Shown here: piece after piece, positions 1-64,000 of the stretch
Position numbering within the stretch: position 1 is the stretch's first letter
Layout: every line of letters begins with the position of its first letter
From: Paenibacillus harenae DSM 16969
Lineage (GTDB): Bacteria; Bacillota; Bacilli; Paenibacillales; Paenibacillaceae
Length of the DNA stretch: 64,000 bases
Assembly (NCBI RefSeq): GCF_000422465.1
Contig: NZ_AULV01000018.1
Span: 1-64,000 of the forward strand
Direction of reading: 5' to 3'
Notes under the pieces: model-generated
Database searches by the model: none
The model's input: only the letters and a program-made list of their open reading frames with translations
What the model was told of the DNA's origin: nothing
Position numbers and translations under genes: made by a program

Positions 1-233
1 GAGGACCGGGATGGACGTACCGCTGGTGTACCAGTTGTTCCGCCAGGAGCACCGCTGGGTAGCCAAGTACGGACGGGATAAGCGCTGAAAGCATCTAAGC
101 GTGAAGCCCCCCTCAAGATGAGATTTCCCAGTATGTAAGACCCCTTGAAGACGACGAGGTTGATAGGTTCGGGGTGGAAGCGCAGCAATGCGTGCAGCTG
201 ACGAATACTAATCGGTCGAGGGCTTATCCTAAG
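1..233 (+). rRNA. 23S ribosomal RNA, 3' end (partial)
   Basis: The window opens inside a 23S rRNA gene. The last 230 or so bases match the conserved 3' part of bacterial 23S rRNA (domain VI, ending near the motif ATCGGTCGAGGGCTTA). The exact 3' end is estimated. The gene is cut by the window edge. It is followed, about 215 bases later, by a tRNA cluster on the same strand, so this is the tail of an rrn operon. Confidence 0.95.
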
Positions 234-447
234 AAGATCTGCATGGACCCATACATCCGGCAGACAAACAGCTAAAGTTCAGCAGCAATTTCTTTCGTAT
301 CCGGTTTTCAGGGCGCAAACCCTGGCTGACAAGTTATCTAGTATGACTGCATCAGCTGGATTGCGAAGACATTTGGCGATGTCATATTACCTGATCTTGC
401 ATGCGTCCCCGAACGCTGCAAGCGACATTTATTCGGGGGACAAGCGT
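234..447 (+). other. 23S-tRNA spacer without a 5S gene
   Basis: This 214-base stretch sits where a 5S rRNA gene would be expected after 23S in most Bacillota. I see no 5S-like sequence in it, only a small hairpin (CAGGG...CCCTG near 308-323) and no open reading frame worth naming. It probably holds processing sites between 23S rRNA and the first tRNA. Confidence 0.6.
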
Positions 448-524
448 GGCGGTGTAGCTCAGCTGGCTAGAGCGTACGGTTCATACCCGTGAGGTCGGGG
501 GTTCGATCCCCTTCGCCGCTACCA
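448..524 (+). tRNA. tRNA-Met (CAT), elongator type
   Basis: A 77-base cloverleaf with a 7-bp acceptor stem (GGCGGTG pairs with CGCCGCT through G-U wobbles), anticodon CAT in the loop TTCATAC, T loop GTTCGATCC, and CCA encoded. The paired position 1-72 argues against an initiator tRNA, which usually has a 1-72 mismatch. First of six tRNAs behind the rRNA gene. Confidence 0.95.
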
Positions 525-548
525 TTACCTTTCTTTATAACCCAATTT

Positions 549-624
549 GGAGGATTAGCTCAGCTGGGAGAGCATCTGCCTTACAAGCAGAGGGTCGGCG
601 GTTCGATCCCGTCATCCTCCACCA
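549..624 (+). tRNA. tRNA-Val (TAC)
   Basis: A 76-base cloverleaf. Acceptor GGAGGAT pairs with ATCCTCC, the anticodon is TAC, the T loop GTTCGATCC is standard, and CCA is encoded. Confidence 0.95.
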
Positions 625-644
625 TGAACTTTATTCGGTATTTT

Positions 645-721
645 GGAGCTGTGGTGTAGAGGCCTAACATGCCTGCCTGTCACGCAGGAGACCGCGGGTT
701 CGAATCCCGTCAGCTCCGCCA
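645..721 (+). tRNA. tRNA-Asp (GTC)
   Basis: A 77-base cloverleaf. Acceptor GGAGCTG pairs with CAGCTCC, the discriminator is G as is usual for tRNA-Asp, the anticodon is GTC, and CCA is encoded. Confidence 0.95.
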
Positions 722-737
722 TTTTTCTTCAATGTTA

Positions 738-813
<76 letters not shown>

Positions 814-849
814 TTTCATTTTTTTGCTTAGGCAAAAAGAGTTCTATAT

Positions 850-934
850 GGAGGGCTAGTGAAGTGGCTAAACACGGCAGACTGTAAATCTGCTCTCTCT
901 GAGTTCGGTGGTTCGAATCCATCGCCCTCCACCA
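850..934 (+). tRNA. tRNA-Tyr (GTA)
   Basis: An 85-base tRNA with the long variable arm typical of tRNA-Tyr. Acceptor GGAGGGC pairs with GCCCTCC, the anticodon is GTA in loop CTGTAAA, and CCA is encoded. Confidence 0.95.
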
Positions 935-948
935 CTTCTTTACAATAA

Positions 949-1021
949 GAGCCATTAGCTCAGTTGGTAGAGCACCTGACTTTTAATCAGGGTGTCGAAG
1001 GTTCGAGTCCTTCATGGCTCA
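949..1021 (+). tRNA. tRNA-Lys (TTT)
   Basis: A 73-base tRNA body. Acceptor GAGCCAT pairs with ATGGCTC and the anticodon is TTT in loop CTTTTAA. Unlike the five tRNAs before it, CCA is not encoded (TCA follows the discriminator), so CCA must be added after transcription. Last gene of the cluster. Confidence 0.93.
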
Positions 1022-1038
1022 TCACTTTACACAATGTT

Positions 1039-1068
1039 ACCGCGGATCAGCCGATCTTCGGTTTTTTT
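1039..1068 (+). terminator. Terminator of the rRNA-tRNA operon
   Basis: A GC-rich hairpin (CCGCGGATC...GATCTTCGG) runs directly into seven T residues, 17 bases after tRNA-Lys. The position and T tract fit an intrinsic terminator for the rrn-tRNA transcript. Confidence 0.75.
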
Positions 1069-1115
1069 GTTTTATCCACTAGTCTGCTGCAATCGCTCAA
1101 TGAATAATCCTTTTT

Positions 1116-1400
1116 TTATTTACAGCGAAGAGCAAGCTCTTGAACCAATTCATTCACGGTATCCGTAAGTCGCTGGATCAAGTCATCATTTAATTCGAAT
1201 ATAGGCTCATCATTTGGCCCTTGCGAACGGTTGATCTGGGAATCGACCGCATACACGCCGCTGACGTAATGCTTAGCGCCTATGGAGGCCAGTAAAACGA
1301 CTGTTATCAGACTGGAGGGAAATTCTTGTTCAGCTAACTTCTGTTGGACGTAACATAAAAGGGGTAGCCGGTCAATCGGTTTGAATTGATCCTTGTATTT
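1116..1400 (-). pseudogene. Open reading remnant without a start codon
   Basis: On the minus strand an open frame of 94 codons ends at 1116-1118. It is preceded by an in-frame TGA at 1401-1403. It has no ATG and no ribosome-binding site; the only near-starts are internal CTG and GTG codons. The translation is protein-like, including stretches such as YAVDSQINRSQG and DLIQRLTDTVNEL, and it has an acidic, helical C-terminus. It may be the 3' remnant of a lost gene, but I do not recognise the family. It fills the otherwise empty stretch between the tRNA cluster and tagO. Confidence 0.35.
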
Positions 1401-1454
1401 TCACGATAAAAGGGAACAATATAGGCATACCGAACATAAAAAGGGGTAATTGTT

Positions 1455-2402
1455 ATGGTTTACGCACTAGCGGCTTTAATCAGCTTTGCAATTGTATTTG
1501 CATGTGTTCCGCCGCTCCGTAAGCTTGCGCTGAACCTCGGTTTTGTCGATCGTCCGAATACTCGCAAAATACACAATAAGCCGGTTCCCCTTATGGGGGG
1601 AGCGGCTATTTTTGCCGGCTGTGTCCTAGTCATGTTTCTGTTCCTTGGGTTTACTCCGCTGACCGGCACCATTGCCGCAGGCGGTTTAGTGCTTGTAACG
1701 GTCGGCTTGGTAGACGATGCGGCTAAGTCGAAAGGCAAGGATTTTCCCGTGTGGCCGCGGGTCATACTCTATATGGGGGCAGCATCCATTCCGAGTTTGT
1801 TCCAAATTAAGATCGCCGGCATTGCGAATCCGATTAACGGTTTATTTATTTCCTTCCCGGATTGGTTCTCGTGGTTAATGACCATGCTTTGGGTGTTTGC
1901 CCTTATCAATATGATCAATTTTATCGACGGCGTCGACGGTCTTGCCGCCGGCGTAAGCATGTTATCGGCCCTCACTCTGCTTACGGCCGCTTTAATAAAG
2001 GGACAGCCGGAAACGGCTATTTTGGCCATTATTGTAGCGGGTGTTTCTTTTGGATTTCTGGTACATAACTTTTATCCGGCCAGGATATTTATGGGGGATG
2101 CGGGAGCAACCTTCTTGGGGTATACGTTAGCGGTTATCGCGGTACACGGCACGTTCAAGAAAGCGACATTTATAACGGTGCTAGTACCGCTGCTTGCCCT
2201 TGGCCTGCCTATTTTGGACACGACTTATGTAATGCTTCGCAGATTGATAAGCGGTAAGGGCTTGCACCGCGCAGATAAGCTGCACACGCACCATACCCTC
2301 ATGAAATGGGGCTTAAATCAGGTGCAAACGGTCTCCTTTATGTACTTGATAGCGGCCCTGTTCGCGCTGATGTCGATCATTCTTTTATTGGCTGTAGGCT
2401 GA
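1455..2402 (+). CDS. tagO: Undecaprenyl-phosphate GlcNAc-1-phosphate transferase (TagO/WecA type)
   Basis: This 315-residue integral membrane enzyme should transfer GlcNAc-1-phosphate from UDP-GlcNAc to undecaprenyl phosphate. That is the first step of teichoic or teichuronic acid and other wall polymer synthesis at the inner face of the membrane. It has about ten hydrophobic segments and the family motifs: VDD at residues 86-88, NFIDGVDG at 155-162 (catalytic Asp region), MGDAGA at 213-218, and a His-rich cytoplasmic loop HRADKLHTHH at 271-280. The start ATG has AAGGGG upstream at 1441-1446. It stands alone with its own start and is followed by a divergent-function regulator 123 bases later. 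The exact polymer served cannot be read from the sequence. MraY is less likely because the His-rich loop and length are of the WecA/TagO type. Confidence 0.9.
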   Translation: MVYALAALISFAIVFACVPPLRKLALNLGFVDRPNTRKIHNKPVPLMGGAAIFAGCVLVMFLFLGFTPLTGTIAAGGLVLVTVGLVDDAAKSKGKDFPVWPRVILYMGAASIPSLFQIKIAGIANPINGLFISFPDWFSWLMTMLWVFALINMINFIDGVDGLAAGVSMLSALTLLTAALIKGQPETAILAIIVAGVSFGFLVHNFYPARIFMGDAGATFLGYTLAVIAVHGTFKKATFITVLVPLLALGLPILDTTYVMLRRLISGKGLHRADKLHTHHTLMKWGLNQVQTVSFMYLIAALFALMSIILLLAVG

Positions 2403-2525
2403 ATTAGGCAAGCGCTTATGGTACAATGACGAAAAAAAAGCGTTAACATGATGCTGCGAATCGTCATCTGGGAAGCCTTTCAGAGCAGTAATCATTTAAC
2501 GCTGTGGAGAATGGAGACCTGAGAA

Positions 2526-3668
2526 ATGAGCACGACAGACTGGTTAAAGCCGCTGCAGCACATTTTGAATTGTCCTGTACATGTAGTTACGAAATCGTTA
2601 GCGGACTGGAATGACTTCGTCAAGGACGCCGATAACGTATGGCTGGGAGATAAGAAAAATTCCATTCCCGCAGAAGGCGCGCGAGTAGAGAAGAACGGAA
2701 AAACCTCTATTGTTTTGACGAGTACGGATTCCACAGTTGATTTGATTGAAATTGATCATCCATCGCTGCAAATCTCCGAGAAGGAGCTAATAAGTTGGAC
2801 GCTACAATTAAACCGGGGCCAGTTTGCGCAGAAAGCGTCAACGGCAGTCTCGGAGACGGAGCGTAATTCACTCAAGCTTAGCGAGTGGATACAAAAGCAG
2901 CTTGAAGCGGATGAGCCCGCGTATTCGCTGCCTGATCATTTGACGGTTGGCAGCCGTCTGTTTAATGAAATGATTCCATTTTTACTGGTAACCGAGCAAA
3001 CCAATACGAAGCAAACTGCTTTTACGGAGCTGGAGAAGCTTCTTCGCTCTTTTTTATCCGATGATATTATTCTTATCCCTCTCAAAAGCCAGGAATGGCT
3101 TATATGGGGCTCCATCTCGCTGCTGCGCGACGAGGATGTCGAAGCCTTCGAGGAACAAGAAGATGAGACGCTGGAGGACAGCCTGGCTTCGATAGGATCA
3201 GGATTGCATGAGATGCTTGCAAGCGAATGGATCGGGGAATGCCATCTGGCAGTCGCCTATCCGGCGGCACCGGCCAAAGGCATGGTGGAAACAACGATTC
3301 TGCTGCGCGAAACCTTGAATCTCGGCCGTAAGTTTCACGTCGGAACCAATATCCATCTGCCGTGGATGCTCCAGCTGGAGCGGCTGTTAAACGCGATTCC
3401 AGAGGCGCAGAGGTCGAAATATTTGGAGCAATCCCTAAAGCGGGCGGATTTGTTCGTAGAATCGGAGATGCTCAGTACGATCGAAACCTTCTTTGCGCTC
3501 GATTGCAATGTTAGTGAAACAGCGAAGAAATTATATATACACCGTAATACGCTTTTGTATCGCTTGGACAAGCTAAAACAAGAAACCGGACTGGATGTTC
3601 GGCAATTTCGCGATGCGGTTTTAGTGAAAATTATATTACTATTGTACAAAGTTACGAAAAGAAATTAG
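2526..3668 (+). CDS. PucR/CdaR-type transcriptional regulator
   Basis: A 380-residue protein with no membrane segment. The C-terminal 60 residues (about 315-375) match the PucR-type helix-turn-helix: a helix with ETAKKLYIHRNTLLYRLDKL is diagnostic for the family. The N-terminal and middle parts look like the GAF/GGDEF-like sensor region found in CdaR-type regulators. Members usually control catabolic genes near them. Here the nearest downstream gene, 90 bases away, is an msmX-type sugar ABC ATPase, so control of carbohydrate uptake is a reasonable but unproven guess. The start ATG follows GGAGACC at 2512-2518. Confidence 0.85.
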   Translation: MSTTDWLKPLQHILNCPVHVVTKSLADWNDFVKDADNVWLGDKKNSIPAEGARVEKNGKTSIVLTSTDSTVDLIEIDHPSLQISEKELISWTLQLNRGQFAQKASTAVSETERNSLKLSEWIQKQLEADEPAYSLPDHLTVGSRLFNEMIPFLLVTEQTNTKQTAFTELEKLLRSFLSDDIILIPLKSQEWLIWGSISLLRDEDVEAFEEQEDETLEDSLASIGSGLHEMLASEWIGECHLAVAYPAAPAKGMVETTILLRETLNLGRKFHVGTNIHLPWMLQLERLLNAIPEAQRSKYLEQSLKRADLFVESEMLSTIETFFALDCNVSETAKKLYIHRNTLLYRLDKLKQETGLDVRQFRDAVLVKIILLLYKVTKRN

Positions 3669-3757
3669 TTTTTTTGTAAAGTATGTGCATAGTCACAATC
3701 CCTTGTGTGGGATAAGATATAGGCATATCGAAATTTCTATCTAGGGGGAAAATTATC

Positions 3758-4879
3758 ATGGCAGGCGTACGTTTAGAAGGCATTTACAAAAAATACCCGG
3801 GTTCCGACAAAGCATCGGTTACTGACGTTAACTTAGACATCAAGGACAAAGAGTTTCTCGTTTTGGTTGGACCATCCGGTTGCGGTAAATCGACAACTCT
3901 TCGTATGATTGCAGGTCTTGAAGAAATTTCCGAAGGTAAATTGTTCATCGGCGACCGTCTTGTAAACGACGTTGCTCCGAAGGACCGCGACATCGCGATG
4001 GTTTTCCAATCCTACGCGTTGTACCCGCACATGAACGTTTACCAAAACATGGCATTCGGCCTTAAACTACGCAAATTTAAAAAAGCAGACATCGACAAAC
4101 GCGTTCGTGAAGCTGCTAAAATTCTTGATATCGAGCATTTGCTTGACCGTAAACCAAAAGCGCTTTCGGGCGGTCAACGTCAGCGTGTCGCTCTAGGACG
4201 CGCAATCGTACGTGAGCCGCAAGTATTCTTGATGGATGAGCCGCTCTCCAACTTGGACGCGAAACTTCGTGGACAGATGCGTGCGGAAATCTCCAAGCTT
4301 ACCAAGCGTCTTGAAACAACTACAATCTACGTAACGCATGACCAAATCGAGGCTATGACGATGGGTGACCGTATCGTAGTTATGAAAGACGGTTTCATTC
4401 AACAAACGGCTTCCCCAGAAGAGCTTTACAACCATCCGGTTAATATTTTCGTTGCAGGCTTCATCGGCGCTCCTTCGATGAACTTCATCAGCGGAACGCT
4501 TGCTGAACAAGGCGGAGCACTTCGCTTCAAAGCTAGCGGCGTAGACGTTGTTGTTCCTGAAGGCAAAGCGGCTTCGCTTCGCTCGAAAGGTTACATCGGC
4601 AAAGAAGTTATCCTTGGCATTCGTCCAGAGGATCTTCACGAAGAGCCGGTATTCCTGGAAGCTTCTCCTCAAACGATCGTTAACGCGAATGTAGAGGTAG
4701 CAGAGAATCTTGGTCACGAAATGTACCTGTACTTGAACGGCATCGGCAATGACACGGTTATCGCTCGTGTTGACGGCCGCTCCGGCGTTCGCGACGGCGT
4801 AAGCGTGAAGCTTGCTCTTGACATGAACAAAGTACACCTGTTCGACAAAGAAACAGAACTTAACATTTTCGAAGCTTAA
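3758..4879 (+). CDS. msmX: Multi-sugar ABC transporter ATP-binding protein (MsmX/UgpC type)
   Basis: A 373-residue cytoplasmic ATPase that energises several carbohydrate ABC importers. Visible motifs: Walker A GPSGCGKST at residues 38-46, Q-loop Q84, signature LSGGQ at 136-140, Walker B FLMDEP at 157-162, H-loop His194. The C-terminal 130 residues form the OB-fold/TOBE regulatory domain typical of the MalK/UgpC group. No permease or binding protein gene is adjacent, as is usual for the shared ATPase MsmX. Its codon use is biased towards frequent codons, suggesting high expression. AGGGGGA at 3742-3748 is the ribosome-binding site. A strong terminator follows. Confidence 0.93.
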   Translation: MAGVRLEGIYKKYPGSDKASVTDVNLDIKDKEFLVLVGPSGCGKSTTLRMIAGLEEISEGKLFIGDRLVNDVAPKDRDIAMVFQSYALYPHMNVYQNMAFGLKLRKFKKADIDKRVREAAKILDIEHLLDRKPKALSGGQRQRVALGRAIVREPQVFLMDEPLSNLDAKLRGQMRAEISKLTKRLETTTIYVTHDQIEAMTMGDRIVVMKDGFIQQTASPEELYNHPVNIFVAGFIGAPSMNFISGTLAEQGGALRFKASGVDVVVPEGKAASLRSKGYIGKEVILGIRPEDLHEEPVFLEASPQTIVNANVEVAENLGHEMYLYLNGIGNDTVIARVDGRSGVRDGVSVKLALDMNKVHLFDKETELNIFEA

Positions 4880-4899
4880 TCTATAGTATGGCGAAAGAG

Positions 4900-4926
4900 C
4901 TGCTGGTTAATTCCGGCGGTTTTTTT
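4900..4926 (+). terminator. Terminator after msmX
   Basis: A 7-bp stem with G-U pairs (CTGCTGG / CCGGCGG, loop TTAATT) is followed by seven T residues, 20 bases after the msmX stop codon. Confidence 0.8.
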
Positions 4927-4999
4927 GTGTTCGGAAAACCGTTTTGGCCGTTCGGGCGTCTAACCGTTAATGCCGATTAGCATCCCGATTAAATAAATG

Positions 5000-5042
5000 A
5001 GGCGCCGGGCGACGGAGGAAACGTTGCGTTCGGCGCCTTTTT
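5000..5042 (+). terminator. Second hairpin terminator before hprK
   Basis: An 8-bp stem AGGCGCCG / CGGCGCCT with a longer internal loop is followed by TTTTT. It ends the region between msmX and hprK and may act as a back-up terminator. Confidence 0.65.
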
Positions 5043-5120
5043 CCTTTACGATGAAGACATTGGGAAAAAAAGCATACATACACGCAAATATAAGCAGTTG
5101 CCCTATGAGGAGGCCGTACG

Positions 5121-6059
5121 ATGGCTAAAAAAGTGAAAGTGTCTGAGCTCGTCCAGCAATTTCAGCTAGAGATTGTCGCCGGTGAGGACGGACTGAAGCG
5201 CGCAATTACGGTCGACGATTTGTATCGTCCAGGCCTGGAGATGGCGGGTTATTTCCATTACCATCCAAGCGAGCGGGTACAACTGCTCGGACGGACGGAA
5301 ATATCTTTCTTGCATATGCTGGGCAGCGAAGAACGGAAAGACCGCATGGTACGGCTTTGCAACGAAGATACGCCATGCGTTATTTTGACCAGGGGATTGG
5401 AAGCGCCTCAGGAGCTCATCGATCAATCGAATGAGACGAATATTCCGGTGCTGCGCAGCCAGACGGCAACGACCATCCTATCCAGCCGCATTACGGACTT
5501 TCTGGAGAGAAAGCTCGCCCCGACGGCAACGATACACGGCGTCCTCGTCGACGTCTACGGCGTAGGCATGCTCATTACCGGCGGAAGCGGCATCGGTAAG
5601 AGCGAGACGGCGCTCGAGCTTGTGAAGCGCGGACACCGGCTGGTCGCGGACGATGCGGTTGAAATTCGGCAGACATCGGATGGGCAGCTGCACGGCAGCG
5701 CTCCGGAGCTGATTCGGCATTTGCTCGAGATCCGCGGGCTGGGCATTATTAACGTGATGACGTTATTCGGTGCCGGCGCCGTACGCACGCAGAAGCGGAT
5801 AGGCCTTGTTATCAAGCTGGAGAATTGGCAGCAGGATAAGCAGTACGACCGTCTCGGTCTCGACGAAGAGACAACGCGCATTATTGAAACGGATATCCCG
5901 CTCGTGACGGTTCCCGTTCGTCCGGGCCGGAACTTAGCGGTCATCATCGAGGTAGCGGCCATGAACTTCCGTTTGAAACGGATGGGCTACAACGCTGCGC
6001 TGCAATTTACGAATAAGCTGACTGAGACGATCGCCGACGATATGGACGATTACGATTGA
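5121..6059 (+). CDS. hprK: HPr kinase/phosphorylase
   Basis: A 312-residue cytoplasmic enzyme that phosphorylates HPr (and Crh) on Ser46 and removes that phosphate, the central sensor of carbon catabolite repression in Bacillota. Walker A GGSGIGKS is at 154-161, His139 lies in the conserved IHG segment, and the family signature [11 protein letters not shown] is at 202-212. Length is normal. It heads the cluster hprK-lgt-ppaX-yvoF, the same order as in B. subtilis except that yvoD is missing. PpaX destroys the pyrophosphate made by the phosphorylase reaction. Its substrates of the HPr family include the protein encoded at 23729-23998. Ribosome-binding site AGGAGG at 5108-5113. Confidence 0.97.
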
Positions 6060-6092
6060 GATTTGAGATTGAGCCAAAAGGGGATATAAAGA

Positions 6093-7118
6093 ATGAAGAC
6101 ATTGATACTAAATCCAATTGCCTTCACGCTCGGTTCGATTGAGGTGCATTGGTACGGCATTATTTTGGGAACGGCGGCGCTGGTTGGGCTGCTGCTTGCG
6201 GTGCAGGAAGGAAAACGGTTCGGCATTAAGCCGGACTTCTTCATGGATTTGCTGCTGCTTGGCGTTCCTTCCGCAATTATCGGGGCGCGTATTTATTATG
6301 TAGCGTTCAAATGGGAAGATTACAGGGGAAGATTTCTCGATGTGTTTAAAATATGGGAGGGCGGTATCGCCATCTATGGCGCGCTGATCGGGGCATTTAT
6401 TTGCGGGTTCTTCTATTTCCGCTATAAGGGCTACAATTTCTGGCGAATCGTAGATATTTGCGCGCCGTCGCTGCTTGCAGGCCAGATGATCGGACGATGG
6501 GGCAACTTCATGAATCAGGAAGCCTACGGCGGCGAAACAACAGAATCGTTTCTTCGTGATTCGCTTCACCTGCCATCATTTATCGTGGATCAAATGCTGA
6601 TTGACGGCATCTATCGTCATCCTGCGTTTTTGTACGAGTCATTATGGAGTCTGGTTGGGATCGCGATCTTGTTCGTGCTGCGCAGACAGCGTTTCTTACG
6701 CGCGGGCGAGCTGGTAGCCAGCTACTTTATTTGGTACTCGATCGGCCGGTTCTTTATCGAAGCGCTTCGCACCGATAGTCTGGCTTTCATAGGACCGCAG
6801 TGGCTTGCATCATTTATCAATGCATTATGGTCACCGATGGAGCTCGTATTCCAGCAAGGATATTTGGATCCGGCTTACGGGAACGTTCGTATCTCTCAGG
6901 CGCTTGCCTTGCTCCTCATTATCGGGGCTATCGTTCTTATTATCGTTCGCCGCAAGACAGGCCTTGCATCCGCTTATTACCATGACCCGATTGTGTCGAG
7001 CAAGCCGGAGCGCAATGACGGCAAGGATGATACGGCTGCAAGCGAGAAGGAAGCGGCGAAGGCCATTTCTAAGACGGAGAGCGACCTAAGCACGGAGACT
7101 GGGAAAGGGAAAGAGTAA
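6093..7118 (+). CDS. lgt: Prolipoprotein diacylglyceryl transferase
   Basis: A 341-residue membrane enzyme that transfers a diacylglyceryl group from phosphatidylglycerol to the lipobox cysteine of prolipoproteins. The Lgt signature GRWGNFMNQEAYG is at 134-146, preceded by the conserved GGIAIYGAL segment at 90-98. Seven or so membrane segments are visible. About 60 residues at the C-terminus (from about residue 290) form a charged Asp/Glu/Lys-rich cytoplasmic tail that is longer than in many homologues. It starts 33 bases after hprK and is followed 18 bases later by ppaX, so the three are probably co-transcribed. Confidence 0.96.
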   Translation: MKTLILNPIAFTLGSIEVHWYGIILGTAALVGLLLAVQEGKRFGIKPDFFMDLLLLGVPSAIIGARIYYVAFKWEDYRGRFLDVFKIWEGGIAIYGALIGAFICGFFYFRYKGYNFWRIVDICAPSLLAGQMIGRWGNFMNQEAYGGETTESFLRDSLHLPSFIVDQMLIDGIYRHPAFLYESLWSLVGIAILFVLRRQRFLRAGELVASYFIWYSIGRFFIEALRTDSLAFIGPQWLASFINALWSPMELVFQQGYLDPAYGNVRISQALALLLIIGAIVLIIVRRKTGLASAYYHDPIVSSKPERNDGKDDTAASEKEAAKAISKTESDLSTETGKGKE

Positions 7119-7136
7119 CTTAGGAGGTCTTTAACA

Positions 7137-7802
7137 ATGACGGGCAAAATCAAAACGATGCTGTTCGATTTGGACGGTACGATCTTAGACACCAATGAGC
7201 TGATTATCCGCTCGTTCATCGAGTCCTTGAAAGGTTATACGCCGGATGATTTCGGAAGAGAGCATATTATCCCGAGCATGGGTGAACCGTTGACCGACCA
7301 GATGAAGCGGTTCTCCGGACTCGAGGATGTAACGCATCTGGTGGCCGCGTATCGCGAAGTAAATCTTCGTTTGCATGATGAGTATGTCAAACCGTTCGAA
7401 TACGTCAATGAAGTCATAGCCAAGCTGCATGATAACGGCATTCAAATCGGCGTTGTTACGACCAAAATGCGCTTAACGACGGAGCGGGGGTTGAAGTTTG
7501 TCGGATTGTTCGACTACGTCGATTCGATTGTAACGATTGATGACGTCAAAAATCCGAAGCCGCACCCGGAGCCGGTCAGCAAAGCGATCGAGCTGCTTGG
7601 CGCAGAGCCGGGTATGACGATGATGGTCGGCGACAGCATCGTAGATATTCAATCGGCTGTTGCGGCAGGCGCTATCGCGGTCGGCGTAGCCTGGTCGCTG
7701 AAGGGCGAGAAGATTTTGAAGGAAGCGGGAGCGGATCATGTCATCGATGATATGCGCGACCTGTATTCTTTTGTCGGATTGGAGCGGGAGACGCTTGCGT
7801 AA
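7137..7802 (+). CDS. ppaX: Pyrophosphatase PpaX (HAD family)
   Basis: A 221-residue HAD hydrolase that cleaves pyrophosphate, in B. subtilis that released by HPr kinase/phosphorylase. HAD motif I DLDGT is at 11-15, motif II is the VVTTK segment near 105-109, motif III includes KPHPEP, and motif IV is GDS. The assignment over other phosphoglycolate-phosphatase-like HAD proteins rests on the hprK-lgt-ppaX gene order. RBS AGGAGG at 7122-7127. Confidence 0.9.
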   Translation: MTGKIKTMLFDLDGTILDTNELIIRSFIESLKGYTPDDFGREHIIPSMGEPLTDQMKRFSGLEDVTHLVAAYREVNLRLHDEYVKPFEYVNEVIAKLHDNGIQIGVVTTKMRLTTERGLKFVGLFDYVDSIVTIDDVKNPKPHPEPVSKAIELLGAEPGMTMMVGDSIVDIQSAVAAGAIAVGVAWSLKGEKILKEAGADHVIDDMRDLYSFVGLERETLA

Positions 7803-8328
7803 GGTTGAACGGTATCCGGTGGAAGGACCCAATGCGCTTTGGCAGGTGTATTCAACGGTGAGCCGGGTAAAGGCGGTTCGTAATTTCGTATTTATACAGC
7901 TGACCCGCTATTGTCCGAGTCTTCCGCTCAAAAATTGGATTTACCGCCGTATTCTCGGCATGAAGGTTGGAAAGCACACCGCATTCGCTTTAATGGTCAT
8001 GGTTGATGTTTTCTTTCCCGAGCGCATCACGGTCGGCAACAATTCCATTATTGGATATAATACAACCATATTAACGCATGAATACCTGATCAAGGAGTAT
8101 CGGCTCGGCGACGTCAAGATTGGATCTAACGTCATGATCGGCGCGAATTCGACGATTTTGCCTGGCGTATCGATCGGTGACCATGCCGTTGTGGCAGCCG
8201 GCTCCCTGGTCCACAAGGATGTGCCGGCTTATGCTTTCGTAGGCGGCAATCCGATGAAAGAGCTTAGGCGGGACGAAATAGCGGTGACAACTGGGCTTGA
8301 CGATCATGTGAGCAATTTGTTGAATTAA
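7795..8328 (+). CDS. yvoF: Hexapeptide-repeat acyltransferase (YvoF-like)
   Basis: A left-handed beta-helix acyltransferase of the LbetaH family, probably an O-acetyltransferase acting on a wall or capsule sugar; its substrate is unknown. I choose the TTG start at 7795 (177 residues). It overlaps the ppaX stop by eight bases, has GGGAG at 7786-7790 in front, and gives the N-terminus LRKVERYPVEGPN typical of YvoF. An upstream in-frame ATG lies well inside ppaX. Hexapeptide repeats (IGSNVMIGANSTILPG and similar) fill residues about 75-150, ending in the GGNPMKELR segment common to the family. Same place as yvoF in B. subtilis, just before hisZ. Confidence 0.85.
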   Translation: MRKVERYPVEGPNALWQVYSTVSRVKAVRNFVFIQLTRYCPSLPLKNWIYRRILGMKVGKHTAFALMVMVDVFFPERITVGNNSIIGYNTTILTHEYLIKEYRLGDVKIGSNVMIGANSTILPGVSIGDHAVVAAGSLVHKDVPAYAFVGGNPMKELRRDEIAVTTGLDDHVSNLLN

Positions 8329-8340
8329 TGCGGCGAACGG

Positions 8341-8383
8341 CCTCATCCCAATCGAGTGCGGAGCACCTGGGATGGGGTTTCTT
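8341..8383 (+). terminator. Terminator after the hprK cluster
   Basis: A 10-bp stem (CCTCATCCCA / TGGGATGGGG, one G-U pair) followed by TTTCTTT, 12 bases after the yvoF stop. It separates the hprK cluster from the his operon. Confidence 0.8.
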
Positions 8384-8444
8384 TGTGCCCGGTTAAGATC
8401 GATTAGCTGCTTGACGGAGGAGCGAATTTCATGCTAATATTACG

Positions 8445-8497
8445 ACTAACTCTTTAATTTGTTAGTATGGTAACTTGGTAGTACTTTAATATACTAA
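8445..8497 (+). promoter_or_regulatory. Overlapping inverted repeats in front of hisZ
   Basis: Three inverted repeats are packed within 53 bases upstream of hisZ. ACTAAC (8445-8450) pairs with GTTAGT (8461-8466). TTAGTAT (8462-8468) pairs with ATACTAA (8491-8497). TAGTA (8479-8483) faces TACTA (8492-8496) around a TTTAAT centre. The first two share GTTAGTAT and so cannot form together as RNA. They could be a protein operator or an RNA switch for histidine genes. No T-box (no AGGGTGGNACC motif) is present. A weak promoter TTGTTA-N17-TACTTT (8459-8487) overlaps the sites. Confidence 0.5.
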
Positions 8498-8518
8498 AGC
8501 AATCGAAGGTGATAACGA

Positions 8519-9748
8519 ATGTCCAAACCGAAAGTATTTGAGAAGCCGATAGGCGTTAAAGATTATTTGCCGGGCGCGGTGGCGAAGCTGCGTCATATTG
8601 AACGTCAGGTGCTCGCCTGCATGCAAGGCTGGGGCTACGAGCAGATTATGACTCCGACGATGGAATACTACGATACGGTAGGCGTTGCGAGCTCGACGTC
8701 TGACCAAAAACTGTTCAAGCTGCTGAACAACCGCGGTACGACGCTGGTGCTGCGGTCCGATATGACGGCTCCGATCGCGCGCGTGGTGGCATCGCTGCTG
8801 AAGCAAGCCGATTTCCCTCAGCGGCTGTCCTATCATTCGAACGTGTTCCGCGCGATTGAAGAGGAAGCCGGCCGCGAGGCGGAGTTTTTCCAAACGGGCG
8901 TGGAGCTTGTCGGCGATTCATCGGCTGAGGCCGACGCTGAGGTAGTCGCGCTTGCGATAGCGTCCTTGAAGGCGTCAGGCGTCGAGCGCTTCAAGATCGC
9001 GATCGGGCATGTCGGCTTCTTAAACGGCTTGCTGGAGGAGACGCTTCCGGGCCGCATCGAAGCGCAGGAGCAGCTCAAGGGCTGCTTGCTCGGACGCGAT
9101 TACGTCGGCTACCGCCAGAAGCTGCGCGAGCTTTCTCTGGAGGAGCCGGTACAACGCGAGCTGGAGGGAATCCTCCGTCTGCGCGGCGGCCAGGAGATAT
9201 GCGATCAGGCGCTGCAGTTGAGCGCTGACGTGACGGCACGGGCATCCATCCGCCATTTGTGCGAGATTTGGGATGTGCTGAAGGCATATGGCATAAGCGA
9301 GTACGTATTGATCGATCTGACGATGATCGGCGATTTCTCCTATTATACGGGCATGACGTTCGAGGGTTATGCGGCTGACCTTGGATTTCCGGTCGTAAGC
9401 GGCGGACGATACGATAATTTACTTGCTCAATTTGGCCGGCCGGCTCCGGCGACGGGGTTTGCGCTGAAGACGACGCGCATTCTGGAGCTCCTTGGCGATG
9501 ACACGGAAGCCGCAGCGGAACGGACGCTTGTCATCTACAATGCTGCCGGGCGGTCAGATGCGCTGGCAAGAGCGCAGGAGCTGCGTTCGCAAGGCGTTCA
9601 TGTTGTGACGGAGCGCGTGGATGGCACGCGCAGCACGCTGGAGACCGCAGAGATTGGAACGGATATACCATTCACGCATAAAGGGTTAACCTATACGTCA
9701 TTGGTGTCTTTTCTTGGGAATGGAATGAAAGGAGGCGGTACCGAATGA
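8519..9748 (+). CDS. hisZ: ATP phosphoribosyltransferase regulatory subunit
   Basis: A 409-residue paralogue of histidyl-tRNA synthetase lacking the anticodon-binding domain. With the short HisG it forms the first enzyme of histidine biosynthesis. Class II synthetase-like motifs are visible ([10 protein letters not shown] near residues 79-88; [10 protein letters not shown] near 278-287) but the catalytic HisRS signature is not. First gene of the his operon, start ATG preceded by GAAGGTGAT. Its stop overlaps the hisG start by ATGA. Confidence 0.95.
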
Positions 9749-10389
9749 GCGGAACGACGAAGGACATATTGAAAGTGGCGATGCCGAAAGGCCGCATTTA
9801 TAAGCAGGCATCGAAACTGTTCCGTGAAGCCGGATTGCCGATTCCAAGCGATTTCGACGATACGCGGAAACTGATTATCGAGCTGCCCGAGGCAGGAATG
9901 GAATTTATTATGGCGAAGCCGGTCGATGTGCCGACCTACGTCGAGTATGGCGTGGCGGATATCGGAATTGTCGGCAAAGACGTCCTCATGGAGGAGAACA
10001 AGGATGTCTACGAGCTGCTTGATCTCGGGATCGCCAAATGCCGGATGTCGGTCATCGGCCTGCCGGACTGGAAGCCGACGATTCATCCGCGCGTAGCGAC
10101 GAAGTATCCGAACGTTGCTTCGGCCTATTTCCGCGAGCAGGGGCAGCAGGTTGAGGTTATTAAGCTGAACGGCTCGATCGAGCTGGCGCCGATGATCGGA
10201 CTTGCGGATCGGATCGTCGATATGGTGGAAACGGGACAGACGCTGCGGGAGAACGGACTTGTGGAGATGGAGTCCATCTTCGGCATCACGAGCCGGCTAA
10301 TCGCGAACCGGGTGAGCTACCGGATGAAGAATGAAGCGATTCAGAGCTTGTGCGATCGGCTGCAGGAGACGCTGGCTGCCAGGGTGTAA
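9745..10389 (+). CDS. hisG: ATP phosphoribosyltransferase catalytic subunit, short form
   Basis: A 214-residue enzyme that joins ATP and PRPP to give phosphoribosyl-ATP. It is the short HisG form, which needs HisZ, encoded just upstream with a 4-base overlap. The family segments are present: an N-terminal [10 protein letters not shown] and the PRPP-loop-like region [18 protein letters not shown] near residues 153-170. RBS AGGAGG at 9730-9735. Confidence 0.96.
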
Positions 10390-10423
10390 CAATCAGGCTC
10401 GCCGGGATGTAATGACAGTGGAG

Positions 10424-10640
10424 TTTGAAATAGGTTCGTAGAAACGGATTGACAGTGGGATTAGAAATAGGTTCGTGGGGACGGGAAATAACGGTAATCT
10501 GGATTAGAAATAGGTCCCGCAGAGACGGATTGACAGTGGATTAGAAATAGGCTCATAGAAACGGGATATGAAGGTAAATTCGGATTAGAAATAGATCCCG
10601 CAGGGACGGATTGATACAAAACGGTAATTTGGATTTGAAA
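10424..10640 (+). repeat. Tandem repeat array between hisG and hisD
   Basis: The 315-base gap between hisG and the chosen hisD start contains degenerate direct repeats that each begin TTAGAAATAGG or a variant. Starts lie at 10424, 10461, 10504, 10541, 10585 and 10634, so spacings are 37, 43, 37, 44 and 49. Short units (ending GGATTGACAGTGGA) alternate with longer ones (containing ACGGTAAT), giving a higher-order period of 80-81 bases. A partial unit precedes the array near 10396. No gene is encoded in it. Confidence 0.85.
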
Positions 10641-10704
10641 TAACAAAGCAGTTGCTTGATTCACGGTGATGGAACCAGGCAAGAAATTGGAAGGAGTGGG
10701 CAGT

Positions 10705-11991
10705 GTGCGGATAATGCGGGCGGAGCAGTTTGGTTTAAAGCGCGAGGTGGAGTATGGGACACCGGAGCAAAATGAAGCGGCCCTTCGAATCGTTGCAGAT
10801 GTGAAGGCCGAAGGGGATGCGGCGCTGCTGCGATATACGGAGCAGCACGACCGGGTGAAGCTGGATGCGTCGTCGCTTCGCGTGACGCAGCAGGAGATCG
10901 AGGCGGCGTACGGGCAGGTCGACGCCGCGTTCCTTACGGCGATCCGCGAGGCGGCCGTGAACATTAGGGTGTTCCACGAGAAGCAGATGCGCACCTCGTG
11001 GATGGATCTGCAGCCGGACGGGACGCTGCTCGGGCAAATTATGCGGCCGCTGAAGCGGGTCGGCGTCTATGTGCCCGGCGGCAAGGCGGCGTATCCGTCG
11101 TCCGTGCTGATGAATGTGATTCCGGCACAGGTGGCCGGCGTACCGGAGATTGTGATGGTGACGCCGCCCGCTACCGGCGGCACGGAGGGCATCGACCCGT
11201 ATATTCTCGTAGCCGCCGCCGAGGCGGGCGTGAAGGAGATGTACCGGGTCGGAGGGGCTCAGGCGATTGCCGCGCTTGCGTACGGCACCGCCTCGATTGC
11301 TCCGGTCGATAAAATATGCGGACCGGGCAATATTTATGTGGCGCTGGCGAAGCGCGCCGTGTTCGGCGCCGTCGATATCGACAGCATCGCCGGCCCAAGT
11401 GAAATCGTCGTGCTAGCCGACGATTCGGCAGATCCCGCGTACGTAGCCGCGGATCTGCTGTCGCAAGCCGAGCACGACGAGATGGCGTCGGCGATTCTGG
11501 TCACGCCGTCGCAGCAGCTTGCGGAAGCGGTCTCGGCGGAGGTGGAGCGGCAGCTGTCCACGCTGCCGCGTCAAGCTATCGCGCGCAGCTCCATCGACAG
11601 CTATGGCGCGGTATTGCTAGTCGACTCGCTGGAGGCGGGCATCGATGTGGTAAACCAGTTGGCACCGGAGCACCTGGAGGTGCTGACGGTTGATCCGATG
11701 CGTCTTCTCGGGCATATTCAGAATGCGGGAGCCATCTTCCTCGGGCCGTACAGCTCTGAGCCGGTCGGGGACTATTTTGCAGGTCCTAACCACATCATCC
11801 CGACGAACGGGACGGCACGCTTCTCCTCGCCTGTAAACGTGGATGACTTCTTGAAGAAGTCCAGCCTGATCTACTACAGCAAAGAAGCGCTCATGGCAAA
11901 CGGCGATAAGATCATGACGCTGGCGCGTCACGAGGGACTGGAAGGCCACGCCCGAGCAATCGAGGTGCGATTGGAGAAGGAACGCGGATAA
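10705..11991 (+). CDS. hisD: Histidinol dehydrogenase
   Basis: A 428-residue zinc enzyme that makes the last two NAD-linked oxidations from histidinol to histidine. The family signature [12 protein letters not shown] with the following AGPSEI segment, the zinc-ligand region SQAEHDE, and [14 protein letters not shown] are all present. I choose GTG at 10705 because AAGGAG lies at 10691-10696 with 8 bases spacing, and the N-terminus VRIMRAEQF then matches homologues. A longer frame begins at 10666. Unusually high GC in its middle part. Flanked on both sides by tandem repeat arrays rather than by tight gene junctions. Confidence 0.94.
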
Positions 11992-12040
11992 AGCTTACCT
12001 GGTGTAACACATGTAGTACGATAAGTTGCATTGCTCAAGT

Positions 12041-12244
12041 GAAGAGTGGAAATGCTCTTGAATTGACGGTATAAGGCGTATTAAGTGAAATGAAGGGCAA
12101 AAATGCTCTTGATTTGATGGTATGCGGAGAATCGAGCGAAACGAAGAGCAAATATGCTCTTGAATTGAACAAATGCGGCGCATCGGACAAAATGAAGAGC
12201 AAAAATGCTCTTGAATTTTTGATAAAAACGCGAAATGCGGCGGA
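12041..12244 (+). repeat. Four 51-bp tandem repeats, each with a hairpin, between hisD and hisB
   Basis: Repeat starts at 12041, 12092, 12143 and 12194 are exactly 51 bases apart. Each unit begins GAAGAGCAAAAATGCTCTTGA or a close variant, a perfect or near-perfect hairpin (AAGAGC / GCTCTT, loop AAAAAT). The other 30 bases vary more. There is no T tract after the hairpins, so they are not ordinary terminators. The period is a multiple of three, which is why a false open frame with a 17-residue repeat appears on the minus strand. Confidence 0.9.
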
Positions 12245-12276
12245 ATGAAATTTACTGAAGGAAGAAGGAAAAAAAA

Positions 12277-12876
12277 TTGGCGGAGAATAGAGTGCGCAAA
12301 GCATCGGTGGCGCGGAAGACGAACGAGACGGATATTAAGCTTACATTTGCGGTTGACGGTACGGGCGAGGCGAAGTTCGATACGGACGTGCCTTTTCTGA
12401 ATCATATGCTTGATTTATTTACGAAACACGGCCAATTTAACCTGGAGGTCGAAGCGCGCGGCGATATCGATATCGACGACCACCACACGGTGGAGGATAT
12501 CGGCATTTGCATCGGGCAAGCGCTTCGCGAGGCGCTCGGCGACAAACGCGGCATTAAACGTTATGCCAGCGTATTCGTGCCGATGGATGAGGCGCTTGCG
12601 CAGGTTATCATTGACGTGAGCAATCGTCCGCACTTCGAGTACCGTGCGGAATATCCATCCGCGCAGGTCGGCAGCTTCTCGACGGAGCTCGTTCATGAGT
12701 TTTTGTGGAAGCTGGCGCTTGAATCGCGCATTACGCTTCACGTCATCGTCCACTATGGCATGAACACGCACCATATGATTGAAGCGGTGTTCAAGGCGCT
12801 GGGACGTGCGCTGGATGAAGCAACGAGCATCGATCCTCGCGTGCAAGGAGTGCCTTCGACGAAAGGGGTTCTCTAG
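12277..12876 (+). CDS. hisB: Imidazoleglycerol-phosphate dehydratase
   Basis: A 199-residue Mn-dependent enzyme of histidine biosynthesis, of the single-function type without a phosphatase domain. Metal-binding His motifs are present: FLNHMLDLF near 46-54, DDHHTVEDIG near 68-77, and HHMIEAVFK near 167-175. The start is TTG at 12277 with AGAAGGA at 12262-12268. An internal GTG at 12292 is possible. The stop is one base before hisH. Confidence 0.94.
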   Translation: MAENRVRKASVARKTNETDIKLTFAVDGTGEAKFDTDVPFLNHMLDLFTKHGQFNLEVEARGDIDIDDHHTVEDIGICIGQALREALGDKRGIKRYASVFVPMDEALAQVIIDVSNRPHFEYRAEYPSAQVGSFSTELVHEFLWKLALESRITLHVIVHYGMNTHHMIEAVFKALGRALDEATSIDPRVQGVPSTKGVL

Positions 12877-12877
12877 T

Positions 12878-13486
12878 ATGATCGCAATCATCGATTACGG
12901 CATGGGCAACCTGCACAGCGTTAGCAAGGCGGTTGAACGACTCGGCTGCGAGGCGGTCATTACGGCTGATCCGGGGACAATTGCGCAGGCGGACGGCGCC
13001 ATACTTCCCGGCGTCGGCGCTTTCGGCGATGCCATGCAGAACCTGCGTCATACGAAGCTGGACGAGGTAACGAAATCGTTTGCTGCTTCGGGAAAGCCGA
13101 TGCTCGGCATTTGTCTCGGCATGCAGCTGCTATTCAGCGAGAGCGAGGAGTACGGCACGCATGGAGGGCTTAACCTCTTGCCCGGTAAAGTCATCCGATT
13201 CAGCGGCGACTACAAAATCCCGCATATGGGCTGGAACAAGCTTTCGTTCCACAAGGCGCAATCGCCGCTTTTTGACGGCTTATCGGAAGGCCATGTATAC
13301 TTCGTGCACTCGTTCCATGCGAAGCCCGAACAAGAGAGCGATTTGCTCGCCACAACCGATTACCATCAGCAGGTGACGGCTATCGTGGGACGCGGCAATG
13401 TGTACGGCATGCAGTTCCACCCGGAGAAAAGCGGGGAGCTTGGCATGCAGCTGCTGGGCAACTTTTTATCTCTCACGAAAAATTAA
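12878..13486 (+). CDS. hisH: Imidazole glycerol phosphate synthase, glutaminase subunit
   Basis: A 202-residue class I glutamine amidotransferase that feeds ammonia to HisF. The catalytic Cys is in LGICLGMQL and the His-Glu pair is in MQFHPEKSG. The ATG at 12878 follows the hisB stop directly, has GAAAGGGG in front, and yields the conserved N-terminus MIAIIDYGMGN; the frame is open further upstream but inside hisB. In related operons hisA follows; here it does not. Confidence 0.96.
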   Translation: MIAIIDYGMGNLHSVSKAVERLGCEAVITADPGTIAQADGAILPGVGAFGDAMQNLRHTKLDEVTKSFAASGKPMLGICLGMQLLFSESEEYGTHGGLNLLPGKVIRFSGDYKIPHMGWNKLSFHKAQSPLFDGLSEGHVYFVHSFHAKPEQESDLLATTDYHQQVTAIVGRGNVYGMQFHPEKSGELGMQLLGNFLSLTKN

Positions 13487-13521
13487 GGGATATGCTAAGT
13501 AATTTGGTTTTCACGAATAAT

Positions 13522-13726
13522 CTATATAAGTTGAACGAAAGAAACGAAAGCGTGGAGCAGAGAGAGCAAATCGTTCCGGAGAAACGAAGTGGTCGCTTTT
13601 TGCAGTCCAAATGGTTACACAACAGGGTTTACCTATTCAGAACATTTGGCTGGAACAGCGATCGTAAGAATGATTTGCTCTCGCAGCGATAACAGCTAAT
13701 GTAAATCAATCGTTCAACTTATATAG
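13522..13726. mobile_element. 205-bp MITE-like palindromic element between hisH and hisF
   Basis: The ends are a perfect 17-bp inverted repeat, CTATATAAGTTGAACGA (13522-13538) and its complement (13710-13726). Inside, further matching inverted segments exist (GAGAGCAAATC near 13560 and GATTTGCTCTC near 13671; CCAAATG near 13608 and CATTTGG near 13644). The whole element could therefore fold into one long hairpin. It has no coding capacity for a transposase. TA dinucleotides at both ends would fit an IS630/Tc1-type target duplication, but this is not certain. It occupies the place where hisA is usually found. Confidence 0.8.
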
Positions 13727-13820
13727 CTATATATTAAGCAAGTTGTCCCCACAGACCATCTGTTTCAATAAAATGAATATACAGTAAGCCCGGCATGACG
13801 GGGAAAAAGGAGAGGGTTAC

Positions 13821-14579
13821 ATGCTGGCGAAACGTATCATCCCGTGTCTCGACGTGAAGGACGGACGCGTGGTGAAGGGCGTTAACTTCGTTAACCTGCG
13901 CGATGCGGGCGATCCGGTCGAGCTCGCGGCGACGTATGATCAGGAGGGGGCGGACGAGCTCGTATTTCTGGACATATCCGCCTCGGTAGAAGGACGCGCC
14001 ACGATGATTGAAGTCGTCAAGCGGACGGCGGGCGAGATTACGATTCCGTTCACGGTAGGCGGCGGCATATCGCATGTCGATGACATGAAGCGGCTGCTGC
14101 GCGCGGGCGCCGACAAGATCGGCATTAACACGGCGGCGATCAAGAATCCGGGGCTCGTCAAGGACGGAGCGCGCAAATTCGGCTCGCAGTGCATCGTCGT
14201 TGCGATTGACGCGAAATTCAATCCGGAATGGGGAGAGTGGGAGGTCTACACGCACGGCGGACGCCAAACGACGGGAATAAAAGCGTTGGAGTGGGCCCGC
14301 GAGGCAGAACGGCTGGGCGCAGGCGAAATTTTGCTCACGAGCATGGATGCGGACGGAACGAAGGACGGCTTCGATCTGAAGCTGACCCAGGCGGTTTCGG
14401 ATTCGCTCGGGATCCCGGTTATCGCTTCCGGCGGAGCGGGACGGATTGGGCACTTTAACGACGTATTCCAATACGCGCATGCGGATGCGGCTCTTGCAGC
14501 GACCATTTTCCACTATAAAGAAATGACGATACGCGAAGTGAAGGATGATTTGCGGCGGAAAGGAGTAGAGGTGCGATGA
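13821..14579 (+). CDS. hisF: Imidazole glycerol phosphate synthase, cyclase subunit
   Basis: A 252-residue (beta-alpha)8 barrel that works with HisH. The catalytic Asp of [13 protein letters not shown] is near residue 11 and the second Asp is in VVAIDAK near 130. The KGVNF segment identifies HisF rather than HisA. RBS GGAGAGGG at 13809-13816. The stop overlaps hisIE by ATGA. Confidence 0.96.
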
Positions 14580-15262
14580 CGGATAACATTCAAAGCGAGC
14601 TTATTTCGAAGGTGAAATGGGACGACAACGGGCTGGTTCCCGCCATTGTACAGGATGCGCAAAGCAAAGAAGTGCTGATGATGGCCTACATGAATAAAGT
14701 ATCGCTGCAGCTGTCCGTTGAGAGCGGGGTAACCTGGTTCTGGAGCCGTTCGCGGAACGAGCTTTGGAACAAAGGGGCGACGAGCGGAAATACACAGCGC
14801 ATCGTCTCGATGACTTATGATTGCGACGGCGACACGCTGCTCGTGAAGGTGGAGCAGAAGGGGGCCGCTTGCCATACGGGAAAATACTCCTGTTTCTTCA
14901 ATCCGGTCGAAGTGAACGGCAGCGCGCCCGCCGAATCCGCCGAAGCGTCCGCGGACCGTTTCGGTACGCTCGGCCAGCTGGAGGGCGTGATCGCCGAGCG
15001 TTACGCCGAGCGTCCGGAAGGGTCGTATACGACTTATTTGTTCGAGAAGGGCGTCGACAAAATTTTGAAGAAGGTCGGCGAGGAAGCGTCCGAGGTGATC
15101 ATCGCTGCGAAGAACAAAGACAATGACGAGCTCCGCAGCGAAGTCAGCGATCTTATCTTTCACCTGATGGTGCTCCTCCGCGAGCGCGGGCTTCCGCTGG
15201 ATGACGTGATCCGCGAGATTAACGGCCGTCACGGCAAGCCGACGACGAACAAAATGCGATAG
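14576..15262 (+). CDS. hisIE: Phosphoribosyl-AMP cyclohydrolase / phosphoribosyl-ATP pyrophosphatase
   Basis: A 228-residue bifunctional protein for the second and third steps of histidine biosynthesis. The HisI domain (about 1-115) carries [15 protein letters not shown] and the metal-binding residues of YDCDGDT (Cys83), AACHTG (Cys99, His100) and SCFF (Cys106). The HisE domain (about 128-228) has the all-helical [13 protein letters not shown] motif. It ends the intact part of the his operon. Confidence 0.95.
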
Positions 15263-15279
15263 CATAAGCTTCTACGCGG

Positions 15280-15314
15280 GCAGCCGACTTCTGTTGACAT
15301 AGGATGGCGGCTGC
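15280..15314 (+). other. Inverted repeat after hisIE
   Basis: GCAGCCG (15280-15286) pairs with CGGCTGC (15308-15314), with a 21-base loop. A T-rich stretch lies ten bases further on, so termination of the his operon here is possible but weakly supported. Confidence 0.4.
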
Positions 15315-15344
15315 TTCGCCATATTTTTTCAAAGAAAGGCCGGT

Positions 15345-15564
15345 ATGCACATGTTAATCGATTATCATACCTACCATTCCCGCTGCGGCAATGCGGTCGG
15401 CAAGCTTATAGATGGAGAACGAGATCGGGCTCGTGCAGACCGGCTTTTCCGCCCGTATGCCGCTGCTTCATGCGGCTCCTGCATCCTATGACCCGGAGAT
15501 AACCATGCCTTTGGACGCGCGCGGTGCTGCAAGAAGTCGTATATACGCGGCAGTCGACATGTAA
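15345..15564 (+). pseudogene. hisJ: Decayed histidinol-phosphatase (hisJ) remnant
   Basis: Two short stretches in different frames resemble the N-terminal part of PHP-type histidinol phosphatase. The first frame, from ATG 15345 with AAAGG upstream, reads LIDYHTYHSRCGNAVGKL. After a frameshift and a missing piece, a second frame reads EIGLVQTGFSARMPLLH and continues through PASYDPEITMPL before stopping at 15562. The metal-binding His of the usual HTHH, CGHA and SDHMP motifs are replaced (Tyr, Asn, Ala-Arg). Most of the roughly 260-residue protein is absent. This is a clear relic directly behind the his operon. Confidence 0.8.
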
Positions 15565-15591
15565 TTGTCGAAAATTATTGCTAATCAATTT

Positions 15592-15619
15592 TTGAATTAT
15601 CGTAAATTCAATGTATAAT
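15592..15619 (+). promoter_or_regulatory. Sigma-A promoter for the PRPP synthetase gene
   Basis: TTGAAT (15592-15597), a 16-base spacer and TATAAT (15614-15619) lie about 90 bases upstream of the prs-like start. The surroundings are strongly AT-rich compared with the neighbouring genes. Confidence 0.7.
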
Positions 15620-15710
15620 ATAAATGGACAAAACAAGCTTTGTCGAATGATGTGACAAGGACGAGGACACAGGTTCAAAATTAATTGGTTTTAACGCTCA
15701 GGAGGGTATC

Positions 15711-16661
15711 ATGTTAAGCGACAAGGTGCGTATTTTTTCGGGTTCGTCAAATCCGGTATTGGCTCAGAAAATTAGTGCGGAACTTGGTCTGACGCTAGGT
15801 GCGATCAAGATGTCCCGTTTCAAAAGCGGAGAGATTTATGTGCATTACGAGGAAACGATCCGGAATTGCGACGTATTTCTCGTTCAGTCGTTCTCGCATC
15901 CGATTAACGAGCATTTTGTCGAATTGCTGGTCATGATCGATGCGGCGAAGCGCGCTTCCGCCCGGACGGTCAACATCATCATGCCGTATTACGGCTATGC
16001 GCGCCAGGAGCGCAAAGCGGCGCCGCGGGAGCCGATCTCCGCGAAAATGCTGGCAGACGTACTCACGACGGTCGGCGCGAACCGCGTCATTACAATCGAC
16101 CTGCATGCACCGGCCATTCAAGGCTTCTTCAACATCCCGGTCGATCATATGACTGCGCTTGATCTCATCAGCGACTATCTGAAATCGAAGAACATCAAAA
16201 ATCCGGTTGTCGTATCGCCGGACGCCGGACGCGCTTCCACTGCGGAGAAGCTGGCAAACTATTTAGATACGTCGTTCGCGATCATGATCAAGAAACGCCC
16301 TGCGCATAACGAATCGGTCATTACGCATGTTATCGGCGATGTCGAAGGCCAGACTCCGATTATCATCGAAGACTTGATCGACACAGGTACAACGATTGTT
16401 AACGTAGTGGAGAGCCTCAAGGAACGCGGCGCGGAGGATGTATACGTATGCGCGACGCACCCACTGTTCTCCGGTACGGCCATTGAGCGTTTGGATCATC
16501 CGAATATTAAAGAGGTTATCGTTACCGACTCGATCAGGCTGCCGGAATCAACGCCGGAGCGCTTCAAGGTTTTATCGGTAGCGCCTCTGCTCGCGGAAGC
16601 GACACGCATTATTTTGGAGGGCGGCTCCATCAGCACCTTGTTCAAAAGCAGTGGTGTCTAA
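15711..16661 (+). CDS. Ribose-phosphate pyrophosphokinase (divergent second type)
   Basis: A 316-residue PRPP synthetase that should make PRPP, the substrate of HisG, from ribose 5-phosphate and ATP. Conserved parts include YYGYARQERK near 101-110, DLHAPAIQGFF near 129-139, and a ribose-phosphate loop EDLIDTGTT near 221-229. The flexible loop keeps the catalytic Lys and Arg (KKRP). Several normally constant positions differ from canonical Prs: FKSGE in place of FSDGE and SPDAGR in place of SPDHGG. It is therefore probably a paralogue of the housekeeping prs, linked to the his region. RBS AGGAGGG at 15700-15706. Confidence 0.85.
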   Translation: MLSDKVRIFSGSSNPVLAQKISAELGLTLGAIKMSRFKSGEIYVHYEETIRNCDVFLVQSFSHPINEHFVELLVMIDAAKRASARTVNIIMPYYGYARQERKAAPREPISAKMLADVLTTVGANRVITIDLHAPAIQGFFNIPVDHMTALDLISDYLKSKNIKNPVVVSPDAGRASTAEKLANYLDTSFAIMIKKRPAHNESVITHVIGDVEGQTPIIIEDLIDTGTTIVNVVESLKERGAEDVYVCATHPLFSGTAIERLDHPNIKEVIVTDSIRLPESTPERFKVLSVAPLLAEATRIILEGGSISTLFKSSGV

Positions 16662-16706
16662 GCGGAATCATATATGCCGTGCAAGCGAATAGAATAGTCA
16701 GGCTGC

Positions 16707-16747
16707 GGGAAATCGCGGGCGGTTCGTATGCCGTTCGCGATTTTCCC
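16707..16747 (+). other. Strong inverted repeat after the PRPP synthetase gene
   Basis: GGGAAATCGCG (16707-16717) pairs with CGCGATTTTCCC at 16736-16747. It lacks a clear T tract downstream. It may protect the 3' end of the mRNA or end transcription weakly. Confidence 0.45.
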
Positions 16748-16780
16748 ACATATTCTTTCGTGTTAGGATTGGCGTTGCTA

Positions 16781-16789
16781 TGGTATAAT
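16781..16789 (+). promoter_or_regulatory. Extended -10 promoter of the TPR gene
   Basis: TGG followed by TATAAT (16784-16789) gives a perfect extended -10 element. The -35 region (TGTTAG at 16761-16766, 17-base spacer) is weak. The TPR gene starts 38 bases downstream. Confidence 0.6.
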
Positions 16790-16826
16790 CGTAGAAAAAT
16801 CGGAAGTAACGGGAGGTGCCTTGCCA

Positions 16827-18578
16827 ATGAAGGGGAAGAAACGTGTTGCCGTAGACCAACAGACTAAAGTCATACCGATTCAATGGGATGCAACGTTTTT
16901 TTTCGAGCGTGCGGTTCGGTCGCTGGATCGATTCCATTATGACAAGGCACTGAAATATTTTCGTCGCGCCGTCGAATACGAGCCGGAAAACCCGGTAAAC
17001 CATTGCAATATGGCCGGCATCTTATCGGAAATGGGCAATTACGAGGAATCGAACCGGATTTTGGATTGGGTCGTGCAGGAGCTTGACCCGACGATGACGG
17101 AATGCCATTTTTATATGGCGAACAACTTCGCCAACATGGAGCAATATGAAGCGGCTGAGGGTTCGCTTATTCAATATTTGGAGAAAGACGAGGAAGGCCA
17201 ATTTCTGGATGAAGCGGAAGACATGATGGATCTGCTCCATTTCGAATTGGAAAGGCCTACCCGTCTGACGAATATTAAGTCGCGCGAAGGTTTGGTCGAG
17301 CATGACCAAGCCCGTACGCTGCTGGAGGAAGGCAAGTTCACTGAGGCGGTACGCATTTTGGAGCAAATTATCGAAGGCCAGCCGGAATTCCTGGCGGCGC
17401 GCAATAATTTGGCGCTGGCTTATTATTATATGGGCATGTTCGACAAAGCGATGGAGACGATCCAAGAGGTGCTTCAGCTGGAAGCGGGCAATTTGCACGC
17501 GCTGTGCAACCTTGCGATTTTCTATCAGCATGCGAACGATGAAGAAAGCCTGCAGCCGTTAATCGAGCTGCTCTGCAAGACCGTGCCGTTCCATCAGGAG
17601 CATGTGTTTAAACTGGCAACCACAATGGGCATCTTAGGGAAGCATGGCGCCGCCTACAAGCATTTCATTCGTTTGCTGAAGGACAGCGAGCTTCATCAGG
17701 ATCCTTGCCTCTACCATTACGCCGCGGTCGCGGCATGCAATATCGGCAGATGGCAGGAGGCGGAGCGGCTGTGGAAGCAGACGATTAAGCTGGATCCGGA
17801 CTCGGGCATTCCCCACTATTATATGGACCAGCTTGAGCTCTTGCGGAGCGGAGAGCCATCGGCACAGATCAGCTATCACTACCATTTGCCGTTTGAAGAG
17901 CAGTTCAAGCTGTGGGAGAAATCGTCGGACGGCATTCCCGATCATTTGAAACGCGATCCGCTGGTCCGTTCATCCTTCTTCTGGGCGCTGCGCCACGGCG
18001 ATCAGCATACGAAGCTTCAGGTGATCCAGGCGCTGGGCATGATTGCCGACAGCGAAGTGAAGGACGTGCTGCGAACCTTCCTGCTTGAGAAGGATGAGGA
18101 TGACTATTTAAAGCGCATCGCGATTTTCGTTCTTCGGACGATCGGCGTTCAGGAGCCCCTTCATGTCATATTGGAAGGTAAAGGGACGATCATAGAGCCG
18201 AAGCGGGTCCCGTCGAGACTTCCCGTATGGGAGGATAAATGGCAGGCCGTCGTCGAGACTGCGCTTAGCAGCATGAGCAAGCAGTACGACCTCGTGCAGC
18301 AGCATGATTTAATGACGCTTTGGGTAGAGTTTCTATCGCGGGTGTACCCGGATGTTCCGAAGCTGACGAAGCCTGAGGGCTGGGCAGCCGCGCTTGAATA
18401 TTTGACGGCCAAGATGCATCGGCGGGCGATTTCCTATCACGAGGTATCGGTCCGGTACGGCACCTCGATCGCAACCGTCAGCAAGTACGTCAAGACGATT
18501 GATGAGGTTTGCGGCATTAAGGAAAAAATGAAGTCGATCAGCTCCGTTTTTGCCGCGTCAGAGCTGAAGGGCGAATAA
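16827..18578 (+). CDS. TPR-repeat protein with a C-terminal helix-turn-helix-like segment (YvcD position)
   Basis: A 583-residue cytoplasmic protein. Degenerate tetratricopeptide repeats cover residues about 25-330, for example the helix pairs ending in FRRAVEYEPENP and WKQTIKLDPDS. The middle contains helical repeats resembling HEAT units, near residues 370-430. Near residues 530-560 a motif YHEVSVRYGTSIATVSKYVKTI looks like a helix-turn-helix. ATG 16827 is preferred over TTG 16821 because GGGAGG (16811-16816) is then 10 bases away. In B. subtilis a TPR gene (yvcD) also lies between the his operon and trxB. The function is unknown. Confidence 0.8.
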   Translation: MKGKKRVAVDQQTKVIPIQWDATFFFERAVRSLDRFHYDKALKYFRRAVEYEPENPVNHCNMAGILSEMGNYEESNRILDWVVQELDPTMTECHFYMANNFANMEQYEAAEGSLIQYLEKDEEGQFLDEAEDMMDLLHFELERPTRLTNIKSREGLVEHDQARTLLEEGKFTEAVRILEQIIEGQPEFLAARNNLALAYYYMGMFDKAMETIQEVLQLEAGNLHALCNLAIFYQHANDEESLQPLIELLCKTVPFHQEHVFKLATTMGILGKHGAAYKHFIRLLKDSELHQDPCLYHYAAVAACNIGRWQEAERLWKQTIKLDPDSGIPHYYMDQLELLRSGEPSAQISYHYHLPFEEQFKLWEKSSDGIPDHLKRDPLVRSSFFWALRHGDQHTKLQVIQALGMIADSEVKDVLRTFLLEKDEDDYLKRIAIFVLRTIGVQEPLHVILEGKGTIIEPKRVPSRLPVWEDKWQAVVETALSSMSKQYDLVQQHDLMTLWVEFLSRVYPDVPKLTKPEGWAAALEYLTAKMHRRAISYHEVSVRYGTSIATVSKYVKTIDEVCGIKEKMKSISSVFAASELKGE

Positions 18579-18599
18579 CTTTAGTATGAGGTGAAAGAT

Positions 18600-19547
18600 A
18601 TGTACAAATCGATTATTATCGGTACCGGCCCTGCCGGACTAACCGCAGCCATTTACTTGGCGCGTGCCAACATGGAGCCGCTTATTATTGAAGGTCCCGA
18701 GCCGGGCGGGCAGCTTACGACGACAACGGAGGTCGAGAACTTCCCGGGCTTCCCGGAAGGAATAATGGGACCGGAGCTTATGGAGAATATGCGCAAGCAG
18801 GCTGAACGCTTCGGCGCCAAATTCATAACCGGCTGGGTGAACGGCGTGGATTTATCCGAGCGTCCATTCAAGCTGCAGGTGGAGGGCCATGGCGAGTTGA
18901 TCGGCGAGAGCGTCATTATCTCAACAGGCGCATCGGCGAAGTACCTGGGCATTCCGGGCGAGAAGGACAATGTCGGACGAGGCGTAAGCACGTGTGCGAC
19001 CTGCGACGGCTTCTTCTTCCGCGGCAAAAAAATTATCGTGGTCGGCGGCGGCGACTCGGCGATGGAAGAAGCGAACTTCTTGACCCGTTTTGCAACCAAC
19101 GTGGAGCTCGTTAACCGGCGCGATGAGCTTCGCGCTTCGAAAATCATGCAGGACCGCGCCCGACAGAACGAGAAAATCGGCTGGAGCCTGAACCGTACGC
19201 CAATTGAGGTTGTTGCGACCGGCATGGGCGTAACCGGCCTTAAAGTTCGAAACAACGCGTCCGGCGAGGAAGAAGTCATCGACACGGACGGGATATTCAT
19301 AGCCATCGGCCATACGCCGAATACGAAGTTCCTGAACGGCCAGATCGATACCGACGAACACGGCTATATCCGCGTAAAGCCGGGAACTTCCGAGACGAAT
19401 GTCCCAGGCGTATTCGCTTGCGGAGACGTGCAGGACAGCAAATACCGCCAAGCGATTACGGCTGCAGGCAGCGGTTGCATGGCGGCGCTTGATTGCGAGA
19501 GATTCCTTGAAGGAAGCATCACGCATGATTGGAGCAAATCGAAGTAA
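18600..19547 (+). CDS. trxB: Thioredoxin reductase
   Basis: A 315-residue flavoprotein that passes electrons from NADPH through FAD to thioredoxin. FAD-binding GTGPAG is at 8-13, redox-active CATC at 132-135, NADPH-binding GGGDSAMEEA near 149-158, and the C-terminal FAD motif GVFACGDVQD. ATG 18600 is chosen since GAGGTG (18588-18593) is 6 bases upstream; an in-frame GTG at 18591 is part of that site. It starts 21 bases after the TPR gene. Confidence 0.97.
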   Translation: MYKSIIIGTGPAGLTAAIYLARANMEPLIIEGPEPGGQLTTTTEVENFPGFPEGIMGPELMENMRKQAERFGAKFITGWVNGVDLSERPFKLQVEGHGELIGESVIISTGASAKYLGIPGEKDNVGRGVSTCATCDGFFFRGKKIIVVGGGDSAMEEANFLTRFATNVELVNRRDELRASKIMQDRARQNEKIGWSLNRTPIEVVATGMGVTGLKVRNNASGEEEVIDTDGIFIAIGHTPNTKFLNGQIDTDEHGYIRVKPGTSETNVPGVFACGDVQDSKYRQAITAAGSGCMAALDCERFLEGSITHDWSKSK

Positions 19548-19582
19548 ATGGTTGGGGCAAGCATCATAAGTTTGCAGAAAGG

Positions 19583-19624
19583 GGCTATACCGGCAGAGCG
19601 TATGCTTGAAGGTATAGCCTTTTC
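19583..19624 (+). terminator. Terminator after trxB
   Basis: A 9-bp stem GGCTATACC / GGTATAGCC is followed by TTTTC. It closes the TPR-trxB unit. Confidence 0.75.
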
Positions 19625-19757
19625 AACTGATAAGCGGGATGGGTCTACGGCCTGCCGTTTCACTTGATTTGCCCGTTTTTCGCGATCTTGACCGCAAGGT
19701 AAAGGAAAGCTTATAGTGTTACAGAGAAGATTAACATATCGATGAGGTGGAATAGTG

Positions 19758-20708
19758 ATGTCTGAGAAGATTTACGTTGGTGTCGATGTCGGCGGAACTG
19801 CTGTTAAGGTAGGCATTTGCAATGCGGATGGACAGCTGCTCCAGACGTACGAAGGGCCGACGGAAACGAGTAAAGGAACGGACACTATCCTTCAAAATAT
19901 TGCAAAATACGCGAAGCAAATCGTAGTCGAATCCGACTATGAATGGGAGCAGGTTGGCGGCGTCGGCGTCGGCATAGCGGGATTCCTCGACATTCCGAAC
20001 GGGATTGTCAAATTCGCGCCAAACTTGAAAATTGAAAACGTTAATTTAAAGGCCTATCTGGAGCAAGAGCTGAACACCACGGTGAAGGTCAACAACGACG
20101 CCAACGTGGCTGCGCTCGGCGAGGCTTGGGGCGGCGCGGGCAAAGGCATTGCCCACTGCGTCTGCTATACGCTTGGAACAGGCGTCGGCGGCGGCATTAT
20201 TATAGATGGCAAGATCGTAGAGGGCTATGCGGGCATGGCCGGCGAACTCGGCCATATGGCGATCGTGCCCGATCTGGAAGCGATCCAATGCGGCTGCGGC
20301 AAGATGGGCTGCTTGGAAACCGTATCTTCGGCAACCGGCATCATCCGCATGGCGAAGGATGCCGTAAGCCGCGGCGACCGTACGTCGCTGTCGCAAGTAG
20401 AGAACATTATGGCGAAAGACGTGCTCGATGCAGCCAAAGCTGGAGACGAAGTATCCATTCGCATCGTTAACCGCGCCGCCTATTATTTAGGCAAATCGCT
20501 TGCGATGATCGCGATCGTGTTGAATCCGCAATATTTTATCATTGGCGGGGGCGTATCGAAGGCAGGCGACTTCCTGTTCGACCAAATTCGCGAGGTGTTC
20601 GAGAAGTATACGCAGGATCAAGCGAAGGAAGGCGTTAAGATCGTTGCGGCAACGCTTGGCAATAACGCAGGCGTAGTAGGTGCTGCCGGCCTTATTCTAC
20701 GAGGCTAG
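19758..20708 (+). CDS. glcK: ROK-family glucokinase
   Basis: A 316-residue cytoplasmic sugar kinase that phosphorylates glucose at position 6. The ATP-binding DVGGT lies at 10-14, and the zinc-binding ROK motif CGCGKMGCLET near 180-190. GTGVGGG and NNDANVAALGE segments are typical of the ROK glucokinase group. No DNA-binding domain is present, so it is not a ROK repressor. ATG 19758 has GAGGTGG 7 bases upstream. It is followed by rapZ after 91 bases. Confidence 0.92.
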   Translation: MSEKIYVGVDVGGTAVKVGICNADGQLLQTYEGPTETSKGTDTILQNIAKYAKQIVVESDYEWEQVGGVGVGIAGFLDIPNGIVKFAPNLKIENVNLKAYLEQELNTTVKVNNDANVAALGEAWGGAGKGIAHCVCYTLGTGVGGGIIIDGKIVEGYAGMAGELGHMAIVPDLEAIQCGCGKMGCLETVSSATGIIRMAKDAVSRGDRTSLSQVENIMAKDVLDAAKAGDEVSIRIVNRAAYYLGKSLAMIAIVLNPQYFIIGGGVSKAGDFLFDQIREVFEKYTQDQAKEGVKIVAATLGNNAGVVGAAGLILRG

Positions 20709-20799
20709 CTTCATCTGAATCGCCGTTATTATCACCGCGGAACCGGCTCATGCCGCAAGGAGAGGGCTGCAGCCGTTCACGCAAGTGGGGGGATTATTC

Positions 20800-21687
20800 A
20801 TGGAAACGGGAGCAACTGTAGCGAAGCTTGTCATCATTACCGGGATGTCGGGTGCGGGCAAGACCATAGCTGTCCAAAGCCTGGAGGATCTCGGCTTCTT
20901 CTGCGTCGATAACTTACCCCCGGTACTTATTCCGAAATTCGCCGAATTAATCGAGCAGTCGAACGGTAAAATAGGGAAGGTAGCGCTCGTAATCGATTTG
21001 CGCGGACGGGAGTTTTTTACGGCGCTTTCGGAATCGCTATCGTACATGAAAGAGCATTCTACAATTAGCTGTGAGATTTTGTTCCTCGACGCAACGGACG
21101 AGGTTCTCGTGCAGCGTTATAAGGAGAGCCGCCGCAGGCATCCGCTTGCGCCGGAAGGCTTGCCGCTTGAGGGAATCCGCAATGAACGCCGCCTTCTGGA
21201 GGACTTGAAGGGTTCCGCATCCCAGGTGATCGACACCAGCATTTTGAAGCCGGTGCACTTGAAGGAACGGATTATTACGCATTTCACCAATCAAGAGCAG
21301 AACAGCCTCTCGATCAATGTGACCTCCTTCGGCTTCAAGTACGGCATTCCGATTGACGCCGATCTTATCTATGACGTACGGTTTTTGCCAAACCCGCATT
21401 ACGTAGAGCATCTGCGCCCGAATACGGGGCAGAATCCCGATGTGTATGACTATGTTATGAAATGGCCTGAAACCCAGCAATTTCTAACCAAGCTGTTAGA
21501 CATGCTGCAGTTCCTTATTCCTCTCTATCGCAAAGAAGGGAAGAGCCAGGTTGTTATCGGTATTGGCTGCACAGGCGGGAAACACCGCTCCGTCGCCATA
21601 GCCGAATATTTGGGCCGCATGCTCGGGAGCAGCGATACGGAACGTGTCCGCATCAGTCATCGTGATTCCGATCGTGACAAGCATTAA
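20800..21687 (+). CDS. rapZ: RNase adapter/GlmR-linked nucleotide-binding protein RapZ (YvcJ)
   Basis: A 295-residue P-loop protein. Walker A GMSGAGKT is at 15-22, and the C-terminal domain has the family segment [12 protein letters not shown]. Homologues bind nucleotides and, in enterobacteria, act as an adapter for RNase E on small RNAs. In Bacillota the role is less clear (YvcJ affects competence). The gene order rapZ-yvcK-whiA-crh is conserved. ATG 20800 is preferred to GTG 20785 because the GGGGGG ribosome-binding site at 20787-20792 would fall inside the longer version. Confidence 0.95.
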
Positions 21688-21699
21688 CGGGGTGAAACG

Positions 21700-22686
21700 A
21701 TGCAGACAAGACACAAAATATTGAGGCGTCCCAAAATCGTCGTCATCGGCGGCGGAACGGGACTTTCTGTCATGCTTCGCGGACTGAAGGAGAAGCCTCT
21801 CGATATTACGGCCATCGTAACGGTCGCCGATGACGGGGGCAGCTCCGGCATTCTGCGCAATGAGCTGCAGATCCCGCCGCCGGGCGATATCCGCAACGTC
21901 TTAATGGCGCTGGCCGATGCGGAGCCGCTGCTTACGGAGGTGCTGCAGTACCGGTTCAAAAGCGTACCCGGACTCGCCGGCCACAGCTTGGGCAATCTTA
22001 TGCTTGCGGCGATGACCGACATTTCGGGCGATTTCGTTGCCGGCATTCGCGAGCTTAGCCGGGTGCTTGCGGTACGCGGAAGGGTGCTTCCGGCGGCTGA
22101 GAAAGCGATTGTGCTGAAGGCGGAGATGGCGGACGGCTCAATCGTAACGGGCGAATCCATGATTCCGAAGGCAGGGCAGGCGATTAAGCGTGTCTTTCTG
22201 GAGCCAGCCGACGTAGAGCCGCTGGAGGAGGCGGTCGAAGCGATCGAACAGGCGGATGCGATTCTGATCGGTCCCGGCAGCTTGTACACGAGTATCATTC
22301 CGAATCTGCTCGTGCCGAAGCTGGCGAGCGCGATCGTCGGTTCGGAAGCGGTTAAGCTGTTCGTATGCAATGTGATGACGCAGCCGGGCGAGACGGATAA
22401 CTACTCCGTCGGCGATCATCTGGATGCGATCCATGCCCATATCGGCCATCATTTGTTTGATTACGTGATCGTGAACGACGGTGAAATTCCGCCTCAAATT
22501 GAGAGCAGGTACGCGGAGATGGGCGCGAAGGCGGTTCATCTCGATTTGGATGCGGTGACGCAGAAGGGCTACGAGGTCATCGCGGACCGGCTTGTGCTGT
22601 TCCGGACTTTTTTGCGGCATGATGCAGAACGATTAAGCCATCATATATATAAACTGGTAGAGAACTGGATGTTAAGAAAGAGGTGA
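21700..22686 (+). CDS. yvcK: YvcK-family protein required for growth on gluconeogenic carbon (GlmR)
   Basis: A 328-residue protein of the CofD/YvcK family. The N-terminus has VVIGGGTGLSVMLRGLKE and the conserved ADDGGSSG segment near residues 44-51. In B. subtilis the protein binds UDP-GlcNAc and controls wall precursor synthesis. It begins 12 bases after rapZ and ends 6 bases before whiA. Confidence 0.95.
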   Translation: MQTRHKILRRPKIVVIGGGTGLSVMLRGLKEKPLDITAIVTVADDGGSSGILRNELQIPPPGDIRNVLMALADAEPLLTEVLQYRFKSVPGLAGHSLGNLMLAAMTDISGDFVAGIRELSRVLAVRGRVLPAAEKAIVLKAEMADGSIVTGESMIPKAGQAIKRVFLEPADVEPLEEAVEAIEQADAILIGPGSLYTSIIPNLLVPKLASAIVGSEAVKLFVCNVMTQPGETDNYSVGDHLDAIHAHIGHHLFDYVIVNDGEIPPQIESRYAEMGAKAVHLDLDAVTQKGYEVIADRLVLFRTFLRHDAERLSHHIYKLVENWMLRKR

Positions 22687-22692
22687 TAAACG

Positions 22693-23622
22693 ATGTCATT
22701 TGCGGCGCAAACGAAGAAAGAGCTGACCCTAATTGAAGCGGATAGCTGCTGCGAGAGAGCGGAGCTGTCGGCGTTGATCCGGATGAACGGCTCTGTCAGC
22801 GTATCCAGCCGCAAAGTCGTTTTGGACATCTCAACGGAAAATGCAGCCATTGCCAGAAGGATTTATTCACTGCTCAAAAAGCATTATAAGGTGCATGTCG
22901 AGCTGCTCGTCCGCAAAAAGATGAGACTCAAGAAAAACAACGTCTATATCGTCCGTATTCCGGTCGGCGTTCAAGAAATTCTGAGCGAGCTCAAAATCGT
23001 ATCGGAAGGCTTCATGTTCAACCTCGGCATCGACAAGGAGATTATTCGCAAGCCCTGCTGCAAGCGCTCCTACCTGCGCGGCGCGTTCCTGGCGGGAGGC
23101 TCCGTTAATAATCCGGAGGGCTCTTCTTACCATTTGGAAATCTCGTCGATGTACCAGGAGCATTGCGAGGCGCTCGTCGAGCTTGCGAACAAATTTGATT
23201 TGAATGCAAGATGCATCGAGCGGAAGAAGGGGTTTGTTTTCTACATCAAAGAGGGTGAGAAAATCATTGAACTTCTTAATATCGTTGGCGCGCATCAAGC
23301 GTTATTCAAGTTCGAGGACGTTCGAATTATGCGGGATATGCGTAATTCCGTCAACCGGATCGTCAACTGCGAGACGGCTAACCTGAACAAGACGATAGGC
23401 GCGGCCGTCCGGCAAATCGAGAATATCAAGCTGCTGCAAAGAGAAATCGGTCTCGACAATCTCCCGGAGAAATTGAAGGAGGTGGCCGAAATTCGGCTGC
23501 AGCATCCCGATATGAATCTGACGGAGGTCGGCGAGATGCTCCGGGGAAAGGTCAGCAAGTCGGGCGTGAATCACCGTTTGCGCAAAATCGACGAGCTTGC
23601 GGAAAAAATCCGCGGAGGTTGA
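22693..23622 (+). CDS. whiA: DNA-binding protein WhiA
   Basis: A 309-residue protein with an N-terminal homing-endonuclease-like (LAGLIDADG) fold that has lost its nuclease role, and a C-terminal helix-turn-helix (residues about 255-305, [20 protein letters not shown]). WhiA controls sporulation in actinomycetes and affects cell division in Bacillota. RBS AAGAGGTG directly before the start. Confidence 0.95.
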
Positions 23623-23652
23623 CCTTTTATCCTAGTGCATCGGCATGTATAA

Positions 23653-23661
23653 TGTTATAAT
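23653..23661 (+). promoter_or_regulatory. Extended -10 promoter of the crh gene
   Basis: TGT-TATAAT (TATAAT at 23656-23661) forms an extended -10 element after the whiA stop. A second TATAAT lies at 23648-23653. This suggests that crh can be transcribed apart from the upstream operon. Confidence 0.55.
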
Positions 23662-23728
23662 ATTTCTAAACGACTTTATTTTAGGGTATACGCTAATGAA
23701 TCAGTAAAATATAGGGGGTATGGTTTCC

Positions 23729-23998
23729 ATGACAAGGCTTCCGGTTGTCGTTCGTCTTAAGACGGGACTTCATGCAAGACCTGCAGCATTATTCGTACAA
23801 GAAGCGAACAAATTTTCCTCCGAAGTTTTTGTAGAGAAGGACGATAAGAAAGTGAATGCCAAATCAATTATGGGCATTATGAGCCTTGCGATCAGCTCCG
23901 GCACGGAAGTATCGATAAGTGCAGAGGGTTCAGACGCAGAACAGGCTGTAAACGCTTTAGTCGCACTCGTCAGCAAAGAAGAGCTGGAAAACCAATAA
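23729..23998 (+). CDS. crh: HPr-family phosphocarrier protein at the crh locus, with His15
   Basis: An 89-residue HPr-like protein. By gene order (yvcK-whiA-crh) and sequence (VRLKTGL, AALFVQEANKF, VNAKSIMGIMSL) it corresponds to Crh. Ser46, the site phosphorylated by HPr kinase, is present. At position 15, where B. subtilis Crh has Gln, this protein has His within GLHARPA, as in true HPr. It could thus also accept phosphate from PTS enzyme I. ATG 23729 is chosen because AGGGGGT (23713-23719) is 9 bases upstream; ATG 23720 would be too close. Confidence 0.88.
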   Translation: MTRLPVVVRLKTGLHARPAALFVQEANKFSSEVFVEKDDKKVNAKSIMGIMSLAISSGTEVSISAEGSDAEQAVNALVALVSKEELENQ

Positions 23999-24043
23999 AC
24001 AAGATGCTTCTGGGAAGAAAGGGCAGTCGGGCAGGTTCGTTAC

Positions 24044-24069
24044 GAGCTTGCGATGGCAGCTCTTTTTTT
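24044..24069 (+). terminator. Terminator after crh
   Basis: Stem GAGCT / AGCTC with a 9-base loop, followed by seven T residues. It is 46 bases after the crh stop. Confidence 0.75.
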
Positions 24070-24200
24070 GTGCCGCTTATGAGACTGTGGGAGGAAGGCA
24101 GTGCGCTACTTGTTCCCATGGAAGAGCGCAATTACATCTATAATCAGTGGTGTCGCGTGAGCGGCATGGATGCTAACGGGAAAATCACCAGCTAATTTAA

Positions 24201-24292
24201 TTAAAAACGTCTCGATTTTGAGTATAGTGGGGAAACCTCCGGTTACATACAATCGGATCTTGCGAAGAGACGAATTAGAGGGAGGTTTTTCC
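24201..24292 (+). ncRNA. Possible small RNA between crh and clpP
   Basis: A candidate promoter TTAAAA-N16-TATAGT (24201-24228) precedes about 65 bases with nested inverted repeats. CGTCTC (24208-24213) pairs with GAGACG (24267-24272), and AAACCTCC (24233-24240) pairs with GGAGGTTT (24281-24288), followed by two more T residues. The second hairpin ends like a weak terminator. No coding frame is convincing here. This may be a short regulatory RNA, or only the 3' boundary between two convergent units. Confidence 0.3.
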
Positions 24293-24335
24293 TATTAGGT
24301 GACTATTAGGAGCATATCAGGAGCAGTGAAAATGC

Positions 24336-24374
24336 AAAAAAACAGCAGGCGGAGTCTCCTCCGGCCTGCTGTTT
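24336..24374 (-). terminator. Terminator of clpP (minus strand)
   Basis: An 11-bp stem AAACAGCAGGC / GCCTGCTGTTT, with a T run on the minus strand (A run 24336-24342 on the plus strand), 18 bases after the clpP stop. Confidence 0.85.
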
Positions 24375-24391
24375 CTGCGTTCATACGGCGA

Positions 24392-24976
24392 TTAGCCCAG
24401 CTTCTCGATGACCTTATCGACAAGACCATACTCTCTCGCTTCTTCAGCGCTCATGAAGTAATCGCGATCGGTATCCTTCTCGATCCGTTCAAGCGGCTGT
24501 CCGCTGCGCTCGGCAAGAATGCCGTTCAGCTTGTCGCGCATCTTCAGAATGCGGCGCGCGCGAATTTCGATATCGCTCGCCTGTCCTTCGGCGCCGCCAA
24601 GCGGCTGATGAATCATGACCTCGCTGTTAGGCAGCGCATATCGTTTGCCCTTCGCTCCTGCGGTCAGCAGGAAGGCACCCATAGAAGCGGCCATGCCTAC
24701 GCAAATCGTGGACACGTCCGGCTTGATGAATTGCATCGTATCGTAGATGGCCATACCTGCTGTGATCGAACCGCCCGGGCTGTTGATGTAGAGAGAAATA
24801 TCCTTCTCCGGATCATCGGCGGCCAGGAACAGCATCTGAGCGATGATGGAATTTGCCACCACGTCATTTACGCCCGTACCGAGAAAAATAATGCGGTCTT
24901 TCAATAAGCGGGAGTAAATGTCATAGGCGCGTTCACCCCGATTGCTCTGCTCAATAACCATAGGCACGAAATTCAT
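24392..24976 (-). CDS. clpP: ATP-dependent Clp protease proteolytic subunit
   Basis: A 194-residue serine protease subunit that forms the double-ring ClpP chamber and works with ClpX or ClpC ATPases. The catalytic triad is visible at Ser98 (GMAASMG), His123 (MIHQP) and Asp172 (DTDRDYF). The frame is open upstream to 25057, but ATG at 24976 gives the conserved N-terminus [14 protein letters not shown] two codons earlier (24982) is better spaced from the GAGGAGGGGG ribosome-binding site and may be the true start. No CtsR-type operator (GGTCAAA repeats) is evident upstream within the window. Confidence 0.96.
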
Positions 24977-25090
24977 ATCCAACGTAAGCCCCCTCCTCAA
25001 CAACAATGAATGGTTAAAACGTAATCCTATAATAACGGATGAAAAGTCAAAAGTCAAAGATAGTCAAACTATCCTTCGCAGCGAAAAACA

Positions 25091-25119
25091 AAAAACCGTT
25101 CCAGCGAATAGGAACGGTT
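25091..25119 (-). terminator. Terminator of tRNA-Arg (minus strand)
   Basis: Perfect 9-bp stem AACCGTTCC / GGAACGGTT, with a T run on the minus strand, located 21 bases beyond the tRNA 3' end. Confidence 0.8.
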
Positions 25120-25140
25120 GGTATGTATCAATATAAAGGT

Positions 25141-25215
25141 TGGCGCGCCCGCTAGGAATCGAACCTAGATCTCAGGCTCCGGAGGCCTACGTCATATCCA
25201 TTGGACCACGGGCGC
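25141..25215 (-). tRNA. tRNA-Arg (CCG)
   Basis: A 75-base tRNA on the minus strand. Acceptor GCGCCCG pairs with CGGGCGC, the anticodon CCG lies in loop CTCCGGA, the T loop GTTCGATTC is standard, and CCA is encoded. A lone tRNA-Arg also lies near clpP in B. subtilis. Its promoter may be TTGCTT/TATACA on the minus strand at 25263-25237. Confidence 0.95.
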
Positions 25216-25299
25216 AAAAACAGTAGCAAAAATGATTGTATAACATTTCGTAATCGAAAGCAAGTAGAGATAGAAAATTAAATTTGTGAAAATTGTGGC

Positions 25300-25314
25300 A
25301 GAAACCGTTTTCAT
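25300..25314 (-). promoter_or_regulatory. Catabolite-responsive element (cre) upstream of cggR
   Basis: The minus strand reads ATGAAAACGGTTTCT, which fits every position of the cre consensus WTGNAANCGNWNNCW. It lies 14 bases upstream of the -35 box of the cggR promoter, a place typical for activation by CcpA. CcpA co-repressors HPr-Ser-P and Crh-Ser-P depend on the hprK and crh genes in this same window. Confidence 0.65.
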
Positions 25315-25328
25315 CAGCAAAACGGCTC

Positions 25329-25357
25329 TTGCGTCCCATATGTATTTCCGCTAAACT
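25329..25357 (+). promoter_or_regulatory. Promoter of the cggR-gapA glycolytic operon
   Basis: TTGCGT (25329-25334), 17-base spacer, TAAACT (25352-25357). The CggR operator starts six bases downstream of the -10 box, so the bound repressor would block the elongating polymerase, as in B. subtilis. Confidence 0.7.
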
Positions 25358-25362
25358 AATGG

Positions 25363-25399
25363 TGGGACTTGAAATGATACCGCGGGACATAAACGGTCC
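25363..25399 (+). promoter_or_regulatory. CggR operator
   Basis: TGGGAC-N6-TGAT-N4-CGGGAC-N6-GGTCC fits the known tandem operator of CggR (CGGGAC-N6-TGTC-N4-CGGGAC-N6-TGTCC) with a few changes in the left half. It lies 49 bases upstream of cggR and directly downstream of the promoter. Fructose 1,6-bisphosphate would relieve repression. Confidence 0.88.
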
Positions 25400-25448
25400 A
25401 GGTCAATGCACCGAATACGCCTGAAGTCGATGGAGTGAAGGATGAGAG

Positions 25449-26486
25449 ATGCGACAGATCGTTGAACTGCAGCAGCAGCTTGTGCCGGATCTGCTCGACG
25501 CCATGAAGAAACGGTATTCGATCCTCCACCAGGTGATGCTGTCAGATTTGATCGGACGGAGAACGTTGGCGGCGAATTTATCGATGACGGAGCGTATGCT
25601 TCGGGCGGAAACCGATTTTCTGAAGGCGCAGGGACTTCTCGAGACCCATTCGGGAGGCATGCGAATAAGCGATTCAGGCAAGCTTTTATTAGAGCAGCTT
25701 GAGCCCTTCTATAAGACGCTGTTCGGTTTATCCGAGCTCGAAGAGACGATCCGCAGTCATTTTGGATTATCGCAGGTCGTGGTCGTGGCAGGTGATTCCG
25801 ATACGTCGCAGCAGACAAAGCGCGAGCTTGGCCGCGCCGGCTGTCAGGCGTTTATCAGGTACCTGCAGCCAAACGACGTAGTCGCGGTAACAGGCGGCTC
25901 TACGATCGCGCAGGTGTCGAGCCAGCTGGTGACGTCAGCTCCGCTGAAGACGAATTGGTTCGTGCCGGCAAGAGGCGGTCTGGGCGAGAGCTTGGATTAT
26001 CAAGCGAATACGATCGCATCCACTATGGCGAAGAGGACGGGAGCGCATTACCGGCTCTTACACGTACCGGACCATTTGGGTGAAGAGGCTTTCGCCTCCA
26101 TCATGCAAGAGCCGAATATCCGAGAAATTGTGGACGTTATCCGCAGTGCCCGCATCGTGATACACGGGATCGGAGACGCAATGGTGATGGCTAGACGAAG
26201 AAAGCTGGAGCAAGAGGTCATCGAGGCGATGCAGGCGGAGGGCGCGCTGGCGGAGTCATTCGGTTTTTACTTTGACCGGAACGGCGAAGTCGTGCACAAA
26301 ATGCAAACCGTAGGGTTACGACTTGAGGATATTGTTAAAACTGAAGTTGTTATAGGCGTTGCCGGCGGAAAGAGCAAGGGCGAAGCTATAGCGGCGATCA
26401 TGCGGTTCGGTCACAATGACGTGCTCGTAACGGACGAAGCTGCGGCTTTGGAAGTGGCGGCAATCATCGGGAATAATAGACCGTAA
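25449..26486 (+). CDS. cggR: Central glycolytic genes regulator
   Basis: A 345-residue SorC-family repressor of the gapA operon. The N-terminal winged helix covers about residues 15-75 and the C-terminal sugar-phosphate binding domain (NagB/RpiA-like) the rest, with the conserved AVTGGSTIAQV segment near 146-156. It is the first gene of the operon and should repress its own promoter. Ribosome-binding site GAAGGATGAGAG (25437-25448 region). Confidence 0.95.
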   Translation: MRQIVELQQQLVPDLLDAMKKRYSILHQVMLSDLIGRRTLAANLSMTERMLRAETDFLKAQGLLETHSGGMRISDSGKLLLEQLEPFYKTLFGLSELEETIRSHFGLSQVVVVAGDSDTSQQTKRELGRAGCQAFIRYLQPNDVVAVTGGSTIAQVSSQLVTSAPLKTNWFVPARGGLGESLDYQANTIASTMAKRTGAHYRLLHVPDHLGEEAFASIMQEPNIREIVDVIRSARIVIHGIGDAMVMARRRKLEQEVIEAMQAEGALAESFGFYFDRNGEVVHKMQTVGLRLEDIVKTEVVIGVAGGKSKGEAIAAIMRFGHNDVLVTDEAAALEVAAIIGNNRP

Positions 26487-26510
26487 TTTTTAAAACCGGA
26501 GAGCAGGGCA

Positions 26511-26549
26511 GGCATCATGATGGGATGCCGGCGGCATAAGCCGTTCCGG
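26511..26549 (+). other. Hairpins in the cggR-gapA intergenic region
   Basis: GGCATC (26511-26516) pairs with GATGCC (26524-26529), and CCGG (26528-26531) faces CCGG (26546-26549). In B. subtilis the cggR-gapA transcript is cut just upstream of gapA and a stem-loop protects the gapA part. These hairpins sit at the same place and may do the same job. Confidence 0.5.
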
Positions 26550-26603
26550 CAAAACATCTTGAAATATATATAATCTTTTAAAAACGCTTAGGAGGAAACA
26601 ACA

Positions 26604-27608
26604 ATGGTTAAAGTTGGTATTAATGGTTTTGGCCGCATCGGCCGCAACGTATTCCGCGCTTCGCTGGGCAACCCGAACGTAGAAATCGTAGCAGTAAATG
26701 ACTTGACGGACACGCAGACACTGGCTCACCTTCTGAAATATGACACAACTCACGGCACGCTTGACGCTACAGTTGAAGCTAAAGAAGGCGCGTTGATCGT
26801 AAACGGCCGCGAAATCAAAGTATTCGCTGAGCGTAACCCTGCAGATCTTCCTTGGGCTTCCGTAGGCGCTGAAATCGTTGTTGAATCGACTGGTATTTTC
26901 ACGGCCAAGGAAAAAGCCGAGCTTCACCTTAAAGGCGGCGCAAAAAAAGTGATCATCTCCGCTCCTGCTACTAACGAAGATATCACGATTGTTATGGGCG
27001 TTAATGAAGACAAATACGACGCTGCGGCCCACACCATTGTTTCCAACGCTTCCTGCACAACCAACTGTCTTGCTCCTTTCGCAAAAGTATTGAACGACAA
27101 ATTCGGAATCGTTAAAGGTATGATGACAACGACTCACTCGTACACAAACGACCAATCCGTGCTTGACGTTCCGCATAAAGACCTGCGCCGCGCACGCGCC
27201 GCAGCTGAGAATATCATTCCTTCCTCCACAGGCGCTGCGAAAGCCGTTTCCCTTGTATTGCCTGAGCTGAAAGGCAAATTGAACGGTATGGCAATGCGTG
27301 TTCCTACGCCTAACGTTTCCGTTACCGACCTGGTAGCTGAACTGAAAGTAAACGTTACGGTTGAGGAAGTTAACGGAGCATTCAAAGAGGCTTCCGAAGG
27401 TCCTTTGAAAGGCATCTTGAACTACAATGAACTTCCGCTTGTATCGAGCGACTACAATAGCGACCCTGCTTCCTCCACAATCGACGGTCTGTCGACAATG
27501 GTTGTTGAAGGCAACATGGTTAAAGTCATTTCCTGGTATGACAACGAGTGGGGCTACTCGAACCGCGTAGTTGATCTTGCTGCTTACATCGCAAGCAAAG
27601 GTCTGTAA
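26604..27608 (+). CDS. gapA: Glyceraldehyde-3-phosphate dehydrogenase (glycolytic)
   Basis: A 334-residue NAD-dependent enzyme. The Rossmann motif NGFGRIGRN is at 7-15, and the catalytic Cys is in [12 protein letters not shown] near residue 152 with His in TTTHSYTND near 179. Its position behind cggR marks it as the glycolytic GapA, not the gluconeogenic GapB. Strong RBS (AGGAGG at 26590-26595) and highly biased codons indicate very high expression. Separated from pgk by a strong hairpin. Confidence 0.97.
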
Positions 27609-27688
27609 GCAAAGAAGGCCGATGGACCGCGGCTCTGCATGTAGAGCTCAGGTCCTTGGTCCGGCGGCTCAGATGAGACCGCGGGCCT

Positions 27689-27728
27689 GAAGGTCGTTCC
27701 TTCTTTGAAGGAACGACCTTCTTTTTTT
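27689..27728 (+). terminator. Strong hairpin terminator or attenuator between gapA and pgk
   Basis: A perfect 15-bp stem (GAAGGTCGTTCCTTC and its complement, loop TTT) runs into seven T residues, a textbook intrinsic terminator. Only 32 bases separate it from the pgk start and no promoter is visible there. It must therefore be leaky or regulated, lowering pgk-tpiA-gpmI-eno expression relative to gapA, or be a processing signal. Confidence 0.9.
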
Positions 27729-27760
27729 GAATTCCAACAATATCCGGGAGGTCTTCATCG

Positions 27761-28945
27761 ATGAATAAGAAAAGCGTGCGTGATGTGGCAGAATTAGCGG
27801 GTAAACGGGTATTCGTTCGCGTTGATTTCAACGTGCCGCTCGAAAATGGTAAAATTACCGATGACAAACGGATTCGTGAAACGCTGCCGACGATCAATTA
27901 CTTAATTGAGAAGGGCGCAAAAGTCATTCTTGCGAGCCATCTGGGCCGTCCGAACGGTCAAGTCGTGGAAGAGCTTCGCCATACGGCTTCCGCAGCGCGT
28001 CTGTCCGAGCTGCTAGGCAAGCCGGTCACTAAGGCTGACGAAGCTATCGGCGCGGCGGTAGAAGCGCAAGCAGCTGCTCTAAACAACGGCGATGTATTGC
28101 TTCTTGAGAACGTTCGTTTCTACGAGGGCGAGGAGAAGAATGATCCGGCTCTTGCGAAAGAGTTCGCCAAGCTTGCCGACCTGTTCGTCAATGACGCTTT
28201 CGGCGCCGCGCACCGCGCGCACGCTTCGACGGAAGGCATCGCGCATCTGCTGCCGGCCGTATCCGGTCTTTTAATGGAAAGAGAGCTCGAAGTACTGGGC
28301 AAAGCTCTTCACAATCCGGAGCGTCCGTTCACAGCGATCGTAGGCGGTTCTAAAGTGAAAGATAAAATCGCGGTTATCGACAAAATGCTTGAAATTGCCG
28401 ACAATATCATTATCGGCGGCGGCCTTTCTTATACCTTCTTCAAAGCGCAAGGCCATGAAATCGGCAAATCGCTGGTGGATAACAGCAAGCTGGATCTGGC
28501 GCTTGAATTTATCGAGAAAGCGAAGAAGCTGGGCAAAAACTTCCTGATTCCGGTTGATATTGTCGTCACGGACGATTTCAGCGCTACGGCGAACACGAAG
28601 ATCGTTGACGTCGACAGTATCCCTGCCGAATGGGAAGGCATCGACATCGGACCGAAGACTCGCGAGCTATACGCCGACGTTATTAAGAGCTCCAAGCTGG
28701 TCGTATGGAACGGACCGATGGGCGTATTCGAAATCGAGCCATTCTCGCACGGTACCAGGGCCGTTGCGCGCGCATGCGCAGATACAACAGGCTACACGGT
28801 AATCGGCGGCGGCGACTCTGCTGCGGCAGCCGAGAAATTCGGCCTTGCCGACCAAATGGACTTCATCTCGACAGGCGGCGGCGCTTCCCTGGAATTCATG
28901 GAAGGCAAAGTGCTTCCCGGCGTTGTAGCTCTTAACGATAAATAA
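27761..28945 (+). CDS. pgk: Phosphoglycerate kinase
   Basis: A 394-residue two-domain kinase that makes ATP from 1,3-bisphosphoglycerate. The signature [11 protein letters not shown] is at 21-31, and the nucleotide-binding [13 protein letters not shown] segment is near 347-359. Normal length. Start preceded by GGGAGGT. It is the first of four genes behind the gapA terminator. Confidence 0.97.
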
Positions 28946-28959
28946 ATCCGATCCCATAG

Positions 28960-29730
<771 letters not shown>

Positions 29731-29731
29731 G

Positions 29732-31270
29732 ATGGCTTCAAAAAAACCTGTAGCGCTTATCATATTAGACGGTTTCGGCTTGCGCGACGATGTAACGGGC
29801 AATGCCGTTGCTCAAGCGAAGAAACCGAACTATGACCGTTACTGGTCAACCTACCCGCATACGACGCTCACGGCTTCCGGAGAAGCGGTCGGCTTGCCGG
29901 AAGGCCAAATGGGCAACTCGGAGGTCGGTCACTTGAATATCGGCGCCGGCCGTATCGTTTATCAGGATTTGACGCGGATCAGCAAATCGATTCGCGACGG
30001 CGAGTTCTACGATAACGAGACACTTCTCGGAGCGGTCAAGCATGCGAAGGTTAACAGCAAGAAGCTGCACCTGTACGGCTTGCTGTCCGACGGCGGCGTG
30101 CACAGCCATATTGAGCATTTGTTCGCCTTGCTTGATCTGGCGAAGAAGGAAGAGCTTGAGGAAGTGTATATTCATGCCTTCCTCGACGGACGCGACGTGT
30201 CCCCGGACAGCGCGAAAGGCTACCTGGAACGGCTTCAAGCGAAGATTGAAGAGGTTGGCGTAGGGCGTATCGCAACGGTACAAGGCCGTTATTACGCAAT
30301 GGACCGCGACAAGCGCTGGGAACGTACGGAGAAATCTTACCGCGCCATGGTTTACGGCGAAGGGCCGCAGTATACGAATCCGGTTCAAGCGGTAGTTGAA
30401 TCCTACGAGAAATCGGTTTATGATGAATTCGTTATGCCAACGGTTATCGTGGATGAAGACAACAAGCCTGTAGGCCTTGTGGAGTCGGAGGATGCGGTTA
30501 TCTTCTTCAACTTCCGTCCCGACCGTGCGATTCAATTGTCGCAGGTGTTTACGAACACGGATTTCCGCGGCTTCGACCGCGGCGAGAAGTGCCCGGCGAA
30601 CCTGTACTTCGTCTGTCTGACGCTGTTCAGTGAATCCGTTGACGGCTTTGTTGCGTATTCTCCCAAGAATCTCGATAACACGCTTGGCGAAGTGCTTGCA
30701 CAGAACAACAAGACGCAGCTGCGTACGGCCGAAACGGAGAAATATCCGCATGTCACGTTCTTCTTCAGCGGCGGCCGCGATCAGGAGCTTCCAGGCGAGA
30801 CGCGCGTGCTGATTAACTCGCCTAAGGTTGCCACCTACGACCTGAAGCCGGAGATGAGCGCGTACGAGCTTGCGGAATCCACCGCTCGCGAGATCGAAGC
30901 AGACAAGTATGACGCCATTATTCTGAACTTTGCCAATCCTGATATGGTTGGGCACTCCGGCATGCTGGAGCCGACGATCAAGGCGGTTGAAGCGACGGAT
31001 GAGTGTTTGGGGAAGGTTGTGGAAGCTATACTTGCCAAAGGCGGCGTATGTATTATTACAGCCGATCATGGCAACGCGGATATGGTATTCGACGAGAACG
31101 GCCGTCCTTTCACCGCGCACACCACTAATCCGGTTCCGCTTATCGTGACGAAAGCGGGCGAGACGCTGCGCGAAGGCGGTATTCTAGCCGATATCGCGCC
31201 GACGTTCCTGGATTTGATGACGCTGGCCAAGCCTGAAGAAATGACTGGCAGCACCTTAATTAACAAGTAA
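29732..31270 (+). CDS. gpmI: 2,3-bisphosphoglycerate-independent phosphoglycerate mutase
   Basis: A 512-residue Mn-dependent enzyme of the alkaline phosphatase superfamily. The nucleophilic Ser63 is in MGNSEVGH, metal ligands in ILDGFG near 11-16, [10 protein letters not shown] near 445-454, and the [10 protein letters not shown] segment. Normal length. It is translationally close to tpiA (one base between them). Confidence 0.97.
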
Positions 31271-32605
<1,335 letters not shown>

Positions 32606-32625
32606 ACCGGAATAAGCGCTTTATG

Positions 32626-32667
32626 AGAAGAGCATCCCTCCTGACAGGGCATGCTCTTCTTTTTTTG
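32626..32667 (+). terminator. Terminator after eno
   Basis: A 10-bp stem AGAAGAGCAT / ATGCTCTTCT with a 15-base loop, followed by eight T residues, 20 bases after the eno stop. Confidence 0.9.
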
Positions 32668-32688
32668 GTATTGACCGCCTGATATTGA

Positions 32689-32850
32689 GGTTCTAGTAAG
32701 GATAGACCGGCGGCATCTGAGAACCTGATTGATGCGTTGGAGCCGGCTGACGTGAAGTACGTCATCGTGGAGCAGGAGCAGTTCCAAAAGAGCTCGCTTG
32801 AGAGCGCGGCGAACAATTATCGGTTTTTGAAGGAGCACGGAATCGTTTGA
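32689..32850 (+). pseudogene. C-terminal fragment of a sugar phosphate isomerase/epimerase
   Basis: Between the eno terminator and secG an open frame of about 50 codons, with no start codon, ends at 32850. Its translation (DVKYVIVEQEQFQKSSLESA then YRFLKEHGIV) resembles the C-terminal end of AP-endonuclease-2-like sugar phosphate isomerases/epimerases. An in-frame TGA at 32686 lies just upstream. It looks like the tail of a deleted gene. Confidence 0.6.
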
Positions 32851-32874
32851 ATGAGGGAATTACTGGTTGTCCTA

Positions 32875-32903
32875 TTGAAAAGTGAATCCGGCTATGGTAC
32901 AAT
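32875..32903 (+). promoter_or_regulatory. Sigma-A promoter of secG
   Basis: TTGAAA (32875-32880), exactly 17 bases, TACAAT (32898-32903) with TGG before the -10 box. It lies 45 bases upstream of the secG start. Confidence 0.85.
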
Positions 32904-32948
32904 CGGTTTACGTGTTTTTACGGAGCTCCTATGCTGGAGGTGGAATAA

Positions 32949-33185
32949 ATGGAAATCTTTTTGAAGATCTTGCTCGTTGTATTCTCGGTCGGCCTAATTG
33001 CGGTTGTATTGCTGCAAAAAGGGAAAAGCGCAGGCCTATCCGGAGCGATTACGGGCGGTGCCGAGCACTTGTTCGGCAAAACGAAGGCGCGCGGATTGGA
33101 TTTGTTCTTGCAACGTCTGACAGTTGGACTTGCGGTGGGCTTTTTCGTTTTGGCGCTAGTTGTTTCTTACTTCGTGCAACAATAA
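32949..33185 (+). CDS. secG: Preprotein translocase subunit SecG
   Basis: A 78-residue membrane protein with two hydrophobic segments (about 3-21 and 55-75) joined by a Gly/Lys-rich loop containing [17 protein letters not shown], the SecG signature. It assists the SecYE channel. It precedes rnr, as in B. subtilis (secG-yvaK-rnr-smpB-ssrA) but without the esterase gene. RBS GGAGGTGG at 32936-32943. Confidence 0.95.
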
Positions 33186-33201
33186 TGCGTATGACATGCG
33201 G

Positions 33202-33228
33202 AAAGCGGGGCGAACCCCCGCTTTTTTT
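33202..33228 (+). terminator. Terminator after secG
   Basis: A stem AAAGCGGGG / CCCCGCTTT with a short loop, then seven T residues, 16 bases after the secG stop. rnr must then depend on read-through or on its own promoter within the next 130 bases. Confidence 0.85.
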
Positions 33229-33355
33229 GTATTTTAGGCATAATCGCGGATGCGCTGCATCCATTTCGTGTATACTACATGGTATATGGTAATCTATCAA
33301 CCTGCCGCAAATGAAGATAGGCTCGGCCGCAGGCGAATGAGGAGAAAATGCGATT

Positions 33356-36142
33356 ATGATAAATAACGAGCAGGAACTGCTTGATTTCATGCGTGAAACG
33401 GCATATAAGCCGATGACTTATCAAGAACTGGAACGGCATTTCGGCATCGAGGATGCGCAGGAATTTAAGGAGTTTCTCAAGCTGCTGAACAAGCTGGAGG
33501 ACGAAGGGAAGATCATCCGGACCCCAAATGAGCATTACGGCGTGCCTGAACGGATGAACCTGCTCAGAGGCCGGCTGCAGTCGCACGCGAAGGGCTTCGG
33601 GTTTCTTATTCCCGACGTGAAAGATCATCCGGACGTCTATCTGCATGCCAATGATTTAAAAAGCGCAATGAACGGCGATACCATTCTCGTTCGCGTGACG
33701 TCGAGGAGCGAGCACGGCGGACGAATGGAAGGCGAGGTTGTCCGCATCGTGGAACGGGCTGTTACGCAGATCGTCGGGACCTTCGAGGATCATGAGGCGT
33801 ATGCCTTTGTCATGCCGGATGACAAACGGATTAATCGGGATATTTTTATCCCTAAAGGCGGCTATCAGGGAGCGGTTTCCGGCCAAAAGGTTGTCGTGCG
33901 AATCGTGTCGTATCCGGAAGGGCGTTCTGCGGCCGAAGGAGAAATTGTCGAAATTTTAGGACATAAGAACGATCCCGGCGTCGACATTTTGTCGATTATC
34001 CGCAAGCATCAGCTGCCTGAGGGCTTCCCGGACGAAGTCATGGCCGAAGCGGAGTCGGCTCCCGATTCGATCACGGAAGAAGAGATCGTCCAACAGGGCA
34101 GGAGGGATCTGCGCGGCGAGGTCATCGTGACCATCGACGGCGAGGACGCCAAGGATCTGGACGATGCGGTGCATGTGAAACGACTGGAGAACGGCAATTA
34201 TTTATTGGGCGTTCATATCGCGGACGTCGGTTATTACGTCAAGGAGAATTCGCAGCTCGACCAGGAGGCGTTCCGCCGAGGCTGCAGCGTTTATTTGGTC
34301 GACCGGGTTATTCCGATGCTGCCGCACCGGTTGTCGAACGGGATCTGCTCGCTGAATCCGAAGGTTGACCGGTTGACGCTCTCCTGCGAGATGGAATTTG
34401 ACGCGCAGACGTTGAAGCGGGTGCGGCATGATATTTTTACAAGCGTCATACGCACGAAGGAACGCATGACCTATTCCAACGTGCGGAAGCTTCTGACGGC
34501 GACAGAGGAGGAGCCTCACACCGAGCTGAAAGAGCGTTATGCCGATCTGCTGGATATGTTCGGCATGATGGAGAACCTCGCCATGCGGCTTCGTTCGAAT
34601 CGGATGAAGCGGGGCGCAATCGATTTCGATTTCCAGGAGTCGAAGGTTCTTGTTGACGAGAACGGCAAAGCCGTCGATATTGTGAAGCGCGAGCGGTCGA
34701 TTGCGGAGCAAATTATCGAAGAGTTCATGCTGGTGGCCAACGAGACGGTGGCGGAGCATTTTCATTGGCTGCGCGTACCGTTCCTCTACCGGATTCATGA
34801 GGATCCGGATCAGGAGAAGCTGCTGAACTTCATTCGGTTTGCCGCTAATTTCGGCTACGCGGTGAAGGGAACAGGCAATTCGGTACATCCCCGGGCGCTG
34901 CAAACGCTGCTGGAGGAGATCCGGGGGACGAAGGAAGCAACGGTGATCTCCACCGTTATGCTGCGCTCCATGAAGCAGGCGAAATATGATTCGGAAAGCC
35001 TAGGCCATTTCGGACTTGCGGCAGAGTTTTATTCGCACTTTACGTCGCCGATCCGCCGTTATCCCGATCTGGTCATTCATCGGATCATTCGCGAGGTGGT
35101 TGAAGGCGGCGGACAGCTGACGGAAGCGCGTCACGATTACTTGGCTTCGCGGATGGCGGATATCGCTCAGGTCTCCTCGGAACGCGAGCGCGTGGCCGTC
35201 GATGCCGAACGCGACGTGGAGCAGCTGAAAAAATGTGAGTACATGCTCGATAAGGTCGGCGAAGAATTTGAAGGCATCATTAGCAGCGTGACGAGCTTCG
35301 GCATGTTCATTGAGCTCGATAATTCGGTTGAAGGCCTTATCCGGCTGAGCGACTTGACGGATGATTATTATCACTTCCATGATCAGCACATGCAGCTCAT
35401 TGGCGAACGCACGTCGCGCGTGTATAGGATCGGCGACGAGGTGAAGATCCGCGTGTCGCGGGTCAGCATGACCGATCATACGATCGACTTCGAGATGGTC
35501 GATATGAAGCCGCGCAGCGGCTTTAAAGGCGCTGGCGACGCCGGCGTCGGCGGCGGACGCGGAGGCAAGGCGCGCGGCGGAAATGGCGGCCGCGGGGATG
35601 AGCGCGGCGGTCGCGGGCAGGGCGGCGCGCAGCGCACTGCCGCGGGACGCGGCGGCAAGGGCGGAGGCGGGCGCGGAAGCGCGGGACGCGGCGCTGCAGG
35701 CGGAGGCGGGCAGGGGAACCCGTGGCTCGCGGACGCGCCAGGCGGGCGCGGCGGAAAGCGACGCGGCCGTGGCGGCGCCGGCGGTGGCGTGGGCCGTGCC
35801 GGCGGAGCCGGGGCTGGAGCGGCCGCAGGCGGCGGGAACGCGCCTGCGGAGCAGGGTCCCGGGCCGGAGGCGGCGGCCGATGCGGCGCCGGGCCAAGGCC
35901 GTGAGCAGCAGCGCGGCGGCAGCGGCGGGGCACGCACGGATATGTGGGGCCTGCCCATCCGCGGCGGCGGCGGGGCTGGCGGTGAGGGCCGCGGGTCGCG
36001 GCGGAAGAACGCGACGCCGAGCGGCGTTTTCACGGCGCCGGACAGCGGCGGCGGAGGCCGGGGGCCTGTTAAGCCGAAGAAGAAGAAAAACGGAGGCGGC
36101 GGGAACGCTACGGCTGCTTTTGTAAGGAAAAAACGGAAATAA
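33356..36142 (+). CDS. rnr: Ribonuclease R with a long Gly/Arg-rich C-terminal tail
   Basis: A 928-residue 3'-5' exoribonuclease that degrades structured RNA and takes part in tmRNA-linked decay. The order is: winged helix (about 1-65), cold-shock domains (about 70-235), the catalytic RNB domain with the Asp-rich motif [12 protein letters not shown] near 260-271, and an S1 domain (about 635-715). From about residue 721 to the end there are 200 residues made largely of Gly, Arg, Ala and Pro, with many RGG and GRGG units, ending in Lys-rich KPKKKKN and FVRKKRK. This tail is much longer than the basic tail of most RNase R proteins, and the DNA there is extremely GC-rich. Neighbours smpB and ssrA fit its function. 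Confidence 0.93.
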
Positions 36143-36151
36143 CCCGTCACG

Positions 36152-36191
36152 GCGGCGGTTTCTAAAACGGAATCGAAATAGAAACCGCCGC
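36152..36191 (+). other. Strong 13-bp inverted repeat after rnr
   Basis: GCGGCGGTTTCTA (36152-36164) is perfectly complementary to 36179-36191, with a 14-base loop. There is no T tract, so it may protect the rnr mRNA 3' end or terminate only with help from a protein. Confidence 0.6.
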
Positions 36192-36249
36192 ATTCAGGGT
36201 GATTTGACAAAATATATTTTAGGCTTGTCGCTTGCTTTTTAATTGCGGG

Positions 36250-36255
36250 TATAGT
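36250..36255 (+). promoter_or_regulatory. Possible distal -10 box of the cold-shock gene
   Basis: TATAGT at 36250-36255 with a poor -35 (TTGTCG, 19-base spacer) would give a leader of about 140 bases that includes the hairpin at 36286-36348. A second possible promoter, TTAAAG-N17-TAATAT at 36351-36379, would start after the hairpin. Confidence 0.35.
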
Positions 36256-36285
36256 AAACTCAAGGCAATCGATAATATGAACCTG

Positions 36286-36348
36286 AATTCACATATTGAA
36301 AAGGGTGTCATTATAGTCATGAAACCCTTTCCAATGTGTGAATTTTTT
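36286..36348 (+). terminator. Long hairpin with T tract in front of the cold-shock gene
   Basis: AATTCACATATTG (36286-36298) pairs with CAATGTGTGAATT (36332-36344) and the stem continues with AAAGGGT (36300-36306) / ACCCTTT (36324-36330): about 20 bp with one mismatch. A run of six T residues overlaps its end. It is either the terminator of the upstream unit or, if transcription starts near 36262, an attenuator or temperature-responsive structure in the cold-shock mRNA leader. Confidence 0.75.
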
Positions 36349-36402
36349 GTTTAAAGACAAACCAGGCGCATATTAATATTATTTTTTTGGAGGTTTTTAC
36401 AC

Positions 36403-36603
36403 ATGCAACAAGGTACAGTGAAATGGTTTAACGCAGAAAAAGGTTTTGGCTTCATCGAAGTTGAAGGCGGCAACGATGTATTCGTACACTTCTCCGCAAT
36501 CACTGGCGAAGGCTTCAAAACTCTTGAAGAAGGCCAACGCGTTGAGTTCAACGTTGTTCAAGGCAACCGTGGACCACAAGCAGAAAACGTAGTTAAGCTG
36601 TAA
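36403..36603 (+). CDS. csp: Cold-shock protein (CspA family)
   Basis: A 66-residue single cold-shock domain protein that binds single-stranded RNA and DNA. RNP1 (KGFGFIE) and RNP2 (VFVHFS) are intact. Strong ribosome-binding site GGAGG and highly biased codons suggest abundant expression. Which of several csp paralogues it is cannot be told. Confidence 0.97.
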
Positions 36604-36622
36604 TAGCTTACCATCGTTGACG

Positions 36623-36661
36623 AAACCGCTCTTGACCCTTTGGGTTGAGGGCGGTTTTTTT
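36623..36661 (+). terminator. Terminator after the cold-shock gene
   Basis: A stem of about 12 bp with G-U pairs (AAACCGCTCTTGACC / GGTTGAGGGCGGTTT) and TTTTTTT, 20 bases after the stop. Confidence 0.85.
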
Positions 36662-36782
36662 GCTTATGGTAAAGCTGACATCGGCCTGATCTTCTTGATT
36701 TTCAAGCCTAAAGTTGTTACAATGAGTTTCTGTAAAGTCTGTTTGAAGCGTAAAATTAAGCTGTAAGATTGAGGTGATTAGC

Positions 36783-37256
36783 ATGGCGAAGAAAAATGAC
36801 GGCAAGCAGCTCGCCCAGAACAAAAAGGCTTCCCATGACTACTTCATCGAAGAAACGTTCGAGGCAGGCATGGTGCTTAAGGGGACGGAGATCAAGTCGC
36901 TTAGAAACGGCAAAGCCAATATAGGCGATGCGTTTGCGACTATAAGGAACGGCGAAATCTTCATTCATAACATGCACATTAGTCCGTTCGAGCAAGGCAA
37001 TATCCATAATCCTACCGATCCGACACGGGCACGCAAGCTTCTCCTGCATAAGCAACAAATTCATAAGCTGCTCGGGCTGTCCAAGCAAGAAGGATATGCC
37101 ATTGTTCCCTTGAAGATTTATGTGCGTAACGGCTATGCAAAGCTGCTGATTGGACTTGGTAAAGGGAAGAAGCAGTACGACAAGCGGGACACTGCCGCTA
37201 AACGAGATGCGCAGCGGGACATTCAGCGTGCGCTTCGGGAGAAGCAGAAGGTCTGA
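36783..37256 (+). CDS. smpB: SsrA-binding protein
   Basis: A 157-residue partner of tmRNA in ribosome rescue. The family segments [30 protein letters not shown] and the C-terminal basic tail are present (each named only in part). ATG 36783 is chosen: GAGGTG (36771-36776) is 6 bases upstream; the longer version from GTG 36774 would overlap that site. Directly upstream of ssrA, its RNA partner. Confidence 0.97.
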
Positions 37257-37321
37257 TGATTTCCATGGATGAGAGCATCCAACGCTGGCAATAACAATTA
37301 CGCGCAATAGATTGGGTTTCG

Positions 37322-37330
37322 TGTTATACT
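37322..37330 (+). promoter_or_regulatory. Likely promoter of ssrA
   Basis: TGT-TATACT (37325-37330) is an extended -10 element about 170 bases upstream of the mature tmRNA 5' end. The leader would be removed by RNase P. No coding gene is seen in 37257-37500. Confidence 0.5.
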
Positions 37331-37500
37331 AAGACAGTAGCAACGCAGTACAAGTTAGGTAATAAGCAAGCGTGCTGTAACATTCCGGTAGCGGCTTTAT
37401 CTCATGAGTTATGATGCTCATTTTGCTGCTCCTTAATCCTGAGGCTTCATTTGATGCTAAACATTAGTGCCGCATGGCAGCTAATCGTTTATGCGAGAAT

Positions 37501-37863
37501 GGGGGCGTTTATGGATTCGACGGGGATTGGACGAGCGCGGGTTGCGGGTAGCAGGGAGTCGTCTGCTTCATCAACGCTAAAGCCAATTAAATGGCAAACA
37601 ACAACCAACTTACGCTTTCGCAGCTTAATAACCTGTGAGCGTGCTCCTACCTAGCATCGCCCATGTGACTAGACTAGGGGCTAACAAGTAGTGGGATACG
37701 CCGCTTCGGTCTCCGCCTGGGGTCGACGGAAGAAGATAATCAGGCTGACCCAACGCAGAGCCGGTTACGGGGCGCTGCTCGGGTGACATCAAAACTGTGA
37801 CTACACCCGTAGAAGCCTGTGTGGCGTGATCTTCGGACAGGGGTTCAAATCCCCTCGCCTCCA
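37501..37863 (+). ncRNA. ssrA: tmRNA (ssrA)
   Basis: A 363-base transfer-messenger RNA. The 5' end GGGGGCG pairs with CGCCTCC near the 3' end to form the tRNA-like acceptor stem; the T loop GTTCAAATC is present and CCA is not encoded. The tag frame, starting after the resume point, reads GKQQPTYAFAA at 37593-37625, followed by TAA TAA, so the added peptide would be A-GKQQPTYAFAA. smpB lies just upstream. The prophage integrase lies just downstream and the 3' end of ssrA is intact. Confidence 0.95.
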
Positions 37864-37911
37864 CTTAAATACAGACATTCTGTATATGGGAATGCCTTTA
37901 TCTAAGTGGAG
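37859..37911. other. Candidate left attachment site of the prophage
   Basis: CTCCACTTA (37859-37867) and TAAGTGGAG (37903-37911) form a perfect 9-bp inverted repeat. It overlaps the last five bases of ssrA and encloses a palindrome ATACAGA-cat-TCTGTAT (37869-37885). The total of 53 bases is about the size of large serine recombinase sites, and it lies between the host gene ssrA and the integrase gene. The crossover point cannot be fixed without the other end. Confidence 0.5.
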
Positions 37912-37937
37912 AGTGAAGGATTAAGAATCGTAAGTCC

Positions 37938-39362
37938 CTAAACGGTTAGTAGGTCGTTGACCTGCCAGCCGTTTTCTTTTTTATCTATCGTGATTTTTCG
38001 GAACATGGATTGAATCAATTCCTTCTGTGTTCCTTCCTCAAGCAAGCTCCAATGCTCCTTAAGCGTGATTAGCATCTGAATGAGATCCTCTGCCGGTATT
38101 TCGCTCTCATAAACATCCTCTTGCTTCGCCTTCGAGTAAATGTCGTTCATGCGCTGTTCTTCTTCCTCGATCAGCTGCGCGTAGTCTCCGGATGAAAGGT
38201 TTCCGTCTCCTAATGCGATCATCCAGTTCTTACGCCGGCGGTTGGATATCTCAACTTCCTTCTGCAGATCAAATTGCTCCTTTCGCTTCTTCTTGCGCTC
38301 CTGGACCGAGTTACCACTTACCATTACCCGTTCAAATACCAATTGATTAAGTGCGGGTTCCGATATCGTAGGCGTATCGCAAGTCTTATATAGATAGTTG
38401 TTGTGGCATCGGTATCCCTTGTACACCTGATAAGATCCATCGGCCATTCTCTTTTTTGAGCTATTCCCATTGAAGTTAGCTCCACATTTCGCACACTTCA
38501 AAATACCGGAATAGGCGTATGCGTAGCTGTTATTGCTCATTTCCCCAGCTTTGCGACGGTTGACCATTTTTTGCACCTTTTCATACTCTTCGATGGTTAC
38601 TATCGGTTGGTGTGCCCCTTGTGTGAGGATCCGCTTACTATCATCCCAATGCGATGGCTTGAAATGGTTATAGCCGGCATAGGTGGGATTCATGACAAGC
38701 GTTTTAATCTCCTTAGCGCCCCATTTGCCGCCTTCCTTCATGCGAGAGTGTTCATTCATCATCTGCGCTATCTTGTTGCGTCCTAGGCCGCTCAGATACA
38801 GCGTGAATACCTCTCTGACGAGCTTTGCCTCTTCCTCGACTACAATTAGGTTCAAATCGCTATCGAACATGTAGCCGAGCGGTGGACGGCTCATATGCCT
38901 GCCGCCATTCTGCGCCTTCTTGGTCAATCCCTTTAGTGTTTCTTCGCGCAGGTTGTCCAGGTAAATCTCGGCCCATATACCGGAGAACATGAGGAACGCT
39001 TTACCCATTGGAGAACGTGTGTCGATTTCCTCTGATCCTTGAGCTGCAATTATCAGACGTACATCTAGCTTATTGATGAGGTTGATAAATCCGTATAAGT
39101 CACCTTGGTTTCGGGATAACCTGTCTAACTTGTGGATAATTACAGTGTCAAACTTTCCATCCTTCATGTCCTGCAGCATCATTTGTACACCCGGACGCTT
39201 GAATGTCTTACCGCTGACTGCTGGATCCGAATACACCTTATAGAGCTGGAGTCCCTTTCTCTCAATGACACTCATGAGAATGTCATGCTGGGCCTCCATA
39301 GAAAATCCTTCCTCGGCCTGCATCTTGGAGCTGACGCGTATGTAAAGTGCTGCTCTGTTCAT
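37938..39362 (-). CDS. int: Large serine recombinase, phage integrase
   Basis: A 474-residue site-specific integrase. The N-terminal resolvase domain carries the catalytic Ser11 in YIRVSSKMQAE and the conserved Arg of DRLSRNQGD. The recombinase domain follows (about 155-260), then a zinc ribbon with CAKCGANF and YRCHNN...TCDTP (about 295-345), then a coiled-coil region (about 355-420). It should join phage attP to host attB near ssrA. It reads towards the attachment site, with its stop 75 bases from the end of ssrA. Confidence 0.95.
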   Translation of the reverse strand: MNRAALYIRVSSKMQAEEGFSMEAQHDILMSVIERKGLQLYKVYSDPAVSGKTFKRPGVQMMLQDMKDGKFDTVIIHKLDRLSRNQGDLYGFINLINKLDVRLIIAAQGSEEIDTRSPMGKAFLMFSGIWAEIYLDNLREETLKGLTKKAQNGGRHMSRPPLGYMFDSDLNLIVVEEEAKLVREVFTLYLSGLGRNKIAQMMNEHSRMKEGGKWGAKEIKTLVMNPTYAGYNHFKPSHWDDSKRILTQGAHQPIVTIEEYEKVQKMVNRRKAGEMSNNSYAYAYSGILKCAKCGANFNGNSSKKRMADGSYQVYKGYRCHNNYLYKTCDTPTISEPALNQLVFERVMVSGNSVQERKKKRKEQFDLQKEVEISNRRRKNWMIALGDGNLSSGDYAQLIEEEEQRMNDIYSKAKQEDVYESEIPAEDLIQMLITLKEHWSLLEEGTQKELIQSMFRKITIDKKENGWQVNDLLTV

Positions 39363-39397
39363 GCTTACCTCCTAATAAATAAGCCCCGATAGAGGGG

Positions 39398-39583
39398 CTA
39401 ATTGATTTCATTCCACTTAATATCAGGGTTTGCTTTCATTATCTCAGTTTTTCCAGTTATCCAATTATCTCGTACTGGGTATTTACCATTATACATGGAA
39501 TAGTGGTACGGATTATAAAAAACAATAACTGCGGTTAAGCAAACAAAAAAGGTACAAATAACAGCTGCCCACCACTTATTCAT
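39398..39583 (-). CDS. Small single-pass membrane protein
   Basis: A 61-residue protein. ATG 39583 is chosen because GAGG lies just upstream on the minus strand; the longer frame to 39649 is poorly supported. One hydrophobic segment covers residues about 4-24 (WWAAVICTFFVCLTAVIVF) and is followed by a polar outside or inside tail. It precedes the integrase by 35 bases on the same strand, a place where lysogenic conversion or superinfection exclusion genes are common, but no function can be read from it. Confidence 0.6.
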   Translation of the reverse strand: MNKWWAAVICTFFVCLTAVIVFYNPYHYSMYNGKYPVRDNWITGKTEIMKANPDIKWNEIN

Positions 39584-39666
39584 TAACCTCACACTCTCCC
39601 TTTTATTATATATGTATTCTATCGGCGTCACATTGGAAATAATGAACATTGAGAAAGGAGTTCATT

Positions 39667-39984
39667 ATGCCTATAGATGTATTCGACAATTTAAATAATT
39701 TGCACCATTTCCAAACTTGGGAAGTGTTCAGTATCTGTAAAGATGTGAATTCGAGACGGCATATCGCCCGGGTCGGGAATGATGAATATTACTTTCCGCA
39801 TACGATTGAACAAAGAAGAATTATGACGGAGCCTTCAGGCTTTTATCAAATAAACCAAAATCAAATTGTGAATACGACACTAATCGACAAGTATAAAAAT
39901 GGGAAAATTACCATTGGGGGAAGGGATTATTACCTTTCTGATCGAAGAATACGTGGGTTTGAGTCTTTTTATTTCCCATATTGA
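39667..39984 (+). CDS. Phage protein of unknown function
   Basis: A 105-residue soluble protein that I do not recognise. It has many aromatic residues and ends in FYFPY. ATG 39667 has AAGGAG at 39655-39660. It stands alone, transcribed away from the integrase gene, and about 200 bases of regulatory-looking sequence follow. Confidence 0.7.
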   Translation: MPIDVFDNLNNLHHFQTWEVFSICKDVNSRRHIARVGNDEYYFPHTIEQRRIMTEPSGFYQINQNQIVNTTLIDKYKNGKITIGGRDYYLSDRRIRGFESFYFPY

Positions 39985-40082
39985 GAATCATTCGCGTAAC
40001 GTCATCGCTTAAAATTACTTGCAAAAATCGACAGACAGATGAGAATTATGAGTTTATTATGAAAACTAAGACGAATGGATTA

Positions 40083-40111
40083 TTGTTTGCCTGTCAAATG
40101 TGACATACAAT
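40083..40111 (+). promoter_or_regulatory. Promoter with operator-like repeat, antisense to the next gene
   Basis: TTGTTT (40083-40088), 17 bases, TACAAT (40106-40111). The spacer contains the inverted repeat TGTCA-aatg-TGACA (40092-40105). It points towards the 3' end of a gene on the other strand, and no plus-strand gene follows for 400 bases, so a short or antisense RNA would result. Confidence 0.45.
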
Positions 40112-40151
40112 GACAGTGATAGCGCTTCCAGCGTCATTATTTTGAGTAAAA

Positions 40152-40171
40152 AGTACGTAAATTTATGTACT
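40152..40171. repeat. 20-bp near-perfect palindrome
   Basis: AGTACGTAAATTTATGTACT reads almost the same on both strands (one mismatched pair). Ten bases later GAGTAGA (40181-40187) pairs with TCTACTC (40192-40198). The palindrome may be an operator; the second repeat may help end transcription of the convergent gene. Confidence 0.5.
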
Positions 40172-40188
40172 CAATCCCGAGAGTAGAG

Positions 40189-40410
40189 TCATCTACTCCG
40201 CTGCCAGTTCCATTCATATAGGTCATCTATCACAACCTTGAGCGGGACTGCAATCCTTTTTGCAACAACAATGCCCATAATATGGCGCATCTTTATGTAA
40301 TCATTTAATTGTTGCTTCGGGATTCCAGTTTGGTCGGACAACCATTGCTGAGATTGTTTTAGACGCTCTAAGTGTTCTGGAATTCGGCAGCTTATGGGTT
40401 TGAGATCCAT
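40189..40410 (-). CDS. Small helix-turn-helix regulator
   Basis: A 73-residue protein whose middle, WLSDQTGIPKQQLNDYIKMRHIM (named in part), fits a Cro/C1-type helix-turn-helix. Residues after it are hydrophobic and would form the rest of the helical bundle. It is divergent from a LexA-box promoter 38 bases upstream, so it may share that control region. Confidence 0.65.
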   Translation of the reverse strand: MDLKPISCRIPEHLERLKQSQQWLSDQTGIPKQQLNDYIKMRHIMGIVVAKRIAVPLKVVIDDLYEWNWQRSR

Positions 40411-40447
40411 AAACGTGCCACCTTATTTATTAGTAAAATAAAAACCC

Positions 40448-40476
40448 TTGTACGCGAACGTCCGTTCGTATAAAAT
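40448..40476 (+). promoter_or_regulatory. Promoter with a LexA (SOS) box in its spacer
   Basis: TTGTAC (40448-40453), 17-base spacer and TAAAAT (40471-40476). The spacer holds CGAACGTCCGTTCG (40455-40468), a perfect match to the Bacillota LexA/DinR box CGAAC-N4-GTTCG. LexA binding would block the promoter until DNA damage. Confidence 0.8.
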
Positions 40477-40513
40477 GTTCGTATATCAACTTAGAGACAG
40501 GACGGTGTTGCTC

Positions 40514-40678
40514 ATGGAAAAACGAGAGTTGATTATAGATGTTGCACTATTTAAGAAATACGGTATAGAATCTCAAGAAGTTATCGAATATCTCGAAAAA
40601 AAACAAGCAGTAACATTAAAACCTATACACGTTAACGCTTATCAGTATTTGAAGAACCAGACTGTTGTGTCTTCATGA
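40514..40678 (+). CDS. Small SOS-controlled phage protein
   Basis: A 54-residue protein with the sequence start MEKRELIIDVALFKKYGI. ATG 40514 is chosen; GGACGG lies upstream at 40501-40505 as a weak ribosome-binding site, and the longer frame would contain the promoter. No family is recognised. It is directly behind a LexA-box promoter and its 3' end overlaps the end of the repressor gene on the other strand by 47 bases. Such a gene is well placed to trigger induction, for instance by acting on the repressor, but this is inference. Confidence 0.6.
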   Translation: MEKRELIIDVALFKKYGIESQEVIEYLEKKQAVTLKPIHVNAYQYLKNQTVVSS

Positions 40679-41027
40679 ATCTTTTGGCGCGTACAAATGC
40701 AATAAATTCCTTAACATCGTCCTCATCTAGTATCATATTATCAATTTTGAATGTCATTCTTTCTATTATTTCCTCATCAGTTAATTCCATTTCTAAGTAA
40801 TCAAGAAATAAGTCCGCACTATCTTGTTCCTCTTTTCCAAGTAACCAATTTGGTGTAACTTCATACAGATCAGCAAGTTTTTTTAGGGTAACGGTATCTG
40901 GATCCCTATAGTCCCTTTCATATCCAGAGATAGCACCATTAGAAATATCCAACTTTTTCGCAACTTGAATTTGAGTATATCTTTTCTTCACCCTCGCGTG
41001 TTTTAATCTCTCTCCAAGCGTCCTCAT
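40632..41027 (-). CDS. CI-type phage repressor (XRE family)
   Basis: A 131-residue protein. The N-terminal helix-turn-helix (about 5-60) reads MRTLGERLKHARVKKRYTQ and later KKLDISNGAISGYERDYRDP, typical of the XRE family. The C-terminus is acidic and helical, with no LexA-type peptidase motif, so it is not expected to cleave itself on SOS induction. ATG 41027 has AAGGAGGTG upstream. The divergent promoter region carries four copies of a 15-bp operator that it most likely binds. Confidence 0.85.
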   Translation of the reverse strand: MRTLGERLKHARVKKRYTQIQVAKKLDISNGAISGYERDYRDPDTVTLKKLADLYEVTPNWLLGKEEQDSADLFLDYLEMELTDEEIIERMTFKIDNMILDEDDVKEFIAFVRAKRFMKTQQSGSSNTDKR

Positions 41028-41058
41028 TTTGATTAACACCTCCTTCTTACTAATAATC

Positions 41059-41171
41059 AATATACCAACATTAAGCGTTACGAATAAGTTGTTTAGCGAT
41101 AAGCGCAAATTTGTTGTTGACTAAGCGTAACGCTTAATGTATATTTAACCCATAACTAAGCGTAACGCTTA
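41059..41171. promoter_or_regulatory. Divergent lysogeny switch promoters with three operators
   Basis: Rightward promoter: TTGACT (41117-41122), N17, TATATT (41140-41145). Leftward promoter: TTATTC, N17, TATATT on the minus strand (41087 to 41059). A palindrome TAAGCGT-A-ACGCTTA lies in the rightward spacer (41122-41136) and again before the cro-like gene (41157-41171). A version with two changes lies in the leftward spacer (41072-41086). Confidence 0.85.
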
Positions 41172-41190
41172 ATTTGAGGGGGTGAAGAAC

Positions 41191-41424
41191 ATGAATATAG
41201 TGGTTGCAAGAATGGAGCAATTACGGAAACAAAAAGGAATAACAAAGACTCATATTGCTAAACGGTGCGGCCATTCAGTATCTTGGTATGCTGATATCGC
41301 AAAAGGTCGCAGACGCGCATATTTGGATGATGTGTTCCTGATTGCTGAAGCGATGGACGTGCAGATAGAAAATTTTTTTGACTCCAAACTAAGCGTAACG
41401 CTTAATTCGGTACAAACTGCTTAA
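41191..41424 (+). CDS. Cro-like regulator
   Basis: A 77-residue helix-turn-helix protein (residues about 8-60, with KTHIAKRCGHSVSWYADIAKG). It faces the repressor gene across the operator region, the place of cro in temperate phages. ATG 41191 is preferred: GAGGGGG lies 9 bases upstream; an in-frame GTG at 41182 would be inside it. A fourth operator copy lies inside its 3' end. Confidence 0.8.
   Translation: MNIVVARMEQLRKQKGITKTHIAKRCGHSVSWYADIAKGRRRAYLDDVFLIAEAMDVQIENFFDSKLSVTLNSVQTA
41390..41404. promoter_or_regulatory. Fourth copy of the 15-bp operator, inside the cro-like gene
   Basis: TAAGCGTAACGCTTA, identical to the copies at 41122 and 41157, lies in the last codons of the cro-like gene, 70 bases before the antirepressor gene. 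Placed this far away it could support looping or repress the next gene. Confidence 0.8.
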
Positions 41425-41473
41425 CAGTCCTATTTTAATGGATTAACCAAATTTAGGGAAGGTGGTAATGAAA

Positions 41474-42247
41474 ATGAAACTATTCAGCTTCGGTCAGAAA
41501 GAAATGAGGATTGTCGAGAAAGATGCAGAACCGTGGTTCATTTTAAAAGACGTGTGCGAAGTTTTGGAGATTGATCAAGTGGCCGGCATTAAACGGAGGT
41601 TGTCTGATGATGTGATTTCAAATCACCCCATCCCTGACTCACTTGGCAGAATGCAGGATACAACAATCGTAAATGAAGATGGCCTATATGATGTAATCCT
41701 TGAAAGTCGCAAACCTGAAGCACGAGCCTTTCGCAAATGGATCACAAGTGAAGTCATCCCATCCATCCGTAAGAATGGCGCATACATGACACCGGAAACA
41801 ATCGAAAAGACGCTTACAGATCCGGACTTCATTATCAACCTTGCGACACGCCTTAAAGAAGAAACGGCACGAGCTGAAGCAGCAGAACGAGAACGTCAAT
41901 TCATCCAGGCTCAAAGAGATGCCGATCGTCCTCTAATCGCCTTTGCCGAAACGTGCATGGACAGCGAGAAGAACATGCTTGTTCGTGAAGTGGCCAAGCT
42001 TGCTAGTAAAAACGGCGTGATGGTTGGCGAGAAACGACTTTACGACAAATTGCGGTCATGGGGTTTAGTGTGCCAGAACAGTACAGAACCAACGCAGCGC
42101 GGTATTGAAATGGGAATCTTCGAAGTAATCAAGGGCGTTCGACAGACGCCAAAAGGCGCGAGGGATTGGGAGACTACGAAAGTCACTCCAAAAGGACAAG
42201 CCTACATTATTGATCGCCTGCAGCGCGAACTCAAGAAAGGAGCATAA
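41474..42247 (+). CDS. ant: Phage antirepressor (BRO-N and KilA-C domains)
   Basis: A 257-residue protein. The N-terminal BRO domain (about 1-105) contains the typical PWFILKDVCEVL and EARAFRKWITSEVIPSIRKNG segments; the C-terminal KilA-C domain (about 165-255) contains MLVREVAKLASKNG and YDKLRSWGL. Antirepressors of this type help switch a phage to lytic growth. ATG 41474 is chosen for its 9-base spacing from AAGGTGG; ATG 41468 is possible. Confidence 0.9.
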   Translation: MKLFSFGQKEMRIVEKDAEPWFILKDVCEVLEIDQVAGIKRRLSDDVISNHPIPDSLGRMQDTTIVNEDGLYDVILESRKPEARAFRKWITSEVIPSIRKNGAYMTPETIEKTLTDPDFIINLATRLKEETARAEAAERERQFIQAQRDADRPLIAFAETCMDSEKNMLVREVAKLASKNGVMVGEKRLYDKLRSWGLVCQNSTEPTQRGIEMGIFEVIKGVRQTPKGARDWETTKVTPKGQAYIIDRLQRELKKGA

Positions 42248-42250
42248 CCC

Positions 42251-42349
42251 ATGCAAAAAGCAATCATCGACCCATCGAAAATAAGCCGTGATCTCCTAGA
42301 GAAAGCATTCAAAGAGATCGAGAGCAAGAAGAAAGCAAAAGGCGCGTGA
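42251..42349 (+). CDS. Very small phage protein
   Basis: A 32-residue Lys/Glu-rich helical peptide starting MQKAIIDPSKISRD, three bases after the antirepressor stop and overlapping the next gene by GTGA. Its place in a tight gene chain and a normal start codon make translation plausible. No function is known. Confidence 0.45.
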   Translation: MQKAIIDPSKISRDLLEKAFKEIESKKKAKGA

Positions 42350-42525
42350 AATTCGCTTATTACGCCCATCATTACGCCTTACTAAGGGTGCTTAACGCTA
42401 AAACGATTGAAGAGAAGAAGGAAATAGCGCTCAACTACTTCCTGGTGGATGGCCGGATCGTGGACGAGGAAATGAAACGAAAAATAGAGGAGGAAACGCA
42501 ATGTACGGAAGCGCAAAGCGAGTAA
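42346..42525 (+). CDS. Small phage protein
   Basis: A 59-residue protein starting at GTG 42346 (N-terminus MKFAYYAHHYALLRVLNAK). It overlaps the genes on both sides by a few bases. Not recognised. Confidence 0.5.
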   Translation: MKFAYYAHHYALLRVLNAKTIEEKKEIALNYFLVDGRIVDEEMKRKIEEETQCTEAQSE

Positions 42526-42704
42526 GAACCTTGTTTGTGCAAGAAAAACCAGACAAGAATCTAAGCATGGTGATTAACGAAATGTTGGAGGAATTGGCAA
42601 GTATCTCTGATGTTGATGTTATCGACATTAAATATGCTTCTGCAAATGATGAAAACGGATATGGCTGGCATTCGGCTCTTATCATATACAAAGGTTCTGA
42701 GTGA
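42501..42704 (+). CDS. Cse60-like small phage protein
   Basis: A 67-residue protein with N-terminal KRVRTLFVQ, middle NEMLEEL and C-terminal VDVIDIKYASA then SALIIYKG, the pattern of the sporulation protein Cse60 family often found in phages. Its role is unknown. GAGGAGG precedes the start. Confidence 0.6.
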   Translation: MYGSAKRVRTLFVQEKPDKNLSMVINEMLEELASISDVDVIDIKYASANDENGYGWHSALIIYKGSE

Positions 42705-42705
42705 T

Positions 42706-42873
42706 ATGGACGAACTCCTACAACTCATCCTCCAAGAGCGCTCACAGCTAGAGGACCACATAAAGGACGGCGAACTCCACACCTACATTGAAGAGAACGC
42801 CGACGACCTGATGCACCTATTCAACCGCTTTATCCAAATCGCAAGCAAAGGAGCTGAGCAAGATGCTGCATAG
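42706..42873 (+). CDS. Small acidic helical phage protein
   Basis: A 55-residue, strongly helical, acidic protein (MDELLQLILQERSQLEDHIK at the start). ATG 42706 directly follows the previous stop; the frame is open upstream but inside that gene. Not recognised. Confidence 0.55.
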   Translation: MDELLQLILQERSQLEDHIKDGELHTYIEENADDLMHLFNRFIQIASKGAEQDAA

Positions 42874-42961
42874 AATACAACCCGTAAATGGTCCGCAGCC
42901 AATCGTTCGCAATCCCCAGCAAGGCCAACCATTTGAGCGTAAAGGAGAGGTTCGAGTATGA
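42863..42961 (+). CDS. Very small phage protein
   Basis: A 32-residue Pro/Gln-rich peptide (MLHRIQPVNGPQPIVRNP at the start) that overlaps both neighbours, ending in ATGA with the next gene. Weak evidence apart from the overlap and an AAAGGAG site upstream. Confidence 0.4.
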   Translation: MLHRIQPVNGPQPIVRNPQQGQPFERKGEVRV

Positions 42962-43188
42962 CCTACTATCCAAATCCGGACAAGCCGGTAGAAGCAGACG
43001 AAATCAATCAGCACATTAACGTGCTCATGCAATGCAAGAAAACGGGAGTATGGGACATGGAGGGAGTAATGAAGTGGCTCCGCACTAACCTTCCACAGAT
43101 GGCAGATGCAGCGGATTGCATGGCAGGGTACATCGATGATCAGTTCCCAGGTATGGAGATCAGTAAGAAGGAGAGTGACGCAGCGTGA
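42958..43188 (+). CDS. Hypothetical phage protein
   Basis: A 76-residue acidic protein, overlapping the neighbour on each side by four bases. AAAGGAGAGG lies upstream. Not recognised. Confidence 0.6.
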   Translation: MTYYPNPDKPVEADEINQHINVLMQCKKTGVWDMEGVMKWLRTNLPQMADAADCMAGYIDDQFPGMEISKKESDAA

Positions 43189-43433
43189 GGTTATGGATTG
43201 AAGTATGGCGTAAGGACAACGAAGAGCAATATTACGGTTTAGACAGGGATGAAGTGAACGGAATCATTAACCATTATGAGAATGCGCTTTACGAGATCGA
43301 GGAACTACGCAAGGCGCTAGAATGGGCAAATCGCATTATTGGTAGTGGTTTAGATAACGGTTCCCAACTTCTCTATGATCCCATCGCATGGAATATTAAA
43401 TACCACACTGAATGGAAGGAGCAAACGACATGA
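43185..43433 (+). CDS. Hypothetical phage protein
   Basis: An 82-residue protein starting at GTG 43185 (GTGA overlap with the gene before). The middle is helical and acidic (ENALYEIEELRKALEWANR). Not recognised. Confidence 0.6.
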   Translation: MRLWIEVWRKDNEEQYYGLDRDEVNGIINHYENALYEIEELRKALEWANRIIGSGLDNGSQLLYDPIAWNIKYHTEWKEQTT

Positions 43434-43741
43434 CCGAACGCTACCGTTTCGATGAGTGGCTAAACATCTCAGCTAACGCCGACTTGTGCGCCGAGGAAAT
43501 CCTATCATCCATTCGCTCCCGTGTCCGCATCTGGGCCGATAAAGAGATAGGAAATCTTGATACGCCAATCTATTACAACTTCATTCGGGAGTATCCGGAG
43601 TACATCCATGACGGTTGGAAATCAACTATTGAGAAAGAGATAGAACGGGCGGTGGAAACACATGAGAGTGAAAAACGAGGACGTGTACCGGGAATTGGCA
43701 AAGCTGTCCTCATCATCAGGAGCACGCTGGGTCTACGCTAA
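43430..43741 (+). CDS. Hypothetical phage protein
   Basis: A 103-residue protein. ATG 43430 is chosen: AAGGAG at 43416-43421 is 8 bases away; the frame is open further upstream but inside the previous gene. Tyr/Trp-rich middle part. Not recognised. Confidence 0.6.
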   Translation: MTERYRFDEWLNISANADLCAEEILSSIRSRVRIWADKEIGNLDTPIYYNFIREYPEYIHDGWKSTIEKEIERAVETHESEKRGRVPGIGKAVLIIRSTLGLR

Positions 43742-43808
43742 GAATCACGCTAGATGGTACAAGCAGGGAAAGAGAAAAGGCACGGTTGCACCCGCGCCAG
43801 TTAGATGA
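43662..43808 (+). CDS. Small basic phage protein
   Basis: A 48-residue basic protein (MRVKNEDVYRELAKL at the start, KQGKRKG later). It overlaps the end of the previous gene by 80 bases in another frame. GGCGGTGG upstream could serve as ribosome-binding site. It fills the otherwise non-coding space up to the ERF gene. Confidence 0.45.
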   Translation: MRVKNEDVYRELAKLSSSSGARWVYAKNHARWYKQGKRKGTVAPAPVR

Positions 43809-43856
43809 AGAAGAAAGGTTATACGGACAGTTTAAACCAAAAGGAGCGATTAGGCA

Positions 43857-44489
43857 ATGAACATATATCAGAAATTGATTGAGGTACGTAAGGCTGTTCC
43901 ATTCCTGCAAAAGGATGCTTCAGGTGGTCAGTACAAATACAACTCTAGCAGCCAAGTAATAGCAGCTGTACGAGCAAAACTGGATGAAATGGGATTGCTA
44001 CTGATTACCGAGTTGGTAAGTCACAATCTGCTGAGCGAGACGATTGAATTTGTTGACAAGGACAAACCAAAGAAAACAACCACTTATTTCACCGAAGTTG
44101 ATTTGCTTATGACATGGGTCAATGCGGAAAAGCCAGACGAACAGATTAAAATCCCATGGTACGCACAGGGCGTGGATATAGCTGGTGAGAAGGGTGTAGG
44201 AAAGGCACTCACATACGGTGAGAAAACATTTATGCTCAAGCAATTCAATATTGCTACGGATCAAATGGACGTTGATGCCTTCCAACAGCGCATGGAGAAA
44301 TCGGTCGGTCGGATTACCTCTAATGCCATTTCTCAGCTGAAGTCTGCATGGATCGGGGCTGGGTACAACATAAATCAATTAGCTCCACGCATTAAGCAAC
44401 TTTACAACTGTTCAATCAACGAGCTATCGGAACCACAGGTGGACGAGCTGTTGGCTAAGATTAAAGAGAAACGGAGTGAGCCGGCTTGA
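43857..44489 (+). CDS. ERF-family single-strand annealing protein
   Basis: A 210-residue phage recombinase that anneals complementary DNA strands. The ERF pattern is clear: an N-terminal helix (MNIYQKLIEVRKAVPFLQK), GGQYKYNSSSQVIAA near 23-37, and the GVGKALTYGEKTFMLKQFNIATD region near 113-135. It is followed, with a 4-base overlap, by a PD-(D/E)XK nuclease, the usual pairing of annealing protein and exonuclease. AAAGGAG precedes the start. Confidence 0.88.
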   Translation: MNIYQKLIEVRKAVPFLQKDASGGQYKYNSSSQVIAAVRAKLDEMGLLLITELVSHNLLSETIEFVDKDKPKKTTTYFTEVDLLMTWVNAEKPDEQIKIPWYAQGVDIAGEKGVGKALTYGEKTFMLKQFNIATDQMDVDAFQQRMEKSVGRITSNAISQLKSAWIGAGYNINQLAPRIKQLYNCSINELSEPQVDELLAKIKEKRSEPA

Positions 44490-45289
44490 AGCTGACAGAA
44501 GAAAATTACTATTCAAGAGAAGCAAATCAGCATTATATGAGCGTCAGCCAGTTCAAGGACTTCGATAAATGCGAAGCAGCTGCACTTGCAAAGTTAAACG
44601 GGGAATACAGCGAACCAAAGGCTGATTGCTTCTTAATCGGTTCATATGTAGGAGCAACAATTGAAGGCGATTATGCCTTGCAAAAATTCATAGAAGATCA
44701 CCCTGAGATTTTTTCGTCTCGGGGTGTCAATAAAGGCGAGTTGAAAGCTGAATATAAGCTAGGAGACAAGATGGTAGAAACATTACTAGACGATCCAGTT
44801 TGCCGCCAGATGCTTGAGGGAGACAAAGAGGTAATTGTAACCGCTGAACTATTTGGAGTGCTGTGGAAGGTGAAACTGGACGTTTACAACCCTGATGAGG
44901 GACGGATCATTGATCTCAAGACGGTAAAAGGCATTCATGAACGGTACTGGAAGAACGGCAAGTGGGTATCATTCGTTGAAAATTTCGGTTATGTGCTGCA
45001 GATGGCAGTTTATACAGAGCTTGAACGGATAGAGCATGGACGATTTACGACACTTGAACCTTTGATTGTTGCAGTCAGCAAGGAAGAAACGCCTGATAAG
45101 GCCGTCATTTGCTTTGATGAAGAATCTCTCAACTACGAATTATTGATGGTGAACGATAAATTGCCACGAATAATCGCAGTTAAAGAAGGAATCGAAGAAC
45201 CAAAGCGATGCGAACGCTGCCGGTATTGCCGCTCAACAAAGAAGATTGACGGACTCATTCACTATCTCGAATTAACAATGGGGAGCTGA
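44486..45289 (+). CDS. PD-(D/E)XK phage exonuclease (RecE/Cas4-like, DUF3799)
   Basis: A 267-residue nuclease expected to resect DNA ends for the ERF protein. Nuclease core residues are visible in KVKLDVYNPD then IIDLKTVKG (about 132-153), followed by the QMAVYTELE helix. A C-terminal Cys cluster CERCRYC (about 240-246) suggests an iron-sulphur or zinc site. The start is TTG 44486, overlapping the ERF stop. Confidence 0.85.
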   Translation: MKLTEENYYSREANQHYMSVSQFKDFDKCEAAALAKLNGEYSEPKADCFLIGSYVGATIEGDYALQKFIEDHPEIFSSRGVNKGELKAEYKLGDKMVETLLDDPVCRQMLEGDKEVIVTAELFGVLWKVKLDVYNPDEGRIIDLKTVKGIHERYWKNGKWVSFVENFGYVLQMAVYTELERIEHGRFTTLEPLIVAVSKEETPDKAVICFDEESLNYELLMVNDKLPRIIAVKEGIEEPKRCERCRYCRSTKKIDGLIHYLELTMGS

Positions 45290-45294
45290 TTGAT

Positions 45295-45621
45295 ATGGAA
45301 ATCACACAAGTAACACAAGAAGTATATACCGCTTCTAAGCGCCTTGAGAAGGCCGCTAACGAGCTGTACAAGCTGGGGGAAGCTAAGGCTTCCTCTGAGC
45401 AAGTATACCGCGTAAAACTCGCTCAGGAGATTCTAAAGCTAAAGGCTGAGCATATGGCTGTCGGGATGATCTCAGACGTAGCGAAAGGCAACGTGGGAGA
45501 TTTCCTTTTCAAACGCGATTACGACGAGGTACGGTTCAAAGCAGCTCTTGAATCAGTAGACGCAATTAAAAGCCAGCTAAGCGCCCTACAATCCATTTTA
45601 AAGTACCAGGTGGACGTATGA
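45295..45621 (+). CDS. Hypothetical protein of the recombination cluster
   Basis: A 108-residue, mostly helical protein with N-terminal ITQVTQEVYTASKRLEKAA. It lies between the nuclease and an HNH gene and overlaps the latter by four bases. Not recognised; a role in recombination is suggested only by place. Confidence 0.6.
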   Translation: MEITQVTQEVYTASKRLEKAANELYKLGEAKASSEQVYRVKLAQEILKLKAEHMAVGMISDVAKGNVGDFLFKRDYDEVRFKAALESVDAIKSQLSALQSILKYQVDV

Positions 45622-45962
45622 CTATGAATCTATCATCCCAACCATTGCGATCCGTTCCAAAGCCAACGTTTAAACGGAATGCACCCACAGCCAAGCAGCG
45701 CGGAGACATATCCACCAAAGTGCGCCGACAGCTCAGAGATCGCAGCAACGGGGTATGTGAGAGGTGCCTTTACGAACTAGCAGTTCAAGCAGCGCATTCA
45801 ATCAGACGGTGGAAGGTGAAGGGTGAAACGACAGTCAATGATGTCGCTCACCTTTGCCTTGAATGCCATACGCATTGTGACAATACGCACGATGGCCGAT
45901 TGTTCCTTAAACAGTTTCGCATAGCACGATATAAAGCTGCTGGAGCAGCATATTACGAGTGA
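45618..45962 (+). CDS. HNH endonuclease-like protein
   Basis: A 114-residue small protein with CERC (about 49-52), AAHSIRRW (about 60-67) and CLECHTHCD then HDGR (about 84-97), forming an HNH fold with a zinc-binding Cys set. Basic N-terminus. In phages such proteins may nick DNA during recombination or serve packaging; here it is in the recombination cluster, far from the terminase. Confidence 0.8.
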   Translation: MTMNLSSQPLRSVPKPTFKRNAPTAKQRGDISTKVRRQLRDRSNGVCERCLYELAVQAAHSIRRWKVKGETTVNDVAHLCLECHTHCDNTHDGRLFLKQFRIARYKAAGAAYYE

Positions 45963-45975
45963 TGGAGGAAATGAA

Positions 45976-46191
45976 ATGATTGAGTGGATAGAATACGACA
46001 GTAACAGCCGGGAGATTGAGAGCCACAAAGACCATTTGATTACAGATGGACGTCACGTCTGGATTGCTCACCACGCTAAACTTCTAAATGCAACGGGGTA
46101 TGGATGGCATGACCGCTATACTGGAAAGCCGCTTCTGCTACCTGTAACCCATTTATCAAAAATAAATCTACCTGCGGAGGAAATGAAATGA
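45976..46191 (+). CDS. Hypothetical phage protein
   Basis: A 71-residue protein rich in His and Trp (GRHVWIAHHAK, GYGWHDRYTG) with a C-terminal LPVTHLSKI. The pattern reminds of DUF551-type phage proteins but similarity is weak. GGAGG precedes the start. Confidence 0.6.
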   Translation: MIEWIEYDSNSREIESHKDHLITDGRHVWIAHHAKLLNATGYGWHDRYTGKPLLLPVTHLSKINLPAEEMK

Positions 46192-46586
46192 TCGAACTTG
46201 AGCAAGTCGTACAGAGAGCAAAATCGGATATCGCTAAACAATATGTTTTCGTGCATATGCCTATTCCGCAGTTAGAAACCCTCCTATCAGGACTCGAAGA
46301 GGCACAGAGGGAGATAGAAAGGCTGAAGAAATCCAATAACGACATGTGGGATTGTCCGGACTGCGGTTTTGCATTTGATTCTTGCCATGTTGACGTAGAC
46401 ACCAATGAACACTCTTGCCCAGTGTGCTGCGAGGCAGAATTGACTAAAGAGAACAATCAGCTCCGTACCGAACACACCGCCATGAAGGAAGCGCTGGAAT
46501 GGTATACACAACATTCAGAATTACCACTTGCGCATATTGTGCTTGCTTCTCTCACAAAGGAGCAATCCAATGAGACACCCAAATGA
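46188..46586 (+). CDS. Zinc-ribbon phage protein with coiled coil
   Basis: A 132-residue protein. Two CxxC pairs, CPDC and CPVCC (about 56-59 and 77-81), should bind zinc. A coiled-coil stretch precedes them (EEAQREIERLKKSNN). The function is unknown. ATGA overlap with the gene before. Confidence 0.65.
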   Translation: MIELEQVVQRAKSDIAKQYVFVHMPIPQLETLLSGLEEAQREIERLKKSNNDMWDCPDCGFAFDSCHVDVDTNEHSCPVCCEAELTKENNQLRTEHTAMKEALEWYTQHSELPLAHIVLASLTKEQSNETPK

Positions 46587-46710
46587 ACAAGGTGTTGCCC
46601 AGTACCACAAAGTAACGCTACGTGACACTATGCGAATCCAATTTAAAGCAATCATTCTACGTGTTAAAAACTGGGATGCCGAGCGATGGTATCGCAGATA
46701 CGGGAAATAA
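46570..46710 (+). CDS. Small basic phage protein
   Basis: A 46-residue protein (start MRHPNEQGVAQYHKV, Arg/Trp-rich C-terminus NWDAERWYRRYGK). AAAGGAG is 7 bases upstream of ATG 46570. It overlaps the end of the previous gene in another frame. Not recognised. Confidence 0.55.
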   Translation: MRHPNEQGVAQYHKVTLRDTMRIQFKAIILRVKNWDAERWYRRYGK

Positions 46711-46727
46711 GACCTGGGAGGTGCAAC

Positions 46728-46907
46728 GTGGATCAAGAAATGTTCCATATCTTCGCAATAGCTAAACGGCTACACGATTTAGAAGGCTTGCCTAAGCATC
46801 AACGTGACGCGTTAAAACGCAAGTATGATGCGTTGGATGAAGAGACAAGAGAAGAGATTACGTGTTATCTGCTGGGTACGAGGTTTGTCGAATCGGTGCT
46901 TAGTTAA
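46728..46907 (+). CDS. Small phage protein
   Basis: A 59-residue helical protein starting at GTG 46728 (GGGAGGTG upstream at 46716-46723). Contains KRLHDLEGLPKHQRDALKRKYD. Not recognised. Confidence 0.55.
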   Translation: MDQEMFHIFAIAKRLHDLEGLPKHQRDALKRKYDALDEETREEITCYLLGTRFVESVLS

Positions 46908-46931
46908 CTAATTTTAGGAGGAACAGAGATC

Positions 46932-47672
46932 ATGCTAAACACCATAATTCATGGAGATTGCTTAGATGTCATGGAAGAAATAGATGCAGCTTCAATTGAT
47001 ATGATTCTCTGTGATTTGCCTTATGGTACCACTCAAAACGATTGGGATTCAGTTATCCCACTGGAAAAATTATGGACGCAGTACAAGCGGATAATTAAAG
47101 ACAATGGCGCTATTGTTCTAACAGCACAAACGCCATTTGATAAGGTTCTAGGGTGCAGCAACCTTTCCATGTTGCGTTATGAGTGGATATGGGAGAAAAC
47201 ATCAGCAACAGGCCATTTAAACGCCAATCGGATGCCGTTAAAGGCGCATGAAAACATACTTGTGTTTTATAAAAGTCTACCGGATTACAATCCTCAAATG
47301 ACAACAGGGCACAAGCCAGTAAACAGCTATACCAAGCATCAAGACGATGGAAGTAATTACGGAAAAACAAAAATAGGGATTAGCGGAGGAGGTAGAACGG
47401 ATCGCTATCCCAGGAGTGTCATTTGTTTCCCGACAGATAAGCAAATCGAAGCACTGCATCCCACTCAAAAGCCTATCGAATTGTTCAAATACCTAATCGA
47501 AACATATTCGAATGTAGGTGACACGGTTTTAGATAATTGTATTGGATCGGGAACAACGGCAGCTGCAGCTTTGAGTTGCGGAAGGAACTTCATCGGGATA
47601 GAAAAGGAATGGAAGTACGTTCAGATCGCTAGAAACAGAATGGAGTATGTCCAACCAGTGATCAATTTCTAG
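46932..47672 (+). CDS. Orphan DNA methyltransferase (N4-cytosine/N6-adenine type)
   Basis: A 246-residue methyltransferase. Catalytic motif IV is DLPY at 28-31, placed before the SAM-binding motif DNCIGSGTT (about 198-206), the order of the beta group. No restriction endonuclease gene lies next to it, so it probably protects phage DNA from host restriction or marks it for replication. The target site cannot be read from the sequence. RBS TTTAGGAGGAA at 46912-46922. Confidence 0.88.
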   Translation: MLNTIIHGDCLDVMEEIDAASIDMILCDLPYGTTQNDWDSVIPLEKLWTQYKRIIKDNGAIVLTAQTPFDKVLGCSNLSMLRYEWIWEKTSATGHLNANRMPLKAHENILVFYKSLPDYNPQMTTGHKPVNSYTKHQDDGSNYGKTKIGISGGGRTDRYPRSVICFPTDKQIEALHPTQKPIELFKYLIETYSNVGDTVLDNCIGSGTTAAAALSCGRNFIGIEKEWKYVQIARNRMEYVQPVINF

Positions 47673-47680
47673 CCGAGTTT

Positions 47681-47899
47681 CTACTCCCCTTCCTTATCCG
47701 GCACATATTCCAACAATTCGTCAACACGGCAGCTGAAACGTTTGCAGAGGGCGTTGAGGGTATCGTAGTCGATGCCGCCGCCCTCACCATTGTAAATCTT
47801 AGCCAGCGTTTTACGAGATATGCCGGTTTCCTTCTCAAGCTGAGAGAAGGATTTCACCTTATGTTTACCCATCATTTCAGACAATAAAGGACGTATCAT
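47681..47899 (-). CDS. XRE-family regulator on the opposite strand
   Basis: A 72-residue protein with a Cro/C1 helix-turn-helix (SFSQLEKETGISRKTLAKIYNG, named in part, about 16-40). It lies convergent to the methyltransferase and divergent from the rightward promoter at 47987-48015. ATG 47899 is chosen with GGGTG upstream; GTG 47908 is possible. Confidence 0.8.
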   Translation of the reverse strand: MIRPLLSEMMGKHKVKSFSQLEKETGISRKTLAKIYNGEGGGIDYDTLNALCKRFSCRVDELLEYVPDKEGE

Positions 47900-47986
47900 A
47901 TCAATCACCCGTTCACTTATTAGTTAATTCTATAATACCCATACTACGCTATAAGTAAACGATATAAGTCTAATTGGGAATTATAC

Positions 47987-48015
47987 TTACCAAACTGTGA
48001 AGTTTATAGTACAAT
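47987..48015 (+). promoter_or_regulatory. Rightward phage promoter before the replication genes
   Basis: TTACCA (47987-47992), 17 bases, TACAAT (48010-48015), located between the minus-strand regulator and a plus-strand HTH gene, so it is a likely target of that regulator. Confidence 0.6.
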
Positions 48016-48036
48016 AGAGTCAAGGAGGTGCTTACA

Positions 48037-48198
48037 GTGTTAGTAGGAGTAAAAGATATAGCAACAAGGTTGAATGTGAGCAGACCAACGGTGTTCGAAC
48101 TCATCAAAGAAGGCATGCCGACGATACGCATTTCCGAACGCATACTTCGATTCGATCCTGACGAAGTTATGTCATGGATTAAAAATAAGGCTTCCTAG
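48037..48198 (+). CDS. Excisionase-like helix-turn-helix protein
   Basis: A 53-residue protein starting at GTG 48037 with AAGGAGGTG upstream. VKDIATRLNVSRPTVFELIKEG followed by ILRFDPDEVMSWIK is the helix-turn-helix_17/excisionase pattern (sequence given in parts). It may be an excision factor for the integrase or a simple regulator of the replication genes that follow. Confidence 0.7.
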   Translation: MLVGVKDIATRLNVSRPTVFELIKEGMPTIRISERILRFDPDEVMSWIKNKAS

Positions 48199-48209
48199 GC
48201 GGTGATCAC

Positions 48210-49049
48210 ATGGCTTACATCGGTTTAGATCGAGGCATTGTGGATCACTGGATATACCAGGACGCTGAATATTTTAAAGTTTGGTTTGAAATGTTGTATC
48301 GTGCGAGGTTTTCAAAAGAACCGCATACAGAGCTTGTAGATGGTGAAATGGTCGTTGTTAATTACGGTGAATTCATCTACGGGCGTATCAAATGGAGCGA
48401 GCGTTTGAAGATTAGCGAACAGAGGTTGAGGACGCTAATTAAGAAACTAAAAGCACAGGATATGATCGAGGTTGTTTCGGAACATCGCAAGTGCACGCTA
48501 TATACAATTAAAAATTACGCAAAATTCAACCAGCAGAGCAACCAGCAGGAAGCCCAGTCAGATCAAGGGTTTGAGGGGAATGCCAACCAGCAAAGCAACC
48601 AACCATCAACCAGCAGTCAACCAGCAGCTAACCAGCAGCCAACCACTAAAGAAGAAAGAAAGAAAGATAACAATGTTAAGAAGGTAATAAAAGAGCATAG
48701 TCAAAACACCGTCGAATTGACCAATCACTTAATTGCTCTCATGCAGATTAATAATCCAAACGTAAAAATTCCAGCGAACTTAGAAAAATGGAGAGACGAA
48801 ATAGAAAAGCTGGAACGGATCGACAAATACGATTACATGCAAATACGGTCCGTTATCGATTGGTGTCAGAATGACTCGTTTTGGAAGTCCAATATTCTAT
48901 CAGCTCCAAAATTAAGAGAGAAGATAGGAACGCTAGTTATGCAGATGCAGCGGAATAACGTTACACCAATCAAGAAAATGAGTGCTTTCGAAAGATTGCA
49001 ACAAATGTCGAGGGAGGAATCAGAACGTGAAGCGAGCGGAAATTATTAA
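48210..49049 (+). CDS. Phage replication initiation protein
   Basis: A 279-residue protein. An N-terminal winged helix (about 50-105, with ERLKISEQRLRTLIKKL) resembles phage replication/DnaD-type proteins. Then comes a Gln/Asn/Ser-rich linker (about 107-150) and a C-terminal helical domain. It is followed by a G39P-type helicase loader. The linker is built from short NQQ/QPTS repeats. Confidence 0.75.
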   Translation: MAYIGLDRGIVDHWIYQDAEYFKVWFEMLYRARFSKEPHTELVDGEMVVVNYGEFIYGRIKWSERLKISEQRLRTLIKKLKAQDMIEVVSEHRKCTLYTIKNYAKFNQQSNQQEAQSDQGFEGNANQQSNQPSTSSQPAANQQPTTKEERKKDNNVKKVIKEHSQNTVELTNHLIALMQINNPNVKIPANLEKWRDEIEKLERIDKYDYMQIRSVIDWCQNDSFWKSNILSAPKLREKIGTLVMQMQRNNVTPIKKMSAFERLQQMSREESEREASGNY

Positions 49050-49566
49050 ACTGGTAGGAATTTGCTCATTGAACTACCGAAACTGGCCGGAAGCAGGGAA
49101 AGAAGAAGCTCTTATCTCCCTTTGGGAAACGATGCTTGATGATATTGATTACGAGATCGGCAGGATCGTTATCAAGAAATTCATGAGCGAATCCGTTTAT
49201 CCGCCGACAATAGCGGACATTCGGGCGAGAATAGCAGACGTTACCACTGTCCGGAGTAAACCGGGGATAGAAGCTTGGGGAGATGTAAAACTGGCAATCC
49301 GAAAATATGGCAGCTACAACGAGAAGAAGGCAATGGATTCGCTAACCGGCGTGACGAGAAAGGTTGTCGATTCGATTGGATTCAGAACATTATGCCTTTC
49401 AGAAAATGAGATGGCCGACCGCGCTCACTTCCTGAAGGTGTACGACACGATGCAAAAACGAGAACGCGAAGATGCACTGCTAATGCCGGAGCTTAGAGAC
49501 AGCATGACGAGAATCCAAAGTAATAGCGGTAGGATGCTGACATTTGAGGAAGATCAAGGGGCTTAA
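49027..49566 (+). CDS. Helicase loader/inhibitor (phage G39P-like)
   Basis: A 179-residue protein. The N-terminal 65 residues match the G39P domain (LNYRNWPEAGKEEALISLW and YPPTIADIRARIA segments), known in phage SPP1 to deliver the replicative helicase to the origin. GTG 49027 is chosen (GGGAGG upstream); the frame is open to 48982. It overlaps the gene before by 23 bases. Confidence 0.8.
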   Translation: MKRAEIIKLVGICSLNYRNWPEAGKEEALISLWETMLDDIDYEIGRIVIKKFMSESVYPPTIADIRARIADVTTVRSKPGIEAWGDVKLAIRKYGSYNEKKAMDSLTGVTRKVVDSIGFRTLCLSENEMADRAHFLKVYDTMQKREREDALLMPELRDSMTRIQSNSGRMLTFEEDQGA

Positions 49567-49591
49567 GACCAAAATTAGAGGAGCGATAGAC

Positions 49592-50302
49592 ATGTACGAC
49601 TATGATGAGGAATTTTTTTACGAGCCAAGTGAGTTTGAAGCAAAAATTGATGAATTCAAGCAATCTCTGTTGGATGTAGTTAGAACTGATTACAAAACTG
49701 AGATGGAGCGTCTGAGAACTGAAAACGCGGAACTACAGGAAGTCAAAAAGAACTTTGAACAGATAAAGAACGATTACAAACATAAAGAACAGCAACTCCA
49801 GTATGACAGGAATAACATGGAGCAAAAAATCAGGGGTGCTAGGTTGGCGGAACTGATGAAAAACTTGGAAGTAACCCTATACAGGGCAGATTATAAAACT
49901 GTTTTGGGGAATAAATGCGACAAATGCAATAGCAACCGGCAAATCGAATTCATAGCTCCATCAGGTAAAACGATGGCAGAACCTTGTGAGTGCGCAACGA
50001 AAAAAATTGTTTATCGGCCAGGTGAACAAATATTAAAAGAATTCAGGACGTACAGGAATAATGATCGAGAATTAATCGCATGGTACAGCCAGTATCAAGA
50101 CGATGGAGAGGGATTTACGTTAAACAGCAGCACTGTTGTCAAAGTTATTTACTCCGATGGAATGAATTTCAGCGATTTAGAACGCTATAGTACCTTCTTC
50201 AGATCCGAAGAGGATTGCCAAAAGTATTGCGATTGGCTGACGGAAAAGGAAGAGAATAAAACGGTTTCTGCACCCGTTGCAAAGAAGGAAAAGACATCGT
50301 GA
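49592..50302 (+). CDS. Coiled-coil phage protein with a Cys cluster
   Basis: A 236-residue protein: acidic N-terminus, coiled coil (about 15-85), then CDKC (about 109-112) and CEC (about 133-135), a probable zinc site, and a C-terminal alpha/beta part. ATG 49592 has GAGGAG upstream. The function is unknown; it lies among replication genes. Confidence 0.65.
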   Translation: MYDYDEEFFYEPSEFEAKIDEFKQSLLDVVRTDYKTEMERLRTENAELQEVKKNFEQIKNDYKHKEQQLQYDRNNMEQKIRGARLAELMKNLEVTLYRADYKTVLGNKCDKCNSNRQIEFIAPSGKTMAEPCECATKKIVYRPGEQILKEFRTYRNNDRELIAWYSQYQDDGEGFTLNSSTVVKVIYSDGMNFSDLERYSTFFRSEEDCQKYCDWLTEKEENKTVSAPVAKKEKTS

Positions 50303-50436
50303 CCGAAATGGATGAACAGAACGAACAAGACTTTTACGAATGGCTGCGAAGAGGTAGAAAATCCTTTGAACTGGAGTTGATCGACGATGATCATCCGGGA
50401 CAGGAAGGATACAAGAGGGGGAAACAACGTGACTGA
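50299..50436 (+). CDS. Small acidic phage protein
   Basis: A 45-residue protein starting at GTG 50299 (GTGA overlap) and overlapping the next gene by eight bases. N-terminus MTEMDEQNEQDFYEWLRRG. Not recognised. Confidence 0.5.
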   Translation: MTEMDEQNEQDFYEWLRRGRKSFELELIDDDHPGQEGYKRGKQRD

Positions 50437-50824
50437 AAAAATAACGCGTGAGCAGATACTGGCGATGGAGCCGGGGAGAGAGTTGGATGCGCTGGTAGCG
50501 GAGAAAGTTATGGGTTGGACGAACAAGATTTTGCCCGTCACACCATTTGATAGCCATTCAGCACCTTACTGGTGTGTATACGGAGTAAAGGTAAATCCGG
50601 TTTTGAACTGGTCGCCATCATCGAACATATCCGCATCATGGGAAGTGGTGGAACACCTTAGAGGTGTGCATGGCTTAAAGATATTGATCTCGCCGCAAAA
50701 CCACGAAGGATTCTATCTTCATGTAAGAAACGAGATGGGAGGGAATATCACTGGTGTATATGAATTTGATTTTGCTCCTGTTGGTATTGCAAAGATTGCT
50801 CTATTAGCAGTAATGGATGAATGA
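50429..50824 (+). CDS. Phage ABA sandwich domain protein, copy 1
   Basis: A 131-residue protein of the phage ABA sandwich domain family. Its start (ITREQILAMEPGRELDALVA) is shared with the paralogue at 52271. GTG 50429 follows GAGGGGG at 50414-50420. The biochemical role of the family is unknown. Confidence 0.75.
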   Translation: MTEKITREQILAMEPGRELDALVAEKVMGWTNKILPVTPFDSHSAPYWCVYGVKVNPVLNWSPSSNISASWEVVEHLRGVHGLKILISPQNHEGFYLHVRNEMGGNITGVYEFDFAPVGIAKIALLAVMDE

Positions 50825-50882
50825 ACGCCATGAGTAGGTTGCAGTATAGATTAGACCAAATGAGAGACGGGGAGAGATGAGG

Positions 50883-51086
50883 ATGGAAAACGAGTATGCA
50901 ATTAATCAAATGATTGAGCTAGTCGAGGAAGATAAAGCTACGTTCTTCTGGACTGTGAGGGAGAAAACTTGGAATCCCGAGACGAATGAAATTATTTATT
51001 ATGCGACACGTCCAGGACATCATGGATGGTTCACGCACGAGTATTTAAAAGCGCATAGCGCCATCGGAACGACCGAATCCGCTTAG
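50883..51086 (+). CDS. Small phage protein
   Basis: A 67-residue protein rich in aromatic residues (FFWTVREKTWNPET, GHHGWFTHEYLK). ATG 50883 is preferred to 50877 for spacing from GGGGAG. Not recognised. Confidence 0.6.
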   Translation: MENEYAINQMIELVEEDKATFFWTVREKTWNPETNEIIYYATRPGHHGWFTHEYLKAHSAIGTTESA

Positions 51087-51155
51087 CTTGCGGGGGCCGT
51101 ATATCGGGGTTGGGGTAGGACAAGGGATATAAAAGACTGATAAGGAGCTGATCAC

Positions 51156-51296
51156 ATGTCAAAGGAAAACCGAGCAAGCCGGCCGGCAGTAACGCCATAT
51201 AAAAAGCCGTACAAGCCGCTAATGTCGAAAGAGGAACGCAATCGGCAAGCAAAGTCACTGATTACATACAGACCCGGGGGAGGTGATGCCTCTTGA
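51156..51296 (+). CDS. Small basic phage protein
   Basis: A 46-residue basic protein (PYKKPYKPLMSKEERNRQAK, C-terminal YRPGGGDAS). AAGGAG lies 8 bases upstream and it overlaps the next start by TTGA. Not recognised. Confidence 0.55.
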   Translation: MSKENRASRPAVTPYKKPYKPLMSKEERNRQAKSLITYRPGGGDAS

Positions 51297-51526
51297 AGGC
51301 CACAATATTATTCTCATGCAGAATGTACGGAATTAGCTTTTGGGAAGCCAATATTGAGCATGACGGCAAGGTGCACAGAAAAGACATATCATTCCGCCAC
51401 TTGAAGAAACTTGGAGCGGTAAAAAGTTTTAACGGTCATAAGAAAGCTGAAACGTGGCTCAACGATACAGAAGAAGGACAAGCGTACCTGCGGGATCTAA
51501 TCGGAGTAAAGGAGGATGCATCATGA
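51293..51526 (+). CDS. Small phage protein
   Basis: A 77-residue protein starting at TTG 51293, with GGGGGAGGTG upstream (51276-51285). Basic middle part. Overlaps the next gene by four bases. Not recognised. Confidence 0.55.
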   Translation: MKATILFSCRMYGISFWEANIEHDGKVHRKDISFRHLKKLGAVKSFNGHKKAETWLNDTEEGQAYLRDLIGVKEDAS

Positions 51527-51672
51527 CAAGAATCGCCTATCGAATCAAAGTAGGCAGCTGGGAAAGCAAGATCCAGCGTCCATGGATAGAGGCAGAATAC
51601 CTCAAACGCAAACTATCCAGACACGTTAGAAACGTGGAGATCATTACTGAGAGGGAGGTGGAGAGCGATTGA
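51523..51672 (+). CDS. Small basic phage protein
   Basis: A 49-residue protein (MTRIAYRIKVGSWESK at the start). ATG 51523 has AAAGGAGG upstream, and the end overlaps the RusA start by four bases. Confidence 0.55.
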   Translation: MTRIAYRIKVGSWESKIQRPWIEAEYLKRKLSRHVRNVEIITEREVESD

Positions 51673-52022
51673 AGCTGATTATCGAGGGTACATTGCCGAG
51701 CCTAAACGAGATGATCAACGCCTCCAAATCTAACAAATACAAATACGTGCAGATGAAAGATAGAGCAATCCGCATGGTCGCATGGTCAGCAGTAAAGCAG
51801 CTAGGCAAGATCAAGATTGCGAAAGCGGACTACACCATAACCTGGTACTGCCCCAATAAGCGCCGAGACAAAGACAATGTTATAGCCGGTCAGAAGTTCA
51901 TATTCGATGGTCTGCAGGAAGCCGGCATTATATCCAACGATGGATGGTCACAGATCGGGAAGATCACGCATGACTTTGGTGTAGATAAGGACAATCCTAG
52001 AATCGAGGTGCTTATAGCATGA
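51669..52022 (+). CDS. rusA: RusA-family Holliday junction resolvase
   Basis: A 117-residue endonuclease that cuts four-way DNA junctions. The RusA core KRRDKDNVIAGQKFIFDGLQ (about 62-81) and the GIISNDGW segment hold the catalytic Asp residues. TTG start overlapping the previous stop. With the ERF and nuclease genes it completes a recombination set. Confidence 0.92.
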   Translation: MKLIIEGTLPSLNEMINASKSNKYKYVQMKDRAIRMVAWSAVKQLGKIKIAKADYTITWYCPNKRRDKDNVIAGQKFIFDGLQEAGIISNDGWSQIGKITHDFGVDKDNPRIEVLIA

Positions 52023-52225
52023 ATCGAAAAGAGCTGATGGACGAAAGAGAGCGACTACAACGTAAATTGGATTGGCTCGGGGTACGTTCAAACAGCTACG
52101 AAAGAATGGAAGATCGCATCAAGGAGATTAACACGAAGCTTGGGCACTCCCACGAACGCTATCTAGAGCGCGTAGGAGGCTCGCATAGGCGTTTTGGTAG
52201 ATTAATAGGGCAAATACTAGAATGA
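52019..52225 (+). CDS. Small basic phage protein
   Basis: A 68-residue Arg/Glu-rich helical protein directly after rusA (ATGA overlap). Not recognised. Confidence 0.55.
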   Translation: MNRKELMDERERLQRKLDWLGVRSNSYERMEDRIKEINTKLGHSHERYLERVGGSHRRFGRLIGQILE

Positions 52226-52270
52226 AACATAGAACGTCTCAGAGAGGCGTATAGAAAGCGAGAGGTTGAT

Positions 52271-52594
52271 ATGGAATTGACGAGAGAGAAAGTGTTGGCG
52301 ATGAAACCGGGGAGAGAGTTGGATGCTCTTGTGGCTGAGAGGGTAATGGGAATCATTCTTCCCAATATTCATAACGCAAATTTCTATTCCACCGATATAG
52401 ATGCAGCCTGGGAATTGGTGGAGAAGATGCGGGACAACAAAATATACTTGGACATTCGAGTATGGCCTGATGAATACCAAGTTCTGCCTCATGAAAACGA
52501 GAATAATAAACTGGTGTATGAATGGATTGTTAAGCGGAAGTCATTAACCGAGGCTATCTGCAAGGCGGCACTCTTAACCACGATAAAGGAGTAG
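52271..52594 (+). CDS. Phage ABA sandwich domain protein, copy 2
   Basis: A 107-residue paralogue of the protein at 50429. The first 27 residues are nearly the same (LTREKVLAMKPGRELDALVA), while the rest has diverged. The two copies are 1.8 kb apart. Confidence 0.75.
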   Translation: MELTREKVLAMKPGRELDALVAERVMGIILPNIHNANFYSTDIDAAWELVEKMRDNKIYLDIRVWPDEYQVLPHENENNKLVYEWIVKRKSLTEAICKAALLTTIKE

Positions 52595-52657
52595 AGGGAA
52601 GCTGTCGGAATTGTTTGGGGAGATGCCGGGGTGAGAAGGAATGAAAAGGCGGTGAAC

Positions 52658-52798
52658 ATGGTGCGAAGGGTCTATGTCGGTCTTGATTGGAATAATTGGA
52701 ACATCGGACTAGCGTTCCATAGTTCTTCATTACTCGGGTATAGGGTGATGGAGATTACGATGCTCCCCTTAAAAATTTATTGCCGAGTAACAAAATGA
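52658..52798 (+). CDS. Small phage protein
   Basis: A 46-residue protein (MVRRVYVGLDWNNWNIG at the start) with AAGGCGGTG upstream. Not recognised. It is the only coding frame seen between 52595 and 52843. Confidence 0.45.
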   Translation: MVRRVYVGLDWNNWNIGLAFHSSSLLGYRVMEITMLPLKIYCRVTK

Positions 52799-52843
52799 AT
52801 AGTGAATAGTTGATCCATATTGCGTAAGGAAGGTGTGAAAGAA

Positions 52844-53080
52844 ATGGACATTGTAACATTGGATGCGACGGGGCTACTCATACAACTGCACGACGTTTTG
52901 ATAAATGAAGAAACCGGAGAAATGGTGATTGTTGTCCAAGGGGCGAACAAGAGAGGTGTGCGGGGGCTGGGCGTTGTCAATGACGTTACTGGGGTAAAAG
53001 ACTGGTTGGGCGTATATCCTGATGGAGTTTGGACAATCGTCGGAAACCTGGCGACAACGACATATAGGACGAAAACATGA
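52844..53080 (+). CDS. Hypothetical phage protein
   Basis: A 78-residue beta-rich protein (MDIVTLDATGLLIQLHDV at the start). ATG 52844 follows GGAAGGTG. Not recognised. Confidence 0.55.
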   Translation: MDIVTLDATGLLIQLHDVLINEETGEMVIVVQGANKRGVRGLGVVNDVTGVKDWLGVYPDGVWTIVGNLATTTYRTKT

Positions 53081-53116
53081 GACAAAATGAATACGGAAGG
53101 ACATGAGGTGATAGTC

Positions 53117-53257
53117 TTGTCGAAAAAAGTTAAGGTAATTTGGTTAACTGACAGTAATCGTAAGGAGCAAGTTTTTGATTCCCGCGAAGAAGCTGAACCA
53201 CTTATGAAAGAACTAAACGAAAAAGGCGAACTATGGGTTTTGACGGACAAGTTTTGA
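53117..53257 (+). CDS. Small phage protein
   Basis: A 46-residue protein starting at TTG 53117 with GAGGTG 7 bases upstream (KKVKVIWLTDSNRKEQ at the start). Not recognised. Confidence 0.5.
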   Translation: MSKKVKVIWLTDSNRKEQVFDSREEAEPLMKELNEKGELWVLTDKF

Positions 53258-53285
53258 ATATTAAGAACTTAGGAGATGAGTAAGG

Positions 53286-53483
53286 ATGAATACTTGTTGT
53301 AGCAAGCAAGAGCTGTTTGATAACGGCACATACCAGTACTGCAAATCATGTGGAGTTGTTCAAAAAGGTGATCCTGTATTCACTCCAACAGGATTCCACG
53401 CTTGCCCTAGATGTGGATGTCCTACAGTGGCACAAGGGCAGTATTGTAGTGTTGAGTGTGCTACTTCTGGATATGATAAATAG
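53286..53483 (+). CDS. Zinc-ribbon phage protein
   Basis: A 65-residue protein with ten Cys: MNTCCSKQE, YCKSCG, CPRCGCP and YCSVEC, so one or two zinc sites. Role unknown. GGAGATGAG precedes the start. Confidence 0.65.
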   Translation: MNTCCSKQELFDNGTYQYCKSCGVVQKGDPVFTPTGFHACPRCGCPTVAQGQYCSVECATSGYDK

Positions 53484-53592
53484 CACTATTTTGTCAATTA
53501 ATTAAGCAGAAACACAACTTGTAAAATCGTTGTAAAAGTGAGTAAAAATCCAGTATTGGCGCGGTTTATGGCTAGTATTTGTGGGTGGAAAA

Positions 53593-53601
53593 TGGTATAA
53601 T
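53593..53601 (+). promoter_or_regulatory. Extended -10 promoter before the coiled-coil gene
   Basis: TGG-TATAAT (53596-53601), 36 bases before the start of the next gene, with a weak -35. It follows a 110-base AT-rich gap, the only larger gap in this part of the phage. Confidence 0.55.
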
Positions 53602-53636
53602 GACGGTAACACAAAATTGATATCGGAGGCGAGAAA

Positions 53637-54659
53637 ATGAGTGAGAGAACACTACAAGATCAGCTTGAAGAAGTGGAAGCGGAATTGCGAAATGAACACC
53701 AGCGCGGGGCTTTGATGGATTCGGGAAAAGTAGCAGAGTTGGCAGAGCGCCGGCAGGAACTAAACACTAAAATTAGTGTTCAAGCACAGGCAGAACGCGA
53801 ACAAGCTATCGAAGAGCGCGTACATAGTGAAATCACTTTCGCTATTCCAGGCGTGGATTTTACCAAGCTGCCGGTTGAACTCATAAACGTCATTCATCTA
53901 GTCGTAAAGTCGGATCGTCGTCGGATTATTGCTGAGCATGCGATTGAGTTGGAACAGATCGAGAATGAATTTGACGCATACAAGCAAAACGCTGAAGGGA
54001 ATTACAATGGCCTTCTTGCTAACCACAATCAGCTAGAGCAAGAATACGAAGCTTGCGCTCGTGAGCTGAAAGAGCAGACGGAAGAAACGGTCCGTTTGAT
54101 CGCAGAACGGGACGATGCGAGAAAGAACCGGGATAACGCTGCAGCTCAGTACGAGGAAGCTAAAGCTGAGATTGAGCGCCTTAAAGGTCAGATTGACGAT
54201 TACCAGAAGGCGAAGGTATACGGCGAGCGTGAAGCACAATCCATAATCGACGTTACGCCGAATGAAGCGGAAGAAATCAACGAAGCTATTAAGCTATTCG
54301 TTTCTAGCGAAAACTGGGGATCGACAGAGAAGCTGTATCTGCCAGACGGAACATTCAAAGTTGTGAAGCGGTCTGAGTTGTCAGAATGGCAGTTGAGCAC
54401 TCCTCCAACTTTAGGAGGTAGCGAAACACTGCCAGAAACGTTTCAAGGCGAAACTGCTGAAGGTGACGTTAGCGACAGTGGGGTTTCTGATTCCGAAGCG
54501 GCGGGCATAGACTTTCGTCAAGAAGAGGAAAGCACAACCGCTGGATTGGATGAACACGAATCTGTATCAGAAGGCGATGCGCCGGTTACTCGCCGGGAGT
54601 TCCAAGAGCTCAGTGCAAGAGTCAGCCAGCTTGAACAGTCGCAAAGGATCGTAGCGTAA
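53637..54659 (+). CDS. Long coiled-coil phage protein
   Basis: A 340-residue protein. Coiled coil covers about 1-60 and 100-200 (for example EEAKAEIERLKGQIDD), followed by an acidic Ser/Thr/Glu-rich region (about 255-310) and a last helix (RREFQELSARVSQLEQ). Structural or regulatory; family not recognised. RBS GGAGG at 53625-53629. Confidence 0.65.
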   Translation: MSERTLQDQLEEVEAELRNEHQRGALMDSGKVAELAERRQELNTKISVQAQAEREQAIEERVHSEITFAIPGVDFTKLPVELINVIHLVVKSDRRRIIAEHAIELEQIENEFDAYKQNAEGNYNGLLANHNQLEQEYEACARELKEQTEETVRLIAERDDARKNRDNAAAQYEEAKAEIERLKGQIDDYQKAKVYGEREAQSIIDVTPNEAEEINEAIKLFVSSENWGSTEKLYLPDGTFKVVKRSELSEWQLSTPPTLGGSETLPETFQGETAEGDVSDSGVSDSEAAGIDFRQEEESTTAGLDEHESVSEGDAPVTRREFQELSARVSQLEQSQRIVA

Positions 54660-54994
54660 TGGCGAAGTATCGAAAGAAGCCGGTTGTGATTGAGGCGTTT
54701 AGATATGGAATAGACGAATGGCCAGACTGGTTCCATGACAAGCACATCGCGGATGAAATCAAGACGTTTAGAAACAGTCTGGATCGAGGGCCATTTCATC
54801 ATTCCAAAGACATCTACTGTAAAATCAATACACTCGAAGGAACGATGCGTGGGTATTACGGCGATTACATCATCAAAGGTGTAAAAGACGAAATATACCC
54901 ATGCAAGCCTGACATATTCGAAGCCACGTACGAGTTAGTCGGACAAGACTTCACCGATGAAGAGTGGGAGAAGGCTTTAACCGGAAAGAAGTAG
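54659..54994 (+). CDS. PGDYG-type phage protein
   Basis: A 111-residue protein starting MAKYRKKPVVIEAFRYG and containing GDYIIKGVKDEIYPCKPDIF, the pattern of a very common phage protein family of unknown function. It starts on the last base of the previous stop codon. Confidence 0.75.
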   Translation: MAKYRKKPVVIEAFRYGIDEWPDWFHDKHIADEIKTFRNSLDRGPFHHSKDIYCKINTLEGTMRGYYGDYIIKGVKDEIYPCKPDIFEATYELVGQDFTDEEWEKALTGKK

Positions 54995-55010
54995 CTTAAT
55001 ATAACCAAAC

Positions 55011-55037
55011 AGAGCGCTTCTAACTGAGGCGCTCTTT
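55011..55037 (+). terminator. Weak hairpin terminator
   Basis: AGAGCGC (55011-55017) pairs with GCGCTCT (55029-55035), followed by only three T residues, between the PGDYG-type gene and the sigma-like gene. Confidence 0.5.
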
Positions 55038-55055
55038 ATGCAGAGGGGTGAACAC

Positions 55056-55556
55056 ATGAACCGTGAAAACGTAACGGAGTTGCTTAAGAACTATCGTAAC
55101 TACAAATACGCAGTAAACCAATACGAACGACACCGGCCCAGAGCAGCTGCAGGAATAGCTAATTATGACGCGATGCCGAGTGGATCGGGAGCGGCTGAAT
55201 TATTCTTCGTACCAAACGGCAGAATGGCTGATATGGGGCATACAGGCTTTCAGGATCGGTTGGACTATAACGCCTATGCTGAAGTCGTGAGAGACATTGA
55301 GGGTGGCCTAGAGACGCTTACAGAAGAAGAACAGAGTGTGATTAAGCTGAAGTGGATGGATAAGCTATCATTGCAGCAGATTGCGGATCGCAAACATCTG
55401 AGCGTTGGCACAATCAAGAGCCGGCACAAATCAGCATTAGCAAGCCTGGGCGTGTGCTTCCGATTCGTTAAGCCTCCGCATATTGAGGAGATACACGACA
55501 GAGGAACACATATGCACCATGGAGACGAGAAGAGAAGGACCACGGATATATATTGA
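55056..55556 (+). CDS. Sigma factor-like late gene regulator
   Basis: A 166-residue protein. Its middle (about 88-135) resembles sigma-70 region 4: LTEEEQSVIKLKWMDKLS then QIADRKHLSVGTIKSRHKSAL. Phage proteins of this kind (ArpU/RinA-like) switch on packaging and structural genes, which begin 600 bases downstream. ATG 55056 has GAGGGGTG upstream. Confidence 0.75.
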   Translation: MNRENVTELLKNYRNYKYAVNQYERHRPRAAAGIANYDAMPSGSGAAELFFVPNGRMADMGHTGFQDRLDYNAYAEVVRDIEGGLETLTEEEQSVIKLKWMDKLSLQQIADRKHLSVGTIKSRHKSALASLGVCFRFVKPPHIEEIHDRGTHMHHGDEKRRTTDIY

Positions 55557-55803
55557 CCTTTATTTGCACTTTATTTGTACTATCCTGCTGTTACAATAAT
55601 TTCATAGGGTGCTGACGTTGAGTGTAATCGCATGTACACGTTGCATTCACACTGCATTCAGGCAGACGGGACGCGGTGAGCGCATCGCTTCTCGTTTGCA
55701 TTATTAAGGTGACAAGCGCGTCCGCGCTGCACATATAAAATAAATCGAACAATCCTGTCGTCTACGTCTCCCAACGTGACGCGAATAGTTATTCTATCGC
55801 ATG
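55557..55803. other. Intergenic region before the packaging genes (possible cos/pac)
   Basis: About 250 bases without a gene. It holds a direct repeat (TTTATTTGCACTTTATTTGTAC near 55558-55580, two copies of an 11-base unit) and a GC-rich palindrome AGCGCG-tc-CGCGCT near 55707-55723. A late promoter controlled by the sigma-like protein and the DNA packaging site could lie here, next to terS, but neither is proven. Confidence 0.35.
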
Positions 55804-55827
55804 TAGCTGCCGAAAGGCGGCTATTTT
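55804..55827 (+). terminator. Hairpin with GAAA loop before the packaging genes
   Basis: TAGCTGCC-gaaa-GGCGGCTA followed by TTTT. The stem includes G-U pairs and a GNRA-type tetraloop. Confidence 0.6.
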
Positions 55828-55848
55828 GCGTTATGAGGAGATGAAGAT

Positions 55849-56070
55849 ATGCATTTAAAATGCAAGTTTTGCGAAAGAGATATGAAAACGTGTCCTAGAG
55901 CATATCTATCAAACCCATTTTGCGGACATTGCCTAGATGAACGGTTAGAAGCTTCGGGCGCCATCGACTTGCGTGACAATTCCCGATGGATTGATTTAGG
56001 GAATGGCTACCACACGATTGAACCGATAGATACAACGAAGCTATTTAAAGCTAAACGTGACCGACTATGA
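55849..56070 (+). CDS. Small zinc-ribbon phage protein
   Basis: A 73-residue protein with CKFCERD near the start and CGHC near residue 25, a likely zinc site. RBS GAGGAG upstream. It lies just before the terminase genes. Function unknown. Confidence 0.6.
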   Translation: MHLKCKFCERDMKTCPRAYLSNPFCGHCLDERLEASGAIDLRDNSRWIDLGNGYHTIEPIDTTKLFKAKRDRL

Positions 56071-56151
56071 CGCCATATCGATTATAGCTATTTTGAATCT
56101 ATTACTTTGGCAATATGCGATGCACGTTTATTTCGGGAAAGGAGATGATGA

Positions 56152-56670
56152 ATGATGGCAGTAGGCAAGTATGAGACACATGTTAAGCCCAAGCTACTGC
56201 TAATAGAAGCATGGGCGAGAGACGGATTGACCGATGAGGATATAGCAAAGAATCTTGATGTAGGAGTATCAACATTCCATGCATACAAGAAGGACCATCC
56301 AGAGTTAGTAGAGTCCTTAAAACGTTCTAAGGATGAAGCTGATATAAAAGTCGAGAATGCCTTGTATAAACGAGCATTAGGGTATGAATACGAAGAAGTG
56401 ACACAGGAACCACTTTACAATCCTATTACCGGTGAACCGATATTGGACGAAAGTGGAGATCCTAAAATTGCAGTAACGAAGATCGTACGAAAGATGGTTA
56501 ACCCGGATACGACGGCTCAGATATTCTGGTTGAAGAACAGAAGACCTGCAGCATGGAGAGACAAACAGGACATTGAGCACTCTGGTCAAATGACCAATAA
56601 CATAAATATGACAGGACTCTCGACAGAGGAGTTGAGGGCGCTTGCTAAAGCTAAGTCAAGCACAACTTAA
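56152..56670 (+). CDS. terS: Terminase small subunit
   Basis: A 172-residue protein. The N-terminal helix-turn-helix (about 18-50, with LTDEDIAKNLDVGVSTFHAYKK given in part) should recognise the packaging site on phage DNA. The rest is helical with a short acidic insertion (GEPILDESGDP). It overlaps terL by 29 bases. ATG 56152 has AAAGGAG 7 bases upstream. Confidence 0.85.
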   Translation: MMAVGKYETHVKPKLLLIEAWARDGLTDEDIAKNLDVGVSTFHAYKKDHPELVESLKRSKDEADIKVENALYKRALGYEYEEVTQEPLYNPITGEPILDESGDPKIAVTKIVRKMVNPDTTAQIFWLKNRRPAAWRDKQDIEHSGQMTNNINMTGLSTEELRALAKAKSSTT

Positions 56671-58111
56671 TGCAATAGAGGAACAAGCCACTTATGAATT
56701 AGCGCGGCGTGACTTCTCTTATTTCGTTGACGTTGATAGCGAATTTAGGGACAGAGACGGCGCACACCTTGACGTACTGGACGAAACGCTTATCAAAGTA
56801 TCTGAGGGCACACTAAAGCGTGTAATTGTGACAATGCCTCCGCGACATGGAAAGAGCGAGCGAGTGAGCAAGAAGTTTCCTGCATGGCACGTAGGACGCA
56901 ATCCCGGAGATGAAATCATCTTAGCCTCGTACTCGGTTGATCTGAGTCGGGGCTTTTCTCGTATTGCCAGAGACACACTGATAGCCAATCAGGACATGTT
57001 TGGAATTAATGTTGATCCAGCTAACCAATCAGCTGAGTCATGGGGCACAGAAGGCTACAGAGGCGGTGTGACAGCTGCAGGTGTTGGTGGTGCAATCACT
57101 GGTAAGGGCGCTAAGATCGCTATCATCGACGATCCGGTTAAAAACGCTGAAGAAGCCGATAGCGAGACGATGCGAGAAAAGATATGGGAATGGTACACAT
57201 CCACTCTATATACACGTTTGACACCTGACGGTCGTATCATCGTCGTAATGACACGTTGGCATGAGGATGATCTAGTTGGTCGGTTACTCAAGAAAGAGGC
57301 TGACGAGATCGCAGAGGGTACTCACAAGGGCGAACGGTGGACGGTGATAAACTTCCCGGCTCTAGCAGAGAAAGATGACTACCTCGGCAGGGCAGAGGGA
57401 GAACCACTATGGCCTGAGTTTGGATTCGACCAGAACCGCATGGAGCAAATTAAAGTGGATGTAGGCTCCCGGGTGTTTAATGCGTTGTATCAACAACGTC
57501 CTAGTGCAGCTGATGGTAACTTCCTCAAACGAGACTGGTGGAGGTACTACGAGAACCCACCAATATTCGCATCCATGCTCATTAGTGTTGATGCAGCGTT
57601 CAAGGACGAGGACGACAGTGACTATGTTGTTATTCAAGCATGGGGCAGAACTGGTCCTAATATGTATCTCGTTGACCAAGTGAGAGCAAAGTTGAATTTC
57701 CCGGCCACGTTACAAAGCATTCGTAACATGGTGGCGAAGTACCCCGAGGCTCACTTGAAGCTAATCGAGGACAAAGCGAATGGATCGGCAATCATTCAAA
57801 CGTTGCAGCGTGAAATACCTGGTATCTTGGGCATAAATCCCGAGGGAGGTAAGGTGGCCCGAGTCAATGCGGTATCTGCTTATATCGAATCAGGGAACGT
57901 TTATTTGCCTCGTACATCATGGACACAGGACTTTGTAGAAGAAGCAGCAAGCTTCCCGAACGGAAAGAACGATGACCAAGTTGATGCGATGAGCCAAGCG
58001 CTCCATCGCTTTATTTATGTTCGAGGGGATCTACCAAATGCACCAAAGGTTCCAACACCATTTCCGTTCCAACAAAGCGAAGATTATCAAGGAGGGTTCC
58101 AGCAGTGGTAG
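56642..58111 (+). CDS. terL: Terminase large subunit
   Basis: A 489-residue ATP-driven packaging motor with nuclease. Walker A PPRHGKSE at 66-73, Walker B IAIIDDP at 159-165, and in the C-terminal RNase H-like nuclease domain SVDAAFKDEDDSD (about 317-329), IEDKANGSA (about 378-386) and the DDQVDAMSQAL helix (about 442-452). It starts at TTG 56642 with GAGGAG 9 bases upstream, inside the end of terS. Confidence 0.95.
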   Translation: MLKLSQAQLNAIEEQATYELARRDFSYFVDVDSEFRDRDGAHLDVLDETLIKVSEGTLKRVIVTMPPRHGKSERVSKKFPAWHVGRNPGDEIILASYSVDLSRGFSRIARDTLIANQDMFGINVDPANQSAESWGTEGYRGGVTAAGVGGAITGKGAKIAIIDDPVKNAEEADSETMREKIWEWYTSTLYTRLTPDGRIIVVMTRWHEDDLVGRLLKKEADEIAEGTHKGERWTVINFPALAEKDDYLGRAEGEPLWPEFGFDQNRMEQIKVDVGSRVFNALYQQRPSAADGNFLKRDWWRYYENPPIFASMLISVDAAFKDEDDSDYVVIQAWGRTGPNMYLVDQVRAKLNFPATLQSIRNMVAKYPEAHLKLIEDKANGSAIIQTLQREIPGILGINPEGGKVARVNAVSAYIESGNVYLPRTSWTQDFVEEAASFPNGKNDDQVDAMSQALHRFIYVRGDLPNAPKVPTPFPFQQSEDYQGGFQQW

Positions 58112-58338
58112 ATCACATTGTAAAAGTCGCTTCTATCCTCTCACAGCCTGACCTTGAGGAAGATACGAAGAAAGCTATCAACCAGTATATACGCGATAAC
58201 ATCCGGACTAAGCCTGTTACAACGACGGCCGGGACACTTGATCCATTCAACCCAGTTAGGGCGCAGGCTGAGTCATTGTTAGGCGTTAACCTTGTTAGTG
58301 AGTGGATGGACGGCCCAACGAAAGAAGGTGATAAATAG
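58105..58338 (+). CDS. Small phage head-region protein
   Basis: A 77-residue protein starting at GTG 58105, overlapping terL by seven bases and the portal gene by one. N-terminal helix, C-terminal DGPTKEGDK. Not recognised; it sits between motor and portal genes. Confidence 0.6.
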   Translation: MVDHIVKVASILSQPDLEEDTKKAINQYIRDNIRTKPVTTTAGTLDPFNPVRAQAESLLGVNLVSEWMDGPTKEGDK

Positions 58339-60101
58339 TGACTGAAGAGAAGCCAGAACAAAACATCGCTCCTATGGTCGAGAAGCGATACAAGAGCGGT
58401 ATCGGGTACTTACGCAGCATGCAATTCCTTGACCGCTGGCCTGAGTACGAGCGCTTCAAAGCAGGTGATCAATGGCCACCGCCGACAGAGCGAACGAAAA
58501 ACCTGCCGCGGCCGGTATTCAACATCATTCGGTACATTCAGAACCACAAAGTATCGAGCGTGATGAACGAGAACATAAAAATGATCTATACACCGCAGGA
58601 GTCGGTTGAGGGCATGCAAGCCAATGACCCACAAACAGCCGAGATGATGAAATTAGCTGATGAAGCCGGCGAGAAGTTCACACGTTACTCCGATACCGTA
58701 TGGGAGGAGATCAAACAGGATGAGCTCAACGAGGAAGCGCTTGAGAGCGCGTCAAATATCGGCACTGGTATATGGCACTACTATTGGGATACTGGTCAAA
58801 AAGGCGGTCTTACGCAGCCGTATATAGGAAAGATGTGTGGTGAGGTTATTGACCCAATTAACGTATTCTTTGGTAATCCGCAACAGCGAGACGTTCAGAA
58901 GCAGCCTTATATCATCGTTAGCATGCGGAGCCAACTCAGTTTAGTCCGCAGAGAAGCCAAGCAGAACGGTTTGAGTGCTGAAATGGTCGCGATGATCCAG
59001 CCTGACAAAGAAACGCAGGATGAAGGTTACGATCGCGCCAAGATTGAGGTAGATGGCAGCGAGAAAGTCACAGTTTTGTTTCAGTATTGGAAAGAGGATG
59101 ACATGATTTACATGTGTAAAGTCGCCTCCGGTCAGATAGTGAAGAAGAAAACGGCAATGGATTTCAAGCTGTACCCTATCGCGGTTATGCAATGGGAACG
59201 GCGTAAGAAGTCCATACACGGCATTGGAGACACTGAGGGACTTATACCGAACCAAAAGACGATTAACTTCCTGATGGCGATGAGCGTCCTTTCTGTGCAG
59301 CTTACAGGCTGGCCTAAAGCGGTGATCAACCCTTCTTATGTGGATCCGAACACGCTGAACAATGATCCAAGCGTGCCGATCATCGACAATTCGCCGCCTG
59401 GAGAAAAAGGAATCGAGTATTTAATGCCGGGAACAGTTAACGGCATGGCTCGGGATCTCGTTGAGTCCTTCATGGAACACACTAGAACGCTTGCTTCTGC
59501 TCAAGACGCTTCGACGGGTGATGTAGGCGGCAGCCAATTGAATGCATCAGCCATTATGCTCCTGCAAAAAGCGGCCGGCGTGCCGATCGAGTCCATTAAG
59601 AAGCGGTTTTATCGTGCTATGGAGGATATCGGACGTATTTGGGAAGAGTTCTGGAAGGTGAAGCACAACACAACACGACGAGTTAACCTGCAGGACGATG
59701 ATGGTAATGAGTATTCGGACGAAATGAAAGGTACGGACTATGCCGGTATCGACTTGAACCTCAAGATTGATATCGGACCAAGCTCCCAATACTCCGAACA
59801 ACTCATGATGACATCGCTTGACCGGTTATACGACAAGCAAGCCATCAGCACCGAGCAGTACCTTGAATTCGCGCCTAAAACGGTTGTGCCGTTTAAGGAT
59901 AGATTGCTCAAGCAGATACGTGAGCAGCAGGAGATGGCGGCGCAGATGCCGCAGCCTGATCCACAAGCAGAAGCCGCGGCGCAGATGGAACAGCAAATGG
60001 CGATTAAGCAGCAGGATCATGCGAATAAGCTGGAACTTGAGCAAGTGAAAGGCAATCAACAATTGCAATTAGCGGCTGTGAAGTCGTCAGGAGGAGGTTG
60101 A
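58338..60101 (+). CDS. Portal protein
   Basis: A 587-residue protein that forms the ring at the head vertex through which DNA enters. Segments such as ERFKAGDQWPP, NIIRYIQNHKVSSVM and PNQKTINFLMAMSV are typical of phage portal proteins of the P22/N4-like head group. The C-terminal 60 residues are Gln-rich and helical (EAAAQMEQQMAIKQQ). GTG start overlapping the previous stop. Confidence 0.9.
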   Translation: MTEEKPEQNIAPMVEKRYKSGIGYLRSMQFLDRWPEYERFKAGDQWPPPTERTKNLPRPVFNIIRYIQNHKVSSVMNENIKMIYTPQESVEGMQANDPQTAEMMKLADEAGEKFTRYSDTVWEEIKQDELNEEALESASNIGTGIWHYYWDTGQKGGLTQPYIGKMCGEVIDPINVFFGNPQQRDVQKQPYIIVSMRSQLSLVRREAKQNGLSAEMVAMIQPDKETQDEGYDRAKIEVDGSEKVTVLFQYWKEDDMIYMCKVASGQIVKKKTAMDFKLYPIAVMQWERRKKSIHGIGDTEGLIPNQKTINFLMAMSVLSVQLTGWPKAVINPSYVDPNTLNNDPSVPIIDNSPPGEKGIEYLMPGTVNGMARDLVESFMEHTRTLASAQDASTGDVGGSQLNASAIMLLQKAAGVPIESIKKRFYRAMEDIGRIWEEFWKVKHNTTRRVNLQDDDGNEYSDEMKGTDYAGIDLNLKIDIGPSSQYSEQLMMTSLDRLYDKQAISTEQYLEFAPKTVVPFKDRLLKQIREQQEMAAQMPQPDPQAEAAAQMEQQMAIKQQDHANKLELEQVKGNQQLQLAAVKSSGGG

Positions 60102-60107
60102 TAGAAC

Positions 60108-61793
60108 GTGCCGGCAGTAATAACACAATCAAGGGGGCAGAGCAACGGGGATGTCGTGACGGAGTTTGTGGATACGGTAGGAACAACGTCAACAACATGG
60201 ACATACCCCAAACCGCAAAATAAACTAGGAGTCAAAAACAATGGGAGAAGCAATTTAACTCTTACGGTAGGCACATATACAAATCAATCTATTGTTCCCG
60301 GCGCTGTGTGGGAGAATGAAGTCGATTTTACAAGCTTTACACTCGTTTCCTCTTCAGGAACACAGCAAATCAATGTTCGAGCGACGGAAATAGTACCCAT
60401 TTCACCGTTCAGCAAAAGATCGGTGGCGACTACGACAGGAAAAACGTGGTCCACTACCAAAGAGGAAGCAACGACGACACTGGACGGAAAAAAAGAACTC
60501 TTTCTAACCGCTCCAATGTATGACGATCAAGAGGTTCTGCTATGGGGATCGTCCACTATGGACAGCCAAGGATCCACATCAGAAGCAGCTTCTTGGAAGG
60601 GACGGCTTAACGGTTACTACTCAGCGCCGTACGGTCTGACTTTCAGGAGTCGTGGTGTAGGTGGTAACACTTCGCTGCAAGCCCTTGATCGATTTTCTTT
60701 CGATATCGCCCCTTCTCATCAGGCGCGGTTCGTGGTCATTGGCGTAACAATCGGTAACGAAGGTTTCCATGATGCCGCGAATGATGCCGGGAGGGAAACG
60801 GTCTACAAGACGATTAAGGCGAACATTCTCAAGATGGCCAACAAGGTAAAGGACCATGGCAAGATCCCGATCATCGTGTCTCAGTTTCCGACTCAGCGTT
60901 ATAACGCGCTTCACTTGCAGTACGCCAACCAGCTAAATCACGAACTGGAGGCTATGGGCTTCTATGTGTTGGACTTCATGAACTGCGTTCTGGACCAAGC
61001 AAATCCAGATGCATGGCCTATTGCTTCAGCTTCTGATGACATCTCCCACATCGACGATACTGGGCAGCTGGCATTCGCTAAGTCAATCCCGTACGTCTTT
61101 GATCGCCTACGCTTCCAACCTGCTGGATATCTTCAGTCGCAGCGAGGACACATACACACGGGTAACTTGGCTACGGACGTGCCGATGACGTACGCCATGA
61201 CGAAAGGCGCTGCCATTGAAAGTTTCACGGTGTCTATGATGTTCAAGCTGAATGAAGCGCCGACCGGGGCAACGAGCCTGTTTTCCTTTGGTACATCTGG
61301 AGCGGAGCGGATCTTTGTCAACGCTGACGGGTCACTCAGTATGCTTCGTACGGGTGTCGGGTCGAGTACGGTTATAGGTGCAGCCGGGACAATTGCTACA
61401 GGTACATGGTACAGGCTCACCCAGTCTTGGAATAAGATCGACGGCAGGCTGGACGTATTTTTGAACGGCAACAACATCTACTCCGGGGTCGATACGGGCC
61501 TAACGGCATTTGGCACACTGAACATCGGAGGTCGGCCAGCTGCAACGGTCTTCCTGAAGAACGCCAACATCAAAGACGTAATCGTGTATCGCACGAAGAA
61601 ACAGGCTTGGCAAATCAAGCAGCTGAATGACGGGATCATCTCGCAGTCCGCGCTTGAATTGTATGCTCCGATGAATGACAAACTCACAGCCGGAGGCACA
61701 TCGCTTATCAACATGGCGATGACGCCGAACAATTTGAGGATCGTGCCAGCAGTGACCACCATTACTCCAGTTTTCGTAGGACCAGATTTATGA
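60108..61793 (+). CDS. SGNH/GDSL hydrolase with a C-terminal LamG-like domain
   Basis: A 561-residue protein placed between portal and scaffold genes. Residues about 1-100 are beta-rich. The SGNH hydrolase covers about 130-335: block I WGSST (146-150, with GSS in place of GDS), block II Gly in GVGGNT (183-188), block III Asn in TIGNEG (214-219), block V DDISH (310-314). The last 200 residues resemble a concanavalin A/LamG fold that binds sugars. It is probably a virion-associated esterase that removes acyl groups from wall or capsule polymers. Start GTG 60108 with GGAGG upstream. Confidence 0.85.
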   Translation: MPAVITQSRGQSNGDVVTEFVDTVGTTSTTWTYPKPQNKLGVKNNGRSNLTLTVGTYTNQSIVPGAVWENEVDFTSFTLVSSSGTQQINVRATEIVPISPFSKRSVATTTGKTWSTTKEEATTTLDGKKELFLTAPMYDDQEVLLWGSSTMDSQGSTSEAASWKGRLNGYYSAPYGLTFRSRGVGGNTSLQALDRFSFDIAPSHQARFVVIGVTIGNEGFHDAANDAGRETVYKTIKANILKMANKVKDHGKIPIIVSQFPTQRYNALHLQYANQLNHELEAMGFYVLDFMNCVLDQANPDAWPIASASDDISHIDDTGQLAFAKSIPYVFDRLRFQPAGYLQSQRGHIHTGNLATDVPMTYAMTKGAAIESFTVSMMFKLNEAPTGATSLFSFGTSGAERIFVNADGSLSMLRTGVGSSTVIGAAGTIATGTWYRLTQSWNKIDGRLDVFLNGNNIYSGVDTGLTAFGTLNIGGRPAATVFLKNANIKDVIVYRTKKQAWQIKQLNDGIISQSALELYAPMNDKLTAGGTSLINMAMTPNNLRIVPAVTTITPVFVGPDL

Positions 61794-62026
61794 GGCGTTT
61801 GATAAATGTATTGAAACAGTGGTTATCTAAACCATTTAAGTCGACAAAGCCACATGAATTGACAGAGTATGAAAAGTGGTGTCCGGTCTGTGATGGTGCC
61901 GGTTATATGGATATCCTGCCATGCGATACTTGCGATGGCAAAGGATATGTAAGGATGACTTTTAAAGAGAAACATGATTTATCGGAACCAGGCCCTTCGC
62001 AGAGCAGCGATGGGCCTATTTACTAA
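61790..62026 (+). CDS. Small protein with two DnaJ-type CxxCxGxG motifs
   Basis: A 78-residue protein. CPVCDGAG and CDTCDGKG (about 31-38 and 45-52) form a DnaJ-like zinc finger. It overlaps the SGNH gene by four bases and precedes the scaffold gene. It may help fold or assemble head proteins, but this is a guess. Confidence 0.65.
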   Translation: MRRLINVLKQWLSKPFKSTKPHELTEYEKWCPVCDGAGYMDILPCDTCDGKGYVRMTFKEKHDLSEPGPSQSSDGPIY

Positions 62027-62064
62027 CCATCGAGCGCCAACCATAGCGCACAGGAGGAACTAGC

Positions 62065-62847
62065 ATGGAAGAAGAACAAGTCGCCTACCAGAGCGAACAA
62101 ATCGAAACAACCGAGCAAGAAACACAAACGGAAGCTGTCGAGACTGTTACCACGCAGGAAACGGCCGCTGCTGAAGGTTTTACAGTGAAGTACAACAAGG
62201 AGGATCGGTTCGTTGCTAAAGACGAAGCGCCTACTTGGATTCAAAAAGGTTTGAACTATGACAAGGTTCAGGAACGAGCGACACAGCTTGAGCAGCAGGC
62301 GAAGAATCTCGACCGTGTAGCTAAATTTTACGGTTACGATTCGTCAGAAGCTTATCTGCAAGCGCTGGACCAAGCTGAGCAAGACAAGCGAGTGCAAGAG
62401 GAAGCGGATTTATACGGCGTTCCTGAGGACTTCATACGCTCTGAGTTACAACCGCTTAAGGGCGAGATTGCACAGCTGCGACAAGAACGTGAACAACTTC
62501 AGCTAAAGGAACAGCAGATTCAGATTGATGCTGAGTTGAAGGATCTGCGTTCTAGGTACAATGATTTCGACAGTTACAACGAACAAATTTTCGAATTGGT
62601 CACGAAAAACGGTTACGGCATTGAGCATGCTTACATGGTCGCATCGTTTCAAGACAAGATCGCGAACACTCGTAAGCAAGCGGAAGCCGAAACCATTCGT
62701 AACCTGCAGCAGAACGCTGAAACGTCCACAGGGGCGCTCAGTCAAGGTGATGTGGATCACAAGACAGGATTCGCAAACCTCAGTCGTGAAGAACAGCGGC
62801 GAATGATCGCTGAAGTTAAGTCAGGAACAAGAAAAACATTTGACTAG
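62065..62847 (+). CDS. Probable scaffolding protein
   Basis: A 260-residue, very acidic and helical protein. A Glu/Thr/Gln-rich start is followed by coiled coil (about 120-155, LRQEREQLQLKEQQIQ) and a basic end. Its place directly before the capsid gene is that of a scaffold. AGGAGGAAC precedes the start. Confidence 0.8.
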   Translation: MEEEQVAYQSEQIETTEQETQTEAVETVTTQETAAAEGFTVKYNKEDRFVAKDEAPTWIQKGLNYDKVQERATQLEQQAKNLDRVAKFYGYDSSEAYLQALDQAEQDKRVQEEADLYGVPEDFIRSELQPLKGEIAQLRQEREQLQLKEQQIQIDAELKDLRSRYNDFDSYNEQIFELVTKNGYGIEHAYMVASFQDKIANTRKQAEAETIRNLQQNAETSTGALSQGDVDHKTGFANLSREEQRRMIAEVKSGTRKTFD

Positions 62848-62860
62848 GAGATGATTATCA

Positions 62861-63823
62861 ATGCCAACATCAGTACAAGGATATAACGGAACGGCCGGCG
62901 TCAATCAATTAACAGCGGAGAATGCAACGTTTTATCAAACGGCGATGCTTGAGCGCCTACTCCCCGAACTGCAGTACATGAAATTCGGTGAGAAGAAGAA
63001 TATCCCGAAACGCAAAGGCGCTACAGCACAATGGAGACGGTTGAATTCCCTTGCGGTATCGACAACGGCGCTTACAGAGGGCGTCACTCCTGATGGCGTA
63101 AACCTTGATATCACGCCTGTGACGGCAACGGTTCAAGAGTACGGATCGTGGACAAAGATTTCTGATTTCATCGACATGGTCGGCCTTGATCCGCTTATGA
63201 CTGAAGCATCTGAGCTGATGGGTGAAAATGCCGGCGAATCGATGGATACGATCGTTCGCGATATTATCTATGCTGGAACAAACGTTGTATATGCGGCAAG
63301 CAGAGCTTCCCGTGTAACGGTTGCTAATACTGACAAGATCACGGCGCTTGATATCCTGAAAGTACGTCGTACAATGCGCCGTAACAAGGTTAAGCAAGTG
63401 ACGCTTCCGGGCGGCGGTAAGGGCTACATTGCTTTCATTCACACAGATGTGGCGACAGACCTGATGCAAACAACGGAGTGGAAAGATCAGAACACTTACG
63501 TTGATACAAAGAACCGCGAAGAAGGTACAATCGGTAAAATGTACGGCATCTACTTTATCGAAGTGGATAACGGCATGAAATACGTTGGTGCCGGTGCTGC
63601 CGGAATTGACGTATTTGCTACTCTCTTCATTGGTCGCGGTGCTTATGGTATTCCGGACGTTGAAGGCTCCAGCAAGCCTGACATTATCGTTCACCAAGCC
63701 GGTTCCGCTGGTACGGCTGACCCACTCAACCAGTTCAATACGGTTGCCTGGAAATCGGCGTTCACTTCCGTTCGCTTGAATGAGCTTTGCATCGTGCGAT
63801 ATGAATCAGCCGCTACTGTATAA
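62861..63823 (+). CDS. Major capsid protein, N4-gp56 family
   Basis: A 320-residue HK97-fold capsid protein. The N-terminus (LTAENATFYQTAMLERLLPEL), the middle QEYGSWTKISDFIDMVGLDP and the VHQAGSAGTADPLNQ then WKSAFTSVRLNE segments fit the N4-gp56 family (quoted in parts). It is preceded by GGAGATGATT. Confidence 0.92.
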   Translation: MPTSVQGYNGTAGVNQLTAENATFYQTAMLERLLPELQYMKFGEKKNIPKRKGATAQWRRLNSLAVSTTALTEGVTPDGVNLDITPVTATVQEYGSWTKISDFIDMVGLDPLMTEASELMGENAGESMDTIVRDIIYAGTNVVYAASRASRVTVANTDKITALDILKVRRTMRRNKVKQVTLPGGGKGYIAFIHTDVATDLMQTTEWKDQNTYVDTKNREEGTIGKMYGIYFIEVDNGMKYVGAGAAGIDVFATLFIGRGAYGIPDVEGSSKPDIIVHQAGSAGTADPLNQFNTVAWKSAFTSVRLNELCIVRYESAATV

Positions 63824-63839
63824 GAAATAAAAATTAACT

Positions 63840-63862
63840 AGGGAGGGCTGCCGGCTCTCCCT
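63840..63862 (+). terminator. Weak hairpin after the capsid gene
   Basis: AGGGAG (63840-63845) pairs with CTCCCT (63857-63862), followed by TT. It could lower transcription of the next gene relative to the capsid gene. Confidence 0.45.
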
Positions 63863-63884
63863 TTACTATTAGGAGGAAATTATA

Positions 63885-64000
63885 ATGGCAAAGGCAAATG
63901 AGGCAAGTTTGGAAGCACAGATCGCGGTCGAGGAAAAATCGTTGAAGCAACAGCTGCAGGAAATGAAAAAAGTTAAGTTAACGATCCCTGAGGATCCGAA
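63885..64000 (+). CDS. Phage head-region protein (partial, cut by window end)
   Basis: The first 38 codons of a gene that starts at ATG 63885 with AGGAGG upstream (63871-63876). The visible part is a charged helix (MAKANEASLEAQIAVEEK at the start). The function cannot be told. Confidence 0.6.
   Translation, partial: MAKANEASLEAQIAVEEKSLKQQLQEMKKVKLTIPEDP

Follow-up and report, generated by a model that had tools for sequence, protein, structure and literature searches.

A LexA-boxed small gene paired with the repressor tail in a Paenibacillus prophage: a putative antirepressor in a proposed portable cassette

How might a prophage with a short repressor that carries no self-cleavage domain respond to DNA damage? 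The question is raised by a 64 kb stretch of the Paenibacillus harenae DSM 16969 genome (NZ_AULV01000018.1; hereafter the window), which includes one end of a prophage. A serine integrase gene on the reverse strand (37938-39362) adjoins a tmRNA gene (37501-37864), and this suggests that the prophage is integrated at the tmRNA. Beyond it lie a forward gene for a LytTR-domain protein (39667-39984) and a reverse-strand gene, HTH73, for a 73-residue HTH-like protein (40189-40410), which forms the left flank of the cassette described here and is conserved in relatives. Similar-looking ORFs of 113-121 aa occupy the same place as the LytTR-domain gene, beside HTH73, in three related loci (L043, L049 and L052). 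To the right of HTH73 are a small gene encoding 54 residues and the convergent repressor gene. A first-pass annotation had proposed that SOS induction of the prophage may work through the 54-residue protein. Sequence comparison across related prophages leads us to think it likely that this protein is a LexA-controlled antirepressor which disables the repressor through its C-terminal tail, with small protein and tail travelling as one cassette.

The small gene is preceded by a LexA-controlled promoter-like site on the forward strand (40448-40476), read from the sequence as TTGTAC (40448-40453), a 17-nt spacer (40454-40470) and TAAAAT (40471-40476). As the first-pass annotation had described, a perfect LexA (SOS) box of the Bacillus type, CGAACGTCCGTTCG, is contained within that spacer at 40455-40468. 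It is the sole exact CGAAC-N4-GTTCG site in the window; the genome as a whole has ten, the other nine of which fall inside longer ORFs, and 125 sites of the core form GAAC-N4-GTTC. The box is of a type that fits the host, since the region upstream of the host's own lexA carries the core twice and that of recA carries a one-mismatch version. The -35 element is weak, with a 3/6 match to consensus, and the promoter is absent from the output of a promoter scanner; a TTGnnn-17-TAnAAT geometry like that of the window is found around the boxes of three relatives (L148, L149 and L152). A ribosome-binding-like AGGACGG (40499-40505, forward strand, read from the sequence) stands 8 nt ahead of the ATG, and Shine-Dalgarno-like sequences also precede most of the related small genes.

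The small gene runs on the forward strand from the ATG at 40514 to a stop at 40678, and the repressor gene (131 codons) occupies 40632-41027 on the reverse strand. The two genes had been reported to meet tail to tail; they are indeed convergent, but rather than merely abutting they overlap by 47 bp (40632-40678). Above the Pfam cut-offs the repressor matches HTH families and no peptidase, in agreement with the earlier observation that it lacks a self-cleavage domain. It comprises an ImmR-type HTH (about residues 3-65), 58% identical over 64 columns to the ImmR DNA-binding domain 7t8i (phmmer E 1.5e-18), and a tail (about residues 72-124) that we designate type B. A model of the repressor (pLDDT 86) displays the ImmR-like HTH followed by a tail in which two short helices and two strands of two residues each accompany a long helix spanning residues 102-124. 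The HTH dominates the matches in structure searches, which hardly probe the tail fold; among the matches listed, 9iaq_B, at Z 10.4 and rmsd 8.5, has the broadest coverage of the model (102 residues). Profile searches of the PDB with both tail types gave nothing significant. On the far side of the repressor, a divergent (lytic) operon begins with a gene for a Cro-like HTH protein (41191-41424, forward) and continues with a gene for a BRO-N/KilAC antirepressor-type protein (41468-42247, forward), which is matched by PHROG 130 at E 3.5e-76 and by the Bro-N and ANT models of Pfam. Putative operators with the sequence TAAGCGTAACGCTTA are found at 41122-41136, at 41157-41171 and, inside the cro-like gene at its 3' end, at 41390-41404, and an operator-like site with two mismatches to TAAGCGTNACGCTTA at 41072-41086. 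The perfect copy at 41390-41404 is downstream of the main operators, and three to four nearby copies are present in several relatives with the same HTH.

The annotation's statement that the small protein belongs to no known family is borne out by Pfam, PHROGs, NCBIfam and PADLOC, none of which contains a family match: there is no Pfam model at E 10 and no NCBIfam model at E 1, and the best PHROGs match (E 0.062) is to a family of unknown function. Used as a single query, the protein identified one viral contig, with an identical sequence that represents its own locus, and no phage record or locus in the genome contigs. Against 295 family genomes it returned 84 at E <=1, the only significant one being its own (5.7e-30) and the next standing at 0.012. 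A weak match to the C-terminus of regulators, which we take to be of the GntR/YtrA type, recurred at E >=0.04 and was set aside as chance, there being no LexA box and no such repressor alongside. An AlphaFold model of the protein contains three helices at a poor pLDDT of 58.

After the small-protein search had given the own locus only, relatives were reached with the repressor HTH. Several HTH relatives in other prophages contain an HTH73 gene, a LexA box and a gene of 52-60 aa overlapping a convergent repressor; three (L045-L047) are without the boxed small-gene layout. The small proteins of this first set, which we call type A, have no similarity to that of the window, and no family match was found for type A in Pfam (three proteins) or PHROGs (two proteins, plus that of L043 and two others). 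A type A profile built from three proteins matched 16 of 394 family genomes, of which 13 were real; matches at L144, L145 and L147 fall inside long unrelated ORFs and were dropped. One locus, L068, has a repressor tail like the window's together with a small gene resembling the window's (single-comparison E 2e-5), and the type B profile made from this pair matched 7 of the 394 genomes, six of them real including the window's own, a match at G150/L153 being dropped for its internal stop and missing box. Homologues of type B are found at L148-L152 and L183-L195. The small protein of L158, from Paenibacillus xylanexedens, is the same as that of L148, and two other named records from the scan that gave L158 are also Paenibacillus. 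Isolated weak family matches for further type B proteins, at E 0.035-0.17, and a match of the type B profile to one designed repeat protein (E 3.4e-4, with no single stretch significant) were judged to be chance. Phage records were searched, with a reach of near relatives, using a single small protein of each type and that of L043; none gave a match, a hit of the last to Synechococcus phage S-CAM9 at E 0.8 being likewise attributed to chance. By sequence similarity, then, two unrelated families of small protein, A and B, occupy one and the same layout in related prophages, several of which come from Paenibacillus records, and the window belongs to type B.

Viral contigs were also searched with the tails alone, using queries taken from loci that have a small gene and with many matches repeating known records or proteins. 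All 17 loci recovered with the type A tail carry a convergent type A small gene, and 14 of the 16 loci with type B-like tails carry one of type B (L182-L195, the first of which represents the prophage of the window itself). The two weakest of the 16 (L196 and L197) have neither an intact box nor an A/B small gene; the convergent ORF present there is unrelated. New small proteins from this search comprise six of type A (L166, L170, L175, L176, L178 and L179) and nine of type B (L183, L184, L185, L188-L192 and L195). In the nearest loci by tail, L184 and L183, the small protein shares 43% and 46% identity, respectively, with that of the window. The core box is intact before 16/17 of the type A small genes and before 7/13 of the testable type B genes, L194 being cut off; in the remaining 7 of these 30 loci the core of the box departs from the motif at one position, one of them being type A (L175) and six type B (L185 and L188-L192). 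L188-L192 have a one-mismatch box in common, GAACATACGTTT, and LexA control may be weaker there. In the family genomes, searches with the full-length repressor additionally pick up a chromosomal-type regulator, widespread and about 122 aa long, which has a similar tail. The 24 loci of this kind (L053-L077 minus L068) have no intact box and no A/B small gene within 3 kb, whereas L068, the 25th, is a prophage with both. The tail by itself is therefore not confined to phages, whereas the small gene goes with its phage versions. The tails of phage and host may have a common origin, and the host regulator might also be contacted by the antirepressor; in several of the loci the gene beside this regulator is presumably tyrosine-kinase-like.

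The box and the gene overlap were measured across 25 loci, curated by the presence of the small gene and including near-duplicates. In 24 of them an intact GAAC-N4-GTTC is situated 40-110 nt ahead of the small-gene start, compared with a mean of 0.016 loci and a maximum of 1 in 2000 shuffles, and in all 25 the small gene extends into the repressor gene at its 3' end, by 26-104 bp. This arrangement, with a promoter directed into the repressor gene, would also suit an alternative in which the transcript itself acts: SOS-induced antisense transcription would pass through the repressor gene, working by interference or antisense RNA and maybe reading through into the cro operon, and the ORF would be incidental. 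From 40678 up to the cro operon, the only terminator-like element flagged by our scan is an operator palindrome; a fold of 503 nt gives z -1.3, which is unremarkable. What makes this alternative unlikely is that the ORF evolves as a protein, with pN below pS and an excess of third-position changes. Outside the overlap, L148 and L149 show 22 differences at third, 7 at first and 5 at second codon positions (pS 0.66, pN 0.15; p 1.8e-4), and L189 and L192 at 20, 6 and 3 (pS 0.84, pN 0.11; p 9e-5). The corresponding counts for the window and L184, 23, 16 and 11, give a weaker signal (pS 0.69, pN 0.36; third-position p 0.042). Overall, eight of twelve pairs reach p <0.05 in the codon-position test, with L150-L152, L185-L189, L178-L179 and L052-L166 pointing the same way without significance; pooled pN/pS is 0.45 over 18 pairs, which share sequences and hence are not independent. 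These patterns of substitution indicate that the small gene is under purifying selection as a protein-coding gene. The Shine-Dalgarno-like sequence is, moreover, mostly kept, and the type of small protein follows the tail at the protein level. Antisense transcription from the LexA promoter may nevertheless add to an antirepressor effect.

The correspondence between small protein and tail was quantified in two ways, with L151 and L084 left out as near-duplicates. Leave-one-out typing of the small proteins, whose class was set by the analyst, agrees with the tail type, assigned by motif, in 34/34 loci, and in 33/34 when codons outside the overlap are used alone; the exception, L043, scores near zero for both types. 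The small protein of the window scores 35.0 bits over its full length, and its non-overlapping part 18.0 with B and -0.4 with A. In Mantel tests over 23 loci, the non-overlapping part of the small protein correlates with the tail (rho 0.72, p about 0.001), and the same part gives 0.10 (p about 0.2) with the HTH and 0.39 (p about 0.003) with HTH73. Within the 17 type A loci the values are 0.43 for the tail (p 0.005), 0.16 for the HTH (p 0.13) and 0.27 for HTH73 (p 0.053). Some of this covariation is expected from linkage alone, as the tail and the small gene are adjacent and overlapping; linkage explains part of the pairing, and the HTH73 control removes it only partly. HTH73 itself is exchanged in part independently of the small gene.

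Individual pairs of loci illustrate the exchange (normalised alignment scores). L093 and L146 are identical in tail and in the N-part of the small protein (1.00) at an HTH score of 0.33. L148 (type B) and L156 (type A) have closely similar HTH73 (0.94), with 0.12 for the tail and 0.16 for the small protein, and the window (type B) and L049 (type A) score 0.82 in the HTH (77% identity over 71 residues), 0.06 in the tail and 0.11 in the small protein. The putative operators behave differently from the small gene. In the sequence around each small gene, TAAGCGTNACGCTTA with up to two mismatches is present in 9/9 loci that have the window's HTH motif (NG[AT]ISGYER[ND]YRDPD, a motif read by eye, and with the near-duplicates L052 and L084 among the nine) and in 0/16 others. 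These counts, together with the exchange pattern across loci, indicate at the level of sequence that operators follow the DNA-binding domain while the small gene follows the tail.

The pairing also bears on two further alternatives. The small protein could act elsewhere after SOS induction, for example as a recombination directionality factor for the serine integrase, whose gene is nearby, or as a host-takeover peptide, with its place beside the repressor a matter of regulatory convenience; some LexA-controlled phage genes are not antirepressors. This explanation offers no reason for the type of small protein to follow the tail, nor for two unrelated families in one slot, and we consider it improbable. 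A role as co-repressor or repressor stabiliser that limits rather than triggers induction is highly improbable, for while the tail pairing would equally fit a positive partner and LexA-controlled feedback is conceivable, a gene silent in the lysogen and on after DNA damage fits release better than maintenance, and for the non-cleaved repressors of Gifsy the partner under LexA control is an antirepressor (Lemire 2011, PMC3121763).

A view of the family that was not selected for the small gene came from 52 viral loci collected by the repressor HTH, of which 6 were excluded for having <=300 nt on the downstream side. The remaining 46 divide into 11 with a small gene behind an intact box, 15 with a gene carrying an HExxH motif and 20 with neither, under strict rules that count L100 and L129 (mismatched box) and L103 (longer ORF) as neither. 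Where the tail is of type A or B, a boxed small gene is present in 8/8 loci and an HExxH gene in 0/8; where the tail is DIAKR-type, a downstream HExxH (ImmA-like) gene is present in 13/16 and a boxed small gene in 0/16. The other tails (22 loci) are accompanied by a boxed small gene of other sequence in 3 cases, by an HExxH gene in 2 and by neither in 17. From these counts, related DNA-binding domains are linked to differing induction inputs. L085, L089 and L094 have a LexA-boxed convergent small gene whose protein and tail are neither A nor B, possibly further families of such a device. In the P. harenae genome, matches to the ImmA (M78) protease family PF06114 are located on contigs C12 and C1, and none is on the window's contig, C11.

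Those steps of the antirepressor idea that can be judged from sequence came out in its favour: the LexA box is conserved, selection acts at the protein level and the type of small protein follows the tail. An antirepressor acting on the tail would explain all three, and the pattern of exchange as well. While the prophage is dormant, LexA of the host, bound to the box, would keep the small gene off, and the ImmR-type repressor would hold the operators at 41072-41171 and 41390-41404. LexA is cleaved after DNA damage, upon which the small-gene promoter would fire. The small protein would then bind the repressor at its C-terminal tail, the probable seat of oligomerisation, and repression would be lost and the cro operon released. 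SinI-like antirepressors mimic the C-terminal domain of their repressor. Profile comparison of small protein B with tail B (hhalign E 0.054, probability 1%, with cross-type controls equal or better) gave no similarity above that of the controls, so tail mimicry is not supported by profile.

Tail and small protein would be co-adapted and would move between prophages as one cassette, with HTH and operators exchanged separately. We give an even chance to a broader proposal, in which the tail and its overlapping LexA-controlled antirepressor form a portable induction 'fuse', carried on repressors of differing DNA specificity and swapped for other fuses such as a tail with an ImmA-like protease. 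If so, immunity (HTH and operators) and induction input (tail and partner) would evolve independently. Two prophages in one cell with different immunity and the same tail type would then cross-induce, and those with the same immunity and different tails would not. Tail type would provide a simple sequence rule for which antirepressor acts on which repressor and which prophages wake together. The antirepressor reading would also explain the DNA-damage response of Paenibacillus-type prophages with short non-cleavable repressors and no ImmA-type protease, and it would add two families of small proteins to which the family libraries consulted in this work are blind.

LexA-controlled antirepressors are already known as a functional class. 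Families A and B, the gene overlap and the tail pairing did not come up in searches of one open-licence library, in which few subscription papers are present. Coliphage 186 Tum is an SOS-controlled antirepressor, and the ant gene of Salmonella phage SPC32H is under LexA control. In ICEBs1, the metalloprotease ImmA is the partner of ImmR. The window repressor has an ImmR-type HTH in common with that system, but where many relatives have a DIAKR-type tail and an HExxH gene, it has a tail of another kind and a small gene behind a LexA box. A parallel by description is provided by Gifsy-1, -2 and -3 of Salmonella, where small antirepressors (GfoA, GftA and GfhA) under a LexA box act with a short non-cleaved repressor (Lemire 2011, PMC3121763); there the antirepressor and repressor are described as two spatially separated modules, whereas the pair in the window is convergent and overlapping. 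In SPC32H, a phage of a Gram-negative host, a C-terminal tetramerisation domain of Rep, with a strand-kink-helix fold, is the docking site of the antirepressor Ant (PMC9986798), a role like that proposed for the tail of the window repressor, which may also resemble that domain in fold. The N15 antirepressor is under SOS control according to the title of its paper, in a different host and likewise compared by description. Going by their titles, the structures 9iaq and 9sf2 concern a small Arbitrium antirepressor, again a small protein reported to target a phage repressor, but controlled by Arbitrium rather than LexA; in a search of PDB chain sequences with the type B small-protein profile, no AimX or Arbitrium antirepressor chain was listed. 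Finally, TF-smORF modules consist of small antirepressors adjoining phage regulators, which are SOS-independent and activated by a partner transcription factor (Silpe 2023, PMC10432266).
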